Below the pieces are notes generated by a model, which searched no databases, was not told where the DNA came from, and worked only from the letters and a program-made list of their open reading frames with translations. A stretch of DNA of 64,000 bases from Candidatus Methylomicrobium oryzae (GTDB taxonomy: Bacteria > Pseudomonadota > Gammaproteobacteria > Methylococcales > Methylomonadaceae), in NCBI RefSeq assembly GCF_016745425.1, contig NZ_JAERVK010000006.1:62001-126000 (forward strand). Reading direction: 5' to 3'. Below are positions 1-64,000 of the stretch, piece after piece; the stretch's first letter is position 1, and each line of letters starts with the position of its first letter. A program made the position numbers and the translations under genes.

Positions 1-316
1 AAAACACGAACAAATCCAATTGCCTATGCGGTACGATTCAGTTGGCAATTAAAGCGGCTTGCGTATCAAGCAGGTGTGTGCGCCGTAAAAAATCGACAGT
101 TATAATTTCCCTGACTTTATTTTAAGGGCCGCCTAAAAAAGCAACTCGTTCAGAATCGTCCGTATTCTATGACTTAAAGTATCCTGCAACAATTCCGGCC
201 AATTATTTCTATCCAAAATAAATAGAGGGAGTTTGAGAGTGATCTCTTACGAAATATCGTGACTTGAAACCACCGTTGCAGTAAGTTCTTACCGTCTCCT
301 TCAACTCGCCTATACA
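1..316. other. Non-coding stretch upstream of the sigma-54 activator
   Basis: No convincing gene is seen. A weak hairpin is possible near positions 18-52 (AATTGCC pairing with GGCAATT across a 19-base loop). A TATAAT-like hexamer sits at 101-106 but has no matching -35 element at the usual spacing. The bases just before the ATG at 317 carry no clear ribosome binding site. The left window edge may cut off an upstream gene or its control region. Confidence 0.4.
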
Positions 317-2128
317 ATGAAAGAATATTCTTCATCGCAAAATTTATCGGCAGAGCATTTACTCCAGCACCTGCCCGTATCGGCTTTCGTGCTGAACTCC
401 CAGCATCAGGTCGTGATCTGGAACAAGGCCTGCGAGCAACTGACCGGCCTAAAAGCGGAAGAAATGACAGGCAGCGATCGGCATTGGCAGGGCTTTTATA
501 CCGAAAAACGCCCCTGTCTGGCGGACTTGCTGCTCGACGATAGTCTCGGCGACGTCAAGGGACTGTATGAATGGGCCGGCGCCCCCGCATCCCGGACCGA
601 TATTTACCATACCGAAAACTGGTGCCCGATGCCTGACGGACGCCGGCTGTATCTGGTGATCGATGCCTGCGCGATTCATGACGAAAACGGCGAAGTCGTG
701 GCAGTCGTCGAAACCCAGCGCGACCGCACCGAGCAGCGCCTGATGATGCAGGCGCTCGGCGAAAGCGAACAACGGATTTCATCGATTCTCGGTTCGGCGA
801 TGGACGCGATTGTGACGGTCGACGAACGCCACAATATCACTTTATTCAATGCGGCGGCCGCGCGCATCTTTCGCTGCGCCGCCGACTTCGCGATCGGTCA
901 GCCGTTCGAGCGCTTTATCGCCCCGCGGTGCAACCCATTATTCAAACAATTCATCGCTTTCGACAGCGCCACTAAAACGCCCGCCTGGGTACCGGAAGGG
1001 CTCAGTGCCCGCCGCGCGGACGGTGAGGAATTTCCGATCGAAGCGACCTTTTCGCCGCTGGAAGCCGGCGGTCAAAAACTCTTTACGATCATCCTGCGCG
1101 ACGTCAACGACCGCCGCCTTGCCGAACAGAAATTGGAACGGCTGCAGCAGGAAAAAGGCTATCTGCAGGAAGTGATCAACGACGAGCACAATCCGGGCGA
1201 TTTCATCAGCGGTTCCAAGGTGATGCGGACCGTGATGGAACAGGTCAGGATGGTCGCCCGCACCGATACCCCGGTGCTGCTGCTCGGCGAAACCGGTACC
1301 GGCAAGGAACTCCTGGCGCGGGCGATCCACGAATACAGTAGCCGCAACGCGGCAATCCTGGTCAAGGTCAACTGCGCAGCGCTCCCTGCCGAGCTGATCG
1401 AAAGCGAACTGTTCGGCCATGAAAAAGGCGCCTTCACCGGCGCGATTCAACAGCGCAAAGGCCGCTTCGAACTGGCCGACGGCGGCACGCTGTTCCTGGA
1501 CGAGGTGGGCGAACTGTCCCAGCCGGCACAGGCCAAACTGCTCCGGGTGCTGCAGGAACAGGAGTTCGAGCGCGTGGGCGGCAGCGAGTCGATCCGGGTA
1601 GACGTACGGATCATCGCGGCCACGAACCGCAATTTGCCCGAAGAGATCGCGGCGGGCCGATTCCGAGCCGACCTCTATTACCGGCTGAACGTGTTCCCGG
1701 TCGAAGTACCGGCGCTACGGCAGCGGAGCGCAGATATTCCGCTGCTCGCGCGTTTTTTCCTGACCAAATATGCGAAAAAATTCGGCAAGCATTTCGACGA
1801 CATCGAGCCTGCCGGCCTTGACCAGTTAAAATGCTACGTCTGGCCCGGCAATGTCCGCGAATTGCAGAACGTGATCGAGCGGGCGGTGATTCTGTCGCGG
1901 GGCTCGCTGCTGGAAATCCCCCCTTTGCAGCCTTCTCGAGACAAGAGCCCTCCCCTGCCAATAAAACCGCAAACGCTCGAATCACTGGAGAAAGAACATA
2001 TCCTGCGCACATTGAAAGAAACCGGCTGGGTAATTTCCGGCCCGAAAGGAGCCGCCGCGATTCTCGGCATAAATCCGAATACCTTGCGCTCCCGAATGCT
2101 AAAACTAGGAATTTCCCGAACCGACTGA
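317..2128 (+). CDS. Sigma-54-dependent transcriptional activator with two PAS domains
   Basis: A 603-residue bacterial enhancer-binding protein that should remodel RNA polymerase holding sigma-54 at -24/-12 promoters. Two PAS-type sensor segments occupy about residues 13-140 and 150-270, followed by a short coiled coil (about 266-288). The AAA+ domain (about 295-530) has Walker A GETGTGKE at 324-331, the sigma-54 contact loop GAFTGA at 371-376 and Walker B TLFLDE at 391-396. A Fis-type helix-turn-helix closes the protein (about 558-600). There is no response-receiver domain, so the signal is probably sensed directly by the PAS domains; no ligand can be deduced. No sigma-54 promoter was recognised in the window, so the target is unknown. 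The start lacks a strong ribosome binding site, but the PAS similarity begins close to it. Confidence 0.93.
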
Positions 2129-2129
2129 C

Positions 2130-2150
2130 GTAGGGTACGCTGTGCGTACC
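2130..2150 (+). repeat. REP palindrome, copy 1
   Basis: A GTAG tetranucleotide followed by a perfect 7-bp stem (GGTACGC / GCGTACC) around a TGT loop. It starts two bases after the stop of the sigma-54 activator and, with the inverted copy at 2166-2186, forms a pair just upstream of the RAYT gene. Confidence 0.9.
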
Positions 2151-2165
2151 ATTAAATGCCAATAA

Positions 2166-2186
2166 GGTACGCACAGCGTACCCTAC
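2166..2186 (-). repeat. REP palindrome, copy 2 (inverted)
   Basis: The same unit as at 2130-2150 in opposite orientation, so its GTAG head reads on the minus strand. The two copies are 15 bp apart, the head-to-tail inverted layout typical of BIME pairs. It ends 24 bp before the RAYT start codon. Confidence 0.9.
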
Positions 2187-2210
2187 TTAACTCATCTCTT
2201 GGTGTCATTT

Positions 2211-2774
2211 ATGTCATACTTTCGACGTGCTTATGTTCCCGGCGGCTCGTTCTTCTTTACTGTGGTAACCGAAAAGCGAGCCCCGATTCTCTGCACCGAT
2301 ACCTCGCGCTCCATCCTGCGCACTGCCATTCGAGAATGCCAACGGCATTGGCCGTTTCGGATCGATGCGCTGGTTTTACTCGACGATCATCTACACGTCC
2401 TTTTGACTCTGCCGGAAGGCGACTCCCGTTATTCGGCGCGTTGGGGATGGATCAAAAAAGAATTTACCAAAGCGTATCTGGCTGCCGGCGGCAGCGAGCA
2501 AGCCCTTAGCGATTCACGGATTCGTCAAAGACGGCATGGCGTTTTCCAACGCCGGTTTTGGGAACATACGATCCGGGACGAAGACGATTATGCGCGGCAT
2601 TTCGATTATATCCACTATAACCCGGTAAAACATGGGTATGTGGAATCGGTGCAGGATTGGCCTTATTCGACTTTTCACCGCTGGGTTAAGCAGGGCGTTT
2701 ATCCGCCGCATTGGGGCAATACAGTATACGGAGTCATGGAGTTTGATGATCTGGATATTACCGCCATGGAATAA
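2211..2774 (+). CDS. REP-associated tyrosine transposase (RAYT, Y1 family)
   Basis: A 187-residue single-domain HUH nuclease of the TnpA-REP group, related to IS200/IS605 transposases. The metal-binding HLH motif is at residues 60-62 (within DDHLHVLL). The family signature RRFWEH is near 114-119, and the catalytic tyrosine is probably Y136 in HYNPVKHG. Enzymes of this group bind and nick REP hairpins that carry a GTAG head, and this gene is bracketed by two REP copies upstream and three downstream, so enzyme and substrate are together. The frame is open from a TTG at 2199, but the ATG at 2211 starts the conserved MSYFRRAYVPGG segment. The gene looks intact, so activity is plausible. Confidence 0.93.
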   Translation: MSYFRRAYVPGGSFFFTVVTEKRAPILCTDTSRSILRTAIRECQRHWPFRIDALVLLDDHLHVLLTLPEGDSRYSARWGWIKKEFTKAYLAAGGSEQALSDSRIRQRRHGVFQRRFWEHTIRDEDDYARHFDYIHYNPVKHGYVESVQDWPYSTFHRWVKQGVYPPHWGNTVYGVMEFDDLDITAME

Positions 2775-2803
2775 AGGCACGTTGCACCTCTTTAACGTTT
2801 CAT

Positions 2804-2824
2804 GGTACGCACAGCGTACCCTAC
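2804..2824 (-). repeat. REP palindrome, copy 3
   Basis: Same 21-bp unit as upstream of the RAYT gene (ACA loop on the plus strand), 29 bp after the RAYT stop codon. It is paired with the inverted copy at 2840-2860. Confidence 0.9.
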
Positions 2825-2839
2825 GACTGATATTGTGCC

Positions 2840-2860
2840 GTAGGGTACGCTGTGCGTACC
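2840..2860 (+). repeat. REP palindrome, copy 4
   Basis: GTAG head and perfect 7-bp stem, inverted relative to copy 3 with a 15-bp spacer. This is the same geometry as the pair upstream of the RAYT gene. Confidence 0.9.
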
Positions 2861-2908
2861 TTTTTTCATAAATTTATATTCCGGAAGAACACGAAAAACT
2901 AAAAAAAC

Positions 2909-2929
2909 GGTACGCGCAGCGTACCCTAC
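2909..2929 (-). repeat. REP palindrome, copy 5 (GCA-loop variant)
   Basis: Same stem and GTAG head (minus strand), but the plus-strand loop is GCA instead of ACA. The same variant recurs at 29819-29839, so two sub-types of the repeat coexist. Confidence 0.88.
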
Positions 2930-3137
2930 AATGGAATCACGATAATGGAATCACGATATTTCGTTAAATTTACGATATTTAGCGAAACCGTAATTTTTAT
3001 AGCCTTCGCTCTTCTCCCGAATTCTTCATTAAACTACTGATTTAAATATACTTAACAAGGATTTTTTCATTTCCGGCATGGCTCTTGCTGTACTACGGAT
3101 AATCTCACCTCGAGGTGATTTCCGAAAATACCAAACC

Positions 3138-4790
3138 ATGACCGAAAACGATAACACCGCCCGGGCCGCCTGGGCGACCTTGACTCACGACAGCCTCACC
3201 AGCGCTGAAACAAACGAACGCGCCCTGACCCGAACGCAATTTTTCTTCCTGAACGTCGCCCTGCTGCTCGGCAATATCCTGGTGCTGTTCAATACCGGCG
3301 CTTTTGCCTCGATCAGCCTGCATGCAACCGGCGGTCTCGGCGTCAGCCCGAGCCATGCCGGCTGGATGCAAAGCTATTATTTCGTCAGTCTGGCCTTGGC
3401 TCTGCCGGTCAGTTCCTCGCTGTCGGCCGCTGTCGGCGAAGTCCGCCTTTATCTGGCAGCGATGGCCGGGGTGGCGCTGGCTTCGCTGCTCTGCGCCGCG
3501 ACTTCCGACCTGTCCTGGTTTTTAACCGGGCGGGCGCTGCAAGGCTTTTTCGGAGGACTGACCATTCCGCTGTCGCAGACACTGCTGATGCGCGAGTATC
3601 CTGAATCGGCCAAGTCTTTCGCAGTCTCGCTGTGGAGTATTGCCGCGCTGAGCCCGTTTACGCTGGGGCCTGCGGCCGGCGGCTGGATCGCGGACCAATG
3701 GGGATGGCGCTGGCTGTTCTACCTGAACATCCCCCTGCCCTTGTTGTCTTCGACTCTGGTCTGGGCCTTGTTGTTCGACCGGCACGCGCCTGGGCGGAAA
3801 AAGCCGTTCGACAAGACCGGCTTTCTGCTGCTGGCCGCCGCGCTGTTCTGCCTGCAGACCGTACTGAACCAGGGACAGGACGCCGACTGGTTCAACTCGC
3901 CCGGATTGATCGCTACCGCGCTGGCGGGCACGGCAATGCTGGGTTATTTCATCGTTTGGGAACTGGCGGAACGCTCGCCGCTGCTCGACTTGCGCTTGTT
4001 CAGCCAGCGCAATTTCGCGATCGGCAGCCTGCTGCTGAGCCTCGGCTTCATGATCATGTACGGCTTGCTGTCGGTGCTGCTGGTGCGTTTGCAGACAGTC
4101 GCCGGCTACACCTCGTTTCTGGCCGGCAGCGTGCTGCTGCCTTTAGTGTTCCTGGCCAAACCGATGGCGAGCGTCATGCACCGGATCGTGCACTGTTTCG
4201 ACGCCCGCCTACTGGTCTGCATCAACATGCTGCTGTTCGCGCTGTTTTGCGGCTGGACCAGCCGGTACGACTTCTTCGGCCGCGGCGGCTGGTTTACTCA
4301 GCCGTTATGGACGCAGGTACTGGAAGGCTTCTGCCTGGGCGGCCTGTTCGTACCGTTGACCACGTTGTTCCTTTCCGGATTGGCGCCGAAACGGCAAACC
4401 CAAGCCGTCGAACTGGGCGGCCTGCTGCGGGTAATGGGCGGCAGCATAGCCTCCCCCTTATTCGGCGTATTCTGGGAACGGCGTACCGCCTTCCATCAAA
4501 GCCGCCTGATCGAAAGCTTTTCACTGTACGACGGCTGGTCGGCGCACACGATCGACCGCCTGCACGACGCCGGCCTGCACGGCACGTTGGCTACCGCAAG
4601 GCTTGCCGCTCTCGCCGGCCAGCATGCCTCAATCCTGGGGCTGAACGACACGTTCAGGCTGTCGGCCTGGCTCTTCGTAGGCCTTGCGGGACTGGTCTGG
4701 TTTGCCGCCCCGGTCGGACCGAGATCTGCCGTGCCCCCGAAAGAAGACAGGCGTCTGGAAGCTTTAGAAGACTTGGTAGAGGAACCGTAA
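3138..4790 (+). CDS. MFS drug efflux pump, DHA2/EmrB type
   Basis: A 550-residue inner-membrane proton-driven exporter with about 14 hydrophobic segments, the layout of the EmrB/QacA (DHA2) branch of the major facilitator superfamily. The first membrane segment begins near residue 35, and the loop after it leads into the motif around GWMQSYYFVSLALALPVSSSL. The next two genes encode an outer-membrane lipoprotein and a HlyD/EmrA adaptor, so the three should form a tripartite pump across both membranes. The frame is open from an ATG at 3078, but the 20 extra residues are not membrane-like and the ATG at 3138 (MTENDN) is preferred; neither start has a strong ribosome binding site. The substrate cannot be told. 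The outer-membrane gene begins two bases after the stop. Confidence 0.88.
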   Translation: MTENDNTARAAWATLTHDSLTSAETNERALTRTQFFFLNVALLLGNILVLFNTGAFASISLHATGGLGVSPSHAGWMQSYYFVSLALALPVSSSLSAAVGEVRLYLAAMAGVALASLLCAATSDLSWFLTGRALQGFFGGLTIPLSQTLLMREYPESAKSFAVSLWSIAALSPFTLGPAAGGWIADQWGWRWLFYLNIPLPLLSSTLVWALLFDRHAPGRKKPFDKTGFLLLAAALFCLQTVLNQGQDADWFNSPGLIATALAGTAMLGYFIVWELAERSPLLDLRLFSQRNFAIGSLLLSLGFMIMYGLLSVLLVRLQTVAGYTSFLAGSVLLPLVFLAKPMASVMHRIVHCFDARLLVCINMLLFALFCGWTSRYDFFGRGGWFTQPLWTQVLEGFCLGGLFVPLTTLFLSGLAPKRQTQAVELGGLLRVMGGSIASPLFGVFWERRTAFHQSRLIESFSLYDGWSAHTIDRLHDAGLHGTLATARLAALAGQHASILGLNDTFRLSAWLFVGLAGLVWFAAPVGPRSAVPPKEDRRLEALEDLVEEP

Positions 4791-4792
4791 CG

Positions 4793-6265
4793 ATGAGGCT
4801 GGTTAAAATCACCCTGCTCGCGGCCGCTTTCTCTTTGAACGGCTGCGCCCTGTTGCCGGAAGACGGCGTACGCGCCAAACCGATCGCACCGCCCAAACTG
4901 ACCCAAACGCTCGCCACCGATCCGCAGGCCGAGAAGATCGTACAGGAGTGGCCCCGGGCGCAATGGTGGCAGGCATTCCAAAATCCCGAACTGACCCGTC
5001 TGATCGAAACGGCACTGCGGGATAATCCCAGCCTGCGCGTGGTTTCCGCGCGCCTGACCCAGGCGGAAGCCGCCGCGGATTTTCAGGCTGCCGAAATGCT
5101 GCCGAGCATCCATGCCAGCGTCGAATTGCATCACCGCCGTTTTTCGGCTACCGATTTTTACGGCCCCAACGGCGGTAAAACCTTTACCGGCGCCTACATC
5201 GACCCCATGGTCTTCCATTATCACCTCGACCTGTGGGGCAAGGACAAAGCTGCGCTGGAGGCGGCGCTCGGCAAGGAAAAAGCGCAAGCGTCAGAGTTGG
5301 CGATGGCGCGACTGCTGCTGAGCGCCGCAATCGCCCGCAGCTATTTCAGCTTGCGCGCAACCGAGGAGGATGCCGAGCTGGCCCGGGATTTGAGCGGGAA
5401 AATCGAAGAAAAACGTCAACTGGCGGAACTGCGCTGGCAACGCGGATTAAGCAATCAGGATCCGGTTTACGCCAATCGGCAGCAACTGGAAGCGGCGCGC
5501 CAGCGGGAGACCCGCGCACGTCACGACACCCAGGTATTGCGGAACCGGCTGGCAACGCTGGCCGGGCAAGGGCCTGATTGGGGAAAATCCGTTCGAGCCG
5601 CCCGCATCGAAATCCTCGGCTACCTGCCGAAGCCGGAAACAGTGGCCTTGGGCCTGCTGGCGCATCGTCCGGACGTGGCGGCAGCGCTATGGCGGGTAGA
5701 ATCGGCCGCCCAAATGATCAAAGTCGCGAAGACCAATTTTTATCCCGACGTCGATCTGGTGGGTTTTGCCGGCCTGCGCAGCCTGAATCTGAAGGATTTG
5801 TTTCTCTCGCACGGCGCCAGCGTCGCCTACGGTATGGGACCGACCTTGACCCTGCCGATCTTCGAAGGCGGGCGCCTGGAGGCGGAATTGAAGAGCCAGG
5901 AGGCCGGTTTTGATGCCGCAGTCGAAAGCTATAACGACACCCTGCTGACCGCCGTTCAGCAGGTCGCCGACAGCTTGGCCGAATGGCGGCAGAGTTCCGA
6001 GCACGAGATGTCCGAGGCACGTGCGCTGAAAGCTGCCGAGGCCGAATCCGAGCTGGCCCGTAAGCGTTTTCAGGCAGGACTCAGCGATCGTGACGGCATG
6101 ATCGATGCCGAAACGGCACTGATCGAGCAGCGTCTGACCGCCAGCGAACTGCATAACGCCCATCTTCTGGCCGCCGTGAGCCTGATCGAAGCCCTGGGCG
6201 GCGGTTATGAAAACGGCGAAGCCGCGGCGTTGAAAAGCCGCGTTAGTTATAAGGTAGTCAAGTAG
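4793..6265 (+). CDS. Outer-membrane efflux lipoprotein (NodT/OprM-like, TolC superfamily)
   Basis: A 490-residue outer-membrane channel component. The N-terminus is a lipoprotein signal with lipobox LNGC in the first 20 residues, then a polar linker and two repeats of the outer-membrane efflux domain rich in long helices (for example around residues 70-270 and 290-470). The segment VESAAQMIKVAKTNFYPDVD is typical of the family. The frame is open far upstream (to 3632), but that part is only the shadow of the MFS gene; the ATG at 4793 directly after the MFS stop is the sensible start. It works with the flanking MFS pump and HlyD adaptor. A REP palindrome separates it from the adaptor gene. Confidence 0.9.
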   Translation: MRLVKITLLAAAFSLNGCALLPEDGVRAKPIAPPKLTQTLATDPQAEKIVQEWPRAQWWQAFQNPELTRLIETALRDNPSLRVVSARLTQAEAAADFQAAEMLPSIHASVELHHRRFSATDFYGPNGGKTFTGAYIDPMVFHYHLDLWGKDKAALEAALGKEKAQASELAMARLLLSAAIARSYFSLRATEEDAELARDLSGKIEEKRQLAELRWQRGLSNQDPVYANRQQLEAARQRETRARHDTQVLRNRLATLAGQGPDWGKSVRAARIEILGYLPKPETVALGLLAHRPDVAAALWRVESAAQMIKVAKTNFYPDVDLVGFAGLRSLNLKDLFLSHGASVAYGMGPTLTLPIFEGGRLEAELKSQEAGFDAAVESYNDTLLTAVQQVADSLAEWRQSSEHEMSEARALKAAEAESELARKRFQAGLSDRDGMIDAETALIEQRLTASELHNAHLLAAVSLIEALGGGYENGEAAALKSRVSYKVVK

Positions 6266-6282
6266 TACCGTTAGCCGCAAAA

Positions 6283-6303
6283 GGTACGCACAGCGTACCC
6301 TAC
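6283..6303 (-). repeat. REP palindrome, copy 6, inside the efflux operon
   Basis: Exact 21-bp unit of the REP family seen around the RAYT gene, 17 bp after the stop codon of the outer-membrane channel gene and upstream of the adaptor gene. A hairpin here could affect mRNA stability or transcription between the two genes. Confidence 0.88.
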
Positions 6304-6412
6304 GAGAAGCGCTCCCTCAGAGCCTGCCGGTTCCCTTCAGATAGGTTGGCTAAAACAGATTTATTACGCAAAAAGGTGCGCCCTGGATTTCTTGTCCCGA
6401 ACTCAGGTTAAG

Positions 6413-6442
6413 GTAGGGTGGACAAGCGCAGCGCATCCACCC
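6413..6442 (+). repeat. Second, longer GTAG-headed palindrome
   Basis: GTAG is followed by a stem of GGTGGA and TCCACC around a 13-base centre containing AGCGCAGCGCA. It shares the GTAG head with the main REP family but has a different stem, suggesting a second REP class. It lies 55 bp before the adaptor start codon. Confidence 0.6.
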
Positions 6443-6496
6443 TTCAAAGACTTTAACGACAAATGATTTTTTAATCGCCCAGAGAGGCAGACAGTA

Positions 6497-7723
6497 ATGA
6501 ACGATACTCAAACCGTCTTGAACAAACTCAAACCCCGCGCCGGCTTCCGTGAACGCCGGCAAAGCCGCGGCCGCCGGCTTAGGCTGGTCACGGTGACCGC
6601 ATTGGTGCTCGGACTGGCTTATCTGGCCTACTGGCGGGGTTATTCCCACCGTTTCGCGGTCACCAACGATGCCTATGTGACCGGCAATTTAACGCCGCTG
6701 AAAGCACAGACCGGAGGCACCGTGGCGGACGTGCGGGTCGATGACACCCAGTTCGTACAGCGGGGCGACGTACTGGTCCGGCTCGACGGCCTGGAGGCAG
6801 AAGTCGCGTTCGAAAAGGCGGCCGCGAACCTGGCCGACAGCGTGCGCCAGATCGAAACGCAGTTTAGCCAAGCCGAAACCCTGCGCCAGAAACTGGCCGC
6901 GAAGGAAGCCAAACTTCAGCGCAGCCGGCGTGACTTGGCCCGCTTCCATAGCGTGGCCGCCGACGGCGCGGTGTCGGCACAACAGATCGAAGACAGCGAA
7001 TTTCAGGTGCGCGAGCAGGAGGCCGACGCGCGGCAAACGCGCGCCGAACTGGAAGGCGCCGAAGCGCTGGTCCGGAATACCACTCCGGCAGACAATCCGA
7101 AAGTATTACAAACAATCGCCGCCTTCAAGCAGGCGTATTTGGACAAGGTCCGCCAGGAGATCGTCGCGCCGGTGTCGGGCTTCGTCGCCAAACGCAGCAT
7201 CCAGCCGGGCGAACAGGTGCGTCCGGAAACGCCGCTGATGGCGATCGTGCCGCTGGATTATTTATGGATCGAGGCGAACTTTCTCGAAAACGAGCTGACC
7301 CACGTGCGGCCCGGCCAACCGGTCGAAATCACGGTGGATTTGTACGGCTCCGATACCGTCTATCACGGCGAAGTGCTGGGGCTTGGAGCCGGCACCGGCA
7401 GCGTATTCGGCCTTCTCCCGCCCAATAACGCCACCGGCAACTATATCCATATCGTCGAACGGGTGCCGGTCCGAATCGGCCTGCGCGCCGATGAGCTACA
7501 GGCCAAGCCGTTGCGCCCGGGTTTGTCCGCCGTGGTCCGCATCGATACCCGCCATCCTGGCCGTTCCGTTCTGAAACCTTTGACCACAACGCCGTCAGCT
7601 TATAAAACCGAGGTTTACGACCGCCAGCTGGAAGGCGCCGAAGTGCTGATCCGCCAAATCATTGAAGCGAATCGGGTCCATAAAAGCCCAAAAGACAGCG
7701 CACCCGATACCCGGCACTCGTGA
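6497..7723 (+). CDS. HlyD/EmrA-family periplasmic adaptor
   Basis: A 408-residue membrane-fusion protein. A basic N-terminus precedes one membrane anchor (about residues 32-50, LVTVTALVLGLAYLAYW). A biotinyl-lipoyl-like half domain follows (about 60-95, LKAQTGGTVADVRVDDTQFV), then a long helical hairpin (about 96-215), the second lipoyl half (about 218-250, VSGFVAKRSIQPGEQV) and a beta-barrel domain to the end. It should bridge the MFS pump and the outer-membrane lipoprotein encoded upstream. The gene order MFS, outer-membrane channel, adaptor differs from the emrAB order but the set is complete. The gap to the upstream gene holds two REP-like palindromes. GAGAGG about 9 bases before the ATG can act as ribosome binding site. 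Confidence 0.9.
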   Translation: MNDTQTVLNKLKPRAGFRERRQSRGRRLRLVTVTALVLGLAYLAYWRGYSHRFAVTNDAYVTGNLTPLKAQTGGTVADVRVDDTQFVQRGDVLVRLDGLEAEVAFEKAAANLADSVRQIETQFSQAETLRQKLAAKEAKLQRSRRDLARFHSVAADGAVSAQQIEDSEFQVREQEADARQTRAELEGAEALVRNTTPADNPKVLQTIAAFKQAYLDKVRQEIVAPVSGFVAKRSIQPGEQVRPETPLMAIVPLDYLWIEANFLENELTHVRPGQPVEITVDLYGSDTVYHGEVLGLGAGTGSVFGLLPPNNATGNYIHIVERVPVRIGLRADELQAKPLRPGLSAVVRIDTRHPGRSVLKPLTTTPSAYKTEVYDRQLEGAEVLIRQIIEANRVHKSPKDSAPDTRHS

Positions 7724-7841
7724 AACCGTCAAACGAAGCTTTTCGATGCGAAAACGGATCATTTCCTGATATAGTCGTCAGAGCAAGCTCAACCGATTTA
7801 TATCGGGCGCACCGGCCCGACCCATTTTTAAGGAAGTTTCA

Positions 7842-8672
7842 ATGAATGCATTCGAGGAAGCCAAGGCTAAAACCGCTCAGGCTTACAATGCGGCGGCCGA
7901 CTTGTTCGACCATCCCGCCAATACCTTCTGGAACCGTTTCGGAAGCAACACGGTAGAACGCCTCAACCTGTTGCCCGGAGAACGGGTTCTGGATGTCTGC
8001 TCCGGAACCGGCGCTTCCGCATTGCCGGCGGCGATCAAAGTTGGCCCCCGCGGCAGCGTGCTCGCCGTCGACCTGGCGGATAAACTGCTGGCCGAAGCTA
8101 AAACGAAAGCGGAAGCGAAGCGCCTGAAGAACCTGGAATTCCGGGCGGGCGACATGCTCGCGCTCGGCTATCCCGACGGGCACTTCGATGCGGTGATCTG
8201 CATTTTCGGGATCTTCTTCGTGCCCGACATGGCGGCAGCGGTCGAGGAATTATGGCGGAACGTGAGGCCCGGCGGCCGGCTTGCGATTACCACTTGGGGA
8301 CCGGATTTGTTCGAACCGGCGAACAGCCTGTTCTGGCAGGCCGTGCAGAGGGAGCGCCCCGAACTTTACAAGGGCTTCAATCCGTGGGACCGCATTTCCA
8401 GTCCCGAAGGGCTCGCCGAGATGCTTGCCGAAGCCGGACTGCACAATGTCGATGTCAATATCGTTGCCGAACCCGCCGTACATCCGTTATCGAGTCCCGA
8501 GGACTGGTGGACCCTGGCGATGGGCAGCGGTTACCGGGGAACGCTCGATCAATTGGAGCCGGACCAGTTGCAGCGGGTAAAACAGGTCAATCTGGCGGAA
8601 CTGGAAACAAAATCGGTCTGCGAAATTGAAGCGAATGTGATTTATGCAGTCGCCACGAAGCCGTTGACTTGA
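7842..8672 (+). CDS. Class I SAM-dependent methyltransferase (UbiE-like)
   Basis: A 276-residue soluble enzyme with a Rossmann-type SAM site. The glycine-rich loop VLDVCSGTGASALPAA lies near residues 50-65, the acidic residue after strand 2 is in LAVDLADKLL, and the later motifs GDMLALGYPDGHFDAVICIFGIFFVPD and VRPGGRLAITTWGP follow. This is the pattern of UbiE/COQ5-like methyltransferases acting on small molecules. UbiE itself is shorter and better conserved, so the substrate is unknown. A clear AAGGAAG ribosome binding site precedes the ATG. The next gene is convergent and the pair is separated by a hairpin repeat, so this is probably a single-gene unit. Confidence 0.85.
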   Translation: MNAFEEAKAKTAQAYNAAADLFDHPANTFWNRFGSNTVERLNLLPGERVLDVCSGTGASALPAAIKVGPRGSVLAVDLADKLLAEAKTKAEAKRLKNLEFRAGDMLALGYPDGHFDAVICIFGIFFVPDMAAAVEELWRNVRPGGRLAITTWGPDLFEPANSLFWQAVQRERPELYKGFNPWDRISSPEGLAEMLAEAGLHNVDVNIVAEPAVHPLSSPEDWWTLAMGSGYRGTLDQLEPDQLQRVKQVNLAELETKSVCEIEANVIYAVATKPLT

Positions 8673-8709
8673 GTTAAGAAATTCTCATTCCGGCAGGATT
8701 CATCACGGC

Positions 8710-8790
8710 TTCCCCCTTTGAAAAAAGGGGGATTGAGGGGGATTTATTTAAAAAATCTCCCCTAACCCCTCTTTTTCAAAGAGGGGAAGT
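8710..8790. repeat. Double-hairpin CT-rich repeat, possible bidirectional terminator
   Basis: CTTCCCCCTTTGAAAAAAGGGGGA, a short spacer with GGGGGATTT, then AAATCTCCCC and a mirror-image CCCCTCTTTTTCAAAGAGGGGAAG. The two arms can fold singly or pair with each other. It lies between two convergent genes, where a terminator is expected. The same CCCTTTGAAAAAGGG core is amplified at 27821-28047. Confidence 0.65.
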
Positions 8791-8823
8791 GTTACAAATC
8801 CGCCCAGCTCTTCTGCGGATATT

Positions 8824-10707
8824 TTATCGAAGAGACTCCCCATGCAAAACGTTCCGTATCTGCCGAACCGCCGCATCGATCTTTAAATCCAGCAGAATAC
8901 GCCCTAAAGCCGGGCTCGCCTTGCCGGCGTCTCCGTCCGCGCCGATCAGCGAGAAATCAGCACCGCTATGATCTTCTTTGAACCGCCTTCTGACGCCTGT
9001 CGTCTGCACAAACATCAATTCGGACGTATCCCGAATGCCGGCATGGCCGCCGATTTGGAGAGCGGAAAAGCCCTGACTCGCCAGATATCCAACCTGCCCG
9101 TTATTCTGATAATAATCGTTGACTTGGATCACAAGGGCGCCCGAATCCTGCCATAAGCGGTTCAGCCTTTCGGCTACGCGCTGCTGCGCCGCCTGATTGC
9201 CGCCGCTGTCGCCTACGAACGCGATCGTTTTGAATCCGTGCTGCTTCAGGCTTTCCGCGGTTGCCTCCAACACCGCCTCAAACGTCGCATCGGAAACCGA
9301 AAGCGTTCCAGGGAATCGCATATGGCCTTCCGGCGGAGAAATGACACCTTCCGGCACATACGTCACCACCGGCGCAACCAAGGCATGGCCCAGTTTTTCG
9401 GCGATTTTCCCGACCGCATACTTCACGATATAGTTGTGCTTTCCGAGTACCGCATGCGGCCCGTTCTGCTCCGTACCCCCGGTCGGGACGATCGCAATCG
9501 TCGAACCGGCCTTGATCGCATCGCGTACTTCCTGCCAGGTCATATCCTCCAGATAAACACCGGCGGGAATCTCTGCCGTCGAGCTGCCGGCACTTCCCCA
9601 ATAGAGAGCCGGCCCGACCACGCCCAGAAAGACCAGCACCGACAAATAGCGTCTAGGCTGCAGCAGCATGCCCGGACGGAAATTTTGCGCGAGATTAATG
9701 AAGGGCATCAGATACAGGCTCCAGAAGGTGGAGAATTTTTCGTTTTCTTTCGGCCCCAGACCGAACGTCAGCGCTTCCTTTTCTTTCGGCACGTACAAGG
9801 TGCCGAACAAACCGTCCCAAATCGCAAACGTAAACCCCATGTTTTTGTCGAAATGCCGGGGCTCGTCGCTGTGATGAATCTGATGCTGCGCCGGGCTGAT
9901 GAAAATCCGGCTCAACACCGGCCCCCAACTCCACCAGAAGTGGGAATGCCGGAGATTGTAGCCGGCGAAATAGAAAAAAATCAAAACGATATTAACGCCG
10001 GCCACGTTGTAAAAGGGAAAATCGCCGCCATATAAAAACAGCGCGCCGCCCGCCCCAAGCCCCGAAAGAATGCCGACCAGGCTGTAAGTGAAGAGGTTGT
10101 CTACCGGATGCATTCGAAAGACCGTGATCGGCGTCATCACCTCGGCCGAATGGTGAACCTTATGAAACTCCCACAGCCAGGGGATCTTATGCTCTAGGTA
10201 ATGGGCCAGAAACAGTCCGAAATCGGCGATCAGCGCCATAAAAAGGGTCGTCGCCCATCCGATGTTCTCGACATTTCTCAGTTGCCCGCGCAAACCGGGA
10301 AACCACGAGCCGAGATAATTTTCCGCGCTTCGGGAAAGCTCGAAAAACACCGAGGCGAACAATAAACTGACAAAAGCGGTCTGGAACAATCTATCCGCAT
10401 AGAAAAACAGATAGTCGTTCACCGCCGAACGGTGAAAAAGGATGCGTTGTGGAAAAAAGAACTCCAACGTCCTGATCCCGGCTTTTGCGTAGCTTTTCTT
10501 GTGGACAAGGTATAGGAAAAAGGCTATCGTGAACGCGGACCATAAATAAAGCCAGTAGACCCTATCGTTATTGGCGAAAAACAATTCGAAAGGCGCTGCC
10601 AGCTTAACAGCCAGCTCCCATATTGATTCAAATTGGTTCAAGAATGCCTCGCTAATGAAAAGTGAGCTGCCCCGGGTTATCCCGGAGGAGGCTGAGTTGT
10701 GAGTCAT
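8824..10707 (-). CDS. Fusion of sterol-desaturase-type membrane hydroxylase and creatininase-family domain
   Basis: A 627-residue protein with two parts. Residues about 25-350 are a fatty-acid-hydroxylase/sterol-desaturase domain with several membrane segments and the di-iron histidine clusters HYLEH (169-173), HKVHH (182-186), HSH (254-256) and HQIHH (275-279). A membrane segment at about 353-370 leads into a creatininase-family domain (about 380-620). The usual creatininase metal motif TEQHGPH with a later LGTD reads TEQNGPH (412-418) and LGKH (421-424) here, GDSGGN (499-504) stands where NGHGGN is usual, and HAGIRDTSE is at 555-563. From memory, this variant set marks an exported subfamily of unknown reaction. 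The ATG at 10707 lies inside an IS3 remnant; a longer frame to 10851 is only remnant sequence. The natural start may have been lost, with native similarity beginning near residue 21. Confidence 0.8.
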   Translation of the reverse strand: MTHNSASSGITRGSSLFISEAFLNQFESIWELAVKLAAPFELFFANNDRVYWLYLWSAFTIAFFLYLVHKKSYAKAGIRTLEFFFPQRILFHRSAVNDYLFFYADRLFQTAFVSLLFASVFFELSRSAENYLGSWFPGLRGQLRNVENIGWATTLFMALIADFGLFLAHYLEHKIPWLWEFHKVHHSAEVMTPITVFRMHPVDNLFTYSLVGILSGLGAGGALFLYGGDFPFYNVAGVNIVLIFFYFAGYNLRHSHFWWSWGPVLSRIFISPAQHQIHHSDEPRHFDKNMGFTFAIWDGLFGTLYVPKEKEALTFGLGPKENEKFSTFWSLYLMPFINLAQNFRPGMLLQPRRYLSVLVFLGVVGPALYWGSAGSSTAEIPAGVYLEDMTWQEVRDAIKAGSTIAIVPTGGTEQNGPHAVLGKHNYIVKYAVGKIAEKLGHALVAPVVTYVPEGVISPPEGHMRFPGTLSVSDATFEAVLEATAESLKQHGFKTIAFVGDSGGNQAAQQRVAERLNRLWQDSGALVIQVNDYYQNNGQVGYLASQGFSALQIGGHAGIRDTSELMFVQTTGVRRRFKEDHSGADFSLIGADGDAGKASPALGRILLDLKIDAAVRQIRNVLHGESLR

Positions 10708-11126
10708 GCTACCAGAGCGGACTCGAAAATTGCTGATAATGTCTTGTTTCCGCTTCAGCCGGAGTAATATTACCCATCGGTCCCCGCAAACGTCGCCGAT
10801 TAAACCCCGATCCAAGTCAACGCCACCAGCTCCTCGGTTTGACGGTTTCACGGTTTTTCCAGGATCGTCGATGGATCACCTCGGCTTTTACAGCCCATTG
10901 ATGGTTTCGGCCAGGGCATCCTCATTAGAAGTTGCCCGCGCTACCCGCCGCAGCCTCAAACACCGGCTTCTGCCAAACGCTCGCTATAGGGGATCGACAC
11001 ATACTGTGCGCCGCGGTTACCATGGTGAACCAGACCGCCATCCCTTGCTGACCGATGATCATACAAAGCCTGCTGCAAGGCATCCAAGACAAAGTCAGCC
11101 TGCGCGGAAAATACTAACGTAATCAA
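10690..11126 (-). pseudogene. IS3-family transposase (orfB) remnant
   Basis: On the minus strand, broken pieces of an IS3-family integrase core can be read in order: DFVLDALQQALYDHR, GGLVHHGNRGAQYVS, YSERLAEAG, then after frame shifts ALAETINGL, KAEVIHRR, GNITPAEAETRHY and finally DSQLSLLRDNPG. These match the second half of an orfB, with stop codons and frameshifts in between. Its 3' end overlaps the start of the desaturase fusion gene. Confidence 0.8.
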
Positions 11127-11545
11127 TGACTTTAACCGGGAAGTTTTTGGCATTAAAAGGATTTCTCGTTGCAGGCCCTTCGTGTCACCCCCACGTTGGA
11201 TCGACCTATCGAAGGGCGCGGAACTCCTCCAGACGATTCGCTGCGACAAGGGGCCTGAATACATCAGCAGCATATTGAAAACCTGGGCTAAACTAAAGGA
11301 AATTTAGATCGACTGCAACCGACCGGGAAATCCACAACAGAATGCCTATATCAAACGCTATAACCGAACAGGGCTTTACCAATGGCCAGCTCAGTATCTG
11401 TTTGGTTCGATTTCGCAGGTTCAGGATTTTGCCGGCAACTGAATGGACATACACTCATGAACGGCCCAATATGGTCATCGGGGAGCATCCCCCTAAACAA
11501 AAATTAGCCCAGGCCTCCTCACCTCTACTTTTCTGCTCGCTTAAA
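11127..11545 (+). pseudogene. Second IS3-family transposase remnant, opposite strand
   Basis: Reading rightward, fragments of a different IS3-family orfB appear: NDFNREVFGIK, LLQTIRCDKGPEYIS, NRPGNPQQNAYIKRYNRT, LYQWPAQYLFGSI, VQDFA and a decayed version of the usual HERPNMALGGITPKQKL end. Several stops and frameshifts break it. Only the C-terminal half is left, and it begins right where the minus-strand remnant begins, so the two point away from one junction. Confidence 0.78.
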
Positions 11546-12175
11546 AGCGGAGATACCGTACGACCCCAAGGATGAGGCAATACCGTTAAGTTAATGGCAT
11601 CGCGGGATGGGGGAGGTAGAATCGGGTATGGAACACGCGATCGAGGCAATGCAAGAGCGAGTGCCGAGAGCACGAATATATTAAAGTTTGCCATCCCTCG
11701 CGCCTGAGTTCCAGCATTCCTTGCAGGAATGACGCGGTTGTTCTTGGCTAAAATGGATCAATGGATAAGTTTTACGATCAACAACCTTAAAATACAGTTA
11801 CCCGTACTTGATTGAATAAGGGTATCAACGCTAATAAATTGTCTTCAAAATCAGCCTCTAGCCAACATATTTACCAACGGAATTGCTATGATTATACAAT
11901 GAGGCGAAGTTAGGAATTTAATCCTTCTTTCCTTTAGAGGATCTTGTAAAAGATTCAATGTTAATTGGTTTAACACAGATTATTCTTAAATATTGGAAGA
12001 TTTGTGGTTTTAAAATTCGAATTACTAATTATTTTCGTCCTTCTCGGTGGAGAGATGAACCAGATTAAAATCATAAATCGATATAACGTAAGCCTTATCT
12101 TCCAATCTGGAAAAATCTCTCGTGAAATATTAGAAATTTTCCATGAGTAATTAATTATAGTAATAGGAAAATATA
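11546..12175. other. AT-rich intergenic region before the tad locus
   Basis: No gene with family resemblance was found. A short imperfect palindrome (CATTCCTTGCAGGAATG) lies near 11714. The right half (about 11760-12170) is strongly AT-rich and is the likely place for the promoter of the tad operon, but no confident -35/-10 pair could be picked. AGGAAAA shortly before 12176 is the ribosome binding site of the CpaF-like gene. Confidence 0.45.
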
Positions 12176-13579
12176 ATGGAACTAAAAAATAGAATAAAAA
12201 ATTTCGGTAAAAACTTTGCTGTTGAACATGAACCGAAAGAAGTAGCCGTAATTACGGAACCGGTAGCCCCTACCAAAGAAAACACAAATTCTTCTCTCGA
12301 TATAAAAGCTTTATCGCAGGTTGAGATGGAATTTAAAGATGTCGTCTACGAAAAATTACTCGACACTTTAGATCTGACGTTACTTAGCAGCATTCCGGAA
12401 GTCGAGGCTCGCAAACAGATTGTCGATATCATCCATCGACTGATAGATAAAGAATCTTTTCCGTTAAACGCACCAGCAAAGAAACAAATTATTAAAGAAA
12501 TCTGCGACGAAGTTCTAGGTTACGGCCCGTTAGAACCATTGCTTCATGAGCCGACGGTTTCCGATATCCTCGTTAACGGGAGCCAAAAAGTGTACGTGGA
12601 ACGATTTGGACGCCTGGAATTATCGCCAGTCCGGTTTAAAGATAACAATCATTTGATGAAAATCATCGATCGCATCGTTTCTCGGGTTGGCCGAAGAATC
12701 GATGAGTCTTCTCCCATGGTCGACGCCCGTCTGCCCGACGGTTCGCGGGTGAATGCCATCATCCCGCCTTTGGCGCTGGATGGCCCTTCTCTATCGATCA
12801 GACGTTTCTCGGCTGACAAAATGAAACTCGATGATTTAGTCGAGAGAGGCGCATTGACAGTTTATATGGCAGAATTCCTAAAAGCCGCCGCCAAATCAAA
12901 ATTAAACATTTTGATTTCCGGCGGTACGGGTTCGGGTAAAACGACGATGCTGAACGCGATATCGAATTATATTCCCGCAAGAGAGCGAGTTATCACGCTG
13001 GAAGATTCAGCCGAACTGCAGCTTCAAATTCCCCACGTGCTCCGCCTGGAAACCCGCCCCCCTAATACGGAAGGCCGGGGTGAAGTGTCGTTGCGCGACC
13101 TGGTGCGTAACAGCCTGCGTATGCGCCCGGACCGCATCGTCATTGGCGAAGTCAGAAGCGGAGAAGCTTTTGACATGCTGCAGGCCATGAATACCGGTCA
13201 TGAAGGGTCATTAACGACCGTGCATGCAAACAACTCTCGGGATGCTCTAGCGAGACTGGAAAACATGGTTTCCATGGCCGGGCTAGAACTACCGATGGTG
13301 GCAGTACGCAAACAGATTTCTTCGGCGATAAACATCATCATTCAGTTGAACCGCCTGGAGGATGGTAGCCGTCGTGTGCTCAGTATTCAGGAAGTGGACG
13401 GAATGGAAGGTGATATTATTACTCTGGCGGAAATATTCCGCTTCAACCGGCAAGGAGTCAATGACGACGGCAGTGTCAGAGGCAATCATTCATCAACGGG
13501 CATTGTACCCAAATGCCTGGATCGTATTAATAAGATGGGCAGTAATCTGAATCTTTCCTGCTTTACCAATAATCTTTAA
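12176..13579 (+). CDS. cpaF: Tad pilus assembly ATPase, CpaF/TadA family
   Basis: A 467-residue secretion ATPase that should power Flp pilus assembly from the inner face of the membrane. After a variable N-terminus (1-45) come the N-terminal domain with [13 protein letters not shown] (about 111-123), the segment [17 protein letters not shown], Walker A GGTGSGKT at 249-256, an Asp-box/Walker B region around [20 protein letters not shown], and the histidine box [12 protein letters not shown]. Length and motif order are those of CpaF. It leads a run of tad genes, followed 19 bp later by the TadB gene. An AGGAAAA ribosome binding site precedes the ATG. Codons are more AT-rich than in the efflux genes upstream. 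Confidence 0.96.
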
Positions 13580-13598
13580 ATAACGGGATACGCTTGCT

Positions 13599-14573
13599 AT
13601 GAATGAGACTGTTTTATTACTGTTTCTCGGGTCTGTATTTCTTACAGTATTCCTGCTTTCCCAGGTGTTAATCTTGCCGACTTTCGGCACTGATGGCGCA
13701 AATCGAAAAAAACTCAAGACGCGCTTCGATAAACTACTGTCAACGAAAGACAGTACCTACCATCAATTAATCAAGAAAAAATACCTTGATCAATTGTCTC
13801 CTCTAGCTCGATGGATTGAAAGTCTTGCGCCAATGATGGACTTAAAAGCCTTATTGGAAAGTGCCGGACGAGATACTCCAGCCTATCGTTTCGTCTTAAT
13901 AAATAGTGTTATAAGCTTTGTTATGGCTTTTGCGGTATTACACTATACCCACGATATAGGATTTGCCGTCGCCGCGCTACCCATCGCATTTTATTTGCCG
14001 TTTTTATGGCTAAAGAAAAAAAGAAATAAAAACCTGGAAATATTCGAAGAACAATTGCCTGAAGCGTTGGAGATGATGGCTCGATCGCTAAGGACAGGCT
14101 ATCCGTTTATCGAATGCTTAAAAATTGTTGCTGAAGAAATGCCTTATCCCATCGGCAAAGAGTTCGGTCTAGTATTCGACGAGGTCAATTACGGGAGAGA
14201 CCTGGAGGTCGCTTTCGCTTTGATGATGGAGCGAATGCCCTGCCTTAGCCTGAGTGCGATGGCCACGTCCGTGCTGATCCAAAAGGAAACCGGCGGCAAC
14301 ATGGCGGAAATCTTATTGAAGATCAGCCAGGTCATGCGCAGCCGTGTTAAACTGAAACGGCGGGTCAAAACGCTTTCGGCGGAGGGGATTTTCGCCGCCT
14401 GGGTACTCTGTCTGACGCCATTTTTTATGTTTGCGATGTTGACCCTGATCAATCCGGATCACTTCAAGGCATTATATGAGCATCCGAACGGGATGATGCT
14501 GTTCTATGTCATTGCCTTCCTGGAAGTGCTCGCCATTTTCTGGATGCGCAAAATCGTTAATATCGACGCTTAA
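13599..14573 (+). CDS. tadB: Tad pilus inner-membrane platform protein TadB
   Basis: A 324-residue type II secretion F-domain protein. One membrane segment lies at the N-terminus (about 5-27), a pair near 100-135, then the cytoplasmic F domain (about 150-260, with EQLPEALEMMARSLRTGYPF and QKETGGNMAEIL), and two more membrane segments at the C-terminus. TadB pairs with TadC to form the inner-membrane platform that the CpaF ATPase drives. The gene lies between the CpaF-like and TadC genes, with a 9-bp gap to TadC. Confidence 0.93.
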   Translation: MNETVLLLFLGSVFLTVFLLSQVLILPTFGTDGANRKKLKTRFDKLLSTKDSTYHQLIKKKYLDQLSPLARWIESLAPMMDLKALLESAGRDTPAYRFVLINSVISFVMAFAVLHYTHDIGFAVAALPIAFYLPFLWLKKKRNKNLEIFEEQLPEALEMMARSLRTGYPFIECLKIVAEEMPYPIGKEFGLVFDEVNYGRDLEVAFALMMERMPCLSLSAMATSVLIQKETGGNMAEILLKISQVMRSRVKLKRRVKTLSAEGIFAAWVLCLTPFFMFAMLTLINPDHFKALYEHPNGMMLFYVIAFLEVLAIFWMRKIVNIDA

Positions 14574-14582
14574 GGTGACACT

Positions 14583-15542
14583 ATGGAGACATTGACTCAG
14601 CTTTTTTTGAGCTATGTGACCGACCGGCAGACCGCCGAGCATTTCGCGCTGTTTTTTATTGCGGGTGCCGTTTTTTTCGTCGTTTTCGGACTTTTGTTGC
14701 TGGCCAACAGCTACTTCGATCCGGTGCGCTCGCGCTTTCTAAAGGACAGCAACGCCAATTTTACGACGACCGCAGACCGCGACAACACCATCAACGTGTA
14801 TTTGAAATACCAGCGTATTTTGCTGCCGTCCGACGAGCAATTAATTGGTCGTACCATTCAGCGTCTTCACCACGCCGGTTTTCATTTCCGGAAAAACCTA
14901 TACCAATACTACGCCTTGCGGTTTGTGTTAATGATCGCCTTGCCTGTCGCTGTGCTGGTGATTCTAACGATGATCCCGAAAGTGCCGCTCAATTATTTCT
15001 TACAGGCCGCTGGCTTGGCTTTTGTTGTAGGGTTCGTCGGCCCCAGCTTAGTTCTGGACAGGATGGTCAAAAACCGGCAAAAAACCATCCAACGGGCATT
15101 CCCCGATGCGCTGGATTTATTGGTGGTTTGTTCGGAGGCGGGTTTGAGTCTCGATGCGGCGCTGCAAAAGGTGACGTCCGAAATCAGCTTCAGCCAGCCG
15201 GTGCTGGCACAGGAACTGTCGCTGGTCATCGCCGAAGTCCGCGCCGGCGTGGATCGCAAGAAAGCCTTTAATGGTCTGGCTGAACGTACCGGCGTCGATG
15301 ACATTCGCGGCCTGATGTCGGCCATCAATCAATCGATGCGTTTCGGCTCCAGCATCGCAGAAACGTTAAGAGTGTATTCGGAGGATTTCCGCGATAAACG
15401 GATGCAGGCCGCCGAGGAAAAGGCGGCAAAAATCGGGGCCAAGCTGATTTTTCCGATTGCTGTCTGCTTGTTGCCGTGCTTCATCCTGATCGTTCTCGTC
15501 CCATTTGCCTTAAGTTTGACCAAGGTTTTTAAAAATATGTAG
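14583..15542 (+). CDS. tadC: Tad pilus inner-membrane platform protein TadC
   Basis: A 319-residue paralogue of TadB with the same design: an N-terminal membrane segment (about 20-42), a central pair (about 115-155), the F domain (about 170-275, with RAFPDALDLLVVCSEAGLSLDAAL, typical of TadC) and a C-terminal membrane segment ending in LVPFALSLTKVF. It should make the platform with TadB. It follows TadB directly, and a TadD-type lipoprotein gene comes 52 bp downstream. Confidence 0.93.
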   Translation: METLTQLFLSYVTDRQTAEHFALFFIAGAVFFVVFGLLLLANSYFDPVRSRFLKDSNANFTTTADRDNTINVYLKYQRILLPSDEQLIGRTIQRLHHAGFHFRKNLYQYYALRFVLMIALPVAVLVILTMIPKVPLNYFLQAAGLAFVVGFVGPSLVLDRMVKNRQKTIQRAFPDALDLLVVCSEAGLSLDAALQKVTSEISFSQPVLAQELSLVIAEVRAGVDRKKAFNGLAERTGVDDIRGLMSAINQSMRFGSSIAETLRVYSEDFRDKRMQAAEEKAAKIGAKLIFPIAVCLLPCFILIVLVPFALSLTKVFKNM

Positions 15543-15594
15543 ATTTTTTAACGCTGCCGATCGCAAACGTAAGGTAATAAATAGAGGAATTCCC

Positions 15595-16536
15595 ATGAAA
15601 AGAACAGATACTTCGTCGAGACTGAATTGTCTTGTTATCACTGCTGCCCTGCTGACGAGCGGCTGCCAAAGTCTTAATGAAAACCTAAAAGAAAAACTGG
15701 AATTCGATGAGGCCTCGAATGACGCCAAGTCTGTAATCAATCAAAACAAACTGCTGCCCGTAGCAAATGCCGACGAAGCACTCGACAAAGCCAGAAAGGC
15801 CTGGCAGGAGGGCAAGGTCGACCTTGCGCAGACTTACTACGTGAAGGCGTATAACTTCGCACCCCAAAATATAAAAATTCTGGAGGAAATGGCGGATATC
15901 TATCGTCGCCTAAATAAACTTGACCTGGTCGAAGTCTGTTACCGTTTGATTCTGGAACAGAAAAAGACAAACCTGCTTATCCGCGAACGCTACGGCCTAT
16001 TACTGATCCAGCTCAATAAACTGGCTGACGCCGAACAATCGCTGCAACAAGTCATTGCTGCGGACAACCAGAGCTGGAAATCCTATAACGGTCTCGGCAT
16101 TATTGCCGACATCGGGGGCAAGCATGCTGAAGCCGGAAAATTTTTCGAACAAGCATATGCATTGCAACCGAATAATCCGGAATTATTGAATAACTATGGC
16201 TTTTCCCTGTATATGCAGGGAAAGCTGCTGGAAGCGCGCGAATTGTTTCTCAGGGCGCTAAAAATCCAGCCCGATTTCAAAAAAGCCCTCTACAATTTTG
16301 CGCTTGTGGAAGCGCGCCACGCTCGCTACCCAGAAGCGCTGGCCTCATTCTCGAAAGTGTTGAGCCCGCCGGAAGCCAACAATGATACCGGTTATATCGC
16401 GATGAAAAACGGCGATCTCGAGGAAGCAGAGTTTTATCTGAACCAGGCGCAAATATTATCCTCCCATTTTTATCCCAAAGCGCATGACAATCTGGATGAA
16501 TTGAACACAAAAAAACAAAATATGCAGCTAGATTAA
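15595..16536 (+). CDS. tadD: Tad-associated TPR lipoprotein, TadD-like
   Basis: A 313-residue lipoprotein with lipobox LTSGC (lipidated Cys 24) and a chain of tetratricopeptide repeats from about residue 60 to 260 (for example WKSYNGLGIIADIGGKHAEA, then NNPELLNNYGFSLYMQGKLL). TadD proteins are thought to act as pilotins or scaffolds for secretin or pilus assembly in the periplasm. Position directly after tadC supports the call. GAGG before the ATG at 15595 can serve as ribosome binding site. Confidence 0.88.
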   Translation: MKRTDTSSRLNCLVITAALLTSGCQSLNENLKEKLEFDEASNDAKSVINQNKLLPVANADEALDKARKAWQEGKVDLAQTYYVKAYNFAPQNIKILEEMADIYRRLNKLDLVEVCYRLILEQKKTNLLIRERYGLLLIQLNKLADAEQSLQQVIAADNQSWKSYNGLGIIADIGGKHAEAGKFFEQAYALQPNNPELLNNYGFSLYMQGKLLEARELFLRALKIQPDFKKALYNFALVEARHARYPEALASFSKVLSPPEANNDTGYIAMKNGDLEEAEFYLNQAQILSSHFYPKAHDNLDELNTKKQNMQLD

Positions 16537-16578
16537 CGAACAGAAAAAGGATCTTTTTCACAAAATCAATACGAGCTG

Positions 16579-17700
16579 ATGGAAATGGAAAATTTTTTTA
16601 ATGGCGCCAAAACTGCCCAATCCATGGTGGCTCTGATCCGAAAACCGGAATTACCTGCCTTTTCGCCCGCCGAAAGACTGCTGTTTCAGATGGTCATCAC
16701 CTATGCCTTGCTGTGTTGCGTAGCGGCTTATCACAACGGCATACTCAACCGGATCGATTTTTTCATATATGCCTCCAGCGCCGCCGAAACGCTTTTAGCA
16801 ATCGCACAAGTATTCATCATGTACGGCTGTTTCAAAGTCCTCTGGTGGAAAGCGACGCTTCGGCCCAGGCCGCTTTTTCGCGACTGGTGGCCTATGCTGT
16901 TTAAAAATCTCCAGATAAAAGATCGGTTTGTCAAGGCGGTGCCGCTGTTCATTTCGCTGTTTATCTTTTTATCGTTGTTCACCAATATGAAAGGATTAAT
17001 TTCTTACTACGGCACCTATTCATGGGATCCTATTTGGGCCGAAACAGACCGCAAGCTGCATTTCGGCGTCGATCCCTGGCGCTTGCTGCAACCGTTACTG
17101 GGTTTTCCATACATCACCAAAGCAATCAATATTCTGTACAATTTCTGGCTGCCGATGCTGATTTTTTTTCTCTATTGGCAGTTGGTCAGCCACAGAGATC
17201 CCGGCTTACGGATGCAGTTTTTCTTTACCTTCTTTATTGTGTGGGGCGTTAACGGCACCTTGGTGGCCATTTTATTTGCCTCCGGAGGGCCATGCTATTT
17301 TGAAATGCTGACAGGGAGCCATTATTTCGCCGAGCAAATGAATTACCTGCACGAAGTGAACAGACAATACGGGCTTTGGTCGGTGACGACACAGGAAATG
17401 CTCAGAGATATGTATCAAAAAAATAAGATCATGATCGGCGTCGGTATCTCGGCCATGCCAAGCATGCACGTCGCTACAGCGTTTTTGTTTTATCTGTTAA
17501 CGGCCAGGCTGAACAAGAAAGTAGGCCGAGTTTTTGGGCTGTATTGCCTTTTCATTTTGCTCGGTTCAGTCCATTTGGGCTGGCATTACGCCGTCGACGG
17601 CTATGTTTCCATTATCTCGACCGGGCTGTACTGGAAGCTCGCGGGTATCATTGCAAAAAAGTCAATAAACCGATCAGGCATATGCCTGACTGAACGTTGA
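16579..17700 (+). CDS. PAP2-superfamily membrane enzyme (inositol-phosphorylceramide-synthase-like) inside the tad locus
   Basis: A 373-residue protein with about six membrane segments and the lipid-phosphatase/phosphotransferase signature in its C-terminal half: SAMPSMHVATAFLFYLL (about 292-308) and GSVHLGWHYAVDG (about 330-342), which supply the catalytic histidines and aspartate. The long first half and the wording of these motifs fit the PAP2_3 / IPC-synthase-like branch rather than small undecaprenyl-phosphate phosphatases. It should act on a lipid or lipid-linked phosphate at the outer face of the inner membrane. It sits between the TadD-like gene and the Flp pilin gene on the same strand, an unusual partner for a pilus locus. 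Its role there is unknown. Confidence 0.82.
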   Translation: MEMENFFNGAKTAQSMVALIRKPELPAFSPAERLLFQMVITYALLCCVAAYHNGILNRIDFFIYASSAAETLLAIAQVFIMYGCFKVLWWKATLRPRPLFRDWWPMLFKNLQIKDRFVKAVPLFISLFIFLSLFTNMKGLISYYGTYSWDPIWAETDRKLHFGVDPWRLLQPLLGFPYITKAINILYNFWLPMLIFFLYWQLVSHRDPGLRMQFFFTFFIVWGVNGTLVAILFASGGPCYFEMLTGSHYFAEQMNYLHEVNRQYGLWSVTTQEMLRDMYQKNKIMIGVGISAMPSMHVATAFLFYLLTARLNKKVGRVFGLYCLFILLGSVHLGWHYAVDGYVSIISTGLYWKLAGIIAKKSINRSGICLTER

Positions 17701-18173
17701 AATAAAAAATTGCGGGACCGGGCGTCGCGACTTTCACGACTCATACCCCAACGTTAGCGCTCCCGCCTCCCTTGAAATTACTAGCACGAGGTAGTACCAA
17801 AACAGGATGCTCAACGGGCTGGTTTCGTGAAATAATTTTATTATGCGCTATATTTATTTTATAACGCATAAAAAAGGTTATCCCGCATTTAATGATGCTG
17901 GAAATCAGTCTTTAAAATAGCTTAAAGATATCTCTGAAAACCTTAAAACTTGCTTGACAGATCATAAATTTCGTCGAGAATATAGATTACAGGACCTAAA
18001 AGGGGTGAGAAAATGTTTAACATCAGCAATCACTTTCCGTCGAATGTTGAGATGTTGGATTTACATTTTGTTTAGAGCCTGTATTGACAACAACACTCAA
18101 GGTATTTGATTGAAGTCAATAAATTAGCAAGAACCCATCCAATTTTCTCAATTATCTTATCAGGAGACTCATA
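17701..18173. other. Long leader region upstream of the Flp pilin gene
   Basis: A 473-bp gap with no gene. The left part (17710-17850) is GC-richer than the AT-rich right part. No known riboswitch could be matched. The right part probably carries the pilin promoter and a 5' leader of about 180 bases. CAGGAG at 18161-18166 is the ribosome binding site of the pilin gene. Confidence 0.5.
17954..17983 (+). promoter_or_regulatory. Candidate sigma-70 promoter for the Flp pilin gene
   Basis: TTGACA at 17954-17959 is followed after 17-18 bases by AGAATA/GAATAT at 17977-17983. The -35 box is perfect and the -10 box is weak. It lies about 190 bases before the pilin start, so the pilin mRNA would have a long leader. 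A separate strong promoter is expected for the major pilin. Confidence 0.4.
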
Positions 18174-18359
18174 ATGCTTAACAAAATTAAAAATTTTTTA
18201 AAAGACGAAAAAGGCGCTGAAACCCTAGAATATATCGCAATTGCGGCTGTTATTATTACATTAGGCGCTGCGGCATATTTTAATTCTGGTGTTTCCGGTA
18301 TGATAACAACAGGTATGCAAGCGATATCTGGTGCTATAGCAAACCCATCTTCAGGTTGA
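18174..18359 (+). CDS. flp: Flp/Fap-type major pilin
   Basis: A 61-residue prepilin. A short basic leader (1-14, MLNKIKNFLKDEKG) ends in a glycine, followed by AETLEYIAIAAVIITLGAAAYF. This gives the Flp motif of a hydrophobic helix with Glu and Tyr (EY) a few residues after the cleavage glycine. The TadV-like peptidase encoded downstream should cut after Gly14. The mature protein of about 47 residues would polymerise into the adhesive Flp pilus. Only one copy is seen. It has its own strong ribosome binding site and long flanking gaps on both sides, which fits separate high-level expression. Confidence 0.95.
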   Translation: MLNKIKNFLKDEKGAETLEYIAIAAVIITLGAAAYFNSGVSGMITTGMQAISGAIANPSSG

Positions 18360-18714
18360 AAAAAGTCGGTATTTAAACGCTAGATCCAGCCCATCGATGG
18401 TAAAATTTAACAGATTATATCTTCGGTGGCGCTGGTTATAGGCAGTTTGTAAATGGAGATGGATTTCGATACATTATGAGCAGACTGGGGAGAAACTCAA
18501 TCATGAGACTAAAAAACATCAAAGCCCAGTCCATATTTTCGTTAGTGCTTGTTAAACATTGCAATAATATAGATTATAAAATTAGCTTCAAAATGAGTTT
18601 CTCACCAGCCTAATAGTCCGAATTTTTCATCAAGTTTAAAATAACGGAAAACTAGTATGCCTTATAGATTTTCTGGAAATTGTGATTGATTAATTTTTTT
18701 GCATAAGGAAATGA
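18360..18714. other. Intergenic region between pilin and prepilin peptidase genes
   Basis: A 355-bp AT-rich gap without a recognisable gene. No intrinsic terminator with a T-run was found after the pilin stop. ATAAGG shortly before 18715 may be the ribosome binding site for the peptidase gene. A promoter for the downstream tad genes is possible here but could not be placed. Confidence 0.4.
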
Positions 18715-19281
18715 ATGGTTTCCGTTTATTGTCTCCTCATTGCCATGTTGACTTATGCCGCGGCTGTCGATATATACCAGCGCAGAATTCCGAACGGTCT
18801 TTGCGCCGCTATTACCTTGATGGGAATCGGAAGCAATGTCTTCCTAGCTTCCGGTATCGGCTTTTATGCCAGCCTACTCGGTTTATCAGTAGGTTTCATT
18901 GTCATGTTTCTGCTCCATGCCCTAACTGGCCTCGGCGCCGGTGATGTCAAGCTGATGGCCGCAACCGGCAGCGTCGTCGGCATCAAACCCATTCTTATCA
19001 TTTTTTACCATACTTTTCTTCTATCCGGTCTTTTCGCCGTTTTTTTTCTGCTTTTTTCCGGGGGATGGAAGGATATCTATTGGCGTTATCGCGTGTTTTT
19101 TAGCGCACTAAGGAAAGGTCGTCTACACTATAGTAAGCCCGCATCCGGCTCGCCTGCCGCTTTTCAAATGCCCCTGGCTCCCGCGATTGGCTTAGCCTCC
19201 GCGTACCAGTTACTGCCGTATGTCGCGGACAAACGCTCTTTCGATAACATTTTTACAGGCATTGCGCAATGGATGATGTAA
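18715..19281 (+). CDS. tadV: Prepilin peptidase TadV/CpaA (A24 family)
   Basis: A 188-residue aspartic membrane protease that should cleave the Flp prepilin and the TadE/F pseudopilins. The first catalytic aspartate lies in AAVDIYQRRIPN (about residue 19) and the second in GLGAGDVKLMAATG (about residue 77), the two conserved sites of the family. There are about five membrane segments and no N-terminal methylase domain, as in the short CpaA/TadV form. The 3' end overlaps the start of the next gene by 13 bp, so the two are translationally coupled. Confidence 0.92.
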   Translation: MVSVYCLLIAMLTYAAAVDIYQRRIPNGLCAAITLMGIGSNVFLASGIGFYASLLGLSVGFIVMFLLHALTGLGAGDVKLMAATGSVVGIKPILIIFYHTFLLSGLFAVFFLLFSGGWKDIYWRYRVFFSALRKGRLHYSKPASGSPAAFQMPLAPAIGLASAYQLLPYVADKRSFDNIFTGIAQWMM

Positions 19282-20549
19282 TTACGCTGACACGCCCTCC
19301 CCGCACGCTCGCTGAAGCTGGCCTGTCGGAAGATTTAATTAAGGAACTGCTGTTAAAACATCTCTACGATGGCAGCATGCTCGATATACATCAGCTGCAT
19401 AACCGGTTAAAGTTACCCGGCGCTGTTCTCGAACCTATCCTGGATACGCTGCGGAAAAACCAACGCGTACTGGCTAACACCCCTTTAGAAAGCTCGGCTG
19501 CAGTTCGTTACCAACTGACCGAACTGGGCATGGCGGACGCGTCCAATGCATTATTGAAAAACGGCTATCTCGGCCCAGCCCCCATTACGCTAGAACACTA
19601 CCGCAATTTGGTGGCGGCGCAATCGTTTTTTCATTCCACCATTACCCGTGAAGAAATCAGAAAGGCATTTGAGCGCATTGTAATTGACGAAAATCTTTTG
19701 GATGTACTAGGCCCTGCATTGCATTCGGGCCGGCCGATTCTCATCTATGGTCAAGCGGGCACGGGTAAAACCTATATTTGTAAAAAAATGTCGGCCTTAC
19801 TGGGCGGCAACGTTTATCTTCCTTACGCTATTGTAGTAGGTCGTGAAATAATTCAATATTTCGACCCTTTAGTGCATTCCCCAGTCGATACCGAAACCAA
19901 TCATAGCCTGGTAAGATTCAATGAAGCCAGCGATCCGCGTTTACTGCGTTGCCATCGCCCGGTAGCGGTAAGCGGAGGAGAATTAACGATGGACCGCCTG
20001 GAAGTCAAATACGACCCAGCCGTGCGCATCAGTTATGCCCCAATCCAGATGAAAACGAATAACGGAATTTATATCATCGACGACATGGGGCGCCAACGTA
20101 TGCCGCCGCTTGAATTATTCAACCGCTGGATTATTCCGATGGAAGAACGGGTCGACTATTTAACGCTCTCAACCGGCCTGCATTTTTCAGTTCCGTTCGA
20201 TTCAGTTCTGATCTTTTCGACTAATTTGCATCCGCTAGACTTAGCGGATGAGGCTTTTTTACGTCGCTTAGGATATAAAATTCATTTTACCCCTATATCA
20301 AAGGAACACTTTACCCAAATCTGGCAAGATTTGGTTTCTCAACACCAAGTAACGGTTGAGGAAAACGTGCTGCCTAGTTTATTCGATCGTTTTCGGGCTA
20401 CCGATCGAGACTTGCTGCCGTGCCACCCACGCGATTTAATGGAAATAGCGCTCGATATCGGCGCGTATCTGAATAATGCCGGCACTATCACTCAACGCAC
20501 AGTGATGCTTGCCTGGGACACATATTTCATAAATTTGAAAGAAGGTTGA
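19269..20549 (+). CDS. Winged-helix/AAA+ ATPase in the tad locus, function unknown
   Basis: A 426-residue soluble protein. Residues about 18-95 look like a winged-helix fold (HLYDGSMLDIHQLHNRLKL, then LRKNQRVL and YQLTELGMADASNAL). An AAA+ module follows with Walker A GQAGTGKT at 161-168, a Walker B-like segment GIYIIDDMGRQRMPP (about 273-287), a sensor region LIFSTNLHPLDLADEAFLRRLGYKIHF and a helical lid. It belongs to none of the core Tad components (CpaF and CpaE are separate here). Similar ATPases are, as far as I recall, found beside tad genes in other bacteria, but no mechanism is known to me. It overlaps tadV by 13 bp and is 4 bp from the CpaB-like gene, so it is embedded in the operon. 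Confidence 0.75.
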   Translation: MDDVITLTRPPRTLAEAGLSEDLIKELLLKHLYDGSMLDIHQLHNRLKLPGAVLEPILDTLRKNQRVLANTPLESSAAVRYQLTELGMADASNALLKNGYLGPAPITLEHYRNLVAAQSFFHSTITREEIRKAFERIVIDENLLDVLGPALHSGRPILIYGQAGTGKTYICKKMSALLGGNVYLPYAIVVGREIIQYFDPLVHSPVDTETNHSLVRFNEASDPRLLRCHRPVAVSGGELTMDRLEVKYDPAVRISYAPIQMKTNNGIYIIDDMGRQRMPPLELFNRWIIPMEERVDYLTLSTGLHFSVPFDSVLIFSTNLHPLDLADEAFLRRLGYKIHFTPISKEHFTQIWQDLVSQHQVTVEENVLPSLFDRFRATDRDLLPCHPRDLMEIALDIGAYLNNAGTITQRTVMLAWDTYFINLKEG

Positions 20550-20553
20550 TTTC

Positions 20554-21366
20554 ATGAAAGGCCGATTTATTTTCATGCTGTTTTTGGCACTCGTATTTGC
20601 ATCGCTCGCCGCGCTGATCGCAAAATCCTGGATAGATAAGCAGATTAACAGCAAAGGCCCCGCAACTACCCCCGTGGTAGTAGGCGCGATGGAAATTCCT
20701 TTTGGCGTTAAGGTGGAGCCGATGCATGTCAAAATCATGCAGTGGCCGGACGCCGATATTCCGGAAGGCTCATTCCGCAAAACGGAAGATGTCATCGGAA
20801 AAATCGCGAAAAATAATTTTTATCCAAACGAACCTATTACCGCAAAACGGATCGCGGAACACTTAGGCGGCAGCACCTTATCCTCTTTGGTCAGCGAAAA
20901 TTCAAGAGCAATCTCGATCCGCGTTGATGATGTGGTAGGCGTAGCCGGTTTCGTTTTACCCGGCAACAGAGTCGATGTCCTGGCAACCCAGGCCGTTAGA
21001 AGAAACGGCGAGAGTAATGCGGAAACCCACACAATTCTCGAGAACATCAAGGTACTGGCGGTAGACCAGGAGGCCTCGCCCGACAAAGAAAAGCCGGCCG
21101 TGGTTCGAGCCGTGACCCTGGAGCTCAAACCGGAGGAAGCGGAAATCCTGGTCGCCGCGATGCAGGAAGGAAAAATCCAGCTAACCTTAAGAAATCCGGT
21201 CGATTCGAATAAATTAAAAGAAACGCAGCCAATTCCTCAGGTAGCTGCCGACGCCGAAAATGCACCGAAACTTGATCGGACAGTTCTTTTACTGCCTTGG
21301 AACGGCGGGAAGGGCGACCCGCTCCAGATTCATCTGGAGCATTTGAATAAAGATCGACCACAATAA
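20554..21366 (+). CDS. cpaB: Flp pilus assembly protein CpaB/RcpC
   Basis: A 270-residue periplasmic protein anchored by one N-terminal membrane segment (about 3-25). A SAF domain (about 42-105, VVVGAMEIPFGVKVEPMHVKIMQWP) is followed by the RcpC/CpaB domain (AISIRVDDVVGVAGFVLPGNRVDVLATQ and AVTLELKPEEAEILVAAMQEGKIQLTLRNP). CpaB is thought to stabilise the outer-membrane secretin and contact peptidoglycan. The secretin gene begins 23 bp downstream, the usual order. Confidence 0.93.
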   Translation: MKGRFIFMLFLALVFASLAALIAKSWIDKQINSKGPATTPVVVGAMEIPFGVKVEPMHVKIMQWPDADIPEGSFRKTEDVIGKIAKNNFYPNEPITAKRIAEHLGGSTLSSLVSENSRAISIRVDDVVGVAGFVLPGNRVDVLATQAVRRNGESNAETHTILENIKVLAVDQEASPDKEKPAVVRAVTLELKPEEAEILVAAMQEGKIQLTLRNPVDSNKLKETQPIPQVAADAENAPKLDRTVLLLPWNGGKGDPLQIHLEHLNKDRPQ

Positions 21367-21389
21367 ATTCATAAACAGGCAGATTAATC

Positions 21390-22964
21390 ATGAAAAGGAA
21401 ACAACAAATTATCCATCTGACCTTGTGGTTAGGATTAATTTCCGGAGCGTCCATCTTAAATCCGGCGTATGCGGCCCCGGTTCCGGTAGCGAATGTAACC
21501 AGCGTCAAAATGTTGAACGTGCAAGTGCCTCTCAACAAGTCCAAACTGGTCCGTATCCATTCCAATATTGAAACCATTTCCCAGAGTAACGAACAGATTG
21601 CCGGTTTAACCGTTTTTACGCCGAATCAGATATTGGTGCAGGGCAATTTCCTCGGTACCACCAATATCTATATCTGGGACAAAGGCGACCGCCTGATGCA
21701 AATCATCAATGTCGAAGTTACCCATGACTTGGACACATTGAAATTGAAACTGCATGAACTGCTTCCCGGAGAAAAAATCGAGGTTCGCTCCTCACAGCGC
21801 AACATCATTCTCAGCGGCCAAGTCAGCAGCCTTGATAAGATGCAGGCGGCGGTGGATATTGCCCAAAGCTTTTTACCGCCCTCGAATCGCTCCGGACAGG
21901 TATTACCCAGCTCCCAAACCCCTGCGCCCCAAAGTGCGGGACAAGGCGGCACTGCAATTAACGTGACCAGCGGCAACCAGAACACTTCGCAGCGGCAAGG
22001 GCTGCAAGTCATTAACTTACTCAGCGTTTCCGGTGCCCAGCAAGTCATGCTGGAAGTCAAAGTCGCTGAAATCGACCGCACGCTTGCACGCCAATTGGAT
22101 GTGCATTTTGTTGCGCTGCATCCCAGTGATAATTTCGCGTTCGGCGCTTTAAACGGCGGCGGCTCTATAACGCCACTATTCAACATATTGTCCCCCAATT
22201 CCCATAGCATCAATGCGGCAGGCTTATTTCTAAGCGCGGTCAGCGGCGACTTTTTATTCAACCTGACTGTTGATGCCGCGAAAGACCAGGATCTGGCGAA
22301 AATATTGGCCGAACCTACGCTAACCACATTGTCTGGCCAGGAAGCGAAATTCATATCAGGAGGCGAATTTCCGATTCCTGTCGCCCAGGCCAATTCCGGC
22401 GGAACCGGCAGCATTACAGTTGAATTCAAAGAATTCGGGATATCGTTAAAGTGCCTCCCGGTAGTGCTTGACAGCGGCCGGATCAACTTGAACATGAACG
22501 TCAGCGTCAGTGAGCTTTCTCAGGATGCCGCGGTAGTAAGCGATATTGCCGGCACGGATTTGAAGTTCACTATTCCGTCATTGACGAAACGCGAAGCCAG
22601 CAGTACTCTTGAGCTTGCCGACGGGCAAACGATGAGCATTGCCGGACTGATCAGCGATTCCTTACGCGAAAATATCAATAAATTTCCGGGCCTGGGCGAT
22701 CTGCCAGTATTTGGCGCACTTTTCCGCAGTTCGAAGTTTCAGAAAAAACAAACCGAACTGGTAATTTTTGTGACGCCTAAATTGGCCAAATCGGTACTGC
22801 AAAGCCAAGTTCGATTGCCGACTGACAGTTTTGTGGAACCGGGCGATCGGGATTTTTACATTTTCGGCAGCATGGAAAACCTTAAAACAACCCCGCCAGT
22901 TGCCCCCAAAAGCGGCGGCTTGGACGGTCAATTCGGACATGCCTTGATCGAGGATGCGCAATGA
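21390..22964 (+). CDS. cpaC: Tad secretin CpaC/RcpA
   Basis: A 524-residue outer-membrane secretin with a signal peptide ending near AYA-AP (residues 1-29). The N-terminal pilus-assembly domain (about 40-115) is followed by a BON-like domain (about 117-155, LHELLPGEKIEVRSSQRNIILSGQVSSL), a low-complexity Ser/Gln/Gly linker (about 165-205), and the secretin domain (about 205-470, with VEFKEFGISLKCLPVVLDSGRINLNM). The protein should form the channel through which the Flp pilus exits. It overlaps the next lipoprotein gene by 4 bp. Confidence 0.95.
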   Translation: MKRKQQIIHLTLWLGLISGASILNPAYAAPVPVANVTSVKMLNVQVPLNKSKLVRIHSNIETISQSNEQIAGLTVFTPNQILVQGNFLGTTNIYIWDKGDRLMQIINVEVTHDLDTLKLKLHELLPGEKIEVRSSQRNIILSGQVSSLDKMQAAVDIAQSFLPPSNRSGQVLPSSQTPAPQSAGQGGTAINVTSGNQNTSQRQGLQVINLLSVSGAQQVMLEVKVAEIDRTLARQLDVHFVALHPSDNFAFGALNGGGSITPLFNILSPNSHSINAAGLFLSAVSGDFLFNLTVDAAKDQDLAKILAEPTLTTLSGQEAKFISGGEFPIPVAQANSGGTGSITVEFKEFGISLKCLPVVLDSGRINLNMNVSVSELSQDAAVVSDIAGTDLKFTIPSLTKREASSTLELADGQTMSIAGLISDSLRENINKFPGLGDLPVFGALFRSSKFQKKQTELVIFVTPKLAKSVLQSQVRLPTDSFVEPGDRDFYIFGSMENLKTTPPVAPKSGGLDGQFGHALIEDAQ

Positions 22965-23272
22965 ATCAAAACAATATCATAAACTATTTGATGACCTCGG
23001 CATTAATCGGCGGAACATTGATATTGGCTGGCTGCGCGGATTTTCAAACGACGCCCAAAAATGTCGATAAACATTTCGGCGAAGCAGTCAGGCATACCCT
23101 TGCCGACCAGACCATGTATCCGGAACATACGCAGCAGTCACAACAAGTGTGGGGGCTTGACGGGCAAAAATCATCCGGCATTATTCGTTCTTACCGAATG
23201 CCGGCTACCGATTTGCGCCAAGGAAAAAAGCGGGAAAGTCTTGATATACGTGACGAAGGAAGCGGAAACTAA
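22961..23272 (+). CDS. Small tad-locus lipoprotein, CpaD-position
   Basis: A 103-residue predicted lipoprotein with a signal and lipobox ILAGC (lipidated Cys about 25), then a short polar domain containing VDKHFGEAVRHTLADQTMYPE. It overlaps the secretin gene by 4 bp (ATGA), the place where CpaD or RcpB lipoproteins are found, and a role helping the secretin is likely from context. It is much shorter than CpaD of Caulobacter (about 200 residues), so the symbol is not assigned. Confidence 0.75.
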   Translation: MNQNNIINYLMTSALIGGTLILAGCADFQTTPKNVDKHFGEAVRHTLADQTMYPEHTQQSQQVWGLDGQKSSGIIRSYRMPATDLRQGKKRESLDIRDEGSGN

Positions 23273-23307
23273 TAAACTAAGTGTGCGTTTTATTTAGAAG
23301 TCATAAA

Positions 23308-23373
23308 GCACATGGACAAGTTAGGCGGACTGAATTGCAAAAGCCTACCTAACCTGTCCAACGGAGCATGTGC
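23308..23373. repeat. Long imperfect hairpin between the lipoprotein and TadG-like genes
   Basis: GCACATG pairs with CATGTGC at the far end, and GGACAAGTTAGGC pairs with GCCTACCTAACCTGTCC inside it, leaving an inner loop around ACTGAATTGC and a small bulge (AACGGAG). The element lies in the 211-bp gap inside the tad operon. It has no T-run after it, so it is not a normal intrinsic terminator. It could be a processing or stabilising structure or a small repeat element. Confidence 0.6.
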
Positions 23374-23483
23374 GTTCCCCAGATGAAGTAAACCTATAAT
23401 TTACATTCGATAAATATAAGCCCTCAGAGGCTGGAAAGAGGAACTTATTCTTTCGTTTTCGTCCTTACCACAAGGGGTGCGAT

Positions 23484-24656
23484 ATGGAATTTAAAAACAT
23501 GAAGAAGCAATGCGGCACCACGATGTTTCTTTCGCTGGTGTTCATGCTGGGCATGGTCGCCATGATCGGCTTGGCAACCACGACCGGCCGCTTGGTTACC
23601 GATAAAACCACATTGCAAAATGCCCTGGATGCGGCGGCCTTGAGCGCCGCCATTACGGTAAACGGCGACCCAGCCAAGAAAACCGCGACTGCTACCCAAA
23701 AGGGCCGGGACACTTTCAATACATTCAAGGCCGCTACGGGCAACCATGAACTGTCTGGCGTTCAAGATACCGATTTGACCTTTGAATATTCCAAAACCTT
23801 GAAGCCCTTTGATCCCAAATCGACACCGCCCGCGTTTGTCAGGGTCTCCATGAACAAACCGCTGGAGATGCCAGCCATTTTGCTTCAAGTCTTGGATACC
23901 TTCAAGGACCCGATCGACATTGCCGCCATTTCGACCGCCGGCGCGGTCGGGCAGAACTGCACCTTAACGCCTTTTGTCCTTTGCGCAAATGAGACGACGG
24001 ATACCCATTGCGAGACTGATAATAATGGTGATGGCATCAAGGAATGTTTTGGCTATAACATGGGAACAAAGGTAAGTTTGCTCATGCCTTCGTGTACCGG
24101 AAATAGTTGCACGCTTGAAAACACTAATACCAGCCTGGAATCGGGAAATTTTAATTTGATCAATTTAGACGGATTGCAAGGCGGTAAGGATATTAGAGAA
24201 GCGCTAACAAATAAGACCCTAAATCTTTGTTCCGCTGGTAATTTGGTTGAAACTAAACCTGGATATACATGGGGAAATGTAGAGAAAGGTATTGATGGCA
24301 GATATGAATCTGATACAGAGCAGGCCAATAATCTGACTTACTCTCAATACGCCAGTAAGGGTACCGGAAATAACCGGAGAATAATGGCGGTACCCATCGC
24401 GGATTGCAGTGGCATACAACACGGCACCGACATTGTACCCAAAATAGGCGTTGCCTGTATGTTTCTATTGATGAACGCCTCAGATGCATCAAAGAAAGCA
24501 AATTGTCCGCCAGGTACAACTGGCTCCTGCAAGCAAGTCTTGGCGGAATTTTTCAACGCCTGCGAGGCAGCCGGCGCTTGGAGTCCGACTAACGCCGTGT
24601 TGAACGGGCCGTATGACATCGTTATTTTCAAGACCGAAGGGAGCGGCGACTCATGA
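23484..24656 (+). CDS. TadG-like pilus assembly protein with Cys-rich region
   Basis: A 390-residue protein with one N-terminal membrane helix (about 12-34) followed by DKTTLQNALDAAALSAA, the usual start of TadG-like proteins whose N-terminus resembles a pseudopilin. The rest should be extracytoplasmic. Residues 159-360 contain twelve cysteines, including CETDNNGDGIKEC (176-188), where D179, N181, D183, G184 and E187 form a calcium-loop-like pattern. No von Willebrand domain motif (DxSxS) was seen, unlike longer TadG. AGGGG before the ATG is a good ribosome binding site. It overlaps the TadE gene by 4 bp. Confidence 0.82.
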   Translation: MEFKNMKKQCGTTMFLSLVFMLGMVAMIGLATTTGRLVTDKTTLQNALDAAALSAAITVNGDPAKKTATATQKGRDTFNTFKAATGNHELSGVQDTDLTFEYSKTLKPFDPKSTPPAFVRVSMNKPLEMPAILLQVLDTFKDPIDIAAISTAGAVGQNCTLTPFVLCANETTDTHCETDNNGDGIKECFGYNMGTKVSLLMPSCTGNSCTLENTNTSLESGNFNLINLDGLQGGKDIREALTNKTLNLCSAGNLVETKPGYTWGNVEKGIDGRYESDTEQANNLTYSQYASKGTGNNRRIMAVPIADCSGIQHGTDIVPKIGVACMFLLMNASDASKKANCPPGTTGSCKQVLAEFFNACEAAGAWSPTNAVLNGPYDIVIFKTEGSGDS

Positions 24657-25096
24657 AGCGTATCAATCACCAGCAAGGCGCCTCCCTATTCGAATTTCTG
24701 ATTGTAATTCCGGTTTTGCTGATCCTTGCGTTCACCGCGATCGAGTTTGGGGCTGTTTTCGTTCGGCTGAATACAATTCACAAATCGGTTCAGGATGCGG
24801 CCCGCTATTTATCAGCGACATCGGTAGCCAAAAGCAATACGGCCGCCCAAAAGACCATCGCCGCCAATTTGATCCAATACGGCAGCGTCAGCGCCGGCAC
24901 GCAAATTTTGCCGGGCACCTTTGAAGCACCTGTCATACAGACTGTCGGAGGGGAACATGTCAGCGTTTCGGTAGTCTATCACCATACTTCGATCATGGGA
25001 GAGGCGCTGAGCAATTTGTTACAGCTCATCGGCGGAAGCGGAATCGATCTCTCGCTTGACCTTACAGCGTCTAGCGTCATGAGGTATGTGCAATGA
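24653..25096 (+). CDS. tadE: TadE-family pseudopilin
   Basis: A 147-residue protein with a short basic leader (MKRINHQQGA), then SLFEFLIVIPVLLILAFTAIEFGAVFVRLN, the TadE hydrophobic helix with the conserved Glu, and a small extracytoplasmic domain. TadE and TadF are minor pilin-like proteins processed by TadV and needed for Flp pilus formation. The gene overlaps both neighbours by 4 bp. Confidence 0.88.
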   Translation: MKRINHQQGASLFEFLIVIPVLLILAFTAIEFGAVFVRLNTIHKSVQDAARYLSATSVAKSNTAAQKTIAANLIQYGSVSAGTQILPGTFEAPVIQTVGGEHVSVSVVYHHTSIMGEALSNLLQLIGGSGIDLSLDLTASSVMRYVQ

Positions 25097-25605
25097 ATAT
25101 CATACGCAGGAAAAGACAGAATGGCGCCGAAACCCTGGAGTTCATGGTGGTGTTCGGGATGTTCATGATGCTGATACTGACCGTGTTCGATTTTGGCCGC
25201 GCACTGTATGTGTGGAATGCCTTGACCGAAGCGACACGACGCGGCGCGCGTATGGCCGTGATTTGCCCCACCGATGCGGCCTCGCAAACGCTTGTTAAAA
25301 ACGTTGCCGTATTCGATACATTCGAAGGAACCTTGGGAACCAGCCCGATAGTAAAAGATTTGACTACCGATGCCATAGATATCCGTTATTATAACGAAGC
25401 GGGAGCCGCTGAAGCCGATCCAGATTTAATAAAATTTGTAGAGGTTTCGCTCAATGACAATTATCAATTTCAATTTTTGATCCCTTTCGTCAGCAATACC
25501 CTTATCGATGTCCCAGCATTCAAAACAACGCTTTATGCCGAGAGCAAAGGGGCTGTCCCGACTTATCCGGGTGAAGCGAAAGTTGACCCAACCTGCAATT
25601 TTTAA
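25093..25605 (+). CDS. TadE/TadF-family pseudopilin
   Basis: A 170-residue protein with a basic leader (MNIIRRKRQNGA) followed by ETLEFMVVFGMFMMLILTVFDFGRALYVWNALTEATRRGAR, a TadE-like helix plus the following conserved amphipathic stretch. The C-terminal domain is hydrophilic. It is the second pseudopilin in the row and may play the TadF role. Start and upstream stop overlap (ATGA), so translation is coupled. Confidence 0.85.
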   Translation: MNIIRRKRQNGAETLEFMVVFGMFMMLILTVFDFGRALYVWNALTEATRRGARMAVICPTDAASQTLVKNVAVFDTFEGTLGTSPIVKDLTTDAIDIRYYNEAGAAEADPDLIKFVEVSLNDNYQFQFLIPFVSNTLIDVPAFKTTLYAESKGAVPTYPGEAKVDPTCNF

Positions 25606-25836
25606 ACGATAATCAAATTGCTTGTGCTGGAGCAAAAGGTTTGACGCGAAACCTTGAAACATTGCTCTCCTTCCGAAAAAAGCTTTTTACTTGATTAAGA
25701 AAAATAGCCTCATGGTTGAAATGTAGGATGTTAAGTGAAGCTTGCGAAGATCTTTTTTATCTGAAACCTTGAAAAAACTTGAGGGCAGGCCTATCCTTAA
25801 TCCTATATGATTCTGTTTTTATGACAAAATTTCAGT

Positions 25837-27021
25837 ATGGATTATAGATTGATCAATATACACATCTTCGGCAACAATCACGCTGTTGTTGAAAATCAAT
25901 TTAACATTTTGCACGATCTACCGCATGTCTCATTAAAGAGAACAGTCGATTCGAATTTTACGGGCGCTCTGGATAAACAATCGGCAGGTTCGGATATCAT
26001 CATCCTCAATTTATCCGAACATGCCTTGCTGGAGCTGAAAAGTCTTGAAAATACAGACACAGCGGGTAAATCCCTTGTTGTTATCGGCGACAAAAGTAAC
26101 GTCAACCTGCTGTCCGTTGCCATCAGTGTCGGCGTAACCGAATTTATTGATCAACGCAGCTATCAGGATAATTTATTCAAAATTATCAATAAAATCATTT
26201 TTAATAGAACGGAAGCTTACCGAGGCTCCAAAAAAAGAAAACTGAACGCCATCGTCAATGCCAAAGGAGGCAGCGGCGGCAGTGTGATTGCCAGTAATAT
26301 TGCCTATGTCCTTTCAACATTCAAGGACTCGAAAGTGGCTTTACTGGATATGGACCTGCAATTCGGGACGCTTGGCCTGAATTTCGATTTGGCGCCCAAA
26401 TATACGATTGTTGACGTATTTAATTCCATCAGCGATATCGATGTCGTATCGTTGGAAGCCTATATGGTCAATTACAGTGATCGCTTAAAATTGCTGTTGC
26501 CGTCTTCGAACGACATTATATTGCCCGGAGAAATACCGTCCACAGCGATTAAAGCATTATTAAGCATGCTGCAACGCAACTACAATCAAATCGTAATCGA
26601 TTTGCCCCGTATAATCGATCCTTTGACAACCACCATAGTAGAACAGGCTGACAATGTAGCTATTGTCGTACAACAAACCTTAGCCCAATTCAGAGACAGT
26701 AAAAGATTAATACAGATATTAAATAAGGATCTGGATATTCCGTTAGACAAAATCGTCATTATAATTAATCGCTACGATCCGAAAAACAGCCTAAAAAAGT
26801 CGGACCTGGTCGAAATGGTCAATCACCAAAATGTGTTTACAATTGCCAATGACTTCGAAAAAGTGTCATCCGCCAGTAATTTAGGTGAACCTTTTTGCAA
26901 GACCTCGCCAAATTCAAAAATAGCCGAAGATCTAAAAAGATTGGCAATGTTTCTAGGCGAGGAGCACGAAACCCCAAAAAAAAACTCTATTGTAAATCGT
27001 TTAAAAGGCTTATTTGTATGA
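25837..27021 (+). CDS. cpaE: Tad pilus localisation ATPase CpaE/TadZ
   Basis: A 394-residue protein with an N-terminal receiver-like domain (about 1-125) and a MinD/ParA-like ATPase domain (about 133-380). The deviant Walker A reads NAKGGSGGSVIASNIA, so the position of the usual second lysine (GKT/GKS) is Gly-Ser, while the signature lysine is kept. TadZ/CpaE proteins commonly show such weakened sites, and they mark the pole or site of pilus assembly. VALLDMDLQFGTLGLNFDL and VIDLPRIIDPLTTTIVEQADNVAIVVQQTLA match the family. The gene is set 231 bp behind the pseudopilins and may have its own promoter. Confidence 0.92.
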   Translation: MDYRLINIHIFGNNHAVVENQFNILHDLPHVSLKRTVDSNFTGALDKQSAGSDIIILNLSEHALLELKSLENTDTAGKSLVVIGDKSNVNLLSVAISVGVTEFIDQRSYQDNLFKIINKIIFNRTEAYRGSKKRKLNAIVNAKGGSGGSVIASNIAYVLSTFKDSKVALLDMDLQFGTLGLNFDLAPKYTIVDVFNSISDIDVVSLEAYMVNYSDRLKLLLPSSNDIILPGEIPSTAIKALLSMLQRNYNQIVIDLPRIIDPLTTTIVEQADNVAIVVQQTLAQFRDSKRLIQILNKDLDIPLDKIVIIINRYDPKNSLKKSDLVEMVNHQNVFTIANDFEKVSSASNLGEPFCKTSPNSKIAEDLKRLAMFLGEEHETPKKNSIVNRLKGLFV

Positions 27022-27160
27022 AACCAGGAAAATAGTCGAATCTGGTGTAAGCCGGCTTTACGATCCGCTGTATTTCCAGCCCTCTCCGGCTCCCTGAGCA
27101 CAGCGCTGTATTCGTTACTGATATCGCCAGCGTGGACCAATAACCGGCAAAGTTGGAAGT

Positions 27161-27685
27161 TTATTGAGAATACTTTCTTTGATCCTGAGCGGCAAGCGCA
27201 GCGAGAGCGCTCTCATAATCCGGCTCGCTGGCCAGTTCGTCCACCAACTGGCTGTAAATTACCCGATCGTTCTCGTCGAGAATCATCACGGCCCTGGCGG
27301 TCAGTCCCGCCAAAAGGCTGTCGGTCAGCTTGATCCCGTAATCGTCCGCAAAGCTCGAACGGAAGGTCGATAAAGGAATCACATTTTTAAGCCCTTCGGT
27401 TTCGCAAAAACGGCATTGCGCGAACGGCAGATCGGCGGAAATCACCAGCACCACCGTATTCGGAAGGTTTGAGGCTTTGTGGTTGAATTTACGGGTCGAG
27501 ATCGCGCAGGTGGGAGTGTCCAGGCTCGGTACGATATGCAGAACCTTTCGCTTGCCGGCGAAGTTCGCCAGTCCGACATCCTTCAATTTGCCGTTCACCA
27601 ATGAAAAATCGGGCGCCTTGCTGCCCACAGCGGGAAGTTCGCCGGAAGTATGTATAGGTTTACCTTGAAATGCGATGGTTGCCAT
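27161..27685 (-). CDS. tpx: Thiol peroxidase Tpx
   Basis: A 174-residue atypical two-cysteine peroxiredoxin that reduces hydroperoxides using thioredoxin. The peroxidatic cysteine is C60 in [16 protein letters not shown] and the resolving cysteine is C94 in FCETEG, the same spacing as in E. coli Tpx. Length is full. It is convergent with cpaE and alone in its unit; a tandem hairpin array lies about 135 bp upstream of its start. Confidence 0.96.
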
Positions 27686-28259
27686 AATGCTCGATGGTTC
27701 CTGATTAAGCTAAGACTTAGGAATGGGGCAATTCCGTTACCATGAAAAATACATTTTCATCCGAAAGAGGGCGATAAACCGTTTTCGTGGCTGTTAAGTT
27801 AAGGAAGATAACCTTTATAAAATCCCCCTCGATCCCCCTTTTTCAAAGGGGGAAGCGTCTCGTTCTCTCTTTGAAAAAGGAGAAAATGTATCGTTTCCTT
27901 CTTTGAAAAGGGAAAAGGCTATAGTCTCCCTTTTGAACAGGGAGCGTATCGTTTCCCTCTTTAAAAAGAGGAAAAAGCGTATCATTCTCCCCTTAAAAAA
28001 GGGAAGCGTATCCCCCCTTTGAAAAAGGGGGGTTAGGGGGGATTTTCAAACAATACTTCTCCGCTTAACAAACATAAACCCGCGTCCCCCACCCAAGCCC
28101 GAACCATGAAAATCGGCTGCAGAGGCAATGCCCCGTCGCAACTTGAGGCTTCGATCACGACGCCCCCTGCCCTTAGCCTTTCGATTTTTCACCGTCCCGG
28201 CACTGCGCGTTCAGGAAGAGAAATCCCTCAGCACTTTGGCAGCGGGTCTTATATTTCGC
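27686..28259. other. Intergenic region between tpx and der
   Basis: A 574-bp stretch, most of it occupied by the hairpin array at 27821-28047. The right part (28048-28259) shows no convincing gene; small open frames there have no family resemblance. The tpx promoter should lie between 27686 and about 27800. Confidence 0.5.
27821..28047. repeat. Tandem array of about seven degenerate CCCTTTGAAAAAGGG hairpins
   Basis: Units of about 26-35 bp each contain a small palindrome of the type CTCCCTTTGAAAAAGGGAG, and the inner units are separated by a linker close to AAAGCGTATCGTT. The outer ends are mirror images: AAAATCCCCCTCGATCCCCC on the left, GGGGGGTTAGGGGGGATTTT on the right. The same outer arms without the array form the element at 8710-8790, so this looks like an expanded form of that repeat. 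Confidence 0.8.
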
Positions 28260-29654
28260 CTACTTTTTTTCGCTTTTACGGTGCTTGACCAAGCGCTTGC
28301 GTTTTTCCAGTTGGCGATCGCTCAGTTTGTTTTTCTGGCCCTGGAACGGGTTGGCCGGCGATCTGAATTCGAGCCGGATCGGCGTTCCTTTCAACTGCAG
28401 GCGTTCGCGTAAATAATTCATCAAAAAGCGTTTGTACGCATTCGGCAGCGCATCGGTTTGAATCCCATGAATCACCACGACCGGCGGGTTGCGTCCGCCC
28501 TGGTGCGCATATTTGAGCTTGATGCGCCGATTGTTCACCATCGGCGGCTGATGCGCGTCGGTCGCTTCTTTCAGCAGCCGGGTCAAAAGCGGCGTCGACA
28601 AGTCGACCATCGCGGCTTGATAAAGACTGTGCACCACGTCGAACAGTTTACCCACGCCGCTGCCGTGCAGTGCCGAAATCGGGTGTTTTTCGGCGAAATC
28701 GACAAACGGCAGTTTGAGGTCGAGCTGACGCCTGACCAGCTCTTTCTGTTCTACCGAAAGACCGTCCCATTTGTTTAGGCCAATGATCAATGCCTTACCG
28801 GTCTCCAGCACCAGACCCAAAAGATGCGCATCCTGATCGGTCACCCCTTCGCTGGCATCGATCAGGTAGATTACCACGTTCGACTTTTCAATTGCCTGCA
28901 GCGATTTGATCACACTGAATTTTTCGATCGTTTCCGCAATCCTTGCCCGGCGCCGCATGCCGGCGGTGTCGATCAACGTGAAGCGCTTGCCGCCCCGTTC
29001 GAACGGAATATAGATGCTGTCGCGGGTCGTGCCGGGCTCGTCGAATACCACGACGCGCTCTTCGCCGAGCAACCGGTTGACCAAAGTCGATTTGCCGACG
29101 TTCGGCCGGCCGACAACTGCAATGCTGATTCCTTTCGGCCCCGCTTCGGGCTCCTCCTGAACGGATGGCAGCAAATGACGGCTGCCCGCCAGCAGATCGG
29201 CGACCCCGCGCCCGTGCGCGGCCGCGATATAAACGGGTTCACCCAGCGCCAGTGCATGAAAATCCGCGGCAACCGTGTGCGCATCGATGCCGTCGGTCTT
29301 GTTCACGACCAGCACGACCGGTTTGCCGAGCTTGCGCAAATCCTTCGCGATCACTTCATCCGACGCGCTGAGTCCCTCCCGGGCATCGACCAGAAAAAAC
29401 ACCACATCGGCTTCTTCCAGCGCAATCCGGACCTGCTTTCTGGAAAAACTGTCGATGCCTTCCGCATCGTCCGCAATGCCGCCCGTATCGACGACAAGGC
29501 AGGCCATATCGCCGTGCCTGACGCGTCCGTACTGGCGATCGCGGGTCAGTCCCGGATAATCGGCAACCAGCGCCTCGCGGGTGCGGGTCAGATAATTGAA
29601 TAAGGTCGATTTGCCGACGTTCGGTCGGCCGACCAAGGCGATAACGGGTAGCAT
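28260..29654 (-). CDS. der: Ribosome-assembly GTPase Der (EngA)
   Basis: A 464-residue protein with two GTPase domains in tandem, each with a P-loop GRPNVGKST (about 9-17 and 182-190), the DTAG/DTGG switch elements and NKTDG / NKWDG specificity motifs, followed by a KH-like domain (about 355-440) and a basic tail. Der acts in maturation of the 50S ribosomal subunit. It ends the minus-strand run that starts at ndk; REP-like palindromes lie between it and bamB. Confidence 0.98.
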
Positions 29655-29716
29655 AGTATTGAAAATGGTGAGTGATTGAAGCGTGATGGAGGCCGAGTGG
29701 GAATGCCGCGTCGTAA

Positions 29717-29739
29717 GGCGGATGCGCAGCGCATCCGCC
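29717..29739. repeat. Perfect 10-bp-stem palindrome between bamB and der
   Basis: GGCGGATGCG and CGCATCCGCC around a CAG loop, preceded by GTAA on the plus strand. It resembles the GTAG-headed palindrome at 6413-6442 more than the main REP family and may be a member of the second class. Confidence 0.65.
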
Positions 29740-29762
29740 GGACAGACTGAAATAAGGTTAAT

Positions 29763-29783
29763 GTAGGGTACGCTGTGCGTACC
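29763..29783 (+). repeat. REP palindrome, copy 7, between bamB and der
   Basis: Exact GTAG-headed 21-bp unit. It forms an inverted pair with the copy at 29819-29839, both inside the bamB-der gap. Confidence 0.9.
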
Positions 29784-29818
29784 TTATACGGAGCATTTCA
29801 TAAATCAAATTCCCCAAA

Positions 29819-29839
29819 GGTACGCGCAGCGTACCCTAC
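29819..29839 (-). repeat. REP palindrome, copy 8 (GCA-loop variant)
   Basis: Same stem as the other copies with a GCA loop on the plus strand. It ends 5 bp from the stop codon of bamB, so it lies just past the gene in the direction of transcription. Confidence 0.9.
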
Positions 29840-29844
29840 ACAGA

Positions 29845-31032
29845 TCAGCGAACCTTTAACGCGGCCAATGTGCCGTCTCTGGCATAAACAAATACGGTAC
29901 CGTCCGCAACCACCGGCCGGGCGTCGATCGGTCCGTCGGTGACTTGAACCCGGCCCATTTGCCTGCCGTCGCTGTTGGACAATAAATGCACATAACCTTC
30001 CAGATCGCCGACGGCGACATAATTATCGAACGCCGCCGGAGCGGTCAGCTTCCGGTACTGCAATTCCTTCTGCTTCCATAACGCAACCCCGGAACGGTCG
30101 TCCAATTGCAGCACATTGCTGTCGGAGTCGGTCAGAAACAAGCGGCGGTCCGAGATACTCAAGCCGGAACTCGAAGACAACTGTTCGTTACGCCAGAGCA
30201 GATAGCCGTCTAGCTCGGCTACCGCGCCGACACCGCCATGATAACTGGCGACATAGATGACGCCGCCTTCGGCAACGGGATCGACGTCGAGGTCGACCAA
30301 CCGTTCGATTTCGGAGCGGCCCTTCGCCATCGAAATGCTGGCTTCCCAGGAAAATTTGCCGTCAGACAAGGCCAACGCGATCAATTTGCCGTTGTCCTCG
30401 CCGAAAACGACATTATCCTCGACCACGATCGGCGCACCGGTGCCGCGGACGCTCAATGTCGGCACACTGCGTTCGTAGCTCCACATTTTTGCGCCGGTTT
30501 TTTCGTTCAGCGCAGTGATCGAACCGTCCGTGCAGCGCACGATCACGGCGCCCCGCACAACAGCCGGAACGGATAAAACCTCGCCCGGAACCGAAGCCGC
30601 CCACAATTTCTCGCCGTTCTCGAGCCTCAGTGCAACAACTTCGGCATCGGAAGTACCTAATATGACGGTCCCCTCACCGATACTGGGTCCGCCGGAAAAA
30701 TGGTATTCGGTTTCCGCTTCCCAACTCAGCTCGCCATCGGCTAGGCGATGCGCCTCGACCAGCCCATCGATAGCGGCGGCGACCACTTTTCCGCCGCCTA
30801 CCGCAGGAACAAGCTTCAGTGCTTTTTCGCCGGCACCCTCGTCAACCGATTCCTTCCAGAGAATCTCGACATCCCTTTCCGGGGTATATTCGGCCAGCGG
30901 AGTCGGAGGCTCGGCATTATCTTCGCCCCCCAGAAAATAATCCTTGATTCCTTCCAACGCTTCGCCCGTGGACTCCATCGAGGCGCAGCCACTTAAACCG
31001 ATCGCGATCAATAAAGCCCAGATGAAACGCAT
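29845..31032 (-). CDS. bamB: Outer-membrane assembly lipoprotein BamB
   Basis: A 395-residue lipoprotein (lipobox LSGC, Cys16) with PQQ-type beta-propeller repeats through residues 50-395, for example EKLWAASVPGEVLSVPAV and DGSITALNEKTGAKMWSYE. BamB is a scaffold of the BAM complex that inserts beta-barrel proteins. It overlaps the yfgM stop by one base, keeping the usual hisS-yfgM-bamB-der order. Confidence 0.96.
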   Translation of the reverse strand: MRFIWALLIAIGLSGCASMESTGEALEGIKDYFLGGEDNAEPPTPLAEYTPERDVEILWKESVDEGAGEKALKLVPAVGGGKVVAAAIDGLVEAHRLADGELSWEAETEYHFSGGPSIGEGTVILGTSDAEVVALRLENGEKLWAASVPGEVLSVPAVVRGAVIVRCTDGSITALNEKTGAKMWSYERSVPTLSVRGTGAPIVVEDNVVFGEDNGKLIALALSDGKFSWEASISMAKGRSEIERLVDLDVDPVAEGGVIYVASYHGGVGAVAELDGYLLWRNEQLSSSSGLSISDRRLFLTDSDSNVLQLDDRSGVALWKQKELQYRKLTAPAAFDNYVAVGDLEGYVHLLSNSDGRQMGRVQVTDGPIDARPVVADGTVFVYARDGTLAALKVR

Positions 31033-31697
31033 TATTTAGAATCTTTCACCGGTTGGGCGACAGGAACGGGTTCCGGAACGGTCAAATCGTCGAGCTTGAT
31101 CTTCAGCAAGGGGGATTGACCGCCGCTGTTCAAGGCATTCTGATAAGCGGTACGGGCCTCATCGATACGGTCCATTGCCACATACAAATCACCGGCCAAT
31201 TCGTCATAGCTTGCCGAAAAACCGGCTTTGACCGCCGGATCGACTTCATTGATCAACTGCAGCCCCTGCTCGTATTCGCCAGTCGCCAGCATCAGCCGGA
31301 CCAGGCGCAGGCGGGCGATATGGCTCAGTTCCTTGTTCGACTGGCCGATCACTTCCTGCAGTACGGCTTTCGCTCCCGCCAGATCGCCTTTCTGCACCTT
31401 CAGTTTGGCTTGTTGCAGGCCGGAATAAGCGGCGTAGCTGGTGCCGCCGAACTCAGCCTGCAGACGCTTGCTCAACGGCTCGACCGCCCCCGGATTGTTC
31501 GCTTCGACCGACTTGACCAACTGGCTGTAGATATTGGAAGCCTCGGACGTTTTTTCCTGCTGATGGGTGCGCCAGTAATTCCAGCCGGCGATCAAGGCAA
31601 TGCCGACCGCTACCCCGACAATCGTCGAAGTGCCGTTTTCTTTCCACCAAGCCTTCACGGCCTCGAGCTGTTCTTCTTCCGAATCGTAGATTGCCAC
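31032..31697 (-). CDS. yfgM: YfgM-family membrane-anchored TPR protein
   Basis: A 221-residue protein with one N-terminal membrane segment (about 24-42, STIVGVAVGIALIAGWNYW) and tetratricopeptide-like helices in the periplasmic part. In E. coli YfgM is an ancillary SecYEG-associated factor working with PpiD. It lies between hisS and bamB as in many gammaproteobacteria. Confidence 0.92.
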   Translation of the reverse strand: MAIYDSEEEQLEAVKAWWKENGTSTIVGVAVGIALIAGWNYWRTHQQEKTSEASNIYSQLVKSVEANNPGAVEPLSKRLQAEFGGTSYAAYSGLQQAKLKVQKGDLAGAKAVLQEVIGQSNKELSHIARLRLVRLMLATGEYEQGLQLINEVDPAVKAGFSASYDELAGDLYVAMDRIDEARTAYQNALNSGGQSPLLKIKLDDLTVPEPVPVAQPVKDSK

Positions 31698-31736
31698 GCT
31701 ATTTCCCGCTCTAAAAATTCAAAATCAATAAGTTAG

Positions 31737-33029
31737 TTAATTCTTGCCGTAGCGCTGGCGGAAAAAATCCACCGCCTGCCGTTCGCTCATGCTCGCCTGT
31801 GACGTCTCGGCCGCATTTTCGAGCCGGAGCGGCTTGACCGCAATCTCGCCGCGGCTGACTTCGTCATCGCCAAGGATGACCGCGAACTCGGCACCCGATT
31901 TATCGGCTTTCTTGAACTGGCTCTTGAAGCTGCCGCCGCCGCAATGGACCTGGAGCTTCAATTCGGGCACTTCGGTGCGCAGCGATTCCGCAAACCGCAT
32001 GCCGGCGCGTTCGGCCTGTTCCCCAACTCGAATCAGGTAAGCATCGACCGTCCGGGAGACCGGCACATCCGCCAGCGATTCGACCAGCGCCAATACCCGT
32101 TCGATCCCCATCGCAAAACCGACCGCATGACTGGCTTTGCCGCCCAACTGCTCGATCAGGCCGTCATAGCGGCCGCCGGCGCAAACGGTGCCTTGCGAGC
32201 CCAGTTCGTCGGTCACCCATTCGAACACGGTATTGCAGTAATAGTCGAGCCCGCGCACCAGGCGCATGTTGATTTCGTAAGCGACGCCCAAATCGTCGAG
32301 AATCTGCCGGAAGCCGTCGAAATGCGCGCGGCTGGCTTCGCCCAGATAATCCATCAGCGCCGGCGCGCCGCTCACGACGTCTTTCATGGCCGGATTTTTG
32401 GTATCGAGAATACGGAGTGGATTGGTCTCCAGGCGTCTCAGGCTGTCCGCATCCAACTGGTCGAGATGGGCCTTGAAATAGCCGACCAGGCTTTCCCGAT
32501 AAGCGCTTCTTTCCGCGATCGTGCCGAGCGAGTTGATTTCCAGGCGAATTTTCTCGCGGATGCCCAACCGCTGCCACAAACGGTGCATGATCAGGATCAG
32601 TTCGGCGTCGATGTCCGGCCCCGCCATCCCGTAGGTTTCGACACCCAATTGGTAAAACTGCCGGTAGCGTCCTTTCTGGGGGCGCTCATGGCGGTACATC
32701 GGGCCGTAGTACCAGAGGCGATGCGCCTGATTCGCCAGCAGGCCGTGTTCGAGGCAGGCGCGCAGGCAGCCGGCGGTGCCTTCCGGACGCAGCGTCAGCG
32801 AATCGCCGTTCCGGTCGTCGAACGTATACATTTCTTTCTCGACGATATCGGTCACTTCGCCGATCGAGCGCTTGAACAGTTCGGTTTTTTCAACGATAGG
32901 CGTACGGATTTCGTTATACCCGTAAGCACCCAGCACTTCCCGGATCACCTGTTCGGCATACTGCCAAAGCGGTGCCTGATCGGGAAGCACGTCATGCATG
33001 CCGCGGATTGCTTGTATATGATTTGCCAT
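31737..33029 (-). CDS. hisS: Histidyl-tRNA synthetase
   Basis: A 430-residue class II synthetase. Visible elements are the N-terminal [12 protein letters not shown], motif 2 [19 protein letters not shown], the histidine-specific segments [16 protein letters not shown] and [15 protein letters not shown], motif 3 near [14 protein letters not shown], and the C-terminal anticodon-binding domain (about 325-425). In E. coli ispG and rodZ stand between rlmN and hisS; here pilF is directly upstream and both are absent. Confidence 0.98.
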
Positions 33030-33043
33030 GAATTAAGAGTCTG

Positions 33044-33820
33044 TTATTTTTGAGCAGACCGGATTTTTTTCGCTTCGCTGGAGTTGGGGAACTTTTCCAG
33101 CAATAAAGTGCGGTATTCTTCCGCGGATGCCCGGTTACCCAGGGCGCGCTCGGTGTAATAACCGATGAACAAGGTTTCCGGCGTATGCTGAGCCACACTC
33201 AGGTAGCGCGCCAGAAACGCTTTCGCCGGCCAAAGATCGTTTTTCTGATAACTGATTTTCTGCATCGCGGCCAACGCCGGCGCATACGAATTGTTCAGGT
33301 CCAGCGCTTTTCTGAAAAAAGCCTCCGCCTCCGCCATATGGCCCTGCGCCATTTCGCAGCGTCCGGCATTGGTCAGCGCCAGCCATTGGCGGTCGTTCAG
33401 CGGATTGTCGGCCGCCTTGACCAGCAGCGCCAGGCCTTTCCCGACCTGTTCATGCTCGCACCGGAAGCGTCCGAGATTGTTCTGGGTGCCGAAATCGTCG
33501 GGATTGATGTTCAGCGCGGTCTCGTATTCGTCTTCCGCCTCGTCATATTGCCTCAACTTTTCGTAAAGAAAAGCCAACGCATTATGCGCCTTGGCGTTAT
33601 CGGAATCTTCATCGATCGCGCGTTCCAGATTTTCCCTTGCTTCTTCCAGCTTGTTCAGATCCATATAGCGGATGCCGAGCTGGTAATAGGTTTCCGAAGT
33701 CCGTTTCGAGTCGCGTTCGGGCGACTCGCCGCCGAACCAGGAACAGGCCCCCAGGCTCAGCACCGCACAACAGACCAAAATCCGGAACACAGGCGGATTC
33801 ATCTCAAGCGGCCCGCTCAT
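33044..33820 (-). CDS. pilF: Type IV pilus biogenesis lipoprotein PilF/PilW
   Basis: A 258-residue lipoprotein (lipobox LGAC in the first 27 residues) with six tetratricopeptide repeats (for example [25 protein letters not shown] and [21 protein letters not shown]). PilF is the pilotin that helps the PilQ secretin of type IV pili reach the outer membrane. Its start overlaps the rlmN stop by 17 bp. No other type IVa pilus gene is in the window; the Tad system uses separate parts. Confidence 0.92.
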
Positions 33821-34916
33821 TTTCCGCGGTTTTCAACTTCAAATGCCGGCGGCTTCTATCCTTCACCTTGCCGACCAGCTGGCCGCACGCCGCGTCAATG
33901 TCTTCGCCGCGCGTTTTCCTGACCGTGGTTACGATACCGGCTTCGTTCAGCATCGTCTTGAACAGATTGATCCGGTTATTGCTGGAGCAACGGTACGGCG
34001 AGTTCGGAAACGGGTTGAACGGAATCAGATTCAGTTTGGACGGCACCGTCGACAACAATTCGATCAGGCCTTTCGCATCCTCCAGCGAATCGTTGACGCC
34101 GTCGAGCATCACGTATTCGAACGTGATCGTGCGCCGGGGCGCAAGCTTCGCATTGTCGCGGCAGGCTTCCATCAGCTCCTGCAACGGATATTTCTTGTTG
34201 ATCGGCACCAGTTGATCGCGCAGTTCGTCCCGAACCGCATGCAACGAAACCGCGAGGCTCACGTCGCAGGCCTCGGTCAGCCGGTACATCGCCGGTACCA
34301 CGCCGGAGGTGCTCAGCGTAACGCGCCGCTTGGACAATCCGAAGGCGAAGTCGTCCATCATCAGATTCATCGCCGCAACCACGTTGTCGAAATTCAGCAG
34401 CGGTTCGCCCATTCCCATCATTACGACGTTCGTGATTTTGCGTTCGGAGCCGAGCCGCTTTTGCGCGGCCAGCACCTGTCCGATGATTTCGGAAGTCGCC
34501 AGATTGCGGTTAAAGCCCTGCTGTGCGGTCGAACAGAACGAGCAGGCCAGCGCGCAGCCGATTTGCGAAGACACGCACAAGGTTCCGCGGCTCTCTTCCG
34601 GAATGAAAACGGTTTCGACCCGGTTGCCGCAATGCGTTTCGAGCACCCATTTGCAGGTGCCGTCGGACGCCTGCTGTTCGAGCACGATTTCCGGCGCTTC
34701 GATCCGGCAATGCTCCTTCAGCCAGGCGCGCAAAGGCTTGCTCAGGTTGGTCATCGCCTCGAAATCGTCGACGCCTTCCTGATAGATCCATTTCAACAAT
34801 TGAGTCGCGCGGAACGGCTTTTCGCCGTGTTCGACAAAAAAGGCCGCCAGACCTTTTCTGTCGAAATCGAGCAGATTGATCAAAGCCGCGTTAGCGGGTG
34901 CGGGCGCAGAGTTCAT
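33804..34916 (-). CDS. rlmN: Dual-specificity RNA methyltransferase RlmN
   Basis: A 370-residue radical-SAM enzyme that makes 2-methyladenosine at A2503 of 23S rRNA and A37 of some tRNAs. The CxxxCxxC cluster motif is in [20 protein letters not shown], with [12 protein letters not shown] and the C-terminal [17 protein letters not shown] carrying the acceptor cysteine. The frame is open to 35081, but that extension overlaps ndk and has no similarity; the ATG at 34916 is chosen and overlaps the ndk 3' end by 26 bp. Confidence 0.97.
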
Positions 34917-35322
34917 TGTCGGAGAAAAAGAAAGCGATTTCTTCTTTCGCGGTATCCGGACCGTCGGAACCGTGCACCGCGTTTTCGTCGATGCTGTTCG
35001 CGAAATCGGCGCGAATCGTGCCGGGAGCGGCATCTTTGGGGTTGGTGGCGCCCATGATCTCACGGTTAAGCGCGATCGCATTTTCGCCTTCCAGCACCTG
35101 CATCATCACCGGGCCGGTAATCATGAACGACACCAAGTCCTTGAAAAACGGACGCTCTTTGTGCACCGCATAAAAACCTTCGGCCTGCGCCTGGGTCAGG
35201 TGAACCATTTTCGCTGCGACGATTCTGAGGCCGTTCTTTTCGAAACGGCTGTAGATTTCGCCGATCACGTTTTTGGCTACCGCGTCAGGTTTAATGATGG
35301 AAAAAGTGCGTTCTATCGCCAT
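34891..35322 (-). CDS. ndk: Nucleoside diphosphate kinase
   Basis: A 143-residue enzyme balancing NTP and dNTP pools. The active-site histidine is H117 in [20 protein letters not shown], and [11 protein letters not shown] opens the protein as usual. It leads the operon into rlmN, pilF, hisS, yfgM, bamB and der. Three REP units lie upstream, between it and secF. Confidence 0.98.
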
Positions 35323-35394
35323 GAGGATTACAACTCCCGTAATAATGAAAAATTAATCGCCTATTATACCCGAATAAGGGCCTATATCGAAAAT

Positions 35395-35415
35395 GTAGGG
35401 TACGCTGTGCGTACC
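35395..35415 (+). repeat. REP palindrome, copy 9, between secF and ndk
   Basis: Exact GTAG-headed unit, first of three copies in the 225-bp gap between secF and ndk. It lies 73 bp upstream of the ndk start, so it may overlap the ndk promoter region. Confidence 0.9.
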
Positions 35416-35447
35416 GTTTTTGGGCATTTGGCAACCAACAGGAAAAA

Positions 35448-35468
35448 GGTACGCGCAGTGTATCCTAC
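35448..35468 (-). repeat. Degenerate REP palindrome, copy 10
   Basis: Two substitutions in the right arm (GTGTATC for GCGTACC) break the otherwise perfect stem. It is the only clearly decayed copy of the main REP family in the window. Confidence 0.8.
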
Positions 35469-35494
35469 GAACTGCGTGTACCATTTCTAAATAA

Positions 35495-35515
35495 GGTACG
35501 CACAGCGTACCCTAC
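35495..35515 (-). repeat. REP palindrome, copy 11
   Basis: Exact unit in inverted orientation, 32 bp past the secF stop codon in the direction of transcription. A fragment of a further unit (TGCGTGTACC) is visible around 35473-35482. Confidence 0.9.
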
Positions 35516-35547
35516 AGCTACGGCCTTTTAAAGCTCGGCCGTTACCG

Positions 35548-36480
35548 TTAAGGCAAATCGTCGATTTCGGCACTTTCCTTTTTTACCATCAGATCTTGTC
35601 TCGATACGCCCAGCCACAGCAGGATAGGGCTTGCGACCAGAACGGACGAGTAAATGCCGAACACGATGCCGATAGTCAGCGCCAGCGCAAAATTATGCAG
35701 CGCTTCGCCGCCGAAGAAAAACATCGCCAACACCATCAACTGAGTCATGAAATGCGTAATCACGGTGCGCGACATGGTTACCGTGATGGCGTTATCGATC
35801 ATGTCGGCCACGCTCGTATTGCGCATCAAATGGAAATTTTCCCGTACCCGGTCGAATACCACAACCGACTCGTTGACCGAATAGCCCAATATCGCTAAAA
35901 CGCCGGCCAACACCGGCAGCGTGAATTCCCATTGAAAAAACGCGAACATACCGAGAATAATCACGATGTCATGCATGTTGGCGATGATGGCCGCCAACGC
36001 GAAGCGCCACTCGAAGCGGACGGCCAAATAAGCCATAATTCCCGCCACAACCAGCATCAACGCCAAGCCACCGCTTTCGAACAATTCCTGGCCGACTTGC
36101 GGCCCCACAAACTCGACGCTGCGCAACACCACACCGGCATCTTGCTCTTTCAACTTCGCCAATACCATCTCGCTCAATCTGGCGTTGTTGGTTTCGGGCT
36201 TCATGGGCAAACGGATCAGCACCTCTTTCACGCTGCCGATATTCTGCACCGAAAATTCGGTCAGTTTCTGATCTTCCAGAATTTTTCGAACTGTGTCGAG
36301 GTTAGCGGGCTGACTGTAACCGACTTCGATTTGGATGCCGCCGGTAAAGTCCAATCCCAAATTAAGCCCTTTAAAGCTTAATGCGAGTATCGCCAAAATA
36401 AAGGTCACCAGCGAAATGGTCGTCGTCACCCGACCATAACGCATAAACGGGATATCGCGTTTAATTTTAAATAATTCCAT
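35548..36480 (-). CDS. secF: Protein translocase subunit SecF
   Basis: A 310-residue inner-membrane protein with six membrane segments and one large periplasmic loop. LNLGLDFTGGIQIEVGY near residue 40 and the later GYSVNESVVVFDRVRENF are family signatures. SecDF uses the proton gradient to pull proteins through SecYEG. It follows secD by 14 bp. Confidence 0.97.
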   Translation of the reverse strand: MELFKIKRDIPFMRYGRVTTTISLVTFILAILALSFKGLNLGLDFTGGIQIEVGYSQPANLDTVRKILEDQKLTEFSVQNIGSVKEVLIRLPMKPETNNARLSEMVLAKLKEQDAGVVLRSVEFVGPQVGQELFESGGLALMLVVAGIMAYLAVRFEWRFALAAIIANMHDIVIILGMFAFFQWEFTLPVLAGVLAILGYSVNESVVVFDRVRENFHLMRNTSVADMIDNAITVTMSRTVITHFMTQLMVLAMFFFGGEALHNFALALTIGIVFGIYSSVLVASPILLWLGVSRQDLMVKKESAEIDDLP

Positions 36481-36494
36481 TGAATCGCACCTAA

Positions 36495-38345
36495 TTAGAT
36501 AGCCAATTTATCCAGCTTACGCCGCCAACCGTAGACGCCGTTGACCAACGCTCTCGATATCAGAACCGCGCTGAACATGGAGGTCAAAATACCGATGCAC
36601 AGCACCAGCGCAAAACCGCGGATGGGGCCCGAGCCCAGCATGAACAACGCGATGCCGGCAATCAAGGTGGTGATATTGGAATCCAAAATGGTCGCAAACG
36701 CTCGCTCATAGCCGGCATAAATGGCGGCATGCGGCGACATCCCGATTCTAAGCTCCTCGCGAATCCGTTCGTTGATCAGCACATTGGCGTCGATGGCCAT
36801 GCCCACCGTCAGCGCAATCCCCGCCATGCCCGGCAGCGTCAGCGTGGCCTGCAGCAAGGACAGCACCGCAACCAGCAGCAACACGTTCACCCCCAAGGCG
36901 ACGACGGAAAAAACTCCGAACAAACGGTAATAGGCAATCATGAACAGCATGATCGCTATGAAGCCGTAGACATTGGAATTGATACCCTTGCTGATATTTT
37001 CCTGACCCAGGCTGGGGCCGACCGTACGCTCTTCGACGATGTCGACCGGCGCAGCCAAGGATCCCGCTCTGAGCAGCAACGCCAAATTGCGCGCCTCGCC
37101 CGGGCCGTCGAGGCCGGTGGTTTGGAAGCGCTTGCTGAACACGCCCTGGATCGTCGCGACGCTGATCACTTTTTCGACCTTTTGTTTAGTCCGGATTTTC
37201 TGGCCGTCGACCACTTTGGTATCAACCTTATATTCGATGAACACGACCGCCATCGGCTTGCCGACGTTGTCCTGAGTCACCTTGCCCATCTTCGACGCAC
37301 CGGCGCCGTTCAGGGTAATAAATACTGCAGGGCGGCCGTCCTGGTCCATACCGGAAGACGCATCGACAATCTGGTCGCCGGTCACGATGATCCTGCGATC
37401 CAGCAGGATCGGATTGCCGCTCTTCTCGTAATACAAACGGCTGCCGGCCGGCACATGGCCTTCGACCGCATTCTGCACGTCATGCTCGGTATCGACCAGG
37501 CGGTATTCCAGCGTGGCGGTCGTGCCGAGAATTTCCTTCGCGCGGGCGGTATCCTGCACGCCGGGCAACTGCACGACGATCCGGTTTTCCCCCTGCTGCT
37601 GGATCACGGGCTCCGCAACGCCCAGTTCATTGACCCGGTTACGCAGGGTTGTAATGTTCTGGCCGACCGCATTCTTTTTGATTTCACGCACTTCTTTTTC
37701 GGACATTGCCAGCAGGATTTGATCCTGAGCATCGGTATCCATGATATCCAGTCCCGGAAAATCACGCGCCAACAAACCCGCAGCCGCGGCGCGGTCATCC
37801 GCCGAATTCAATTTCACCTTGATCCGAACACCTTCCTTACTGACCGCTTGATAACGTATTTTTGCTTCCCTGAGCGCCTGGCGCACGTCGTCGTTATAAC
37901 GGTCTTCGGCCTGCTTGACCGCCGCATCCATATCCACTTCCATCAGGAAATGCACCCCGCCGCGCAAGTCGAGGCCGAGATACATCGCCTTTGCGCCCAA
38001 TGCGTCGAGCCAAGTCGGCGTCGCGGGCGCCAGATTCAGCGCAACCGTGTAATTGTCGCCCATTTGATCCCTCAGCAAATCCGCGACCTTGATCTGGTCG
38101 TCGGTATTGCCGAACCGCGCGAGCACCCGGTCGTTCTTGTATTCGAACGCCTTGACCGCCACACCGGCCGCCTTGATTGCGGACTCGATCTTATTGGCCT
38201 GCTCCAGGTCCAGTTTCTCCGAATGCTGCGGCGAAACCTGCACGGAAGGATCGTTGCCGTACAGGTTCGGCAACGCGTAAATCGCCGAAACGAAGAATAC
38301 GGCCAGGATTAAAATATTTTTCCAGAGCGGATAATGGTTTTGCAT
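36495..38345 (-). CDS. secD: Protein translocase subunit SecD
   Basis: A 616-residue inner-membrane protein with one N-terminal membrane segment, a large periplasmic domain (about 30-440; LGLDLRGGVHFLMEVD near 123) and five more segments (about 450-610; GMAGIALTVGMAIDANVLINERIREEL). Length equals that of E. coli SecD. Order tgt, yajC, secD, secF is the standard one. Confidence 0.97.
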   Translation of the reverse strand: MQNHYPLWKNILILAVFFVSAIYALPNLYGNDPSVQVSPQHSEKLDLEQANKIESAIKAAGVAVKAFEYKNDRVLARFGNTDDQIKVADLLRDQMGDNYTVALNLAPATPTWLDALGAKAMYLGLDLRGGVHFLMEVDMDAAVKQAEDRYNDDVRQALREAKIRYQAVSKEGVRIKVKLNSADDRAAAAGLLARDFPGLDIMDTDAQDQILLAMSEKEVREIKKNAVGQNITTLRNRVNELGVAEPVIQQQGENRIVVQLPGVQDTARAKEILGTTATLEYRLVDTEHDVQNAVEGHVPAGSRLYYEKSGNPILLDRRIIVTGDQIVDASSGMDQDGRPAVFITLNGAGASKMGKVTQDNVGKPMAVVFIEYKVDTKVVDGQKIRTKQKVEKVISVATIQGVFSKRFQTTGLDGPGEARNLALLLRAGSLAAPVDIVEERTVGPSLGQENISKGINSNVYGFIAIMLFMIAYYRLFGVFSVVALGVNVLLLVAVLSLLQATLTLPGMAGIALTVGMAIDANVLINERIREELRIGMSPHAAIYAGYERAFATILDSNITTLIAGIALFMLGSGPIRGFALVLCIGILTSMFSAVLISRALVNGVYGWRRKLDKLAI

Positions 38346-38415
38346 GCTGAATCATTCCAGTTATTGAATCGCCTCTTGCTAGTCGAAAGGAACCGACACG
38401 CCGGGGCGCACCCAA

Positions 38416-38772
38416 TTAGGGCTTATTGGTGGAAATCTTTTTGGTAATCGCCTTATAGGTGCCCTTCGGCATGATGCTTTCAATACTTTGCCGTTGCACC
38501 TGAATGAACGTATTCTCGGAAACCTCGATCTTGACGAAATTCTCGTCCAGATCGACAACCTTGCCCAAAATGCCGCCGGCAGTGACCACTTCGGCGCCTT
38601 TCTGCATTTTGGCGAGCATTTCTTTCTTTTCCTTAGCCCGTTTCGATTGAGGACGCAGAAACATGAAATAGAAAAACACCAGGATGGCCAGCGGAAACAG
38701 CATGCCCTCGATGCCGGGCGCCTGCTGCGCGGCGGGGGCGGCGGCCATCGCGTCGGAAATAAAGAAACTCAT
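38416..38772 (-). CDS. yajC: Sec translocon accessory protein YajC
   Basis: A 118-residue single-span membrane protein with membrane segment GMLFPLAILVFFYFMFLRPQ (about 23-42), followed by the typical KRAKEKKEMLAKMQKGAEVVTAGGI. The frame is open upstream to 39147, but that part is a shadow of tgt; the ATG at 38772 gives the normal protein and leaves a 44-bp gap to tgt. A GAGGA-like site precedes the ATG. Confidence 0.96.
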   Translation of the reverse strand: MSFFISDAMAAAPAAQQAPGIEGMLFPLAILVFFYFMFLRPQSKRAKEKKEMLAKMQKGAEVVTAGGILGKVVDLDENFVKIEVSENTFIQVQRQSIESIMPKGTYKAITKKISTNKP

Positions 38773-38816
38773 GATTTTCCTCGAAAAAATTATTATATTA
38801 ATGATAAATCGCCGTA

Positions 38817-40395
<1,579 letters not shown>

Positions 40396-41457
40396 TCACG
40401 AACCGCCGCTCTTTTCAGCCGGCAAGGATCCGAGCAATACGACCTTTTCGGCCGGACCGGCTTCCACCAGCTGAGTCGTTTGCCGCTCCCTGCGCTGCTC
40501 GTCATCGCGGCTGGCCAGCGTACTCCGCAGTTTGAGCAGGTTCTTCAATGCGTTGTACCAAAACGGCGCGCCGAGACTCAACAGCATTACCGTAAAGGCG
40601 ATACCGAACGGACTGACCGAGGCCCAATTGTTTTTCCAGTCGCCCCACGATTTCGGAATATTCAGAATGCCGAGCTGCAACAACTGACGGATGTCTTCTT
40701 TATTCTGCCCGGAAAGCTGATGCAGCGCATCCGGAGCCTCGCCCATCCCCTCGCCCGACTGCATGGCCTGTTGCACCAGCGAATTTCTGAGGTCGGCATC
40801 GATCGACAGGCGATTGATCAGCTGAATCGTATCCAGTTGAACGGCACAGGCCACGACCAGCGAGCAAGTCACGGTGATGATCCGCGTGGAAACCGTAAAG
40901 CGCTCGCCGACGCGGTCGATCGTCTGGTCGAACCAGGTATTGATCTTGGCGACGAGTTGCCCTTTCGCGGTTTCCAGCAACGCGATGCTCTGCCGGACAT
41001 TCGCTGCCAGTTCGGGTTTATCGATCTCCAGTTGCAGCGCGAGCAGGCGGGTATTTTCGAGTACCGCCTTCGGATCGCTGATACCGTTTTTCTCCAGCAA
41101 GGCGGTCAGCCTTCCCCGCGCCTCGCCGCCCAGGCGTTCGAGGATTTCTTTCGGCGCATTCCCGGACGCCAGATCCATCAGCATCTTGGTGAATTCTTCG
41201 CGGTGTATGGTGGAACCGTAGCGCCGCATGCCGTTGCGGATCATCGGATGCATCAAAATCGTTCCGGCGATTTGGCGCGCGACTTCTTCCTTGATATCGG
41301 GATCGATCTGCTGGAGCAGATGCGCCAGACCGAATAACAGGTGCCGACCCCGGCTGTTCAATATGCCGGTCACGAATTGCGCCAGCACGGTTACCGCCAT
41401 GCTGGCGAGCAACATGATTTCCGATAGGCCGAGTAGAATATCGATCGATACCAGCAT
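40396..41457 (-). CDS. Unrecognised membrane protein with helical soluble domain
   Basis: A 353-residue protein of a family I do not recognise. One membrane segment lies at the N-terminus (about 6-30, ILLGLSEIMLLASMAVTVLAQFV), a long helical polar part follows (about 35-195), then a second segment (about 200-218, IITVTCSLVVACAVQL), a charged region with QNKEDIRQLLQLG (about 252-265) and a third segment (about 283-302, FGIAFTVMLLSLGAPFWYNAL) with a charged tail. The frame is open to 41508, but the strong AAGGAGAA site ahead of the ATG at 41457 fixes the start. It is alone on its strand between two repeat elements. No function is proposed. Confidence 0.75.
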   Translation of the reverse strand: MLVSIDILLGLSEIMLLASMAVTVLAQFVTGILNSRGRHLLFGLAHLLQQIDPDIKEEVARQIAGTILMHPMIRNGMRRYGSTIHREEFTKMLMDLASGNAPKEILERLGGEARGRLTALLEKNGISDPKAVLENTRLLALQLEIDKPELAANVRQSIALLETAKGQLVAKINTWFDQTIDRVGERFTVSTRIITVTCSLVVACAVQLDTIQLINRLSIDADLRNSLVQQAMQSGEGMGEAPDALHQLSGQNKEDIRQLLQLGILNIPKSWGDWKNNWASVSPFGIAFTVMLLSLGAPFWYNALKNLLKLRSTLASRDDEQRRERQTTQLVEAGPAEKVVLLGSLPAEKSGGS

Positions 41458-41487
41458 AAAAATTCTCCTTCTATGTTTACGGTTGCG

Positions 41488-41652
41488 GGAACGGATGCCC
41501 AATGTCATTAAGTTAAGACCAAAACGTCATTCCGGCAGGGACTGCCGGAATCCAGAAGCCAGGGATGGCAAGCGCTAATACATCCTTGTACCCTGGATCT
41601 CGGCAATCCCTGCCGAGATGACGGCTAAACGTAACGACATTGAACGGATGCC
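41488..41652. repeat. Second inverted-repeat element with CGTCATTCCGGCAGGG core
   Basis: CGTCATTCCGGCAGGG-ACTGCCGGAATCCAG at 41525-41555 is mirrored at about 41592-41622 by a copy with a few changes (CTGGATCTCGGCAATCCC, then TGCCGAGATGACG). Outer arms CAATGTCATTAAGTTAA and a diverged inverted copy (TAAACGTAACGACATTG) flank it. It differs from the element at 40031-40248 in its outer arms, so the core is shared by more than one composite. Confidence 0.6.
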
Positions 41653-41945
41653 TAGCGCGCAGGAATTGCCGCCCGCAGCTAGCGCATAAAATTAGTCGAC
41701 ATAACAAAAATCTAATCGCCGTGGAAATGACCTGTCAAGACTTTAATATTCGGGCAGAGCATGACTTTTGGGGAAAGAATATGCAATAATCACGTCTTTA
41801 TTAAAGCAAGCCGGAAGGATGCGCCGAATCCGGCAACCCTGTCTTTTGCGAAATTCGAAGATTTTTTTACAGTGACGGCGTTCGCGCCAACCCTCGCTGC
41901 AGCGCCGCAGAACAGTAACATTCCTGCTCGAAGATTCCCTATTCA

Positions 41946-42745
<800 letters not shown>

Positions 42746-42749
<4 letters not shown>

Positions 42750-43372
42750 GCGAATCCCGGCAACCGCAAGCTTCAACCAATGTGGTCTGGCACCATGCCA
42801 CCGTTACCCGCGCCCGCCGCGAGCAGTTGAACGGCCACCGCGGCGCGATCATCTGGTTTACCGGACTGTCCGGCGCCGGCAAATCGACCCTGGCTCACGC
42901 GGTCGAGGAAAAACTGCATCAGATGGGCTGCCGGACCTTCGTGCTGGACGGCGACAACGTCCGCCACGGGCTCTGCGGTGATCTGGGCTTTTCCGCAAAA
43001 GACCGGGAGGAAAATATCCGCCGGGTCGGCGAAGTGGCAAAGCTGTTCCTGGAAGCCGGCGTGATCGTGCTGACTGCATTCATCTCGCCGTACAAGGCCG
43101 ACCGTGAGCGCGTACGCGGCATGGTCGAACGCGGTGGTTTCATGGAAATCTTTTGCGACAGTCCGATAGAGGTTTGCGAGGCCAGAGACGTGAAAGGCCT
43201 CTATCAAAAAGCCCGCGCCGGCCAGATTGCGGAATTTACCGGCATTTCGTCCCCGTATGAAACGCCGGTAAATCCCGAACTGACGCTCGATACCGGCAAG
43301 CTCGATTTGGACACCTCGGTGCAATACGTGATTGAAGCGATGTTGCAGCGGCGAATGATCACCGGTCATTGA
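42746..43372 (+). CDS. cysC: Adenylylsulfate (APS) kinase CysC
   Basis: A 208-residue kinase making PAPS from APS and ATP. P-loop GLSGAGKS at 40-47, [16 protein letters not shown] after it, and [16 protein letters not shown] and [20 protein letters not shown] as in the family. The APS-forming sulfurylase genes cysD and cysN are not here, nor is a PAPS reductase gene, which argues for sulfation rather than sulfate assimilation as the local use. It overlaps cysQ by 4 bp. Confidence 0.95.
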
Positions 43373-43400
43373 TTTTCCGGTTTCAGGATAATCATCAGCT

Positions 43401-45395
43401 ATGGCCTTAAAAACAGCCACCTATCGTCCGGATATAGACGGCTTGCGAGCGATTGCGATACTTTCCGTCACGGCCTATCACCTCGACATCAGTCCCTTCG
43501 GCGGCGGTTACGTCGGCGTCGACGTCTTTTTCGTCATTTCAGGTTACCTGATTACCCGGATTATTTACCGGGACATCCGGAACCGGTCTTTTTCGTACGT
43601 CGATTTTTACGAAAGAAGGATTCGCCGGATTTTTCCCGCCTTGTTCGCCGTTTTCTTCTTTTCGTCGGCGTTTGCTTATTGCATTTTCCTGCCCAAGGAT
43701 TTCCAGACTTTTTTCCAAAGCCTGGTCGCCGCCACCCTGTTCGCATCGAACCTGTTATTCTGGAAAACGGCCGGCTATTTCGATGCAGCGGCGGAATTGA
43801 AGCCTCTGCTGCATACCTGGTCGTTATCGATCGAAGAGCAGTTTTACCTGTTTTATCCGTTCCTGCTCTTTCTCGTTACCCGGCTTTCCTTGCGATGGGC
43901 CTTTGCCGTTTTAGTCGCGGCAACCTGCATTTCCCTCTTCCTGAGCGAATATTTTCTGCATGGACAATCGCCTTCGGTCTTTTACCTGCTGCACTTTCGC
44001 GCCTGGGAACTGTTGACGGGGGCTTTGCTGGCGCTCGAAGTCATCCCGCCTCTCGGTTCGCGGCCCGTAAAAGAGGCATTTTCGCTTATGGGATTAAGCG
44101 CGATCGGCTACGGCATCTTCGCATTCAACGACCAGACGCTCTTTCCCGGAGCCAAGGCGCTGTTTCCCTGCCTCGGTACGGCCTTGATCATTTATGCCGA
44201 TTCGCACGGCCGAACCGTCGTCGGCCGTTTGCTGGGCAGCAAACCGGCGGTAGCCGTCGGATTGGTCTCCTATTCCTTATACCTTTGGCATTGGCCTCTC
44301 ATCGTCTTTGCAAAATATTACGCAATACGGCCATTCACCATTCATGAAAAACTTGTGCTATTGCTAACTTCATGTGTGTTGGCAGGTTTGTCGTGGAAAT
44401 ATATCGAAAGGCCATTTCGAGGAAAAAGCGGCCTCTTCTCCCAAAAACAGCTTTTCGGGGGCGCCGGAGCCATGATGACAGGCTTCGTTTCCATCGGATT
44501 AGCCGGCCATCTCAACAAAGGTTTTCCGGGGCGGCTGCCGGAAGACATCGTCAGATTGGCCGAAGCGGCATATCAAGTCAGACAAGTGGACGGCAGTTGC
44601 ATCGACGTTTCGTCAAAACGGCTCGCCAGCGGACAAACCTGTAAAATCGGCAAAATCGCTTCGGATAATATCAGCTTCATCGTCTGGGGCGATTCGCATG
44701 CATTCTCGATGGCCGAATCGATACACCTCGCCGCCGAAAAAAAAGGGCTGACAGGCTTATTATATTCGCACAGCAGTTGTCCGCCTCTGCTCGATGTCGA
44801 ACGTTTCAATGCCTTCGAACGCGGCTGCCGCGAGTTTAACGAGTCGGTCAAACAGTGGCTGGAAAAAAACCCGAATATCCGCACCGTTTTCCTGGTCGCG
44901 CGCTGGGCCATATCGGCGGAAGGGACAAGATACGGAACCGAGCAGGGCCGGCCGGTCGTAATCTCTCCGGAGGGCATCAAAGGCAACCCGCGGACTTTGA
45001 AGAACGGTCTGGAAAAAACCCTGCGTTTTTTAACCGATCGAGGGATCCGGGCGGTTTTCGTCAACCAAGTCCCCGAAATCGGCTGGAATGTACCGTCGAC
45101 GCTGGCAAGAGAGCGCTTATTCGGACATAACGTATCCGGGGCGGCGCCTACCCTCGAAGATTACCGAAAACGGCAGTTCAAGATGAGCAGGATCGTTGAC
45201 GAACTGGATCCGCTTTATTCGTTCAAAGTCGTGGACGTCGCCTCCGCGCTCTGCGCCCGGACGCGTTGCCTGATGGAGAAAGACGGCTATTCGCTGTACA
45301 AGGATGACGACCACTTGAGCATCTACGGTGCCTCCTTCCTGTCCGACCTGTTCTCAGACTTTTTTCAAGAAATCCCTCCCGGCCTCCCTGGATGA
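43401..45395 (+). CDS. O-acyltransferase, OafA/YrhL type with C-terminal SGNH domain
   Basis: A 664-residue membrane protein. The N-terminal Acyl_transf_3 domain (about 1-350) has about ten membrane segments and starts with YRPDIDGLRAIAILSVTAYH, which carries the catalytic-type arginine and histidine; FFVISGYLITRIIYRDI and LKPLLHTWSLSIEEQFYLFYP follow. A periplasmic SGNH domain (about 400-660) has the GDSH block near 430 and the DDDH pair near 635-637. Proteins of this design O-acetylate LPS or other surface glycans. It overlaps the next gene by 4 bp. Confidence 0.92.
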   Translation: MALKTATYRPDIDGLRAIAILSVTAYHLDISPFGGGYVGVDVFFVISGYLITRIIYRDIRNRSFSYVDFYERRIRRIFPALFAVFFFSSAFAYCIFLPKDFQTFFQSLVAATLFASNLLFWKTAGYFDAAAELKPLLHTWSLSIEEQFYLFYPFLLFLVTRLSLRWAFAVLVAATCISLFLSEYFLHGQSPSVFYLLHFRAWELLTGALLALEVIPPLGSRPVKEAFSLMGLSAIGYGIFAFNDQTLFPGAKALFPCLGTALIIYADSHGRTVVGRLLGSKPAVAVGLVSYSLYLWHWPLIVFAKYYAIRPFTIHEKLVLLLTSCVLAGLSWKYIERPFRGKSGLFSQKQLFGGAGAMMTGFVSIGLAGHLNKGFPGRLPEDIVRLAEAAYQVRQVDGSCIDVSSKRLASGQTCKIGKIASDNISFIVWGDSHAFSMAESIHLAAEKKGLTGLLYSHSSCPPLLDVERFNAFERGCREFNESVKQWLEKNPNIRTVFLVARWAISAEGTRYGTEQGRPVVISPEGIKGNPRTLKNGLEKTLRFLTDRGIRAVFVNQVPEIGWNVPSTLARERLFGHNVSGAAPTLEDYRKRQFKMSRIVDELDPLYSFKVVDVASALCARTRCLMEKDGYSLYKDDDHLSIYGASFLSDLFSDFFQEIPPGLPG

Positions 45396-46564
45396 AAACG
45401 CTCACCTCTTCAAAAGACCTGGCAATCAACGGCGCACCTCCCTGTTTTACCGCCCCCCTGCATGTGGGGCGCCCGAACATCGGCAGTCGGGAAGATTTTA
45501 TGAAATTGGCGTCGGACATTTTCGAACGCCGCTGGCTCAGCAATAACGGCCCGCTGGTGCAGGAACTGGAAAAGCGGATTGCCGATTTCCTGGGCGTAAA
45601 GCACTGCGTCGCGATCTGCAACGGCACCGTCGCGCTGGAAATCGCAATCAGGGCGCTAGAGCTTGAAGGCGAAGTGATCGTGCCGTCCTATACCTTCATC
45701 GCGACCGCGCATGCGTTGCAATGGCAGGCCATCACCCCGGTTTTCGCCGATATCGATCCGAAAACCCATGCGCTGGATCCAGCAGCGGTGCGACGGATGA
45801 TCACGCCGAAGACGACGGGCATCATCGGCGTCCATCTCTGGGGCAATACCGCGCCGATTGAAGAACTTCAAGAAATCGCCGACGAGTTCAGGCTCAACCT
45901 GCTGTTCGATGCGGCGCATGCCTTTGCCTGTTCGCACCGCGGGCAAATGATCGGCAATTTCGGACGCTGCGAAGTATTCAGCTTCCATGCGACCAAATTC
46001 TTCAATACCTTCGAAGGCGGCGCGGTGGCCACGAACGACGATGCGCTGGCCGAAACGATGCGGCTGATGCGCAATTTCGGTTTTGCCGGTTTCGACAATG
46101 TCGTCTATTCCGGCACCAACGGCAAGATGATCGAAATCGCCGCGGCGATGGGACTGGTCAATCTGGATGCGATCGAGGGAGTCATCGAAATCAACCGCCG
46201 TAATTATGAACATTACCGGCAGGAACTCGCCGGACTGCCGGGCATCACTCTGCTCGGTTTCGACGAGAGCGAACGGAGGAATTTTCAATACGTGGTCATC
46301 GAAGTCGGCACGGGCTGCCCCGTCAATCGTGATAGAATCATCGAAACGCTTCATGCCGAAAATGTCCTGGCACGCAAATATTTCTGGCCGGGCTGCCATC
46401 AAATGAAGCCTTACCGCGATCTTTACCCGGATGCCGGCTTGTCGCTGCCGAATACGATCACCGTGGCGGACAAAGTCATTGTGCTGCCGACCGGCACCGC
46501 GGTCGACGAACAAGACATCATCGCCATCTGCGCGATCATACGGATATTGATAGCGGGCCAATAA
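45392..46564 (+). CDS. DegT/DnrJ/EryC1 sugar aminotransferase, VioA-like
   Basis: A 390-residue PLP-dependent enzyme that should convert a nucleotide-linked keto sugar to an amino sugar. The PLP lysine is K202 in FSFHATKFFNTFEGG, and CNGTVALEIAIRAL and DAAHAFACSHRGQMIGNFG are family motifs. The FHATKFFNTFEGGA wording recalls VioA-type enzymes that make dTDP-4-amino-4,6-dideoxyglucose, but the dTDP-sugar genes rmlA and rmlB are not in the window. An LpxD-like acyltransferase starts directly after the stop, so the amino group is probably N-acylated. Confidence 0.88.
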   Translation: MKTLTSSKDLAINGAPPCFTAPLHVGRPNIGSREDFMKLASDIFERRWLSNNGPLVQELEKRIADFLGVKHCVAICNGTVALEIAIRALELEGEVIVPSYTFIATAHALQWQAITPVFADIDPKTHALDPAAVRRMITPKTTGIIGVHLWGNTAPIEELQEIADEFRLNLLFDAAHAFACSHRGQMIGNFGRCEVFSFHATKFFNTFEGGAVATNDDALAETMRLMRNFGFAGFDNVVYSGTNGKMIEIAAAMGLVNLDAIEGVIEINRRNYEHYRQELAGLPGITLLGFDESERRNFQYVVIEVGTGCPVNRDRIIETLHAENVLARKYFWPGCHQMKPYRDLYPDAGLSLPNTITVADKVIVLPTGTAVDEQDIIAICAIIRILIAGQ

Positions 46565-47512
46565 ATGGAATTGATACGATTTACCAAGACTTTTTTACTG
46601 AACGAGCTCATCGCGCTGGCAAAAAAGACCGTAGGCCCGGATGTTCTGTTCGAAACCCGGACCGGCAGTGAGGACGATCGGCCGGTTTTGGGCGTCACCA
46701 ACGGGCGCAGCGCCGCATCCGGCGCTTTGTGCTTCGTAGACCGGCCTCCGCCGCCCGAGTCGCTGGCTAAACTGGAATCGGCCGTCGTGATGACCAATCG
46801 GCAAATTGCCCCGTTATTACCCGGCTGCCCGTTGATCGTCACCGAAGATCCGCGCGCGATGTTTATCGACTGCCTCGAACGCATCCGCACGGCCCGGGGC
46901 TTTGCGCCGTTTTCGTCCCTCATCGAGGCGGCTCCCGGCATTCATCCCAATGCCCGTATCCATCCCGGCGCGGTGATCGAAGAAGGCGTCTCTATCGGCG
47001 ACGGAACCCAAGTCGCCGCCGGTTGCGTGATCAAGCAAGGCGCGTCCATCGGCAACGCGGTCACGATCCGCGAAAATACGGTAATCGGCACCGACGGCAT
47101 TGCCCTGTACAAGGCGGAAGACGGCCGCGTACTCCGCTTTCCGCATCTTGCGGGCGTCATCATCGGGGACCATGCCGAAATCGGCGCTTCCTGCGTGATC
47201 TCGCGGGGCGTATTGAATGCCACCCGGGTCGGGCGGGACGCGGTGATCGGCAACCTGTCCAATGTAGGCCATGCCGCGCAAATCGGAGACAAGGTTTGGA
47301 TGTCGGTCGGCTGCATGATAGGAGGCAATACGGCCATCGGCGAGCGGAGCACCTTGGGCCTGGGCGTCTGCGTCCGCGATAACTTAGATGTGGGCAGGGA
47401 CTGCTCGATCGGCATGGGATCGGTCGTAGTGAACGACATGCCCGACAACCATTCGGTTTTCGGGAACCCGGCGCGCCGCCTGCCCGACGTTAAAGCGGGC
47501 CCCGATCGATAA
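46565..47512 (+). CDS. LpxD-like N-acyltransferase with left-handed beta-helix
   Basis: A 315-residue protein with an N-terminal domain (about 1-115) similar in place to the LpxD uridine-binding domain and hexapeptide repeats from about 118 to 300 (GVSIGDGTQVAAGCVIKQGA and onward). The LpxD-type histidine appears in NLSNVGHAAQIGDKVWMS (about 235-252), and the end FGNPARRLP is common in sugar acyltransferases. It is not the housekeeping lpxD (no bamA, skp or fabZ near). Its position after the aminotransferase and before KAS III and ACP genes suggests it moves a special acyl group from ACP to the amino sugar. Confidence 0.8.
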   Translation: MELIRFTKTFLLNELIALAKKTVGPDVLFETRTGSEDDRPVLGVTNGRSAASGALCFVDRPPPPESLAKLESAVVMTNRQIAPLLPGCPLIVTEDPRAMFIDCLERIRTARGFAPFSSLIEAAPGIHPNARIHPGAVIEEGVSIGDGTQVAAGCVIKQGASIGNAVTIRENTVIGTDGIALYKAEDGRVLRFPHLAGVIIGDHAEIGASCVISRGVLNATRVGRDAVIGNLSNVGHAAQIGDKVWMSVGCMIGGNTAIGERSTLGLGVCVRDNLDVGRDCSIGMGSVVVNDMPDNHSVFGNPARRLPDVKAGPDR

Positions 47513-47534
47513 ACCTCATCCGGAAGCATTTATC

Positions 47535-48137
47535 ATGCAGATCAGACAAGTCGAATTTCAATTCAAAGGCGCCCGGAACTATATCCAGGGGCCCGACCTT
47601 TTCAATGCGATGGTGGATCTGGGGTATCCGCCCGAAGATTTGCGGAATATTCGTTTTCTCGCCCATCAATTCGTCAGCTCGCCGGTTTGCGCGCTTTATT
47701 CGACGAACGATAAGGAGGAATTGAGCCGCATTCCGGACATCCATGCACGCTGCCAGCTTGAAGCCGGCGGCGTCCCCTACTGGATAGCGCTCAAGCCGCT
47801 CACGGCCGAGGACTCCGGCAAACGCGGCGATTATGATGAAGACAGCCTGATCGCCTTATGCCGATGGCAGGGAGAGACGATCAGCCTGACCCGGCCCAGC
47901 CCTTTCACCTTCATCGAAACCGTCGTGTCGATGAACAAGCACATGCATCAGCGATTGTTTCCCGATGCGGCGGGCAAATGGATCTTCACGCGCATCGACC
48001 TCGATGTGGGCTGTGCGGAGCGCCAACATCTGGAATTGCACTTCAAACACAACATGAACTACCGCCTGACCAAAAGCGAAATCCTGGCGAACGGGCAAAA
48101 ACTCGGCAATCTTTATTTTTCCCTGGTGAAATCATGA
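47535..48137 (+). CDS. Unrecognised protein of the acyl-sugar module
   Basis: A 200-residue soluble protein with no signal or membrane segment and no family I recognise. It appears to consist of two similar-sized alpha/beta halves (about 1-95 and 110-200), with FTFIETVVSMNKHMHQRLFP leading to a strand KWIFTRIDLDVG in the second half; a double hot-dog fold is conceivable, but only by eye. Its stop overlaps the ketoacyl-ACP synthase III start by 4 bp (ATGA), so it probably works in acyl-chain making or transfer. Confidence 0.7.
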   Translation: MQIRQVEFQFKGARNYIQGPDLFNAMVDLGYPPEDLRNIRFLAHQFVSSPVCALYSTNDKEELSRIPDIHARCQLEAGGVPYWIALKPLTAEDSGKRGDYDEDSLIALCRWQGETISLTRPSPFTFIETVVSMNKHMHQRLFPDAAGKWIFTRIDLDVGCAERQHLELHFKHNMNYRLTKSEILANGQKLGNLYFSLVKS

Positions 48138-49072
48138 TTGGCATACAGGCGATCGGCACCTATATTCCCTCCGGACGGATCGACAACCGGCTGAAAACCG
48201 CAAAATTCGAAATCGACGAAACCTTTCTGACCGAAAAAACCGGCGCGCTGCGCAGCGCAGTCAAAGCCGAAGACGAGGATACTTCCGATTTATGCTGCAA
48301 AGCCTTCTACGATCTGCAGCAGAAAACCGGACTTCAGCCCGGCCGGATCGAATGCGCGGTCGTCTGCACCCAAAATCCGGACAACCGGGGCCTGCCGCAT
48401 ACCTCGGCCATCGTGCACGGCAAACTGGGCCTGCCCGAGTCGTGCGCGGTGTTCGACATATCGCTCGGCTGCTCCGGTTTCGTGTACGGCCTATCGGTGA
48501 TCCAGGCCTTCATGCAGGCCAACGGTTTTACCACGGGCGTCCTGTTTACGGCCGACCCCTACTCGAAAATCGTGAATCCGGAGGATAAGAATACCAGTCT
48601 GCTGTTCGGGGACGGCGCCGCGGCGACGCTGATCGGTAACGACCCGGTCTGGACCACCGGCAAGTTTTTATTCGGCTCGCAAGGCAAGGAACACGCTTCC
48701 ATTCGAATCGGCACCCCGGACGGCAAATTGGAGATGAACGGCAGGGCGGTCTTTTCGTTTTCCGCCACGGTCGTGCCGAAAAATATTCTGGCGATGCTTG
48801 AATCCAACCGCTTGACTGTAGAGGATATCGACCTGTTTGCGCTGCATCAGGGCAGCCGATATATCGTCGATACGATCAAAAAGAAACTCGCCGTCGAAGA
48901 CCGCAAAGCGCCGTTTGTCGCGGCCGACTACGGGAATACCGTATCGTCCTCGATTCCGCTGATTTTAAGCGACCCTGGCAACGCTTCCTGCAGCACGGTC
49001 GTGATTGCCGGCTTCGGCGTCGGCTTGTCGTGGGCCAGTACGGTTTTATTTAAAGTGAATAAAGGAAAATAA
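48134..49072 (+). CDS. 3-oxoacyl-ACP synthase III family protein (FabH-like)
   Basis: A 312-residue KAS III with an intact Cys-His-Asn triad: C113 (DISLGCSGFVYG), H238 (FALHQGS), N268 (DYGNTVSS). It should condense an acyl-CoA with malonyl-ACP. The frame is open from 47858, but the earlier part is shadow; the ATG at 48134 gives MIGIQAIGTYIP, the normal beginning. A dedicated ACP gene follows after 3 bp. The setting in a polysaccharide operon argues for a special short acyl group rather than bulk fatty acid synthesis. Confidence 0.92.
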   Translation: MIGIQAIGTYIPSGRIDNRLKTAKFEIDETFLTEKTGALRSAVKAEDEDTSDLCCKAFYDLQQKTGLQPGRIECAVVCTQNPDNRGLPHTSAIVHGKLGLPESCAVFDISLGCSGFVYGLSVIQAFMQANGFTTGVLFTADPYSKIVNPEDKNTSLLFGDGAAATLIGNDPVWTTGKFLFGSQGKEHASIRIGTPDGKLEMNGRAVFSFSATVVPKNILAMLESNRLTVEDIDLFALHQGSRYIVDTIKKKLAVEDRKAPFVAADYGNTVSSSIPLILSDPGNASCSTVVIAGFGVGLSWASTVLFKVNKGK

Positions 49073-49075
49073 TCC

Positions 49076-49315
49076 ATGCATGCAACTCAACAGGACATTA
49101 TCTCGATCTTGGAAAATGCCGGCTTGTCGGCCGACGTTTCGGCGATTCAAGGAAACACGGACTTAATCAAGGAAGCCGGTATCGATTCCCTGGAAATGAT
49201 GAGCGTGTATCTCGGCATCGAGGAAAAATTCGGCATTCATATTCCGGATCAGGATCTGGACCGGCTCGATACGATAGACAACATTATCCAATACCTGCAG
49301 AAGCTGCCTGAATAA
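49076..49315 (+). CDS. Acyl carrier protein
   Basis: A 79-residue carrier protein with the phosphopantetheine site S38 in EAGIDSLEMMSVYLGIEEKFGI. The canonical DSL motif is kept. It directly follows the KAS III gene, which suggests a private carrier for that enzyme and the LpxD-like transferase. Confidence 0.92.
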   Translation: MHATQQDIISILENAGLSADVSAIQGNTDLIKEAGIDSLEMMSVYLGIEEKFGIHIPDQDLDRLDTIDNIIQYLQKLPE

Positions 49316-49360
49316 CTTCACTGCCCACCGATTCATCTGTTTTCCCCTCGATCTTCCCGG

Positions 49361-50806
49361 ATGTCGGCATTCGAGCAAAAAATAACGCGCGGCGTGCTGT
49401 GGAGCGCCGTCGACGTACTGCTGCGGCAAGGGTCGCAATTCGTTATCCTGATCGTGATGGCGCGGATTTTGTCGCCCGAGGATTTCGGCACAATGGCTTT
49501 GCTCGCCCTATTCGTCGGCCTGGCCAACGTTTTCGTCGACGGAGGATTCGGTTCGGCATTGATCCAGAGGCAACGTATTACGCATACCGACGAGTCGACC
49601 GTCTTCTTTTTCAATTTGGGCATGGGGCTTATCGTGCTGCTGACGCTGTGCGCGCTCGCGCCTTATATCGCGCTGCTCTTCGATAAGCCGATCCTGCGCC
49701 CGCTCACCTACGTAATGGCGGCCAATGTGTTTATCAATGCGTTCGGGTCGATCCATACCACTTTGCTGACCAAGGAACTGAACCTCAAACTGGTCGCGAA
49801 GATAGGCGGGATAGCCTCCACCTTGTCGGGAGGGCTGGCCGTTTACCTGGCGCTTCAGGGATTCGGCGTGTGGAGCCTGGCGATCCAGACGGTTACAACC
49901 AGCCTGTTATCGGTTCTTCTGCTGTGGAAATGGCATGCCTGGCGGCCGCTGCGGACGTTCAGTCTGAGCTCCCTGCGTTCGTATTTCCGCTTCGGCGGCT
50001 ACCTGCTGATCGTTTCTTTCGTCGACATTCTTCACACGAATCTGTATTCACTGCTGATCGGCAAGTTTTACCAGATTCGTGAAGTGGGTTTTTACGACCG
50101 GGCGCAAAAAACCCAGTTACTGCCGGTCAATTTCATCATGCTGGTGATCAATCGGGTGGCTTTTTCGACTTTTTCTTCCCTGGCGGAAGATAAGGAAAAA
50201 CTGGCCCGGGCGTTCCGCAAAGCCCAGCGTCTGGTCATGTTCGTCAATATTCCGCTGGCGCTGATGATGATCGTGCTGGCGGAACCGATCATCCAGACCC
50301 TGTTCGGGGAAAAATGGCTGGCCAGCGCCCCAATTCTGCAGGTACTCGGCATCAGCGCCCTGCTATGGCCCATGCATATCCTGAATACGAACGTACTGAT
50401 GGCGCAGGGAAGGTCCGATCTGTTTTTTAATATCATGCTGATAAAAAAAACCGTGTCGATCAGCCTGACCGTGATCGGCAGTTTTTACGGGATTATCGCG
50501 ATCGCTTGGGCGCAAGTCGCGGCCTCCCTGTTTTCATTGGTCGTCAATGCCTATTACAGCCGGGTTTTTCTGAATTACGGCGTATTGAAACAGGTACGGG
50601 ACCTGCTGCCCAGCCTGAGCCTCGGCGCATTCGCGGGTGCCTCGGTATGGCTGGCGTTGCGTCACTCCGACTTGGTTTATTATCTCGACCTGATACTCGG
50701 CATTTCGCTGGGCGGCCTGATTTATACCGCCATCGCTTATGCGGCCCGTATTAATACCCTTTCCGAAATTATCGGCTTGGTCAGAAGACGCAGCGAGCAA
50801 AGCTGA
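49361..50806 (+). CDS. Polysaccharide flippase, MOP superfamily (WzxC-like)
   Basis: A 481-residue inner-membrane protein with about 12-14 membrane segments. The opening ITRGVLWSAVDVLLRQGSQFVILIVMARILSPEDFGTMALL and FVDGGFGSALIQRQRITHTDESTVF are typical of the WzxC/RfbX branch that flips lipid-linked oligosaccharides to the periplasm. The matching polymerase (Wzy) and chain-length regulator (Wzz) were not found in this window. Confidence 0.92.
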   Translation: MSAFEQKITRGVLWSAVDVLLRQGSQFVILIVMARILSPEDFGTMALLALFVGLANVFVDGGFGSALIQRQRITHTDESTVFFFNLGMGLIVLLTLCALAPYIALLFDKPILRPLTYVMAANVFINAFGSIHTTLLTKELNLKLVAKIGGIASTLSGGLAVYLALQGFGVWSLAIQTVTTSLLSVLLLWKWHAWRPLRTFSLSSLRSYFRFGGYLLIVSFVDILHTNLYSLLIGKFYQIREVGFYDRAQKTQLLPVNFIMLVINRVAFSTFSSLAEDKEKLARAFRKAQRLVMFVNIPLALMMIVLAEPIIQTLFGEKWLASAPILQVLGISALLWPMHILNTNVLMAQGRSDLFFNIMLIKKTVSISLTVIGSFYGIIAIAWAQVAASLFSLVVNAYYSRVFLNYGVLKQVRDLLPSLSLGAFAGASVWLALRHSDLVYYLDLILGISLGGLIYTAIAYAARINTLSEIIGLVRRRSEQS

Positions 50807-50823
50807 CCGGAAAAAATGACCGG

Positions 50824-51492
50824 ATGAATATGACAGGTTTTTTAAAGACTCAACTGGGGAAATGTCTTTTTTTCACAAGAAAAAAGATATTCTGCATCGG
50901 TGCGAACAAAACAGGCACGACCTCGATCGCCGAAGTTTTTCGCTCACTCGGACTCAGGGTCGGCGACCAGGGAAAGGCGGAGCTGCTGCTACACGACTGG
51001 GCGAAACGGGATTTTCGAAAAATTATCCGCTACTGCCGCCGGGCGGAAGCTTTCCAGGATATCCCTTTCAGTTATCCGGATACCTATCGCGCGCTCGATG
51101 CCGCCTATCCCGGCTCGAAATTTATTTTGACCGTACGCAATAATGCCGACGAGTGGTACGAGTCTTTAGTGCGTTTTCACAGCAAATTGGTCGGTAAAAG
51201 CCGCATTCCGACCGCCGCGGACCTTCGGGAATACGATTACCGCTATCCCGGCTTTCTCTGGGATGCACAGAAACTCCGCTATGGTGCAAACGAATCGTCG
51301 CTGTACGACCGCGAACTGTACACCCGCTGCTATGAAGAACATAACCGGGCGGTGATCGATTATTTCAAAGACAGGCCGGACGACCTGTTGGTGTTGGATA
51401 TTTCCCAAGCCGATGCGATGGAAAAATTGCTGAACTTTTTGGGCTACCCTTATAACGGGCAAACGATGCCCCATGCCAACTCTTCGAAATAA
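50824..51492 (+). CDS. PAPS-dependent sulfotransferase
   Basis: A 222-residue enzyme of the bacterial/eukaryotic-type sulfotransferase fold. The 5'-phosphosulfate loop reads CIGANKTGTTSIAEVFRSLG (about 24-43), and the 3'-phosphate site is FILTVRNNADEWYESLVRFH (about 100-119). It should sulfate a sugar of the surface polysaccharide or a lipid-linked intermediate in the cytoplasm. The APS kinase and PAP phosphatase genes at the head of the operon supply the donor and remove the by-product. Confidence 0.85.
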   Translation: MNMTGFLKTQLGKCLFFTRKKIFCIGANKTGTTSIAEVFRSLGLRVGDQGKAELLLHDWAKRDFRKIIRYCRRAEAFQDIPFSYPDTYRALDAAYPGSKFILTVRNNADEWYESLVRFHSKLVGKSRIPTAADLREYDYRYPGFLWDAQKLRYGANESSLYDRELYTRCYEEHNRAVIDYFKDRPDDLLVLDISQADAMEKLLNFLGYPYNGQTMPHANSSK

Positions 51493-51536
51493 AAAAGCGC
51501 CGCGGCTCTCTCCATCCCATCGATAATGATTTATTC

Positions 51537-52562
51537 GTGAACCCTTTCAGCATTGCCGAATTCAGAGAAAAAAAGCTGCCCGGCGAATCCGAAATCCGCT
51601 CATCGTGGACATCGGATCAGCCGCTCGTCAGTATCGTGTGCACGGCGTTCAACCACGAACGCTACATCGAGGACGCGATCCGGGGATTTTTGCTGCAAAA
51701 GACCGATTTCCCGTTCGAAATCGTCATTCACGACGATGCCTCTACCGATAACACGCGCCGTCTGATCGAACGTTATGCCGTTGCGTATCCGGAATTGATC
51801 AAACCGGTATTCCAAAGCGTCAACCAGTACCGGCTGGGCAAGAAGCCCATTCCTTTGGCGGTCGGCTACGCGAAGGCGCCGTATATCGCCATCTGCGAAG
51901 GCGATGATTTCTGGACCGACGACGCGAAACTGCAAAGCCAGCTGGACGAAATGCGCAAGCGCCCGGAATGCGGGATCAGTTTTCACGCCGCACGGGTATT
52001 GCATCCCGGCGGAGAATTAACGCCCGTTGCCGATTACGCGGACCAGCTATCGATCATTCCGGCGGAAACCCTTATTGCCGCGGACGGGGCTTTTTGCCCG
52101 ACGGCCTCCCTGGTTTTAAAGCGTACACTATTCGAGCAATTGCCTGACTGGTTTTACCGAAGCGCGCCGGTAGGCGATTATTATTATCAGGTTTTCGGCG
52201 CCTTATCCGGGGGAGCCCTGTATTTGCCCACCGCAATGGCCGTTTACCGGTGTTTTACCGCGGGCTCCTGGAGCTCCTCTCTCGCCCGGAAAGACAGAAA
52301 CGAGATTATTGCTCATGCCGAAAGAACGCTGGGCTGCCTTTCCGAGCTGGACCGCTGCACCGGTCATCGCTATTCCGCCAGCATCGATAAGGCCAAAGCG
52401 CGTCAAGCCTTCTCCGTTGCTGTGTTATTTCTCAAACAGAAATATCTGCAGGACGCCTTCGGCTTTATGAAAATCAGTTGGTCGTTAAGCCGCGCGCTTT
52501 TTGTCGGCCAACTGTGCGTTTTACTGAAAAACCGGATCCGTCGAGCCGTTTTCAACCGGTAA
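51537..52562 (+). CDS. Glycosyltransferase family 2
   Basis: A 341-residue GT-A-type transferase. VSIVCTAFNHERYIEDAIRGFLLQ begins the nucleotide-binding domain, with IVIHDDASTDNT and the metal-binding ICEGDDFWTDD following. The start is GTG at 51537. The acceptor and donor sugars cannot be told. It lies between the sulfotransferase and an epimerase gene. Confidence 0.88.
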   Translation: MNPFSIAEFREKKLPGESEIRSSWTSDQPLVSIVCTAFNHERYIEDAIRGFLLQKTDFPFEIVIHDDASTDNTRRLIERYAVAYPELIKPVFQSVNQYRLGKKPIPLAVGYAKAPYIAICEGDDFWTDDAKLQSQLDEMRKRPECGISFHAARVLHPGGELTPVADYADQLSIIPAETLIAADGAFCPTASLVLKRTLFEQLPDWFYRSAPVGDYYYQVFGALSGGALYLPTAMAVYRCFTAGSWSSSLARKDRNEIIAHAERTLGCLSELDRCTGHRYSASIDKAKARQAFSVAVLFLKQKYLQDAFGFMKISWSLSRALFVGQLCVLLKNRIRRAVFNR

Positions 52563-52621
52563 GGAAACGGCAAAAGGACGGGCCTGCGGCCATCTCAATC
52601 ATTGGAACCACGCTTTTATAG

Positions 52622-53581
52622 ATGAACAAGACCATCGCCATCACAGGCGCGAGCGGCTACATCGGAAGACATCTGATTGCCTCGCTGGCATCCTCCGAAG
52701 ACATTCGGATCAAGGTGCTTGCCAGGCCGCAATCCGAAAAGCCGACCGCTGTAGAATGGCCCGAAAAGGTCGAGGTCGTTCAAGGCGATCTGAACGATGC
52801 GGACTCTCTGCAAGACCTGCTCGAGCCCGGCTGTACGGTGGTCAACCTGGTTTATCTATGGGATGCCGGCGAACAAGGCAATCTCCAAGTCATCCGCAAT
52901 CTGCTCGATACCTGCGTTGCCGCCGGCATCGGCCGGCTGATCCATTGCAGCACCGCCGCGGTTTCCGGCCGCGTCGCGGACGACCGGATTACCGAGGAGA
53001 CGCCTTGCCGGCCGATCACCGAATACGGGATTACCAAGCTGAAGGTCGAACAGGCGATTCTGGCCTCGGCGAAAGGCCGTTTCGACGCGGCCGTTATCCG
53101 CCCGACCGCCGTTTTCGGCCCCGGCGCGGAACCGTTGAAAAAACTGGCCGCCGATCTGCTGCACGGGAGCCGGTCGCGCAATTACCTGAAGTCCTGCCTT
53201 TTCGGACGGCGGCGGATGAATCTGGTCCATATCGACAACGCGGTTGCGGCCTTGGATTATCTAATCCGGTGCGAAAAACCGCTCAAGGACGAGGTCTTCA
53301 TCGTGTCGGACGACGCCGCCCCGAACAATAACTTTGCCGACGTGGAGCGCTACTTGATCGATTCTCTCCGGGTACCCGATTATCCGCTGCCGAGGCTGCC
53401 GCTGCCGCTGGGCTTGCTGAGCCTGCTGCTGCGAGCCCTGGGCAGAAACAATATCAATCCGCGCTGCAATTATTCGCAAAACAAGCTCGAAGCCTTCGGC
53501 TTCAACAGTCCGGTCGATTTCGAAACGGGTCTGGCGAATTACGCGGCCTGGTACCGAACGCAGGCGCATAGCCGATCATGA
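52622..53581 (+). CDS. NAD-dependent sugar epimerase/dehydratase family protein
   Basis: A 319-residue extended short-chain dehydrogenase. Rossmann motif TGASGYIGRHL at 8-18, serine region IHCSTAAVSG and the catalytic pair in EYGITKLKVE (Tyr and Lys four residues apart). The C-terminal third is diverged. It should modify a nucleotide sugar or a sugar on the lipid carrier. The stop overlaps the next start by 4 bp. Confidence 0.82.
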   Translation: MNKTIAITGASGYIGRHLIASLASSEDIRIKVLARPQSEKPTAVEWPEKVEVVQGDLNDADSLQDLLEPGCTVVNLVYLWDAGEQGNLQVIRNLLDTCVAAGIGRLIHCSTAAVSGRVADDRITEETPCRPITEYGITKLKVEQAILASAKGRFDAAVIRPTAVFGPGAEPLKKLAADLLHGSRSRNYLKSCLFGRRRMNLVHIDNAVAALDYLIRCEKPLKDEVFIVSDDAAPNNNFADVERYLIDSLRVPDYPLPRLPLPLGLLSLLLRALGRNNINPRCNYSQNKLEAFGFNSPVDFETGLANYAAWYRTQAHSRS

Positions 53582-54723
53582 AGATCCTGAACGTCAACTC
53601 ATCCCTGAGCTCCGGGACAGGCGGCGGCACCGCCGAACGCACCTTCCAGATGAGCCGCTTCCTGGCGCTGGAAGGCATCGACTGCACGGTGCTGACCCTC
53701 GACAGCGGTCTGGATGCGGCCCGTATCGAAGCGCTGAAACCGGCTCGCCTGGTGGCTATTCCCCTGCTCTGGCCACGGTTCCATCTGCCGCGGATACGCT
53801 GGCGGACAATCAAGGCAGTGGTCGACGAGGCGGACATCGTACACCTGATGAACCATTGGGGCGTGCTGAATGCGATGGTTTATTGGGCCGCCCGCCGCGC
53901 CCGGAAACCTTATGTGGTCTGTCCGGCCGGGGCGCTGCCTCTATTCGGGCGCTCGAAGCCGTTGAAGCGGCTCTACAATCTGCTCGTCGGCCGGGCGATC
54001 GTCCGTCATGCCGCCGGCTGGATCGCGGTCACGGCGGCCGAATTCGCCCAGTTCGAAAGCTACGGCGTGCCGTCCGAACGGATCACGGTGATTCCGAACG
54101 GGGTTTGTCCGGAGGACTTTCCGACTGTCGATACCGCCGAATTCCGGCGCGCAAAAAAATTACCGGACGTACCGTTCATTCTGTTTATGGGCCGGCTCAG
54201 CCCGATCAAAGGCCCCGACCTGCTGCTGCAGGCGTTCGCTTCGCTGAAGGAGCGGATTCCCGATTACCATCTGGTTTTCGCCGGTCCCGACGAGGGCATG
54301 CAGGCCGGGCTTGAAGACGCGGCGCGTCAGGCCGGGATCGCGGAACGGGTGCATTTTCTGGGGCTGGTCGGCGGCCGGGACAAGGCGGCGGCCTACCGGG
54401 CGGCCCGCCTGCTCGCGGTGCCGTCCCGCCAGGAAGCGATGTCGATCGTCGTTTTGGAAGCGGGCATCTGCGGCGTTCCGGCCATGCTGACCGACCAGTG
54501 CGGGTTTTCCGAAATCGCCGCGATCGATCCGGGCCTGGAAACGCCCGCCACCGCCGAAGGCATCGCCGCCGGCCTGGAACGCCTGCTGCTGACTCCGGGC
54601 CTGCTCGACCGGAGTGCCGCGGAACTGCAGAAACTGGTCCGGCAAAAATACACCTGGCCCTATATCGTACAGGAGTACGTGAATCTGTACCGCATGATCT
54701 TACCGACACCAGCCGGCCCATGA
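53578..54723 (+). CDS. Glycosyltransferase family 4 (GT-B)
   Basis: A 381-residue retaining glycosyltransferase. The glycine-rich start SSLSSGTGGGTAERTFQMS, ITVIPNGVCPEDFP at the domain junction, ILFMGRLSPIKGPDLLLQAF and the ExxxxxxxE donor motif in SRQEAMSIVVLEAGICGVP are all present. The specific sugar is unknown. It overlaps the genes on both sides by 4 bp. Confidence 0.9.
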   Translation: MKILNVNSSLSSGTGGGTAERTFQMSRFLALEGIDCTVLTLDSGLDAARIEALKPARLVAIPLLWPRFHLPRIRWRTIKAVVDEADIVHLMNHWGVLNAMVYWAARRARKPYVVCPAGALPLFGRSKPLKRLYNLLVGRAIVRHAAGWIAVTAAEFAQFESYGVPSERITVIPNGVCPEDFPTVDTAEFRRAKKLPDVPFILFMGRLSPIKGPDLLLQAFASLKERIPDYHLVFAGPDEGMQAGLEDAARQAGIAERVHFLGLVGGRDKAAAYRAARLLAVPSRQEAMSIVVLEAGICGVPAMLTDQCGFSEIAAIDPGLETPATAEGIAAGLERLLLTPGLLDRSAAELQKLVRQKYTWPYIVQEYVNLYRMILPTPAGP

Positions 54724-55958
54724 AGATACTGCTCGTCAGCCAATACTTCTTCCCGGAAGCCTTCATCATCAACGATCTGGTCCGGCACCTGAATGATCTA
54801 GGCCACCAGGTGACCGTGCTGACCGGCAAGCCCAATTATCCGCAGGGAAAGATTTATGACGGTTACCGGCTTGGAGGCATTCAGCGCGAACGCTACGCCG
54901 AAGCGGTCGAAGTGATCCGCGTGCCGCTGTTGCCGCGCGGCAAAGGCGGCGGCCTGCGCCTGGCGGCCAATTACCTGTCGTTCGTGGTATCCGGACTGGT
55001 CCATGCACCCTGGCTGCTGCGCGGCAGGTCCTTCGATGCGATCCTGGTGTTTGCGATTTCGCCGATTACCCAGGCGATTCCGGCGATTCTGCTGAAATGG
55101 CTGAAAAGAGGGCATCTGGCGGTCTGGATACAGGATTTGTGGCCGGAAAGCGTCAGCGCCACCGGATTTATCCGCAATCCGTGGCTGTTGAAGATGATCG
55201 GCTGGCTCGTAAAAGGCATTTATGCGGGATCGGACACGCTTTTGATACAGTCGCGCGCTTTTACCGAACCGGTCGCACGTTATGCACGGAGAGACAAAAT
55301 CGTTTATTATCCCAACTCTTTCGAGGATAAAAGCGAAACGGTTGCCGATGAGGCACTCGTGCCCGAACGTCTGCTCGATACGCTCGAAAGCGATTTTTGT
55401 CTGGTCTTTGCCGGCAATCTCGGCACCGCGCAGTCGCTCGGCACGCTGGTCGGCGCCGCGGAACGCCTTCGGCATCTTCCGGACCTGAAGCTGGTCATCG
55501 TCGGCAGCGGCAGCATGCAATCCTGGCTGGAACGGCAAAAAACCGAAAAAGCGCTAGACAATCTGCTGCTGGCGGGCCGCTTTCCGCCGGAAGCGATGGG
55601 ACCGATCTTCCGCCGCGCCAAAGGCCTCTTAGTTACGTTGAAGCACGACGAGATTTTTTCCTGCGTGATTCCGAGCAAAATTCAAGCGTATCTCGCCGCC
55701 GGCCGGCCGATCATCGCCGCGCTGGACGGCGAAGGCGCGAAAGTGGTGGAAGAAGCCCGCGCAGGGCTTACCTGCCCGGCCGAAGATGCCGAAGCGCTGG
55801 CAGAGCGCATCCGGAAACTGTATGCGATGAACGATGCCGAGCGCGACGCGCTGGGCCGCTCCGGGCGCGCTTATTTTCTCGAACAGTTCGAAATGGCGGC
55901 GCAAACGCAGCGGTTGGTCGAAATTTTTAATCAAAGAATAAAGGAAATACGGAAATGA
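54720..55958 (+). CDS. Glycosyltransferase family 4, WbuB/WbjE-like
   Basis: A 412-residue transferase. MKILLVSQYFFPEAFIINDLVRHL, GHQVTVLTGKPNYPQGKIYDGY and VWIQDLWPESVSATGFI are the hallmarks of the WbuB/WcaI branch, which transfers N-acetyl-L-fucosamine or a related sugar. The frame is open from 54498, but the real start is the ATG at 54720, overlapping the previous stop. The next three genes should make exactly such a UDP-N-acetyl-6-deoxy-L-hexosamine. Confidence 0.9.
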   Translation: MKILLVSQYFFPEAFIINDLVRHLNDLGHQVTVLTGKPNYPQGKIYDGYRLGGIQRERYAEAVEVIRVPLLPRGKGGGLRLAANYLSFVVSGLVHAPWLLRGRSFDAILVFAISPITQAIPAILLKWLKRGHLAVWIQDLWPESVSATGFIRNPWLLKMIGWLVKGIYAGSDTLLIQSRAFTEPVARYARRDKIVYYPNSFEDKSETVADEALVPERLLDTLESDFCLVFAGNLGTAQSLGTLVGAAERLRHLPDLKLVIVGSGSMQSWLERQKTEKALDNLLLAGRFPPEAMGPIFRRAKGLLVTLKHDEIFSCVIPSKIQAYLAAGRPIIAALDGEGAKVVEEARAGLTCPAEDAEALAERIRKLYAMNDAERDALGRSGRAYFLEQFEMAAQTQRLVEIFNQRIKEIRK

Positions 55959-56818
55959 GCGGGAAAGTCCTGGTGCTCGGCGCCACCGGCATGCTCGGCA
56001 ATGCGGTATTCAGGTATTTGTCGGGCGATCCCGGGCTGCAGGTCTGGGGTACGCTCCAGAGCCCTGCGGGCAGGCGTTTTTTTGCGGAGGCGTTGCAGCC
56101 TTATCTGCTCGCGAACGTGAATGTGCTCGATTTCGACACCCTGGTCGGCGCTTTCGAGAAAATCCGCCCAAACGTGGTGATCAATTGCATCGGCCTGATC
56201 AAGCAACTGGCGGATGCGAAAGACCCGCTGGCGGCCCTGCCGATCAACGCGATGCTGCCGCACCGGCTGGCGAAATTGTGCGCATTGTCCGGCGCGCGCC
56301 TGATCCATGTCAGCACCGACTGCGTCTTTTCCGGCCGCCAAGGCATGTACCTTGAAACCGATCCTTCCGATGCGGAGGACCTGTACGGCAAATCCAAATA
56401 CATCGGCGAACTGCATGATGTGCCGGATGCAGTTACCCTACGCACCTCGATCATCGGCCGCGAACTGTCCGGCCATGTCGGCCTGGTCGACTGGTTCCTG
56501 TCTCAGGAAGGCCGCGTGAAAGGTTATCGGAATGCCGTCTTTTCGGGCTTGCCGACCGTCGAACTGGCCAGGATAATGCGCGATTTCGTGATTCCGAATC
56601 CGGAATTGTCCGGCCTGTATCACGTTTCGGCCGCGCCGATCGACAAATATGCGTTGCTGAAAGGGGTCGCCGAGGCCTATGGGAAAACGATCGAAATCGT
56701 ACCGGACGACGCCGTACGCATCGACCGTTCGCTGGACTCGACGCGCTTCCGGCAAGCCGCGGGCTATGCCCCGCCCGCCTGGCCGGAACTGATTATGATG
56801 ATGAAGAATTTTGGATGA
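55955..56818 (+). CDS. RmlD-like NDP-sugar 4-reductase (WbvR-like)
   Basis: A 287-residue short-chain reductase. LGATGMLGNAVF is the cofactor loop, with INCIGLIKQLADAKDP, LIHVSTDCVFSGRQGMY and the YGKSKYIGEL Tyr/Lys pair. The length and motifs fit dTDP-4-dehydrorhamnose reductase relatives. In the L-FucNAc pathway the equivalent enzyme CapF/WbjC is longer (about 370 residues) because of a C-terminal cupin domain, which is absent here. A WbvR-type role making UDP-N-acetyl-L-rhamnosamine/L-quinovosamine precursors is therefore more likely. Confidence 0.8.
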   Translation: MSGKVLVLGATGMLGNAVFRYLSGDPGLQVWGTLQSPAGRRFFAEALQPYLLANVNVLDFDTLVGAFEKIRPNVVINCIGLIKQLADAKDPLAALPINAMLPHRLAKLCALSGARLIHVSTDCVFSGRQGMYLETDPSDAEDLYGKSKYIGELHDVPDAVTLRTSIIGRELSGHVGLVDWFLSQEGRVKGYRNAVFSGLPTVELARIMRDFVIPNPELSGLYHVSAAPIDKYALLKGVAEAYGKTIEIVPDDAVRIDRSLDSTRFRQAAGYAPPAWPELIMMMKNFG

Positions 56819-56839
56819 CGGAGTTTACCGGGCACACCG

Positions 56840-57850
56840 ATGTTTGATGATAAAGTCTTGATGATTACCGGCGGCACCGGCTCTTTCGGGCATACTGTGC
56901 TGAACCGCTTTCTGGACACGAACGTCCGGGAAATCCGCATTTTCAGCCGCGACGAGAAAAAACAGGAAGACATGCGCATCGCGCTGGCGAACGACAAGGT
57001 CAAGTTTTATATCGGCGATGTCCGCGATTACACCAGCGTTTCCGAGGCCTTGACCGGCGTCGATTACATCTTCCATGCCGCGGCCCTGAAACAGGTGCCG
57101 TCCTGTGAGTTTTATCCGATGGAAGCGGTCAAAACCAATGTGATCGGTACCGAGAACGTGTTGAATGCGGCGATCGCCAACGGCGTCAAACGCGTGGTCG
57201 TACTCAGCACCGATAAGGCGGTCTATCCGATCAATGCGATGGGCATCTCGAAGGCGATGGCCGAAAAAATCATGGTCGCCCGCTCGCGGATGATTCCGGA
57301 GACGGGCACGGTGGTCTGCGCAACCCGCTACGGCAACGTGATGGCCTCGCGCGGCTCGGTGATTCCGCTGTTCGTCAGCCAGATCAGGAAAGGCGAGCCG
57401 ATTACCGTGACCGACCCGAACATGACCCGCTTCCTGATGTCGTTGGAAGACTCGGTCGATCTGGTTCTGCATGCGTTCGAGCACGCCCGGCAGGGCGACA
57501 TTTTCGTGCAGAAGGCCCCCGCCTCGACGGTCGCGGATCTGGCCCAGGCACTAAAGGAACTGTTCGGCAGCGCCTCACCGGTGAAAGTGATCGGCACGCG
57601 CCACGGCGAAAAATTGTACGAGTCGCTGATCTCGCGCGAGGAAATGGCCAAGGCCGAAGACATGGCGCGCTACTTCCGGATTCCCGCGGACAACCGCGAC
57701 CTGAACTACAACAAATATTTCGTCGAAGGCGAGGCCCATATTTCGGAACTGGACGACTATACCTCGCATAACACCCGGCGTCTGAACGTAGCCGAAATCA
57801 AACATCTGCTGATGACGCTGGACTACATCAGGAAGGAACTCGATGCTTAA
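56840..57850 (+). CDS. UDP-GlcNAc inverting 4,6-dehydratase/5-epimerase, CapE/WbjB-like
   Basis: A 336-residue enzyme that begins UDP-N-acetyl-L-6-deoxyhexosamine synthesis. Cofactor loop TGGTGSFGHTVL, HAAALKQVPSCEFYPMEAVKTN, and LSTDKAVYPINAMGISK, where the usual catalytic tyrosine is Met134 with Lys138. That replacement is known in CapE-type enzymes and separates it from PseB/FlaA1. The stop overlaps the start of the 2-epimerase gene by 8 bp. Confidence 0.92.
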   Translation: MFDDKVLMITGGTGSFGHTVLNRFLDTNVREIRIFSRDEKKQEDMRIALANDKVKFYIGDVRDYTSVSEALTGVDYIFHAAALKQVPSCEFYPMEAVKTNVIGTENVLNAAIANGVKRVVVLSTDKAVYPINAMGISKAMAEKIMVARSRMIPETGTVVCATRYGNVMASRGSVIPLFVSQIRKGEPITVTDPNMTRFLMSLEDSVDLVLHAFEHARQGDIFVQKAPASTVADLAQALKELFGSASPVKVIGTRHGEKLYESLISREEMAKAEDMARYFRIPADNRDLNYNKYFVEGEAHISELDDYTSHNTRRLNVAEIKHLLMTLDYIRKELDA

Positions 57851-58970
57851 AGTGATGACCCTGATCGGCACGCGCCCGGAACTGATCAAGATGAGCCGGG
57901 TGATCGCCGAACTCGACCGGTATACGCACCATATCCTCGTGCATTCCGGGCAAAATTACGATTACGAATTGAACCAGGTGTTTTTCGACGACCTGGAAAT
58001 CCGGAAACCGGACTATTTTCTCGGGGTTGCGGGCGACACCGCCGCCCAGGCAATTGCGGACGTGATCGCGAAAGCGGACGAGGTGTTCGCGAAGGAAATG
58101 CCCGACGCCCTGCTGCTGTACGGCGACACCAATACCTGCCTCGCGGTAATCGCCGCGAAACGGCGCAAAATCCCGGTCTTCCACATGGAAGCGGGCAACC
58201 GCTGCTTCGATCAGCGCGTGCCGGAAGAGCTGAACCGCAAGGTGCTCGACCATCTGAGCGATATCAACCTGGTGCTGACCGAGCACGCCCGCCGCTACCT
58301 GATCGCCGAGGGCATCCGGCCCGAGACGATCATCAAAACCGGCTCGCACATGCGAGAAGTGCTGGATTATTACCGGCCGAAGATCCTGCAATCCGACGTG
58401 CTGGCGCGCGAGAGGCTCCAGGAAGGCGAATTCTTCATCGTCAGCGCGCACCGGGAAGAAAACGTCGACAGCCCGGAAAACCTGCGCGATCTGCTCGAAA
58501 CGCTAAAGGCGCTGGCCGAGGCCTATCAACTGCCGGTCATCGTGTCGACGCATCCGCGCACCCGCAAGCGCCTGGAAGCGCTCGGCGAGTCGCTGGAGCA
58601 TCCGTTGATCCGCACGCTGAAGCCGTTCGGTTTTCTGGACTACATCCGCCTGCAGATGGCGGCGTTCTGCGTATTGTCCGACAGCGGCACGATCACCGAA
58701 GAAGCCTCGCTGCTGAACCTGCCTGCCGTGACGCTCCGCCAGACGCACGAACGGCCGGAAGGGATGGATGTCGGCACATTGGTGATGTGCGGCCTGAAGA
58801 AAGAAAACGTGCTGGACGCCGTCCGGACCGTAACCGGCCAGCATGACCGGACGCGCCGGATCATTCCCGAGGTAGCCGATTACCAGGCGGGCGAAGTCTC
58901 GAAACAGATCGTCAGAGTGGTGTTAAGCTACACAGGTTACGTCAACCGTACCGTCTGGTCGAAACCATGA
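57843..58970 (+). CDS. UDP-N-acetyl-hexosamine 2-epimerase, CapG/WbjD-like
   Basis: A 375-residue GT-B-fold epimerase. GTRPELIKMSRVIAELD opens it, and GDTNTCLAVIAAKRRKIPVFHMEAGNRCFDQRVPEE carries the CapG/WbjD wording (HMEAGNRCFD) rather than the WecB HVEAGLRT form. It should complete the UDP-N-acetyl-L-sugar. With the CapE- and RmlD-like enzymes it makes a three-step set. Confidence 0.9.
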   Translation: MLKVMTLIGTRPELIKMSRVIAELDRYTHHILVHSGQNYDYELNQVFFDDLEIRKPDYFLGVAGDTAAQAIADVIAKADEVFAKEMPDALLLYGDTNTCLAVIAAKRRKIPVFHMEAGNRCFDQRVPEELNRKVLDHLSDINLVLTEHARRYLIAEGIRPETIIKTGSHMREVLDYYRPKILQSDVLARERLQEGEFFIVSAHREENVDSPENLRDLLETLKALAEAYQLPVIVSTHPRTRKRLEALGESLEHPLIRTLKPFGFLDYIRLQMAAFCVLSDSGTITEEASLLNLPAVTLRQTHERPEGMDVGTLVMCGLKKENVLDAVRTVTGQHDRTRRIIPEVADYQAGEVSKQIVRVVLSYTGYVNRTVWSKP

Positions 58971-59953
58971 GAACCTCTCGCGCAGACAAATCGAACATTT
59001 TGATTACCGGCGCCAACGGTTTTATCGGCAGCGCTTTGATCAAGCGACTGCAGTCCGATCGGCGGTTTTCCGTCCGGGCTGCGGTGCGGCGCACGGCGGA
59101 ACTCGACCGGACGGGCGGCGCCGAAGTGTTCGAAACCGGCAATCTGGCGGCAGACACCGATTGGCGGGACGCATTACAAGGCATCGACGCGGTCGTCCAT
59201 CTTGCCGCACGCGCCCATGTGATGCAGGATACCGTGGCCGATTCCTTGGCCGAATACCGCAAAGTCAACGTCGACGGCACATTGAATCTGGCCGGACAGG
59301 CGCTAGAGGCGGGTATCAAACGCTTCATTTTCATCAGCTCGATCAAGGTCAACGGCGAGCAGACGCTCTTGGGACGCCCGTTTCGTGCGGAGGACCATCC
59401 GTCTCCGGCAGACCCTTACGGCATTTCCAAACGCGAAGCCGAAGACGGCCTGCGCGAAGCTTGCAGGCACTCCGGCATGGATTTCGTGATTATCCGCCCT
59501 CCCCTGGTTTACGGCCCCGGGGTCAAGGGAAATTTTTTGACGCTGTTGCGCTGGCTCGATAAAGGTCTGCCGCTGCCGCTGGCTTCCATCCGGAACAAAC
59601 GCAGCCTGGTCGCGGTGGACAATCTGGTCGATTTGATCATGACCTGCATCGACCACCCTTCGGCCGCCAACCAGACATTTCTGGCCAGCGACGGCGAGGA
59701 TCTTTCCACGCCCGAACTGTTGAAACGCACCGCGGCGGCGATAGGCAAAAAAGCGTACTTATTGGGCGTACCGGTCGGATTATTGCATTTTGCCGCCCAA
59801 TGCGCCGGCAAAACCGCGGCAATCCAGAAGCTTTGCGGCTCATTGCAATTGGACATCGGCAAAACGCGCGAACAGCTCGGCTGGCACCCCCCGGTAGCTA
59901 TCGACCAGGCCCTGCAGGACACTGCCCGGCATTATTTGGGAGCCCGAAATTGA
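58967..59953 (+). CDS. NAD-dependent epimerase/dehydratase, WbjF-like
   Basis: A 328-residue extended short-chain dehydrogenase with ILITGANGFIGSALI, HLAARAHVMQD, FISSIKVNGEQT and YGISKREAEDGL (Tyr/Lys pair). Its place directly before a WbpL-like initiating transferase and a WbpM-like dehydratase is that of WbjF/WbpV-type proteins in Pseudomonas O-antigen loci, which act as UDP-sugar C4 reductases or epimerases with WbpM. It overlaps both neighbours by 4 bp. Confidence 0.85.
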   Translation: MRTSRADKSNILITGANGFIGSALIKRLQSDRRFSVRAAVRRTAELDRTGGAEVFETGNLAADTDWRDALQGIDAVVHLAARAHVMQDTVADSLAEYRKVNVDGTLNLAGQALEAGIKRFIFISSIKVNGEQTLLGRPFRAEDHPSPADPYGISKREAEDGLREACRHSGMDFVIIRPPLVYGPGVKGNFLTLLRWLDKGLPLPLASIRNKRSLVAVDNLVDLIMTCIDHPSAANQTFLASDGEDLSTPELLKRTAAAIGKKAYLLGVPVGLLHFAAQCAGKTAAIQKLCGSLQLDIGKTREQLGWHPPVAIDQALQDTARHYLGARN

Positions 59954-60972
59954 TAGAAACCGGCGGTTTACTTTTCGCAGCTCTCGCGGCCGCGTTCCTG
60001 TTCACCGGACTGATTCGCCGTTACGCCCTGCGCACGAACCTGATCGATATTCCGAACCGGCGCAGCTCGCATACACTGCCGACGCCGCGCGGCGGCGGCA
60101 TGGCGATCGTGGCGGTTTTTTTAATCGGCACCGGAGTCCTGTCAGCACTCGGCGTGTTGACCGTAAACCAGAGCCTCGCCCTGACCGGCGCCGGCGTCTG
60201 GGTCGCCTTCATCGGTTTTCTGGACGATCATCGCCATATCCCGGCCGGCTGGCGGCTGTTGGCGCATTTTGCCGGCGCGGGCTGGGGCCTTTACTGGCTG
60301 GGCGGCTTTCCGCCGCTGCAACTGTTCGGGCAATCGGTCGATCTCGGCCGATTCGGCCACCTCTTCGGGCTTCTCTATCTGGTCTGGCTGCTGAACCTAT
60401 ACAACTTCATGGACGGCATCGACGGCATCGCGGGCATCGAAGCGATCACGGCCTGCCTGGGCGGAACGCTGTTGTTCCTGTTGACCGGCCCTGACGGCGC
60501 CTGGCTGGAACCGGCCTTGCTCGCGGCGGCAGCCGCCGGCTTCCTGTTCTGGAATTTTCCGCCCGCCCGGATCTTCATGGGCGATGCAGGCAGCGGTTTT
60601 TTAGGCATCGTCCTGGGCCTGATCTCGCTGCAAGCCGCCTGGCTGAATCCAGCCCTTTTCTGGAGCTGGCTGTGCCTTCTGGGCGTGTTCATCGTCGACG
60701 CAACCTGGACCTTATGGCGGCGCTTCCAACGCGGCGAAAGACTGCATGAGGCGCACCGCAGCCACGCCTATCAATTCGCGGCGCGCCGTTACGGCTCGCA
60801 CAAAACCGTGAGTTTATTCGTCGGCACGGTCAATTTATTCTGGCTTCTGCCGCTGGCGACTTTGATCGGCCTCGGTTTATTGAACGGCATCGTGGGCGTC
60901 GCCCTGGCCTACCTGCCGCTGCTTATGGCCGCGATCAAATTCAACGCGGGCGGGGAGGAGAAATCCCGATGA
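59950..60972 (+). CDS. Polyprenyl-phosphate N-acetyl-aminosugar-1-phosphate transferase, WbpL-like
   Basis: A 340-residue WecA/MraY-family membrane enzyme with about ten membrane segments that starts O-unit assembly by putting a sugar-1-phosphate on undecaprenyl phosphate. SSHTLPTPRGGGMAIV, NLYNFMDGIDGIAGIEAI and FMGDAGSGFLG are the catalytic loops. The best start is TTG at 59950, which overlaps the previous stop (TTGA) and has GGGAG 8 bases upstream; no suitable ATG exists. WbpL homologues accept UDP-D-FucNAc, UDP-QuiNAc or UDP-GlcNAc. Confidence 0.9.
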   Translation: MIETGGLLFAALAAAFLFTGLIRRYALRTNLIDIPNRRSSHTLPTPRGGGMAIVAVFLIGTGVLSALGVLTVNQSLALTGAGVWVAFIGFLDDHRHIPAGWRLLAHFAGAGWGLYWLGGFPPLQLFGQSVDLGRFGHLFGLLYLVWLLNLYNFMDGIDGIAGIEAITACLGGTLLFLLTGPDGAWLEPALLAAAAAGFLFWNFPPARIFMGDAGSGFLGIVLGLISLQAAWLNPALFWSWLCLLGVFIVDATWTLWRRFQRGERLHEAHRSHAYQFAARRYGSHKTVSLFVGTVNLFWLLPLATLIGLGLLNGIVGVALAYLPLLMAAIKFNAGGEEKSR

Positions 60973-63065
60973 AATCCCGGCTGGCACATTGGTTTATCGG
61001 GCAACCCCGCTCCCGGAAAGCCCTGATCCTAATTTGCGCAGACGTTGTGTTCGCGATGCTGGCTTTATGGTCGGCTTTTTCGCTGCGCTGGGGCGTGCTG
61101 TTCGTCCCTCGCAATATCGAGTGGATGCTGATCGCGGTCGCACCCGTGCTGGCCGTTCCGATTTTCATTCGCCTCGGCCTGTACCGGGCGATCATCCGTT
61201 ATATCGAAATGAAGGCGTTATGGACAATCGTGCAGGCGGTCACGCTCTATGCCGGCGCCTTCGCGGTCATTTATTCTCTGCCTTTCGTTTTTTACGAGAG
61301 CGGCATCCGCAACCTGCCGCGCACGGTGCCTATCTTGAACTGGCTGATCATGGCCCTGCTGGTCGGCAGCAGCCGGTTTTTCGCACGCTGGTGGCTCGGC
61401 GACACGTATACCCGGCTCAGCGGCGGGCATCACTTCCCCCCGCAGCCGAAAAAAAAGGTGCTGATATACGGCGCCGGCAGCGGCGGCGTGCAACTGGCCT
61501 CGGCCCTGGCGCTGGGCCGCGAATTCGAACCGGTCGCCTTCATCGATGACGATCCGTCGCTGCACAAGCACAAAATCCACGGACTCAAAATTTATCCGTT
61601 TTCGGCGCTAAGTTACCTGATCGGCCGCTACGAAGTTTCGAGCGTCCTGCTGGCGATACCGTCCGTTAAAAAATCACACCAAAGCGAATTGATCCGGAAG
61701 CTCGAACCCTATGCGGTACATGTGATGTCGATGCCGGGTTTATCCGAAATCGCCGAAGGCAAGATCACTTTCGATACCCTCCGCGAAGTCGGCATCGAGG
61801 ATTTGTTGGGCAGGGATCCGGTGACGCCCAACCCCGCTCTGTTGCACGCGAATATCGCCGGCAAAACGGTCATGGTGACCGGCGCAGGCGGTTCGATCGG
61901 TTCCGAGCTGTGCCGGCAGATCGTCGCGCTGAATCCCTCCGCGCTGGTATTATTCGAACTGAGCGAATATGCCTTGTACGCAATCGAACGGGAGCTGCAA
62001 CTGCTGGCCTCCCGCGACGGCGAGGACGAAAGAACGCCGATCTATGCGATCCTAGGCTCTGTAACCGATGCGCCGCGCCTAACCAAAGTCTGCGAAACTT
62101 TCAAGGTACAGACAATCTACCATGCCGCCGCCTATAAGCACGTACCGATCGTCGAGCATAACCCGATCGCCGCGATACGCAACAATATATTCGGCACGCT
62201 GCGCGCGGCCGAAGCGGCCGTAACGGCAAAGGTCGAAACCTTCGTGCTGATCTCAACCGATAAGGCGGTGCGCCCGACCAACACGATGGGCGCGACCAAA
62301 CGCTTCGCCGAACTGATCTTGCAGGCCTTCAGCGCCGCCCCCTCCGTTCGGCAGTCCACCCGCTTCACAATGGTCCGCTTCGGCAACGTTCTCGGCTCGT
62401 CCGGCTCGGTCGTGCCGTTGTTCAAGGAACAAATCAAACGCGGCGGTCCGGTCACCGTCACCGATCCGAATATCATTCGTTATTTCATGACGATACCCGA
62501 AGCCGCGCAACTGGTCATTCAGGCCGGCGCGATGGGCGGCGGCGGCGACGTCTTCGTGCTCGACATGGGCGAACCGGTCCGCATTCTCGATCTGGCCAAG
62601 CGGATGATTCATCTGAGCGGCCTCGAAATCAAGGATCAGGAGCATCCGGACGGCGAAATCGAAATCTGCTTTACCGGGCTTCGGCCCGGCGAGAAGCTTT
62701 ATGAAGAACTGCTGATCGGCGACAACGTGGCCGAAACCGATCATCCGCGCATCATGCGCGCCGAAGAGCATGTGATTGCATGGGACGATCTGTCCGGACG
62801 CCTGGCTTACCTGGAAAAAGCGGCGGAGCAAGACGACCACGGGCAAATCCGGGAAATCCTGCTTGGCGCAGTGTCGGGTTTTGCGCCGCAATGCGGAATC
62901 GAAGACCTGCTCTGGAAACAGGCCCAGGCCACAGCCGGGATGGATAATAGGGAGGAAGCAGGCAAAAAAAAACCTCTCCCCGGCAATTACAAGGAGAGGC
63001 TCGAAAATCAGGCAGAGAATAAATTTGAGGAGGCACTGCCCGATGAAACAGAGAAAAATCTGTGA
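60969..63065 (+). CDS. Nucleotide-sugar 4,6-dehydratase, WbpM-like
   Basis: A 698-residue membrane-bound UDP-GlcNAc dehydratase. Four membrane segments (about 15-130) precede a CoA-binding-like Rossmann domain (about 155-285, VLIYGAGSGGVQLASAL) and the dehydratase domain (about 300-600, VTGAGGSIGSELCRQI and STDKAVRPTNTMGATK, where Met replaces the usual Tyr as in WbpM). WbpM makes UDP-4-keto-6-deoxy-GlcNAc for QuiNAc or D-FucNAc, probably with the WbjF-like enzyme. A charged tail of about 45 residues (655-698) is longer than expected and is encoded across a terminator-like hairpin. It is the last gene of the operon. Confidence 0.92.
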   Translation: MKSRLAHWFIGQPRSRKALILICADVVFAMLALWSAFSLRWGVLFVPRNIEWMLIAVAPVLAVPIFIRLGLYRAIIRYIEMKALWTIVQAVTLYAGAFAVIYSLPFVFYESGIRNLPRTVPILNWLIMALLVGSSRFFARWWLGDTYTRLSGGHHFPPQPKKKVLIYGAGSGGVQLASALALGREFEPVAFIDDDPSLHKHKIHGLKIYPFSALSYLIGRYEVSSVLLAIPSVKKSHQSELIRKLEPYAVHVMSMPGLSEIAEGKITFDTLREVGIEDLLGRDPVTPNPALLHANIAGKTVMVTGAGGSIGSELCRQIVALNPSALVLFELSEYALYAIERELQLLASRDGEDERTPIYAILGSVTDAPRLTKVCETFKVQTIYHAAAYKHVPIVEHNPIAAIRNNIFGTLRAAEAAVTAKVETFVLISTDKAVRPTNTMGATKRFAELILQAFSAAPSVRQSTRFTMVRFGNVLGSSGSVVPLFKEQIKRGGPVTVTDPNIIRYFMTIPEAAQLVIQAGAMGGGGDVFVLDMGEPVRILDLAKRMIHLSGLEIKDQEHPDGEIEICFTGLRPGEKLYEELLIGDNVAETDHPRIMRAEEHVIAWDDLSGRLAYLEKAAEQDDHGQIREILLGAVSGFAPQCGIEDLLWKQAQATAGMDNREEAGKKKPLPGNYKERLENQAENKFEEALPDETEKNL
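62964..62999 (-). terminator. Intrinsic terminator-like hairpin reading leftward, inside the WbpM-like gene
   Basis: On the minus strand CCTCTCC, an 11-base loop and GGAGAGG are followed by eight T residues, a normal intrinsic terminator. It lies within the last 35 codons of the plus-strand gene. No minus-strand gene is present to its right within the window. Confidence 0.55.
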
Positions 63066-63266
63066 CAGTCATACTATACAGGCTTTAAAATAGGATACAA
63101 TGACGCATCTAATAAATTAATTGTTTCTTATTTTGAAACAAAATATAATAACTACGATCTTATAGTCATCCTGACTTGGACCGCATAGAGTTAAGGAAAA
63201 ACCCATCCTGCGATTCTACGCATTTTGCCTTCCCCCTCGAATCAAGCTCGATTGCAGGAAAAGCCC

Positions 63267-64000
63267 GTGGACAAATTGACCAGCATGAACGTTTTCGTCC
63301 GTGTCGCAAAAGCGGGAAGTTTTGCCGGCGGCGCCCGCGACCTGGATATTTCGCGGGCAATGGCAACCAAACATATCATGCATCTGGAAAGCAACCTCGG
63401 CACCCGCCTGTTCAACCGCACCACGCGCAGCCTGAGCCTGACCGAAGTCGGCGCGGCCTATTTCGAGCGCTGCCAGCAGGTCCTGCTCGATATCGAGGAA
63501 ATGGAATCGCAGGTCACCCACCTGCAGACCGAGCCGCGCGGTTCGCTGCGGATCAGTGCCCCGCCGGTGATCGGCGCCACCCATATCGCCCGCGCGATCT
63601 CCGAATTCCTGAAACTGCATCCCGACCTGAACATCGAATTGATCATTCAAAGCGGCCCCGGCGACATGATCGAAGACGGCATCGACCTGGCGATCTATCT
63701 GGGCGCATTGAACGATACCAGCATGGTCGCGCGCAAACTGGCCAGTTCTTCGCTCGTGGTCTGCGGCTCGCCGGCCTATTTCGCCAAACACGGCATTCCC
63801 GAAACCCCGCAGGATCTCGTGCACCACAGCTGCCTGATCAACTGGTCCATTCATCCTAAAAACAAATGGCCGTTCAAAAGCGAATCGGGTTCCCAGATCA
63901 TTACCGTTTCGGGCCGCCTGCAGGCCAACGTCGCGGATGCGATCCGTATCGCGGCGATCAACGATATGGGGCTGGTGATGCTGCCGATTTACATTGTCGG
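63267..64000 (+). CDS. LysR-family transcriptional regulator, cut by the window edge
   Basis: The first 244 residues of a LysR-type regulator; the stop codon lies outside. The start is GTG at 63267 with AGGAAAA 6 bases upstream (MDKLTSMNVFVRVAKAGSF), with an in-frame ATG six codons later as an alternative. The helix-turn-helix is around AGGARDLDISRAMATKHIMHLESNLGTRLFNRTTRSL (about 20-56), followed by the substrate-binding domain (from about 90, GSLRISAPPVIGATHIARAI). It belongs to the CrgA/PecT-like group. Its target is not visible; it may control a gene to the right. Confidence 0.9.
   Translation, partial: MDKLTSMNVFVRVAKAGSFAGGARDLDISRAMATKHIMHLESNLGTRLFNRTTRSLSLTEVGAAYFERCQQVLLDIEEMESQVTHLQTEPRGSLRISAPPVIGATHIARAISEFLKLHPDLNIELIIQSGPGDMIEDGIDLAIYLGALNDTSMVARKLASSSLVVCGSPAYFAKHGIPETPQDLVHHSCLINWSIHPKNKWPFKSESGSQIITVSGRLQANVADAIRIAAINDMGLVMLPIYIV

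Follow-up and report, generated by a model that had tools for sequence, protein, structure and literature searches.

How is the acyl group made that five consecutive genes of Candidatus Methylomicrobium oryzae appear to place on the amine of a surface sugar? N-acyl groups larger than acetyl affect the antigenicity of surface sugars and the binding of phages, and to our knowledge the synthesis of the acyl donor is understood for few systems. The five genes are located in a 64,000 nucleotide stretch of DNA, the whole of which was analysed here (the window). Their cluster, which includes Wzx, would seem to be a polysaccharide locus and not one for flagellin glycosylation, in contrast to the viosamine island discussed below.

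Gene arrangement and proposed pathway

The genes are the following, DUF being the name used here for a protein without family:

45392 to 46564, plus strand: DegT/DnrJ/EryC1 aminotransferase, DesI/VioA-like (PF01041, 352.6 bits)
46565 to 47512, plus strand: LpxD-like hexapeptide N-acyltransferase, 315 aa (Hexapep; TIGR01853, 150.9 bits, below cut-off)
47535 to 48137, plus strand: DUF protein, 200 aa (predicted double hotdog)
48134 to 49072, plus strand: KAS III, beta-ketoacyl-ACP synthase III subfamily (PF08545/PF08541; Cys-His-Asn)
49076 to 49315, plus strand: private ACP with DSL phosphopantetheine motif (PF00550, 36.1 bits, above cut-off)

An ORF check of the plus strand found no internal stops in any of the five frames. 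The successive gaps from the aminotransferase to the ACP are 0, 22, -4 and 3 nt; the -4 gap is an ATGA, in which the KAS III start codon overlaps the DUF stop. These coordinates and intact frames bear out the claim of an earlier note that the genes are consecutive and coupled. The aminotransferase start also overlaps the stop of the upstream AT3-SGNH gene by 4 nt.

We consider it likely that the five genes serve a surface-polysaccharide cluster as its own module for N-acylation. The dTDP-4-keto-6-deoxyglucose would come from RmlA and RmlB, whose genes lie in another part of the genome, and the aminotransferase would convert it to dTDP-4-amino-4,6-dideoxyglucose. KAS III would join a short acyl-CoA, most likely acetyl-CoA, and malonyl on the private ACP to 3-oxoacyl-ACP, which would then be reduced to (R)-3-hydroxybutanoyl-ACP, most likely by the housekeeping FabG. 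The double-hotdog protein, made together with KAS III, would bind or tailor the acyl-ACP, a role in acyl-thioester handling that would include at least gatekeeping or editing. The amine would then be acylated by the LpxD-like enzyme, after which the sugar would join the repeat unit that the neighbouring Wzx exports.

The best NCBIfam match of the aminotransferase is DesI (TIGR04427) with 496 bits, below the cut-off of 650 and 296 bits ahead of the next-best family; its best solved relative is 2po3 (376 bits). Its predicted product is dTDP-4-amino-4,6-dideoxyglucose (viosamine), and RmlB (512 bits) and RmlA (517 bits) were found in the same genome outside the cluster.

The transferase shares with LpxD the N-domain, the left-handed helix and the catalytic His239; in the alignment it is shorter than LpxD by roughly one coil of the helix and has no C-terminal extension. 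The N-domain match is weak (25.4 bits against a Pfam cut-off of 30.8), and the TIGR01853 LpxD cut-off of 242.5 is not reached. His239 of E. coli LpxD is kept in all 11 aligned cassette transferases, including that of the window, and His276 and Met290 in none of them; the alignment comprises 11 of the 15 LpxD-like/hexapeptide transferases described below and leaves out L006, L008, L033 and L035. The structural model, which is poor (pLDDT 72, tail below 50), has LpxD as its first VIA match (Z 15.3, but rmsd 18.7). Relatives of the enzyme include the hexapeptide acetyltransferases VioB and QdtC and the perosamine and bacillosamine N-acetyltransferases, and it is predicted to acylate the 4-amine.

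Recurrence of the DUF, KAS III and ACP genes

Loci were collected by DUF alone, and in all 18 non-redundant loci a KAS III of the same subfamily follows DUF directly and an ACP is nearby, so that chance adjacency was rejected. Duplicates were merged with their counterparts, namely L017, whose scores equal those of L016, L015 and L020, which are identical to L007 and L009, and L024, from the species of L010; L036 and L037 were left out of the analysis, and L009 and L019 are short contigs. The hosts are Methylococcales and other Gammaproteobacteria, Pontibrevibacter, Synechococcus, Phycisphaerae and Balneolaceae; cultivated carriers include Thiomicrorhabdus sp. Milos-T2, Synechococcus sp. RCC307 and Pontibrevibacter nitratireducens. 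DUF is a rare, patchy family; in a phylum draw of 398 genomes, a thin sample, it occurred once, in the genome studied here. At 12 of the 18 loci the DUF stop and the KAS III start overlap by 4 nt; at the others the two genes are spaced by -14 to +19 nt.

A transferase adjoins these genes at 17 of the 18 loci, being LpxD-like/hexapeptide at 15 and AAC(3)-like (PF02522) at two, L019 and L034. The sources of the amine are diverse. L007 has a DesI-like aminotransferase (495 bits, as compared to 496 in the window), the window protein matches those of L006 and L008 with 681 and 650 bits, and in L016, L021 and L026 DesI scores best, at 248-289 bits. FdtA/QdtA cupins of 3-amino pathways are found in L010, L027 and L033, PseC in L034 (582 bits, cut-off 423.5), and NeuB together with a cytidylyltransferase in L035; in L025 a PIG-L deacetylase adjoins DUF, and in L022 no recognised amine-forming gene was found within 12 kb. 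Distance matrices correlate well within the core (r = 0.84 for DUF and KAS III, 0.83 for ACP and DUF, 0.82 for ACP and KAS III) and between aminotransferase and LpxD-like protein (0.80), and less between the core and the LpxD-like protein (0.62-0.72) or the aminotransferase (0.47-0.53). The core is thus stable amid varying transferases and amine sources, and DUF, KAS III and ACP hence look like a portable cassette that provides the acyl donor for N-acylated sugars. With its marker protein, such a cassette would allow these sugars to be predicted from genomes across phyla. Among the matches listed in a search of open-licence papers, judged by title and the start of the abstract, none dealt with the cassette.

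The earlier note had suggested a survey of loci sharing all five genes; the three core genes do recur together, while the transferase and the amine source vary. Its outline, in which an amino sugar is made, a short special acyl-ACP is built and the acyl group is moved to the amine, is well supported by the association of the core with differing amines and transferases and by RmlA and RmlB in the genome, the acyl group other than acetyl being its predicted part.

KAS III, the ketoreductase and the acyl group

The catalytic residues Cys112, His244 and Asn274 of E. coli FabH have counterparts in the aligned KAS III, in agreement with the intact triad described earlier. With scores above the cut-offs of PF08545 and PF08541 as well, the protein belongs to the KAS III superfamily. 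Triad and domains are common to both enzymes, but identity to E. coli FabH is 22% and the score for FabH (TIGR00747) is 168.3 bits against a cut-off of 292.1. Trp32, Arg36 and Arg151 of FabH, which we take to be CoA-binding positions, are replaced in the cassette enzymes by Phe (17 of 18), Lys (17 of 18) and Lys (16 of 18), and Phe87, presumably a primer-pocket residue, by Leu, Ile or Val in all 18. Another primer is therefore possible, which counts against the proposed pathway, as do L059 (see below) and L022, where no amine-forming gene was recognised. The phosphopantetheine serine is present in all 18 cassette ACPs and the full DSL in 17.

The nearest known systems are the PAK glycosylation island of P. 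aeruginosa and the viosamine island of P. syringae pv. tabaci 6605, which comprises vioA, vioM, vioT, vioS, vioB, vioR and acp (PMC3927599). Like the window, the latter clusters a 4-aminotransferase, a KAS III, an N-acyltransferase and its own ACP (PMC3927599). The likeness to viosamine clusters noted earlier hence holds, whereas the private carrier, then listed as a difference, is none, since the island has acp (PMC3927599). What remains different is the ketoreductase VioR, which the island needs for modified viosamine and for which no counterpart was found in the window, the double-hotdog protein, which none of the island's seven ORFs resembles by name (a comparison by names only), and the length of the transferase, 315 aa as opposed to 213 aa for VioB (PMC3927599).

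The earlier note had listed no ketoreductase in the gene set. When E. coli FabG and two further reductases were used as phmmer queries (ORFs of at least 50 aa, E 1e-3), no FabG-like ORF was found in the 64-kb window, and none in the 18 cassette loci. Eight loci without DUF served as comparators. In L060 and L061 a FabG-like gene directly follows KAS III, and in L031 it lies two genes before it; the reductase contrast rests on these three of eight loci, which differ in other genes too. L032 and L062 lie beside large PKS-like ORFs, and in L068 and L069 our queries recognised no sugar gene and FabG-like ORFs are kilobases away. L059 has a 51% identical KAS III with neither a reductase nor a recognised ACP, in an unrelated context; its contig begins 405 nt before the gene and may be cut.

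Our best guess for the acyl group is 3-hydroxybutanoyl, reduced by the housekeeping FabG. On a Pseudomonas veronii plasmid the gene of a 47% identical KAS III comes immediately after that of a PhaC polymerase, and two genes further up lies one for a FabG-like reductase, which hints at C4. So do known amino sugars: the viosamine-island product is Qui4N with a 3-hydroxy-1-oxobutyl group (PMC3927599), the Acinetobacter lga, psa and qhb modules carry 3-hydroxybutanoyl on the amine of Leg, Pse or QuiNAc4N (PMC9676051), and the title of a reference listed in PMC3628348 places it on a 3-amino-3,6-dideoxygalactose. The loci for Qui4N, Leg, Pse and QuiNAc4N are characterised ones (PMC3927599, PMC9676051); the Acinetobacter modules are tabulated as sets of sugar genes, and "acyl carrier" is absent from the main text (PMC9676051). 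If the acyl group were 3-hydroxybutanoyl, one would expect the cluster to have its own reductase, as the viosamine island does, and this counts against the proposal.

Predicted fold and possible roles of the DUF protein

The DUF protein has no match in Pfam, NCBIfam or PHROGs, the last of which led us to reject a known phage protein family. A PDB sequence search returned two matches only, to Abl interactor 2 at E of about 0.6, which were rejected as relatives. The AF2 model (pLDDT 93.4, pTM 0.90) predicts two hotdog units in a single chain. Its best VIA match is 4r9z (Z 12.2, rmsd 3.5, 169 residues aligned; rows within 1 Z are tied), and among the Foldseek and VIA neighbours TesB-type thioesterases tie with PKS dehydratase domains; a pyran synthase is also present. 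AfsA is presumably another such double-hotdog enzyme. With the thioesterases and dehydratase domains DUF shares the predicted fold, but neither a sequence family nor a conserved His. Residues were counted in 17 sequences, leaving out L034, in which one frame holds only the C-terminal part. Arg14, Asp21, Glu102 and Lys135 are invariant and Glu128, in a helix of the second hotdog of the model, nearly so; the best His columns reach 8 of 17. Because no His is conserved, the His with Asp/Glu dyad of canonical FabZ/PKS DH type dehydratases is absent, and a FabZ-like enzyme was rejected also by sequence, as the DUF profile misses E. coli FabZ.

It is possible, if on balance somewhat doubtful, that DUF tailors the KAS III product by dehydration, hydration, isomerisation or acyl transfer at a non-His site, giving an acyl group other than 3-hydroxybutanoyl. 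The many PKS dehydratase domains and the pyran synthase among the neighbours and the conserved charged residues argue for this, as does the distribution of FabG-like ORFs, absent from the cassette loci yet near KAS III in the three DUF-less ones. Against it stand the missing dyad, the small and heterogeneous set of comparators and the housekeeping FabG, on which DUF loci could rely. With similar reserve, we entertain the wider idea that DUF founds a new enzyme family which, together with KAS III and the private ACP, takes the place of the ketoreductase branch of sugar N-acylation and yields another acyl donor, the cassette being traded across phyla and plugged into the resident amino-sugar pathway and acyltransferase. 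DUF, whose partners are clear and for which an in vitro assay would be easy, is a candidate enzyme of new acyl-ACP chemistry.

Hotdog thioesterases of the EntH type clear mis-primed carriers, and the tied TesB-type neighbours and the acidic residue in the second-hotdog helix would suit a thioesterase that edits the private ACP. This role seems rather unlikely to us, as the position of DUF directly upstream of KAS III at every locus, often overlapping it, is tighter than one would expect if it had only an accessory editing role. It is quite improbable that DUF decarboxylates malonyl-ACP as MadB or LnmK do, giving acetyl-ACP as primer or donor. There are hotdog decarboxylases, MadA/MadB, whose acetyl-ACP goes to GlmU and so to envelope sugars, and LnmK is named as a double-hotdog enzyme (PMC8666670), but the catalytic loop Asn of MadB/LnmK described there appears to have no conserved counterpart in DUF, as no Asn column of the alignment reaches 80% of the 17 sequences. 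An ordinary N-acetyl sugar, with KAS III and ACP serving another purpose such as lipid synthesis, is highly improbable: hexapeptide acetyltransferases are indeed related to the LpxD-like enzyme, but transferases of two families adjoin the cassette at nearly every locus, with different sugars.

Gene content of the module and its surroundings

All five genes, which the earlier note had described as consecutive and coupled, are intact and tightly packed at 45392-49315 on the + strand. The run continues a larger cluster, with CysQ-like, CysC-like and AT3-SGNH genes before it and Wzx and sulfotransferase genes after it.

Genes of the module and its flanks
41946 (start): CysQ-like gene, from reading of ORFs
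42746 (start): CysC-like gene, from reading of ORFs
43401-45395: AT3-SGNH acyltransferase, upstream of the module, from family search
45392-46564, +: DegT-type aminotransferase, intact ORF
46565-47512, +: LpxD-like transferase, intact ORF
47535-48137, +: DUF (the 200-aa protein), intact ORF, no family match
48134-49072, +: KAS III, intact ORF
49076-49315, +: ACP, intact ORF
49361 (start): Wzx, downstream of the module, from family search
50824-51492: sulfotransferase, after Wzx, from family search (Sulfotransfer_4)

The best family for the aminotransferase is DesI (496 bits, below the cut-off of 650), and its best-scoring solved structure is 2po3, named '4-dehydrase' by its depositors, which we take to be DesI. 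RmlB (512 bits) and RmlA (517 bits) are encoded less than 3 kb apart in this genome (contig C7), so that the substrate of the aminotransferase can be made. Aligned with E. coli LpxD, the LpxD-like protein and 10 relatives keep that enzyme's catalytic His and lack its His276 and Met290; the C-terminal extension of E. coli LpxD is also absent from the window protein in the alignment. KAS III (22% identity to E. coli FabH) had been noted for its intact Cys-His-Asn triad, which is kept in all 20 family sequences aligned to E. coli FabH, namely 18 from cassette loci (DUF, KAS III and ACP) and two from plasmids (P. veronii and Azospirillum). Among the 18 cassette members, three presumed CoA-binding positions of FabH are altered (E. 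coli numbering): Trp32 is replaced in all, by Phe in 17, Arg36 is Lys in 17 and Arg151 is Lys in 16. All 18 cassette ACPs have the phosphopantetheine serine.

The AT3-SGNH O-acyltransferase gene (43401-45395) overlaps the aminotransferase start by 4 nt, and a 664-aa relative occupies the equivalent position in cassette locus L006. The CysC-like protein scores 142 bits against a protein of L010 annotated as sulfurylase/APS kinase. A raw count gives 7 of the 18 loci (window, at 41946-43372 and 50824-51492, L006, L008, L010, L021, L026, L027) with genes of sulfation type close to the cassette (CysC/CysQ-like, Sulfotransfer_4, sulfurylase-kinase or PF01507), and a sulfated N-acyl sugar is possible.

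A predicted double hotdog protein and its constant partners

The partner protein had been called unfamiliar, and the DUF is without a match in Pfam, NCBIfam and PHROGs; a sequence search of solved structures also gave nothing meaningful. AlphaFold2, run on a 13-sequence alignment (12 relatives), returned a confident model (pLDDT 93.4, pTM 0.90), which falls among double-hotdog proteins (Foldseek, VIA). It matches the TesB-type thioesterase 4r9z (Z 12.2, VIA) and dehydratase domains of polyketide synthases (Z about 9-12), with rmsd values of about 3.5-4 across about 160-175 residues and the rows tied. Arg14, Gly19, Asp21, Glu102, Lys135, Trp149, Gly191 and Phe195 are invariant in the 17 full sequences and Glu128 is kept in 16, with Asp in the remaining one; the best His column reaches at most 8 of 17. 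Together, the model neighbours and the residue counts predict for the DUF a double hotdog in which several polar residues are conserved and the dehydratase His is missing. In L034 (6348-7005) the DUF is open only across its C-terminal part, reflecting a broken gene or an assembly error.

The DUF is rare and patchy. Among genomes of the order, of the class and of a draw from the phylum, it was found in 5 of 301, 4 of 369 and 1 of 398, respectively (own genome counted each time); it also occurs in 1 of 72,556 plasmid records and in 13 loci of GTDB contigs, which range over Gammaproteobacteria, Pontibrevibacter, Synechococcus RCC307, a Phycisphaerae MAG and a Balneolaceae MAG. Collapsing duplicates left 18 loci, window included, all retrieved through the DUF alone. 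Directly downstream, every one has a KAS III belonging to the window's subfamily (41-79% identity to the window protein in the 17 others). The DUF stop and KAS III start overlap by 4 nt in 12 loci, as ATGA in the window, and are spaced -14 to +19 nt in the others. An ACP is near in all 18, 2.3 kb off in L025 and as a weak match (16 bits) in L026.

The adjoining transferase is LpxD-like or hexapeptide in 15 loci and AAC(3)-like (PF02522) in two (L019, L034); none adjoins the cassette in L023. Within the stretch read, 13 loci have an aminotransferase, L035 is a NeuB and cytidylyltransferase locus and L025 has a PIG-L deacetylase adjoining the DUF; no amine source was recognised there in L022 or in the short contigs L009 and L019. 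The aminotransferases are DesI-like in the window (496 bits) and L007 (495 bits), in L006 and L008 through similarity to the window protein, and more weakly in L016, L021 and L026. That of L034 is PseC, above the cut-off (582 vs 423.5 bits), and those of L010, L018, L023, L027 and L033 are under every family cut-off. FdtA/QdtA cupins, which mark 3-amino pathways, are present in L010, L027 and L033.

Distance matrices, in which genome kinship was left and all ten pairs lay above nearly all permutations, correlate best among DUF, KAS III and ACP (r 0.82-0.84) and between aminotransferase and LpxD-like protein (0.80). Values are intermediate for LpxD-like protein and core (0.62-0.72) and lowest for aminotransferase and core (0.47-0.53). 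These sequence distances agree with two units, DUF with KAS III and ACP, and aminotransferase with LpxD-like protein; the hotdog protein, KAS III and ACP together appear to form the evolutionary unit. In L019 (143-3995) and L034 (8159-11450) the PF02522 transferase replaces the LpxD-like enzyme and is accompanied by a DUF4910/DUF2172/HTH_47 protein.

Proposed acyl-donor line and related systems

Read most simply, the module would be an acyl-donor line that feeds a sugar amine. KAS III would use malonyl-ACP to form 3-oxoacyl-ACP, the cell's own FabG would reduce this to 3-hydroxybutanoyl-ACP, and the transferase would move the acyl group onto the amine; the predicted hotdog protein may act on the acyl-ACP or guard it. 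In characterised systems, 3-hydroxybutanoyl is carried by the kinds of amine that the cassette loci concern: Qui4N (PMC3927599), Pse/Leg-type amines (PMC9676051) and, by a title cited in PMC3628348, a 3-amino sugar. The earlier outline, in which an amino sugar is made, a special acyl-ACP is built and the acyl group is moved to the amine, is largely right, now extended to the hotdog protein, KAS III and ACP as a unit and corrected with respect to the carrier. The own carrier had been thought to set the module apart from viosamine clusters; however, the nearest known system, the viosamine island of P. syringae, comprises VioA, VioS, VioB, VioR, ACP, VioM and VioT (PMC3927599) and so has its own ACP too. 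Compared with this island, taken by its description only, the window module shows no VioR, contains the hotdog protein and has a longer LpxD-like transferase. Flagellin islands of Aeromonas and Enterobacteriaceae differ from the cassette in gene make-up, as described in PMC7874193 and PMC4875605, with ACP, reductase, CoA-ligase/AMP-dependent synthetase and Lux-type genes. Among the open-licence matches listed, judged by title and abstract start, no publication on the DUF, KAS III and ACP cassette was found.

Since a private reductase was found in none of the 18 cassette loci, an acyl group other than 3-hydroxybutanoyl is an alternative to be taken seriously. The absence of a ketoreductase had been noted for the module, and a phmmer search with E. 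coli FabG and two other reductases (E 1e-3) extends it to the whole 64 kb window and to 4.6-24.6 kb around each other locus. The same search was positive in L060, L061 and L031, DUF-less loci with a related KAS III, the first two of which also carry an aminotransferase; five further DUF-less KAS III loci are without the KAS III/reductase arrangement or of other kinds. This contrast with the cassette loci is suggestive, not proof.

L031 is a Pseudomonas veronii plasmid on which, at 6136-9930, a KAS III 47% identical to that of the window directly follows a PhaC-like polymerase gene, with the FabG-like reductase two genes further up; the gene order looks as if 3-hydroxybutyrate were made from malonyl units. 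L060 (1939-6467) encodes an aminotransferase, two KAS III proteins, a ketoreductase, a Rieske oxygenase and a hexapeptide transferase, possibly for another special acyl group.
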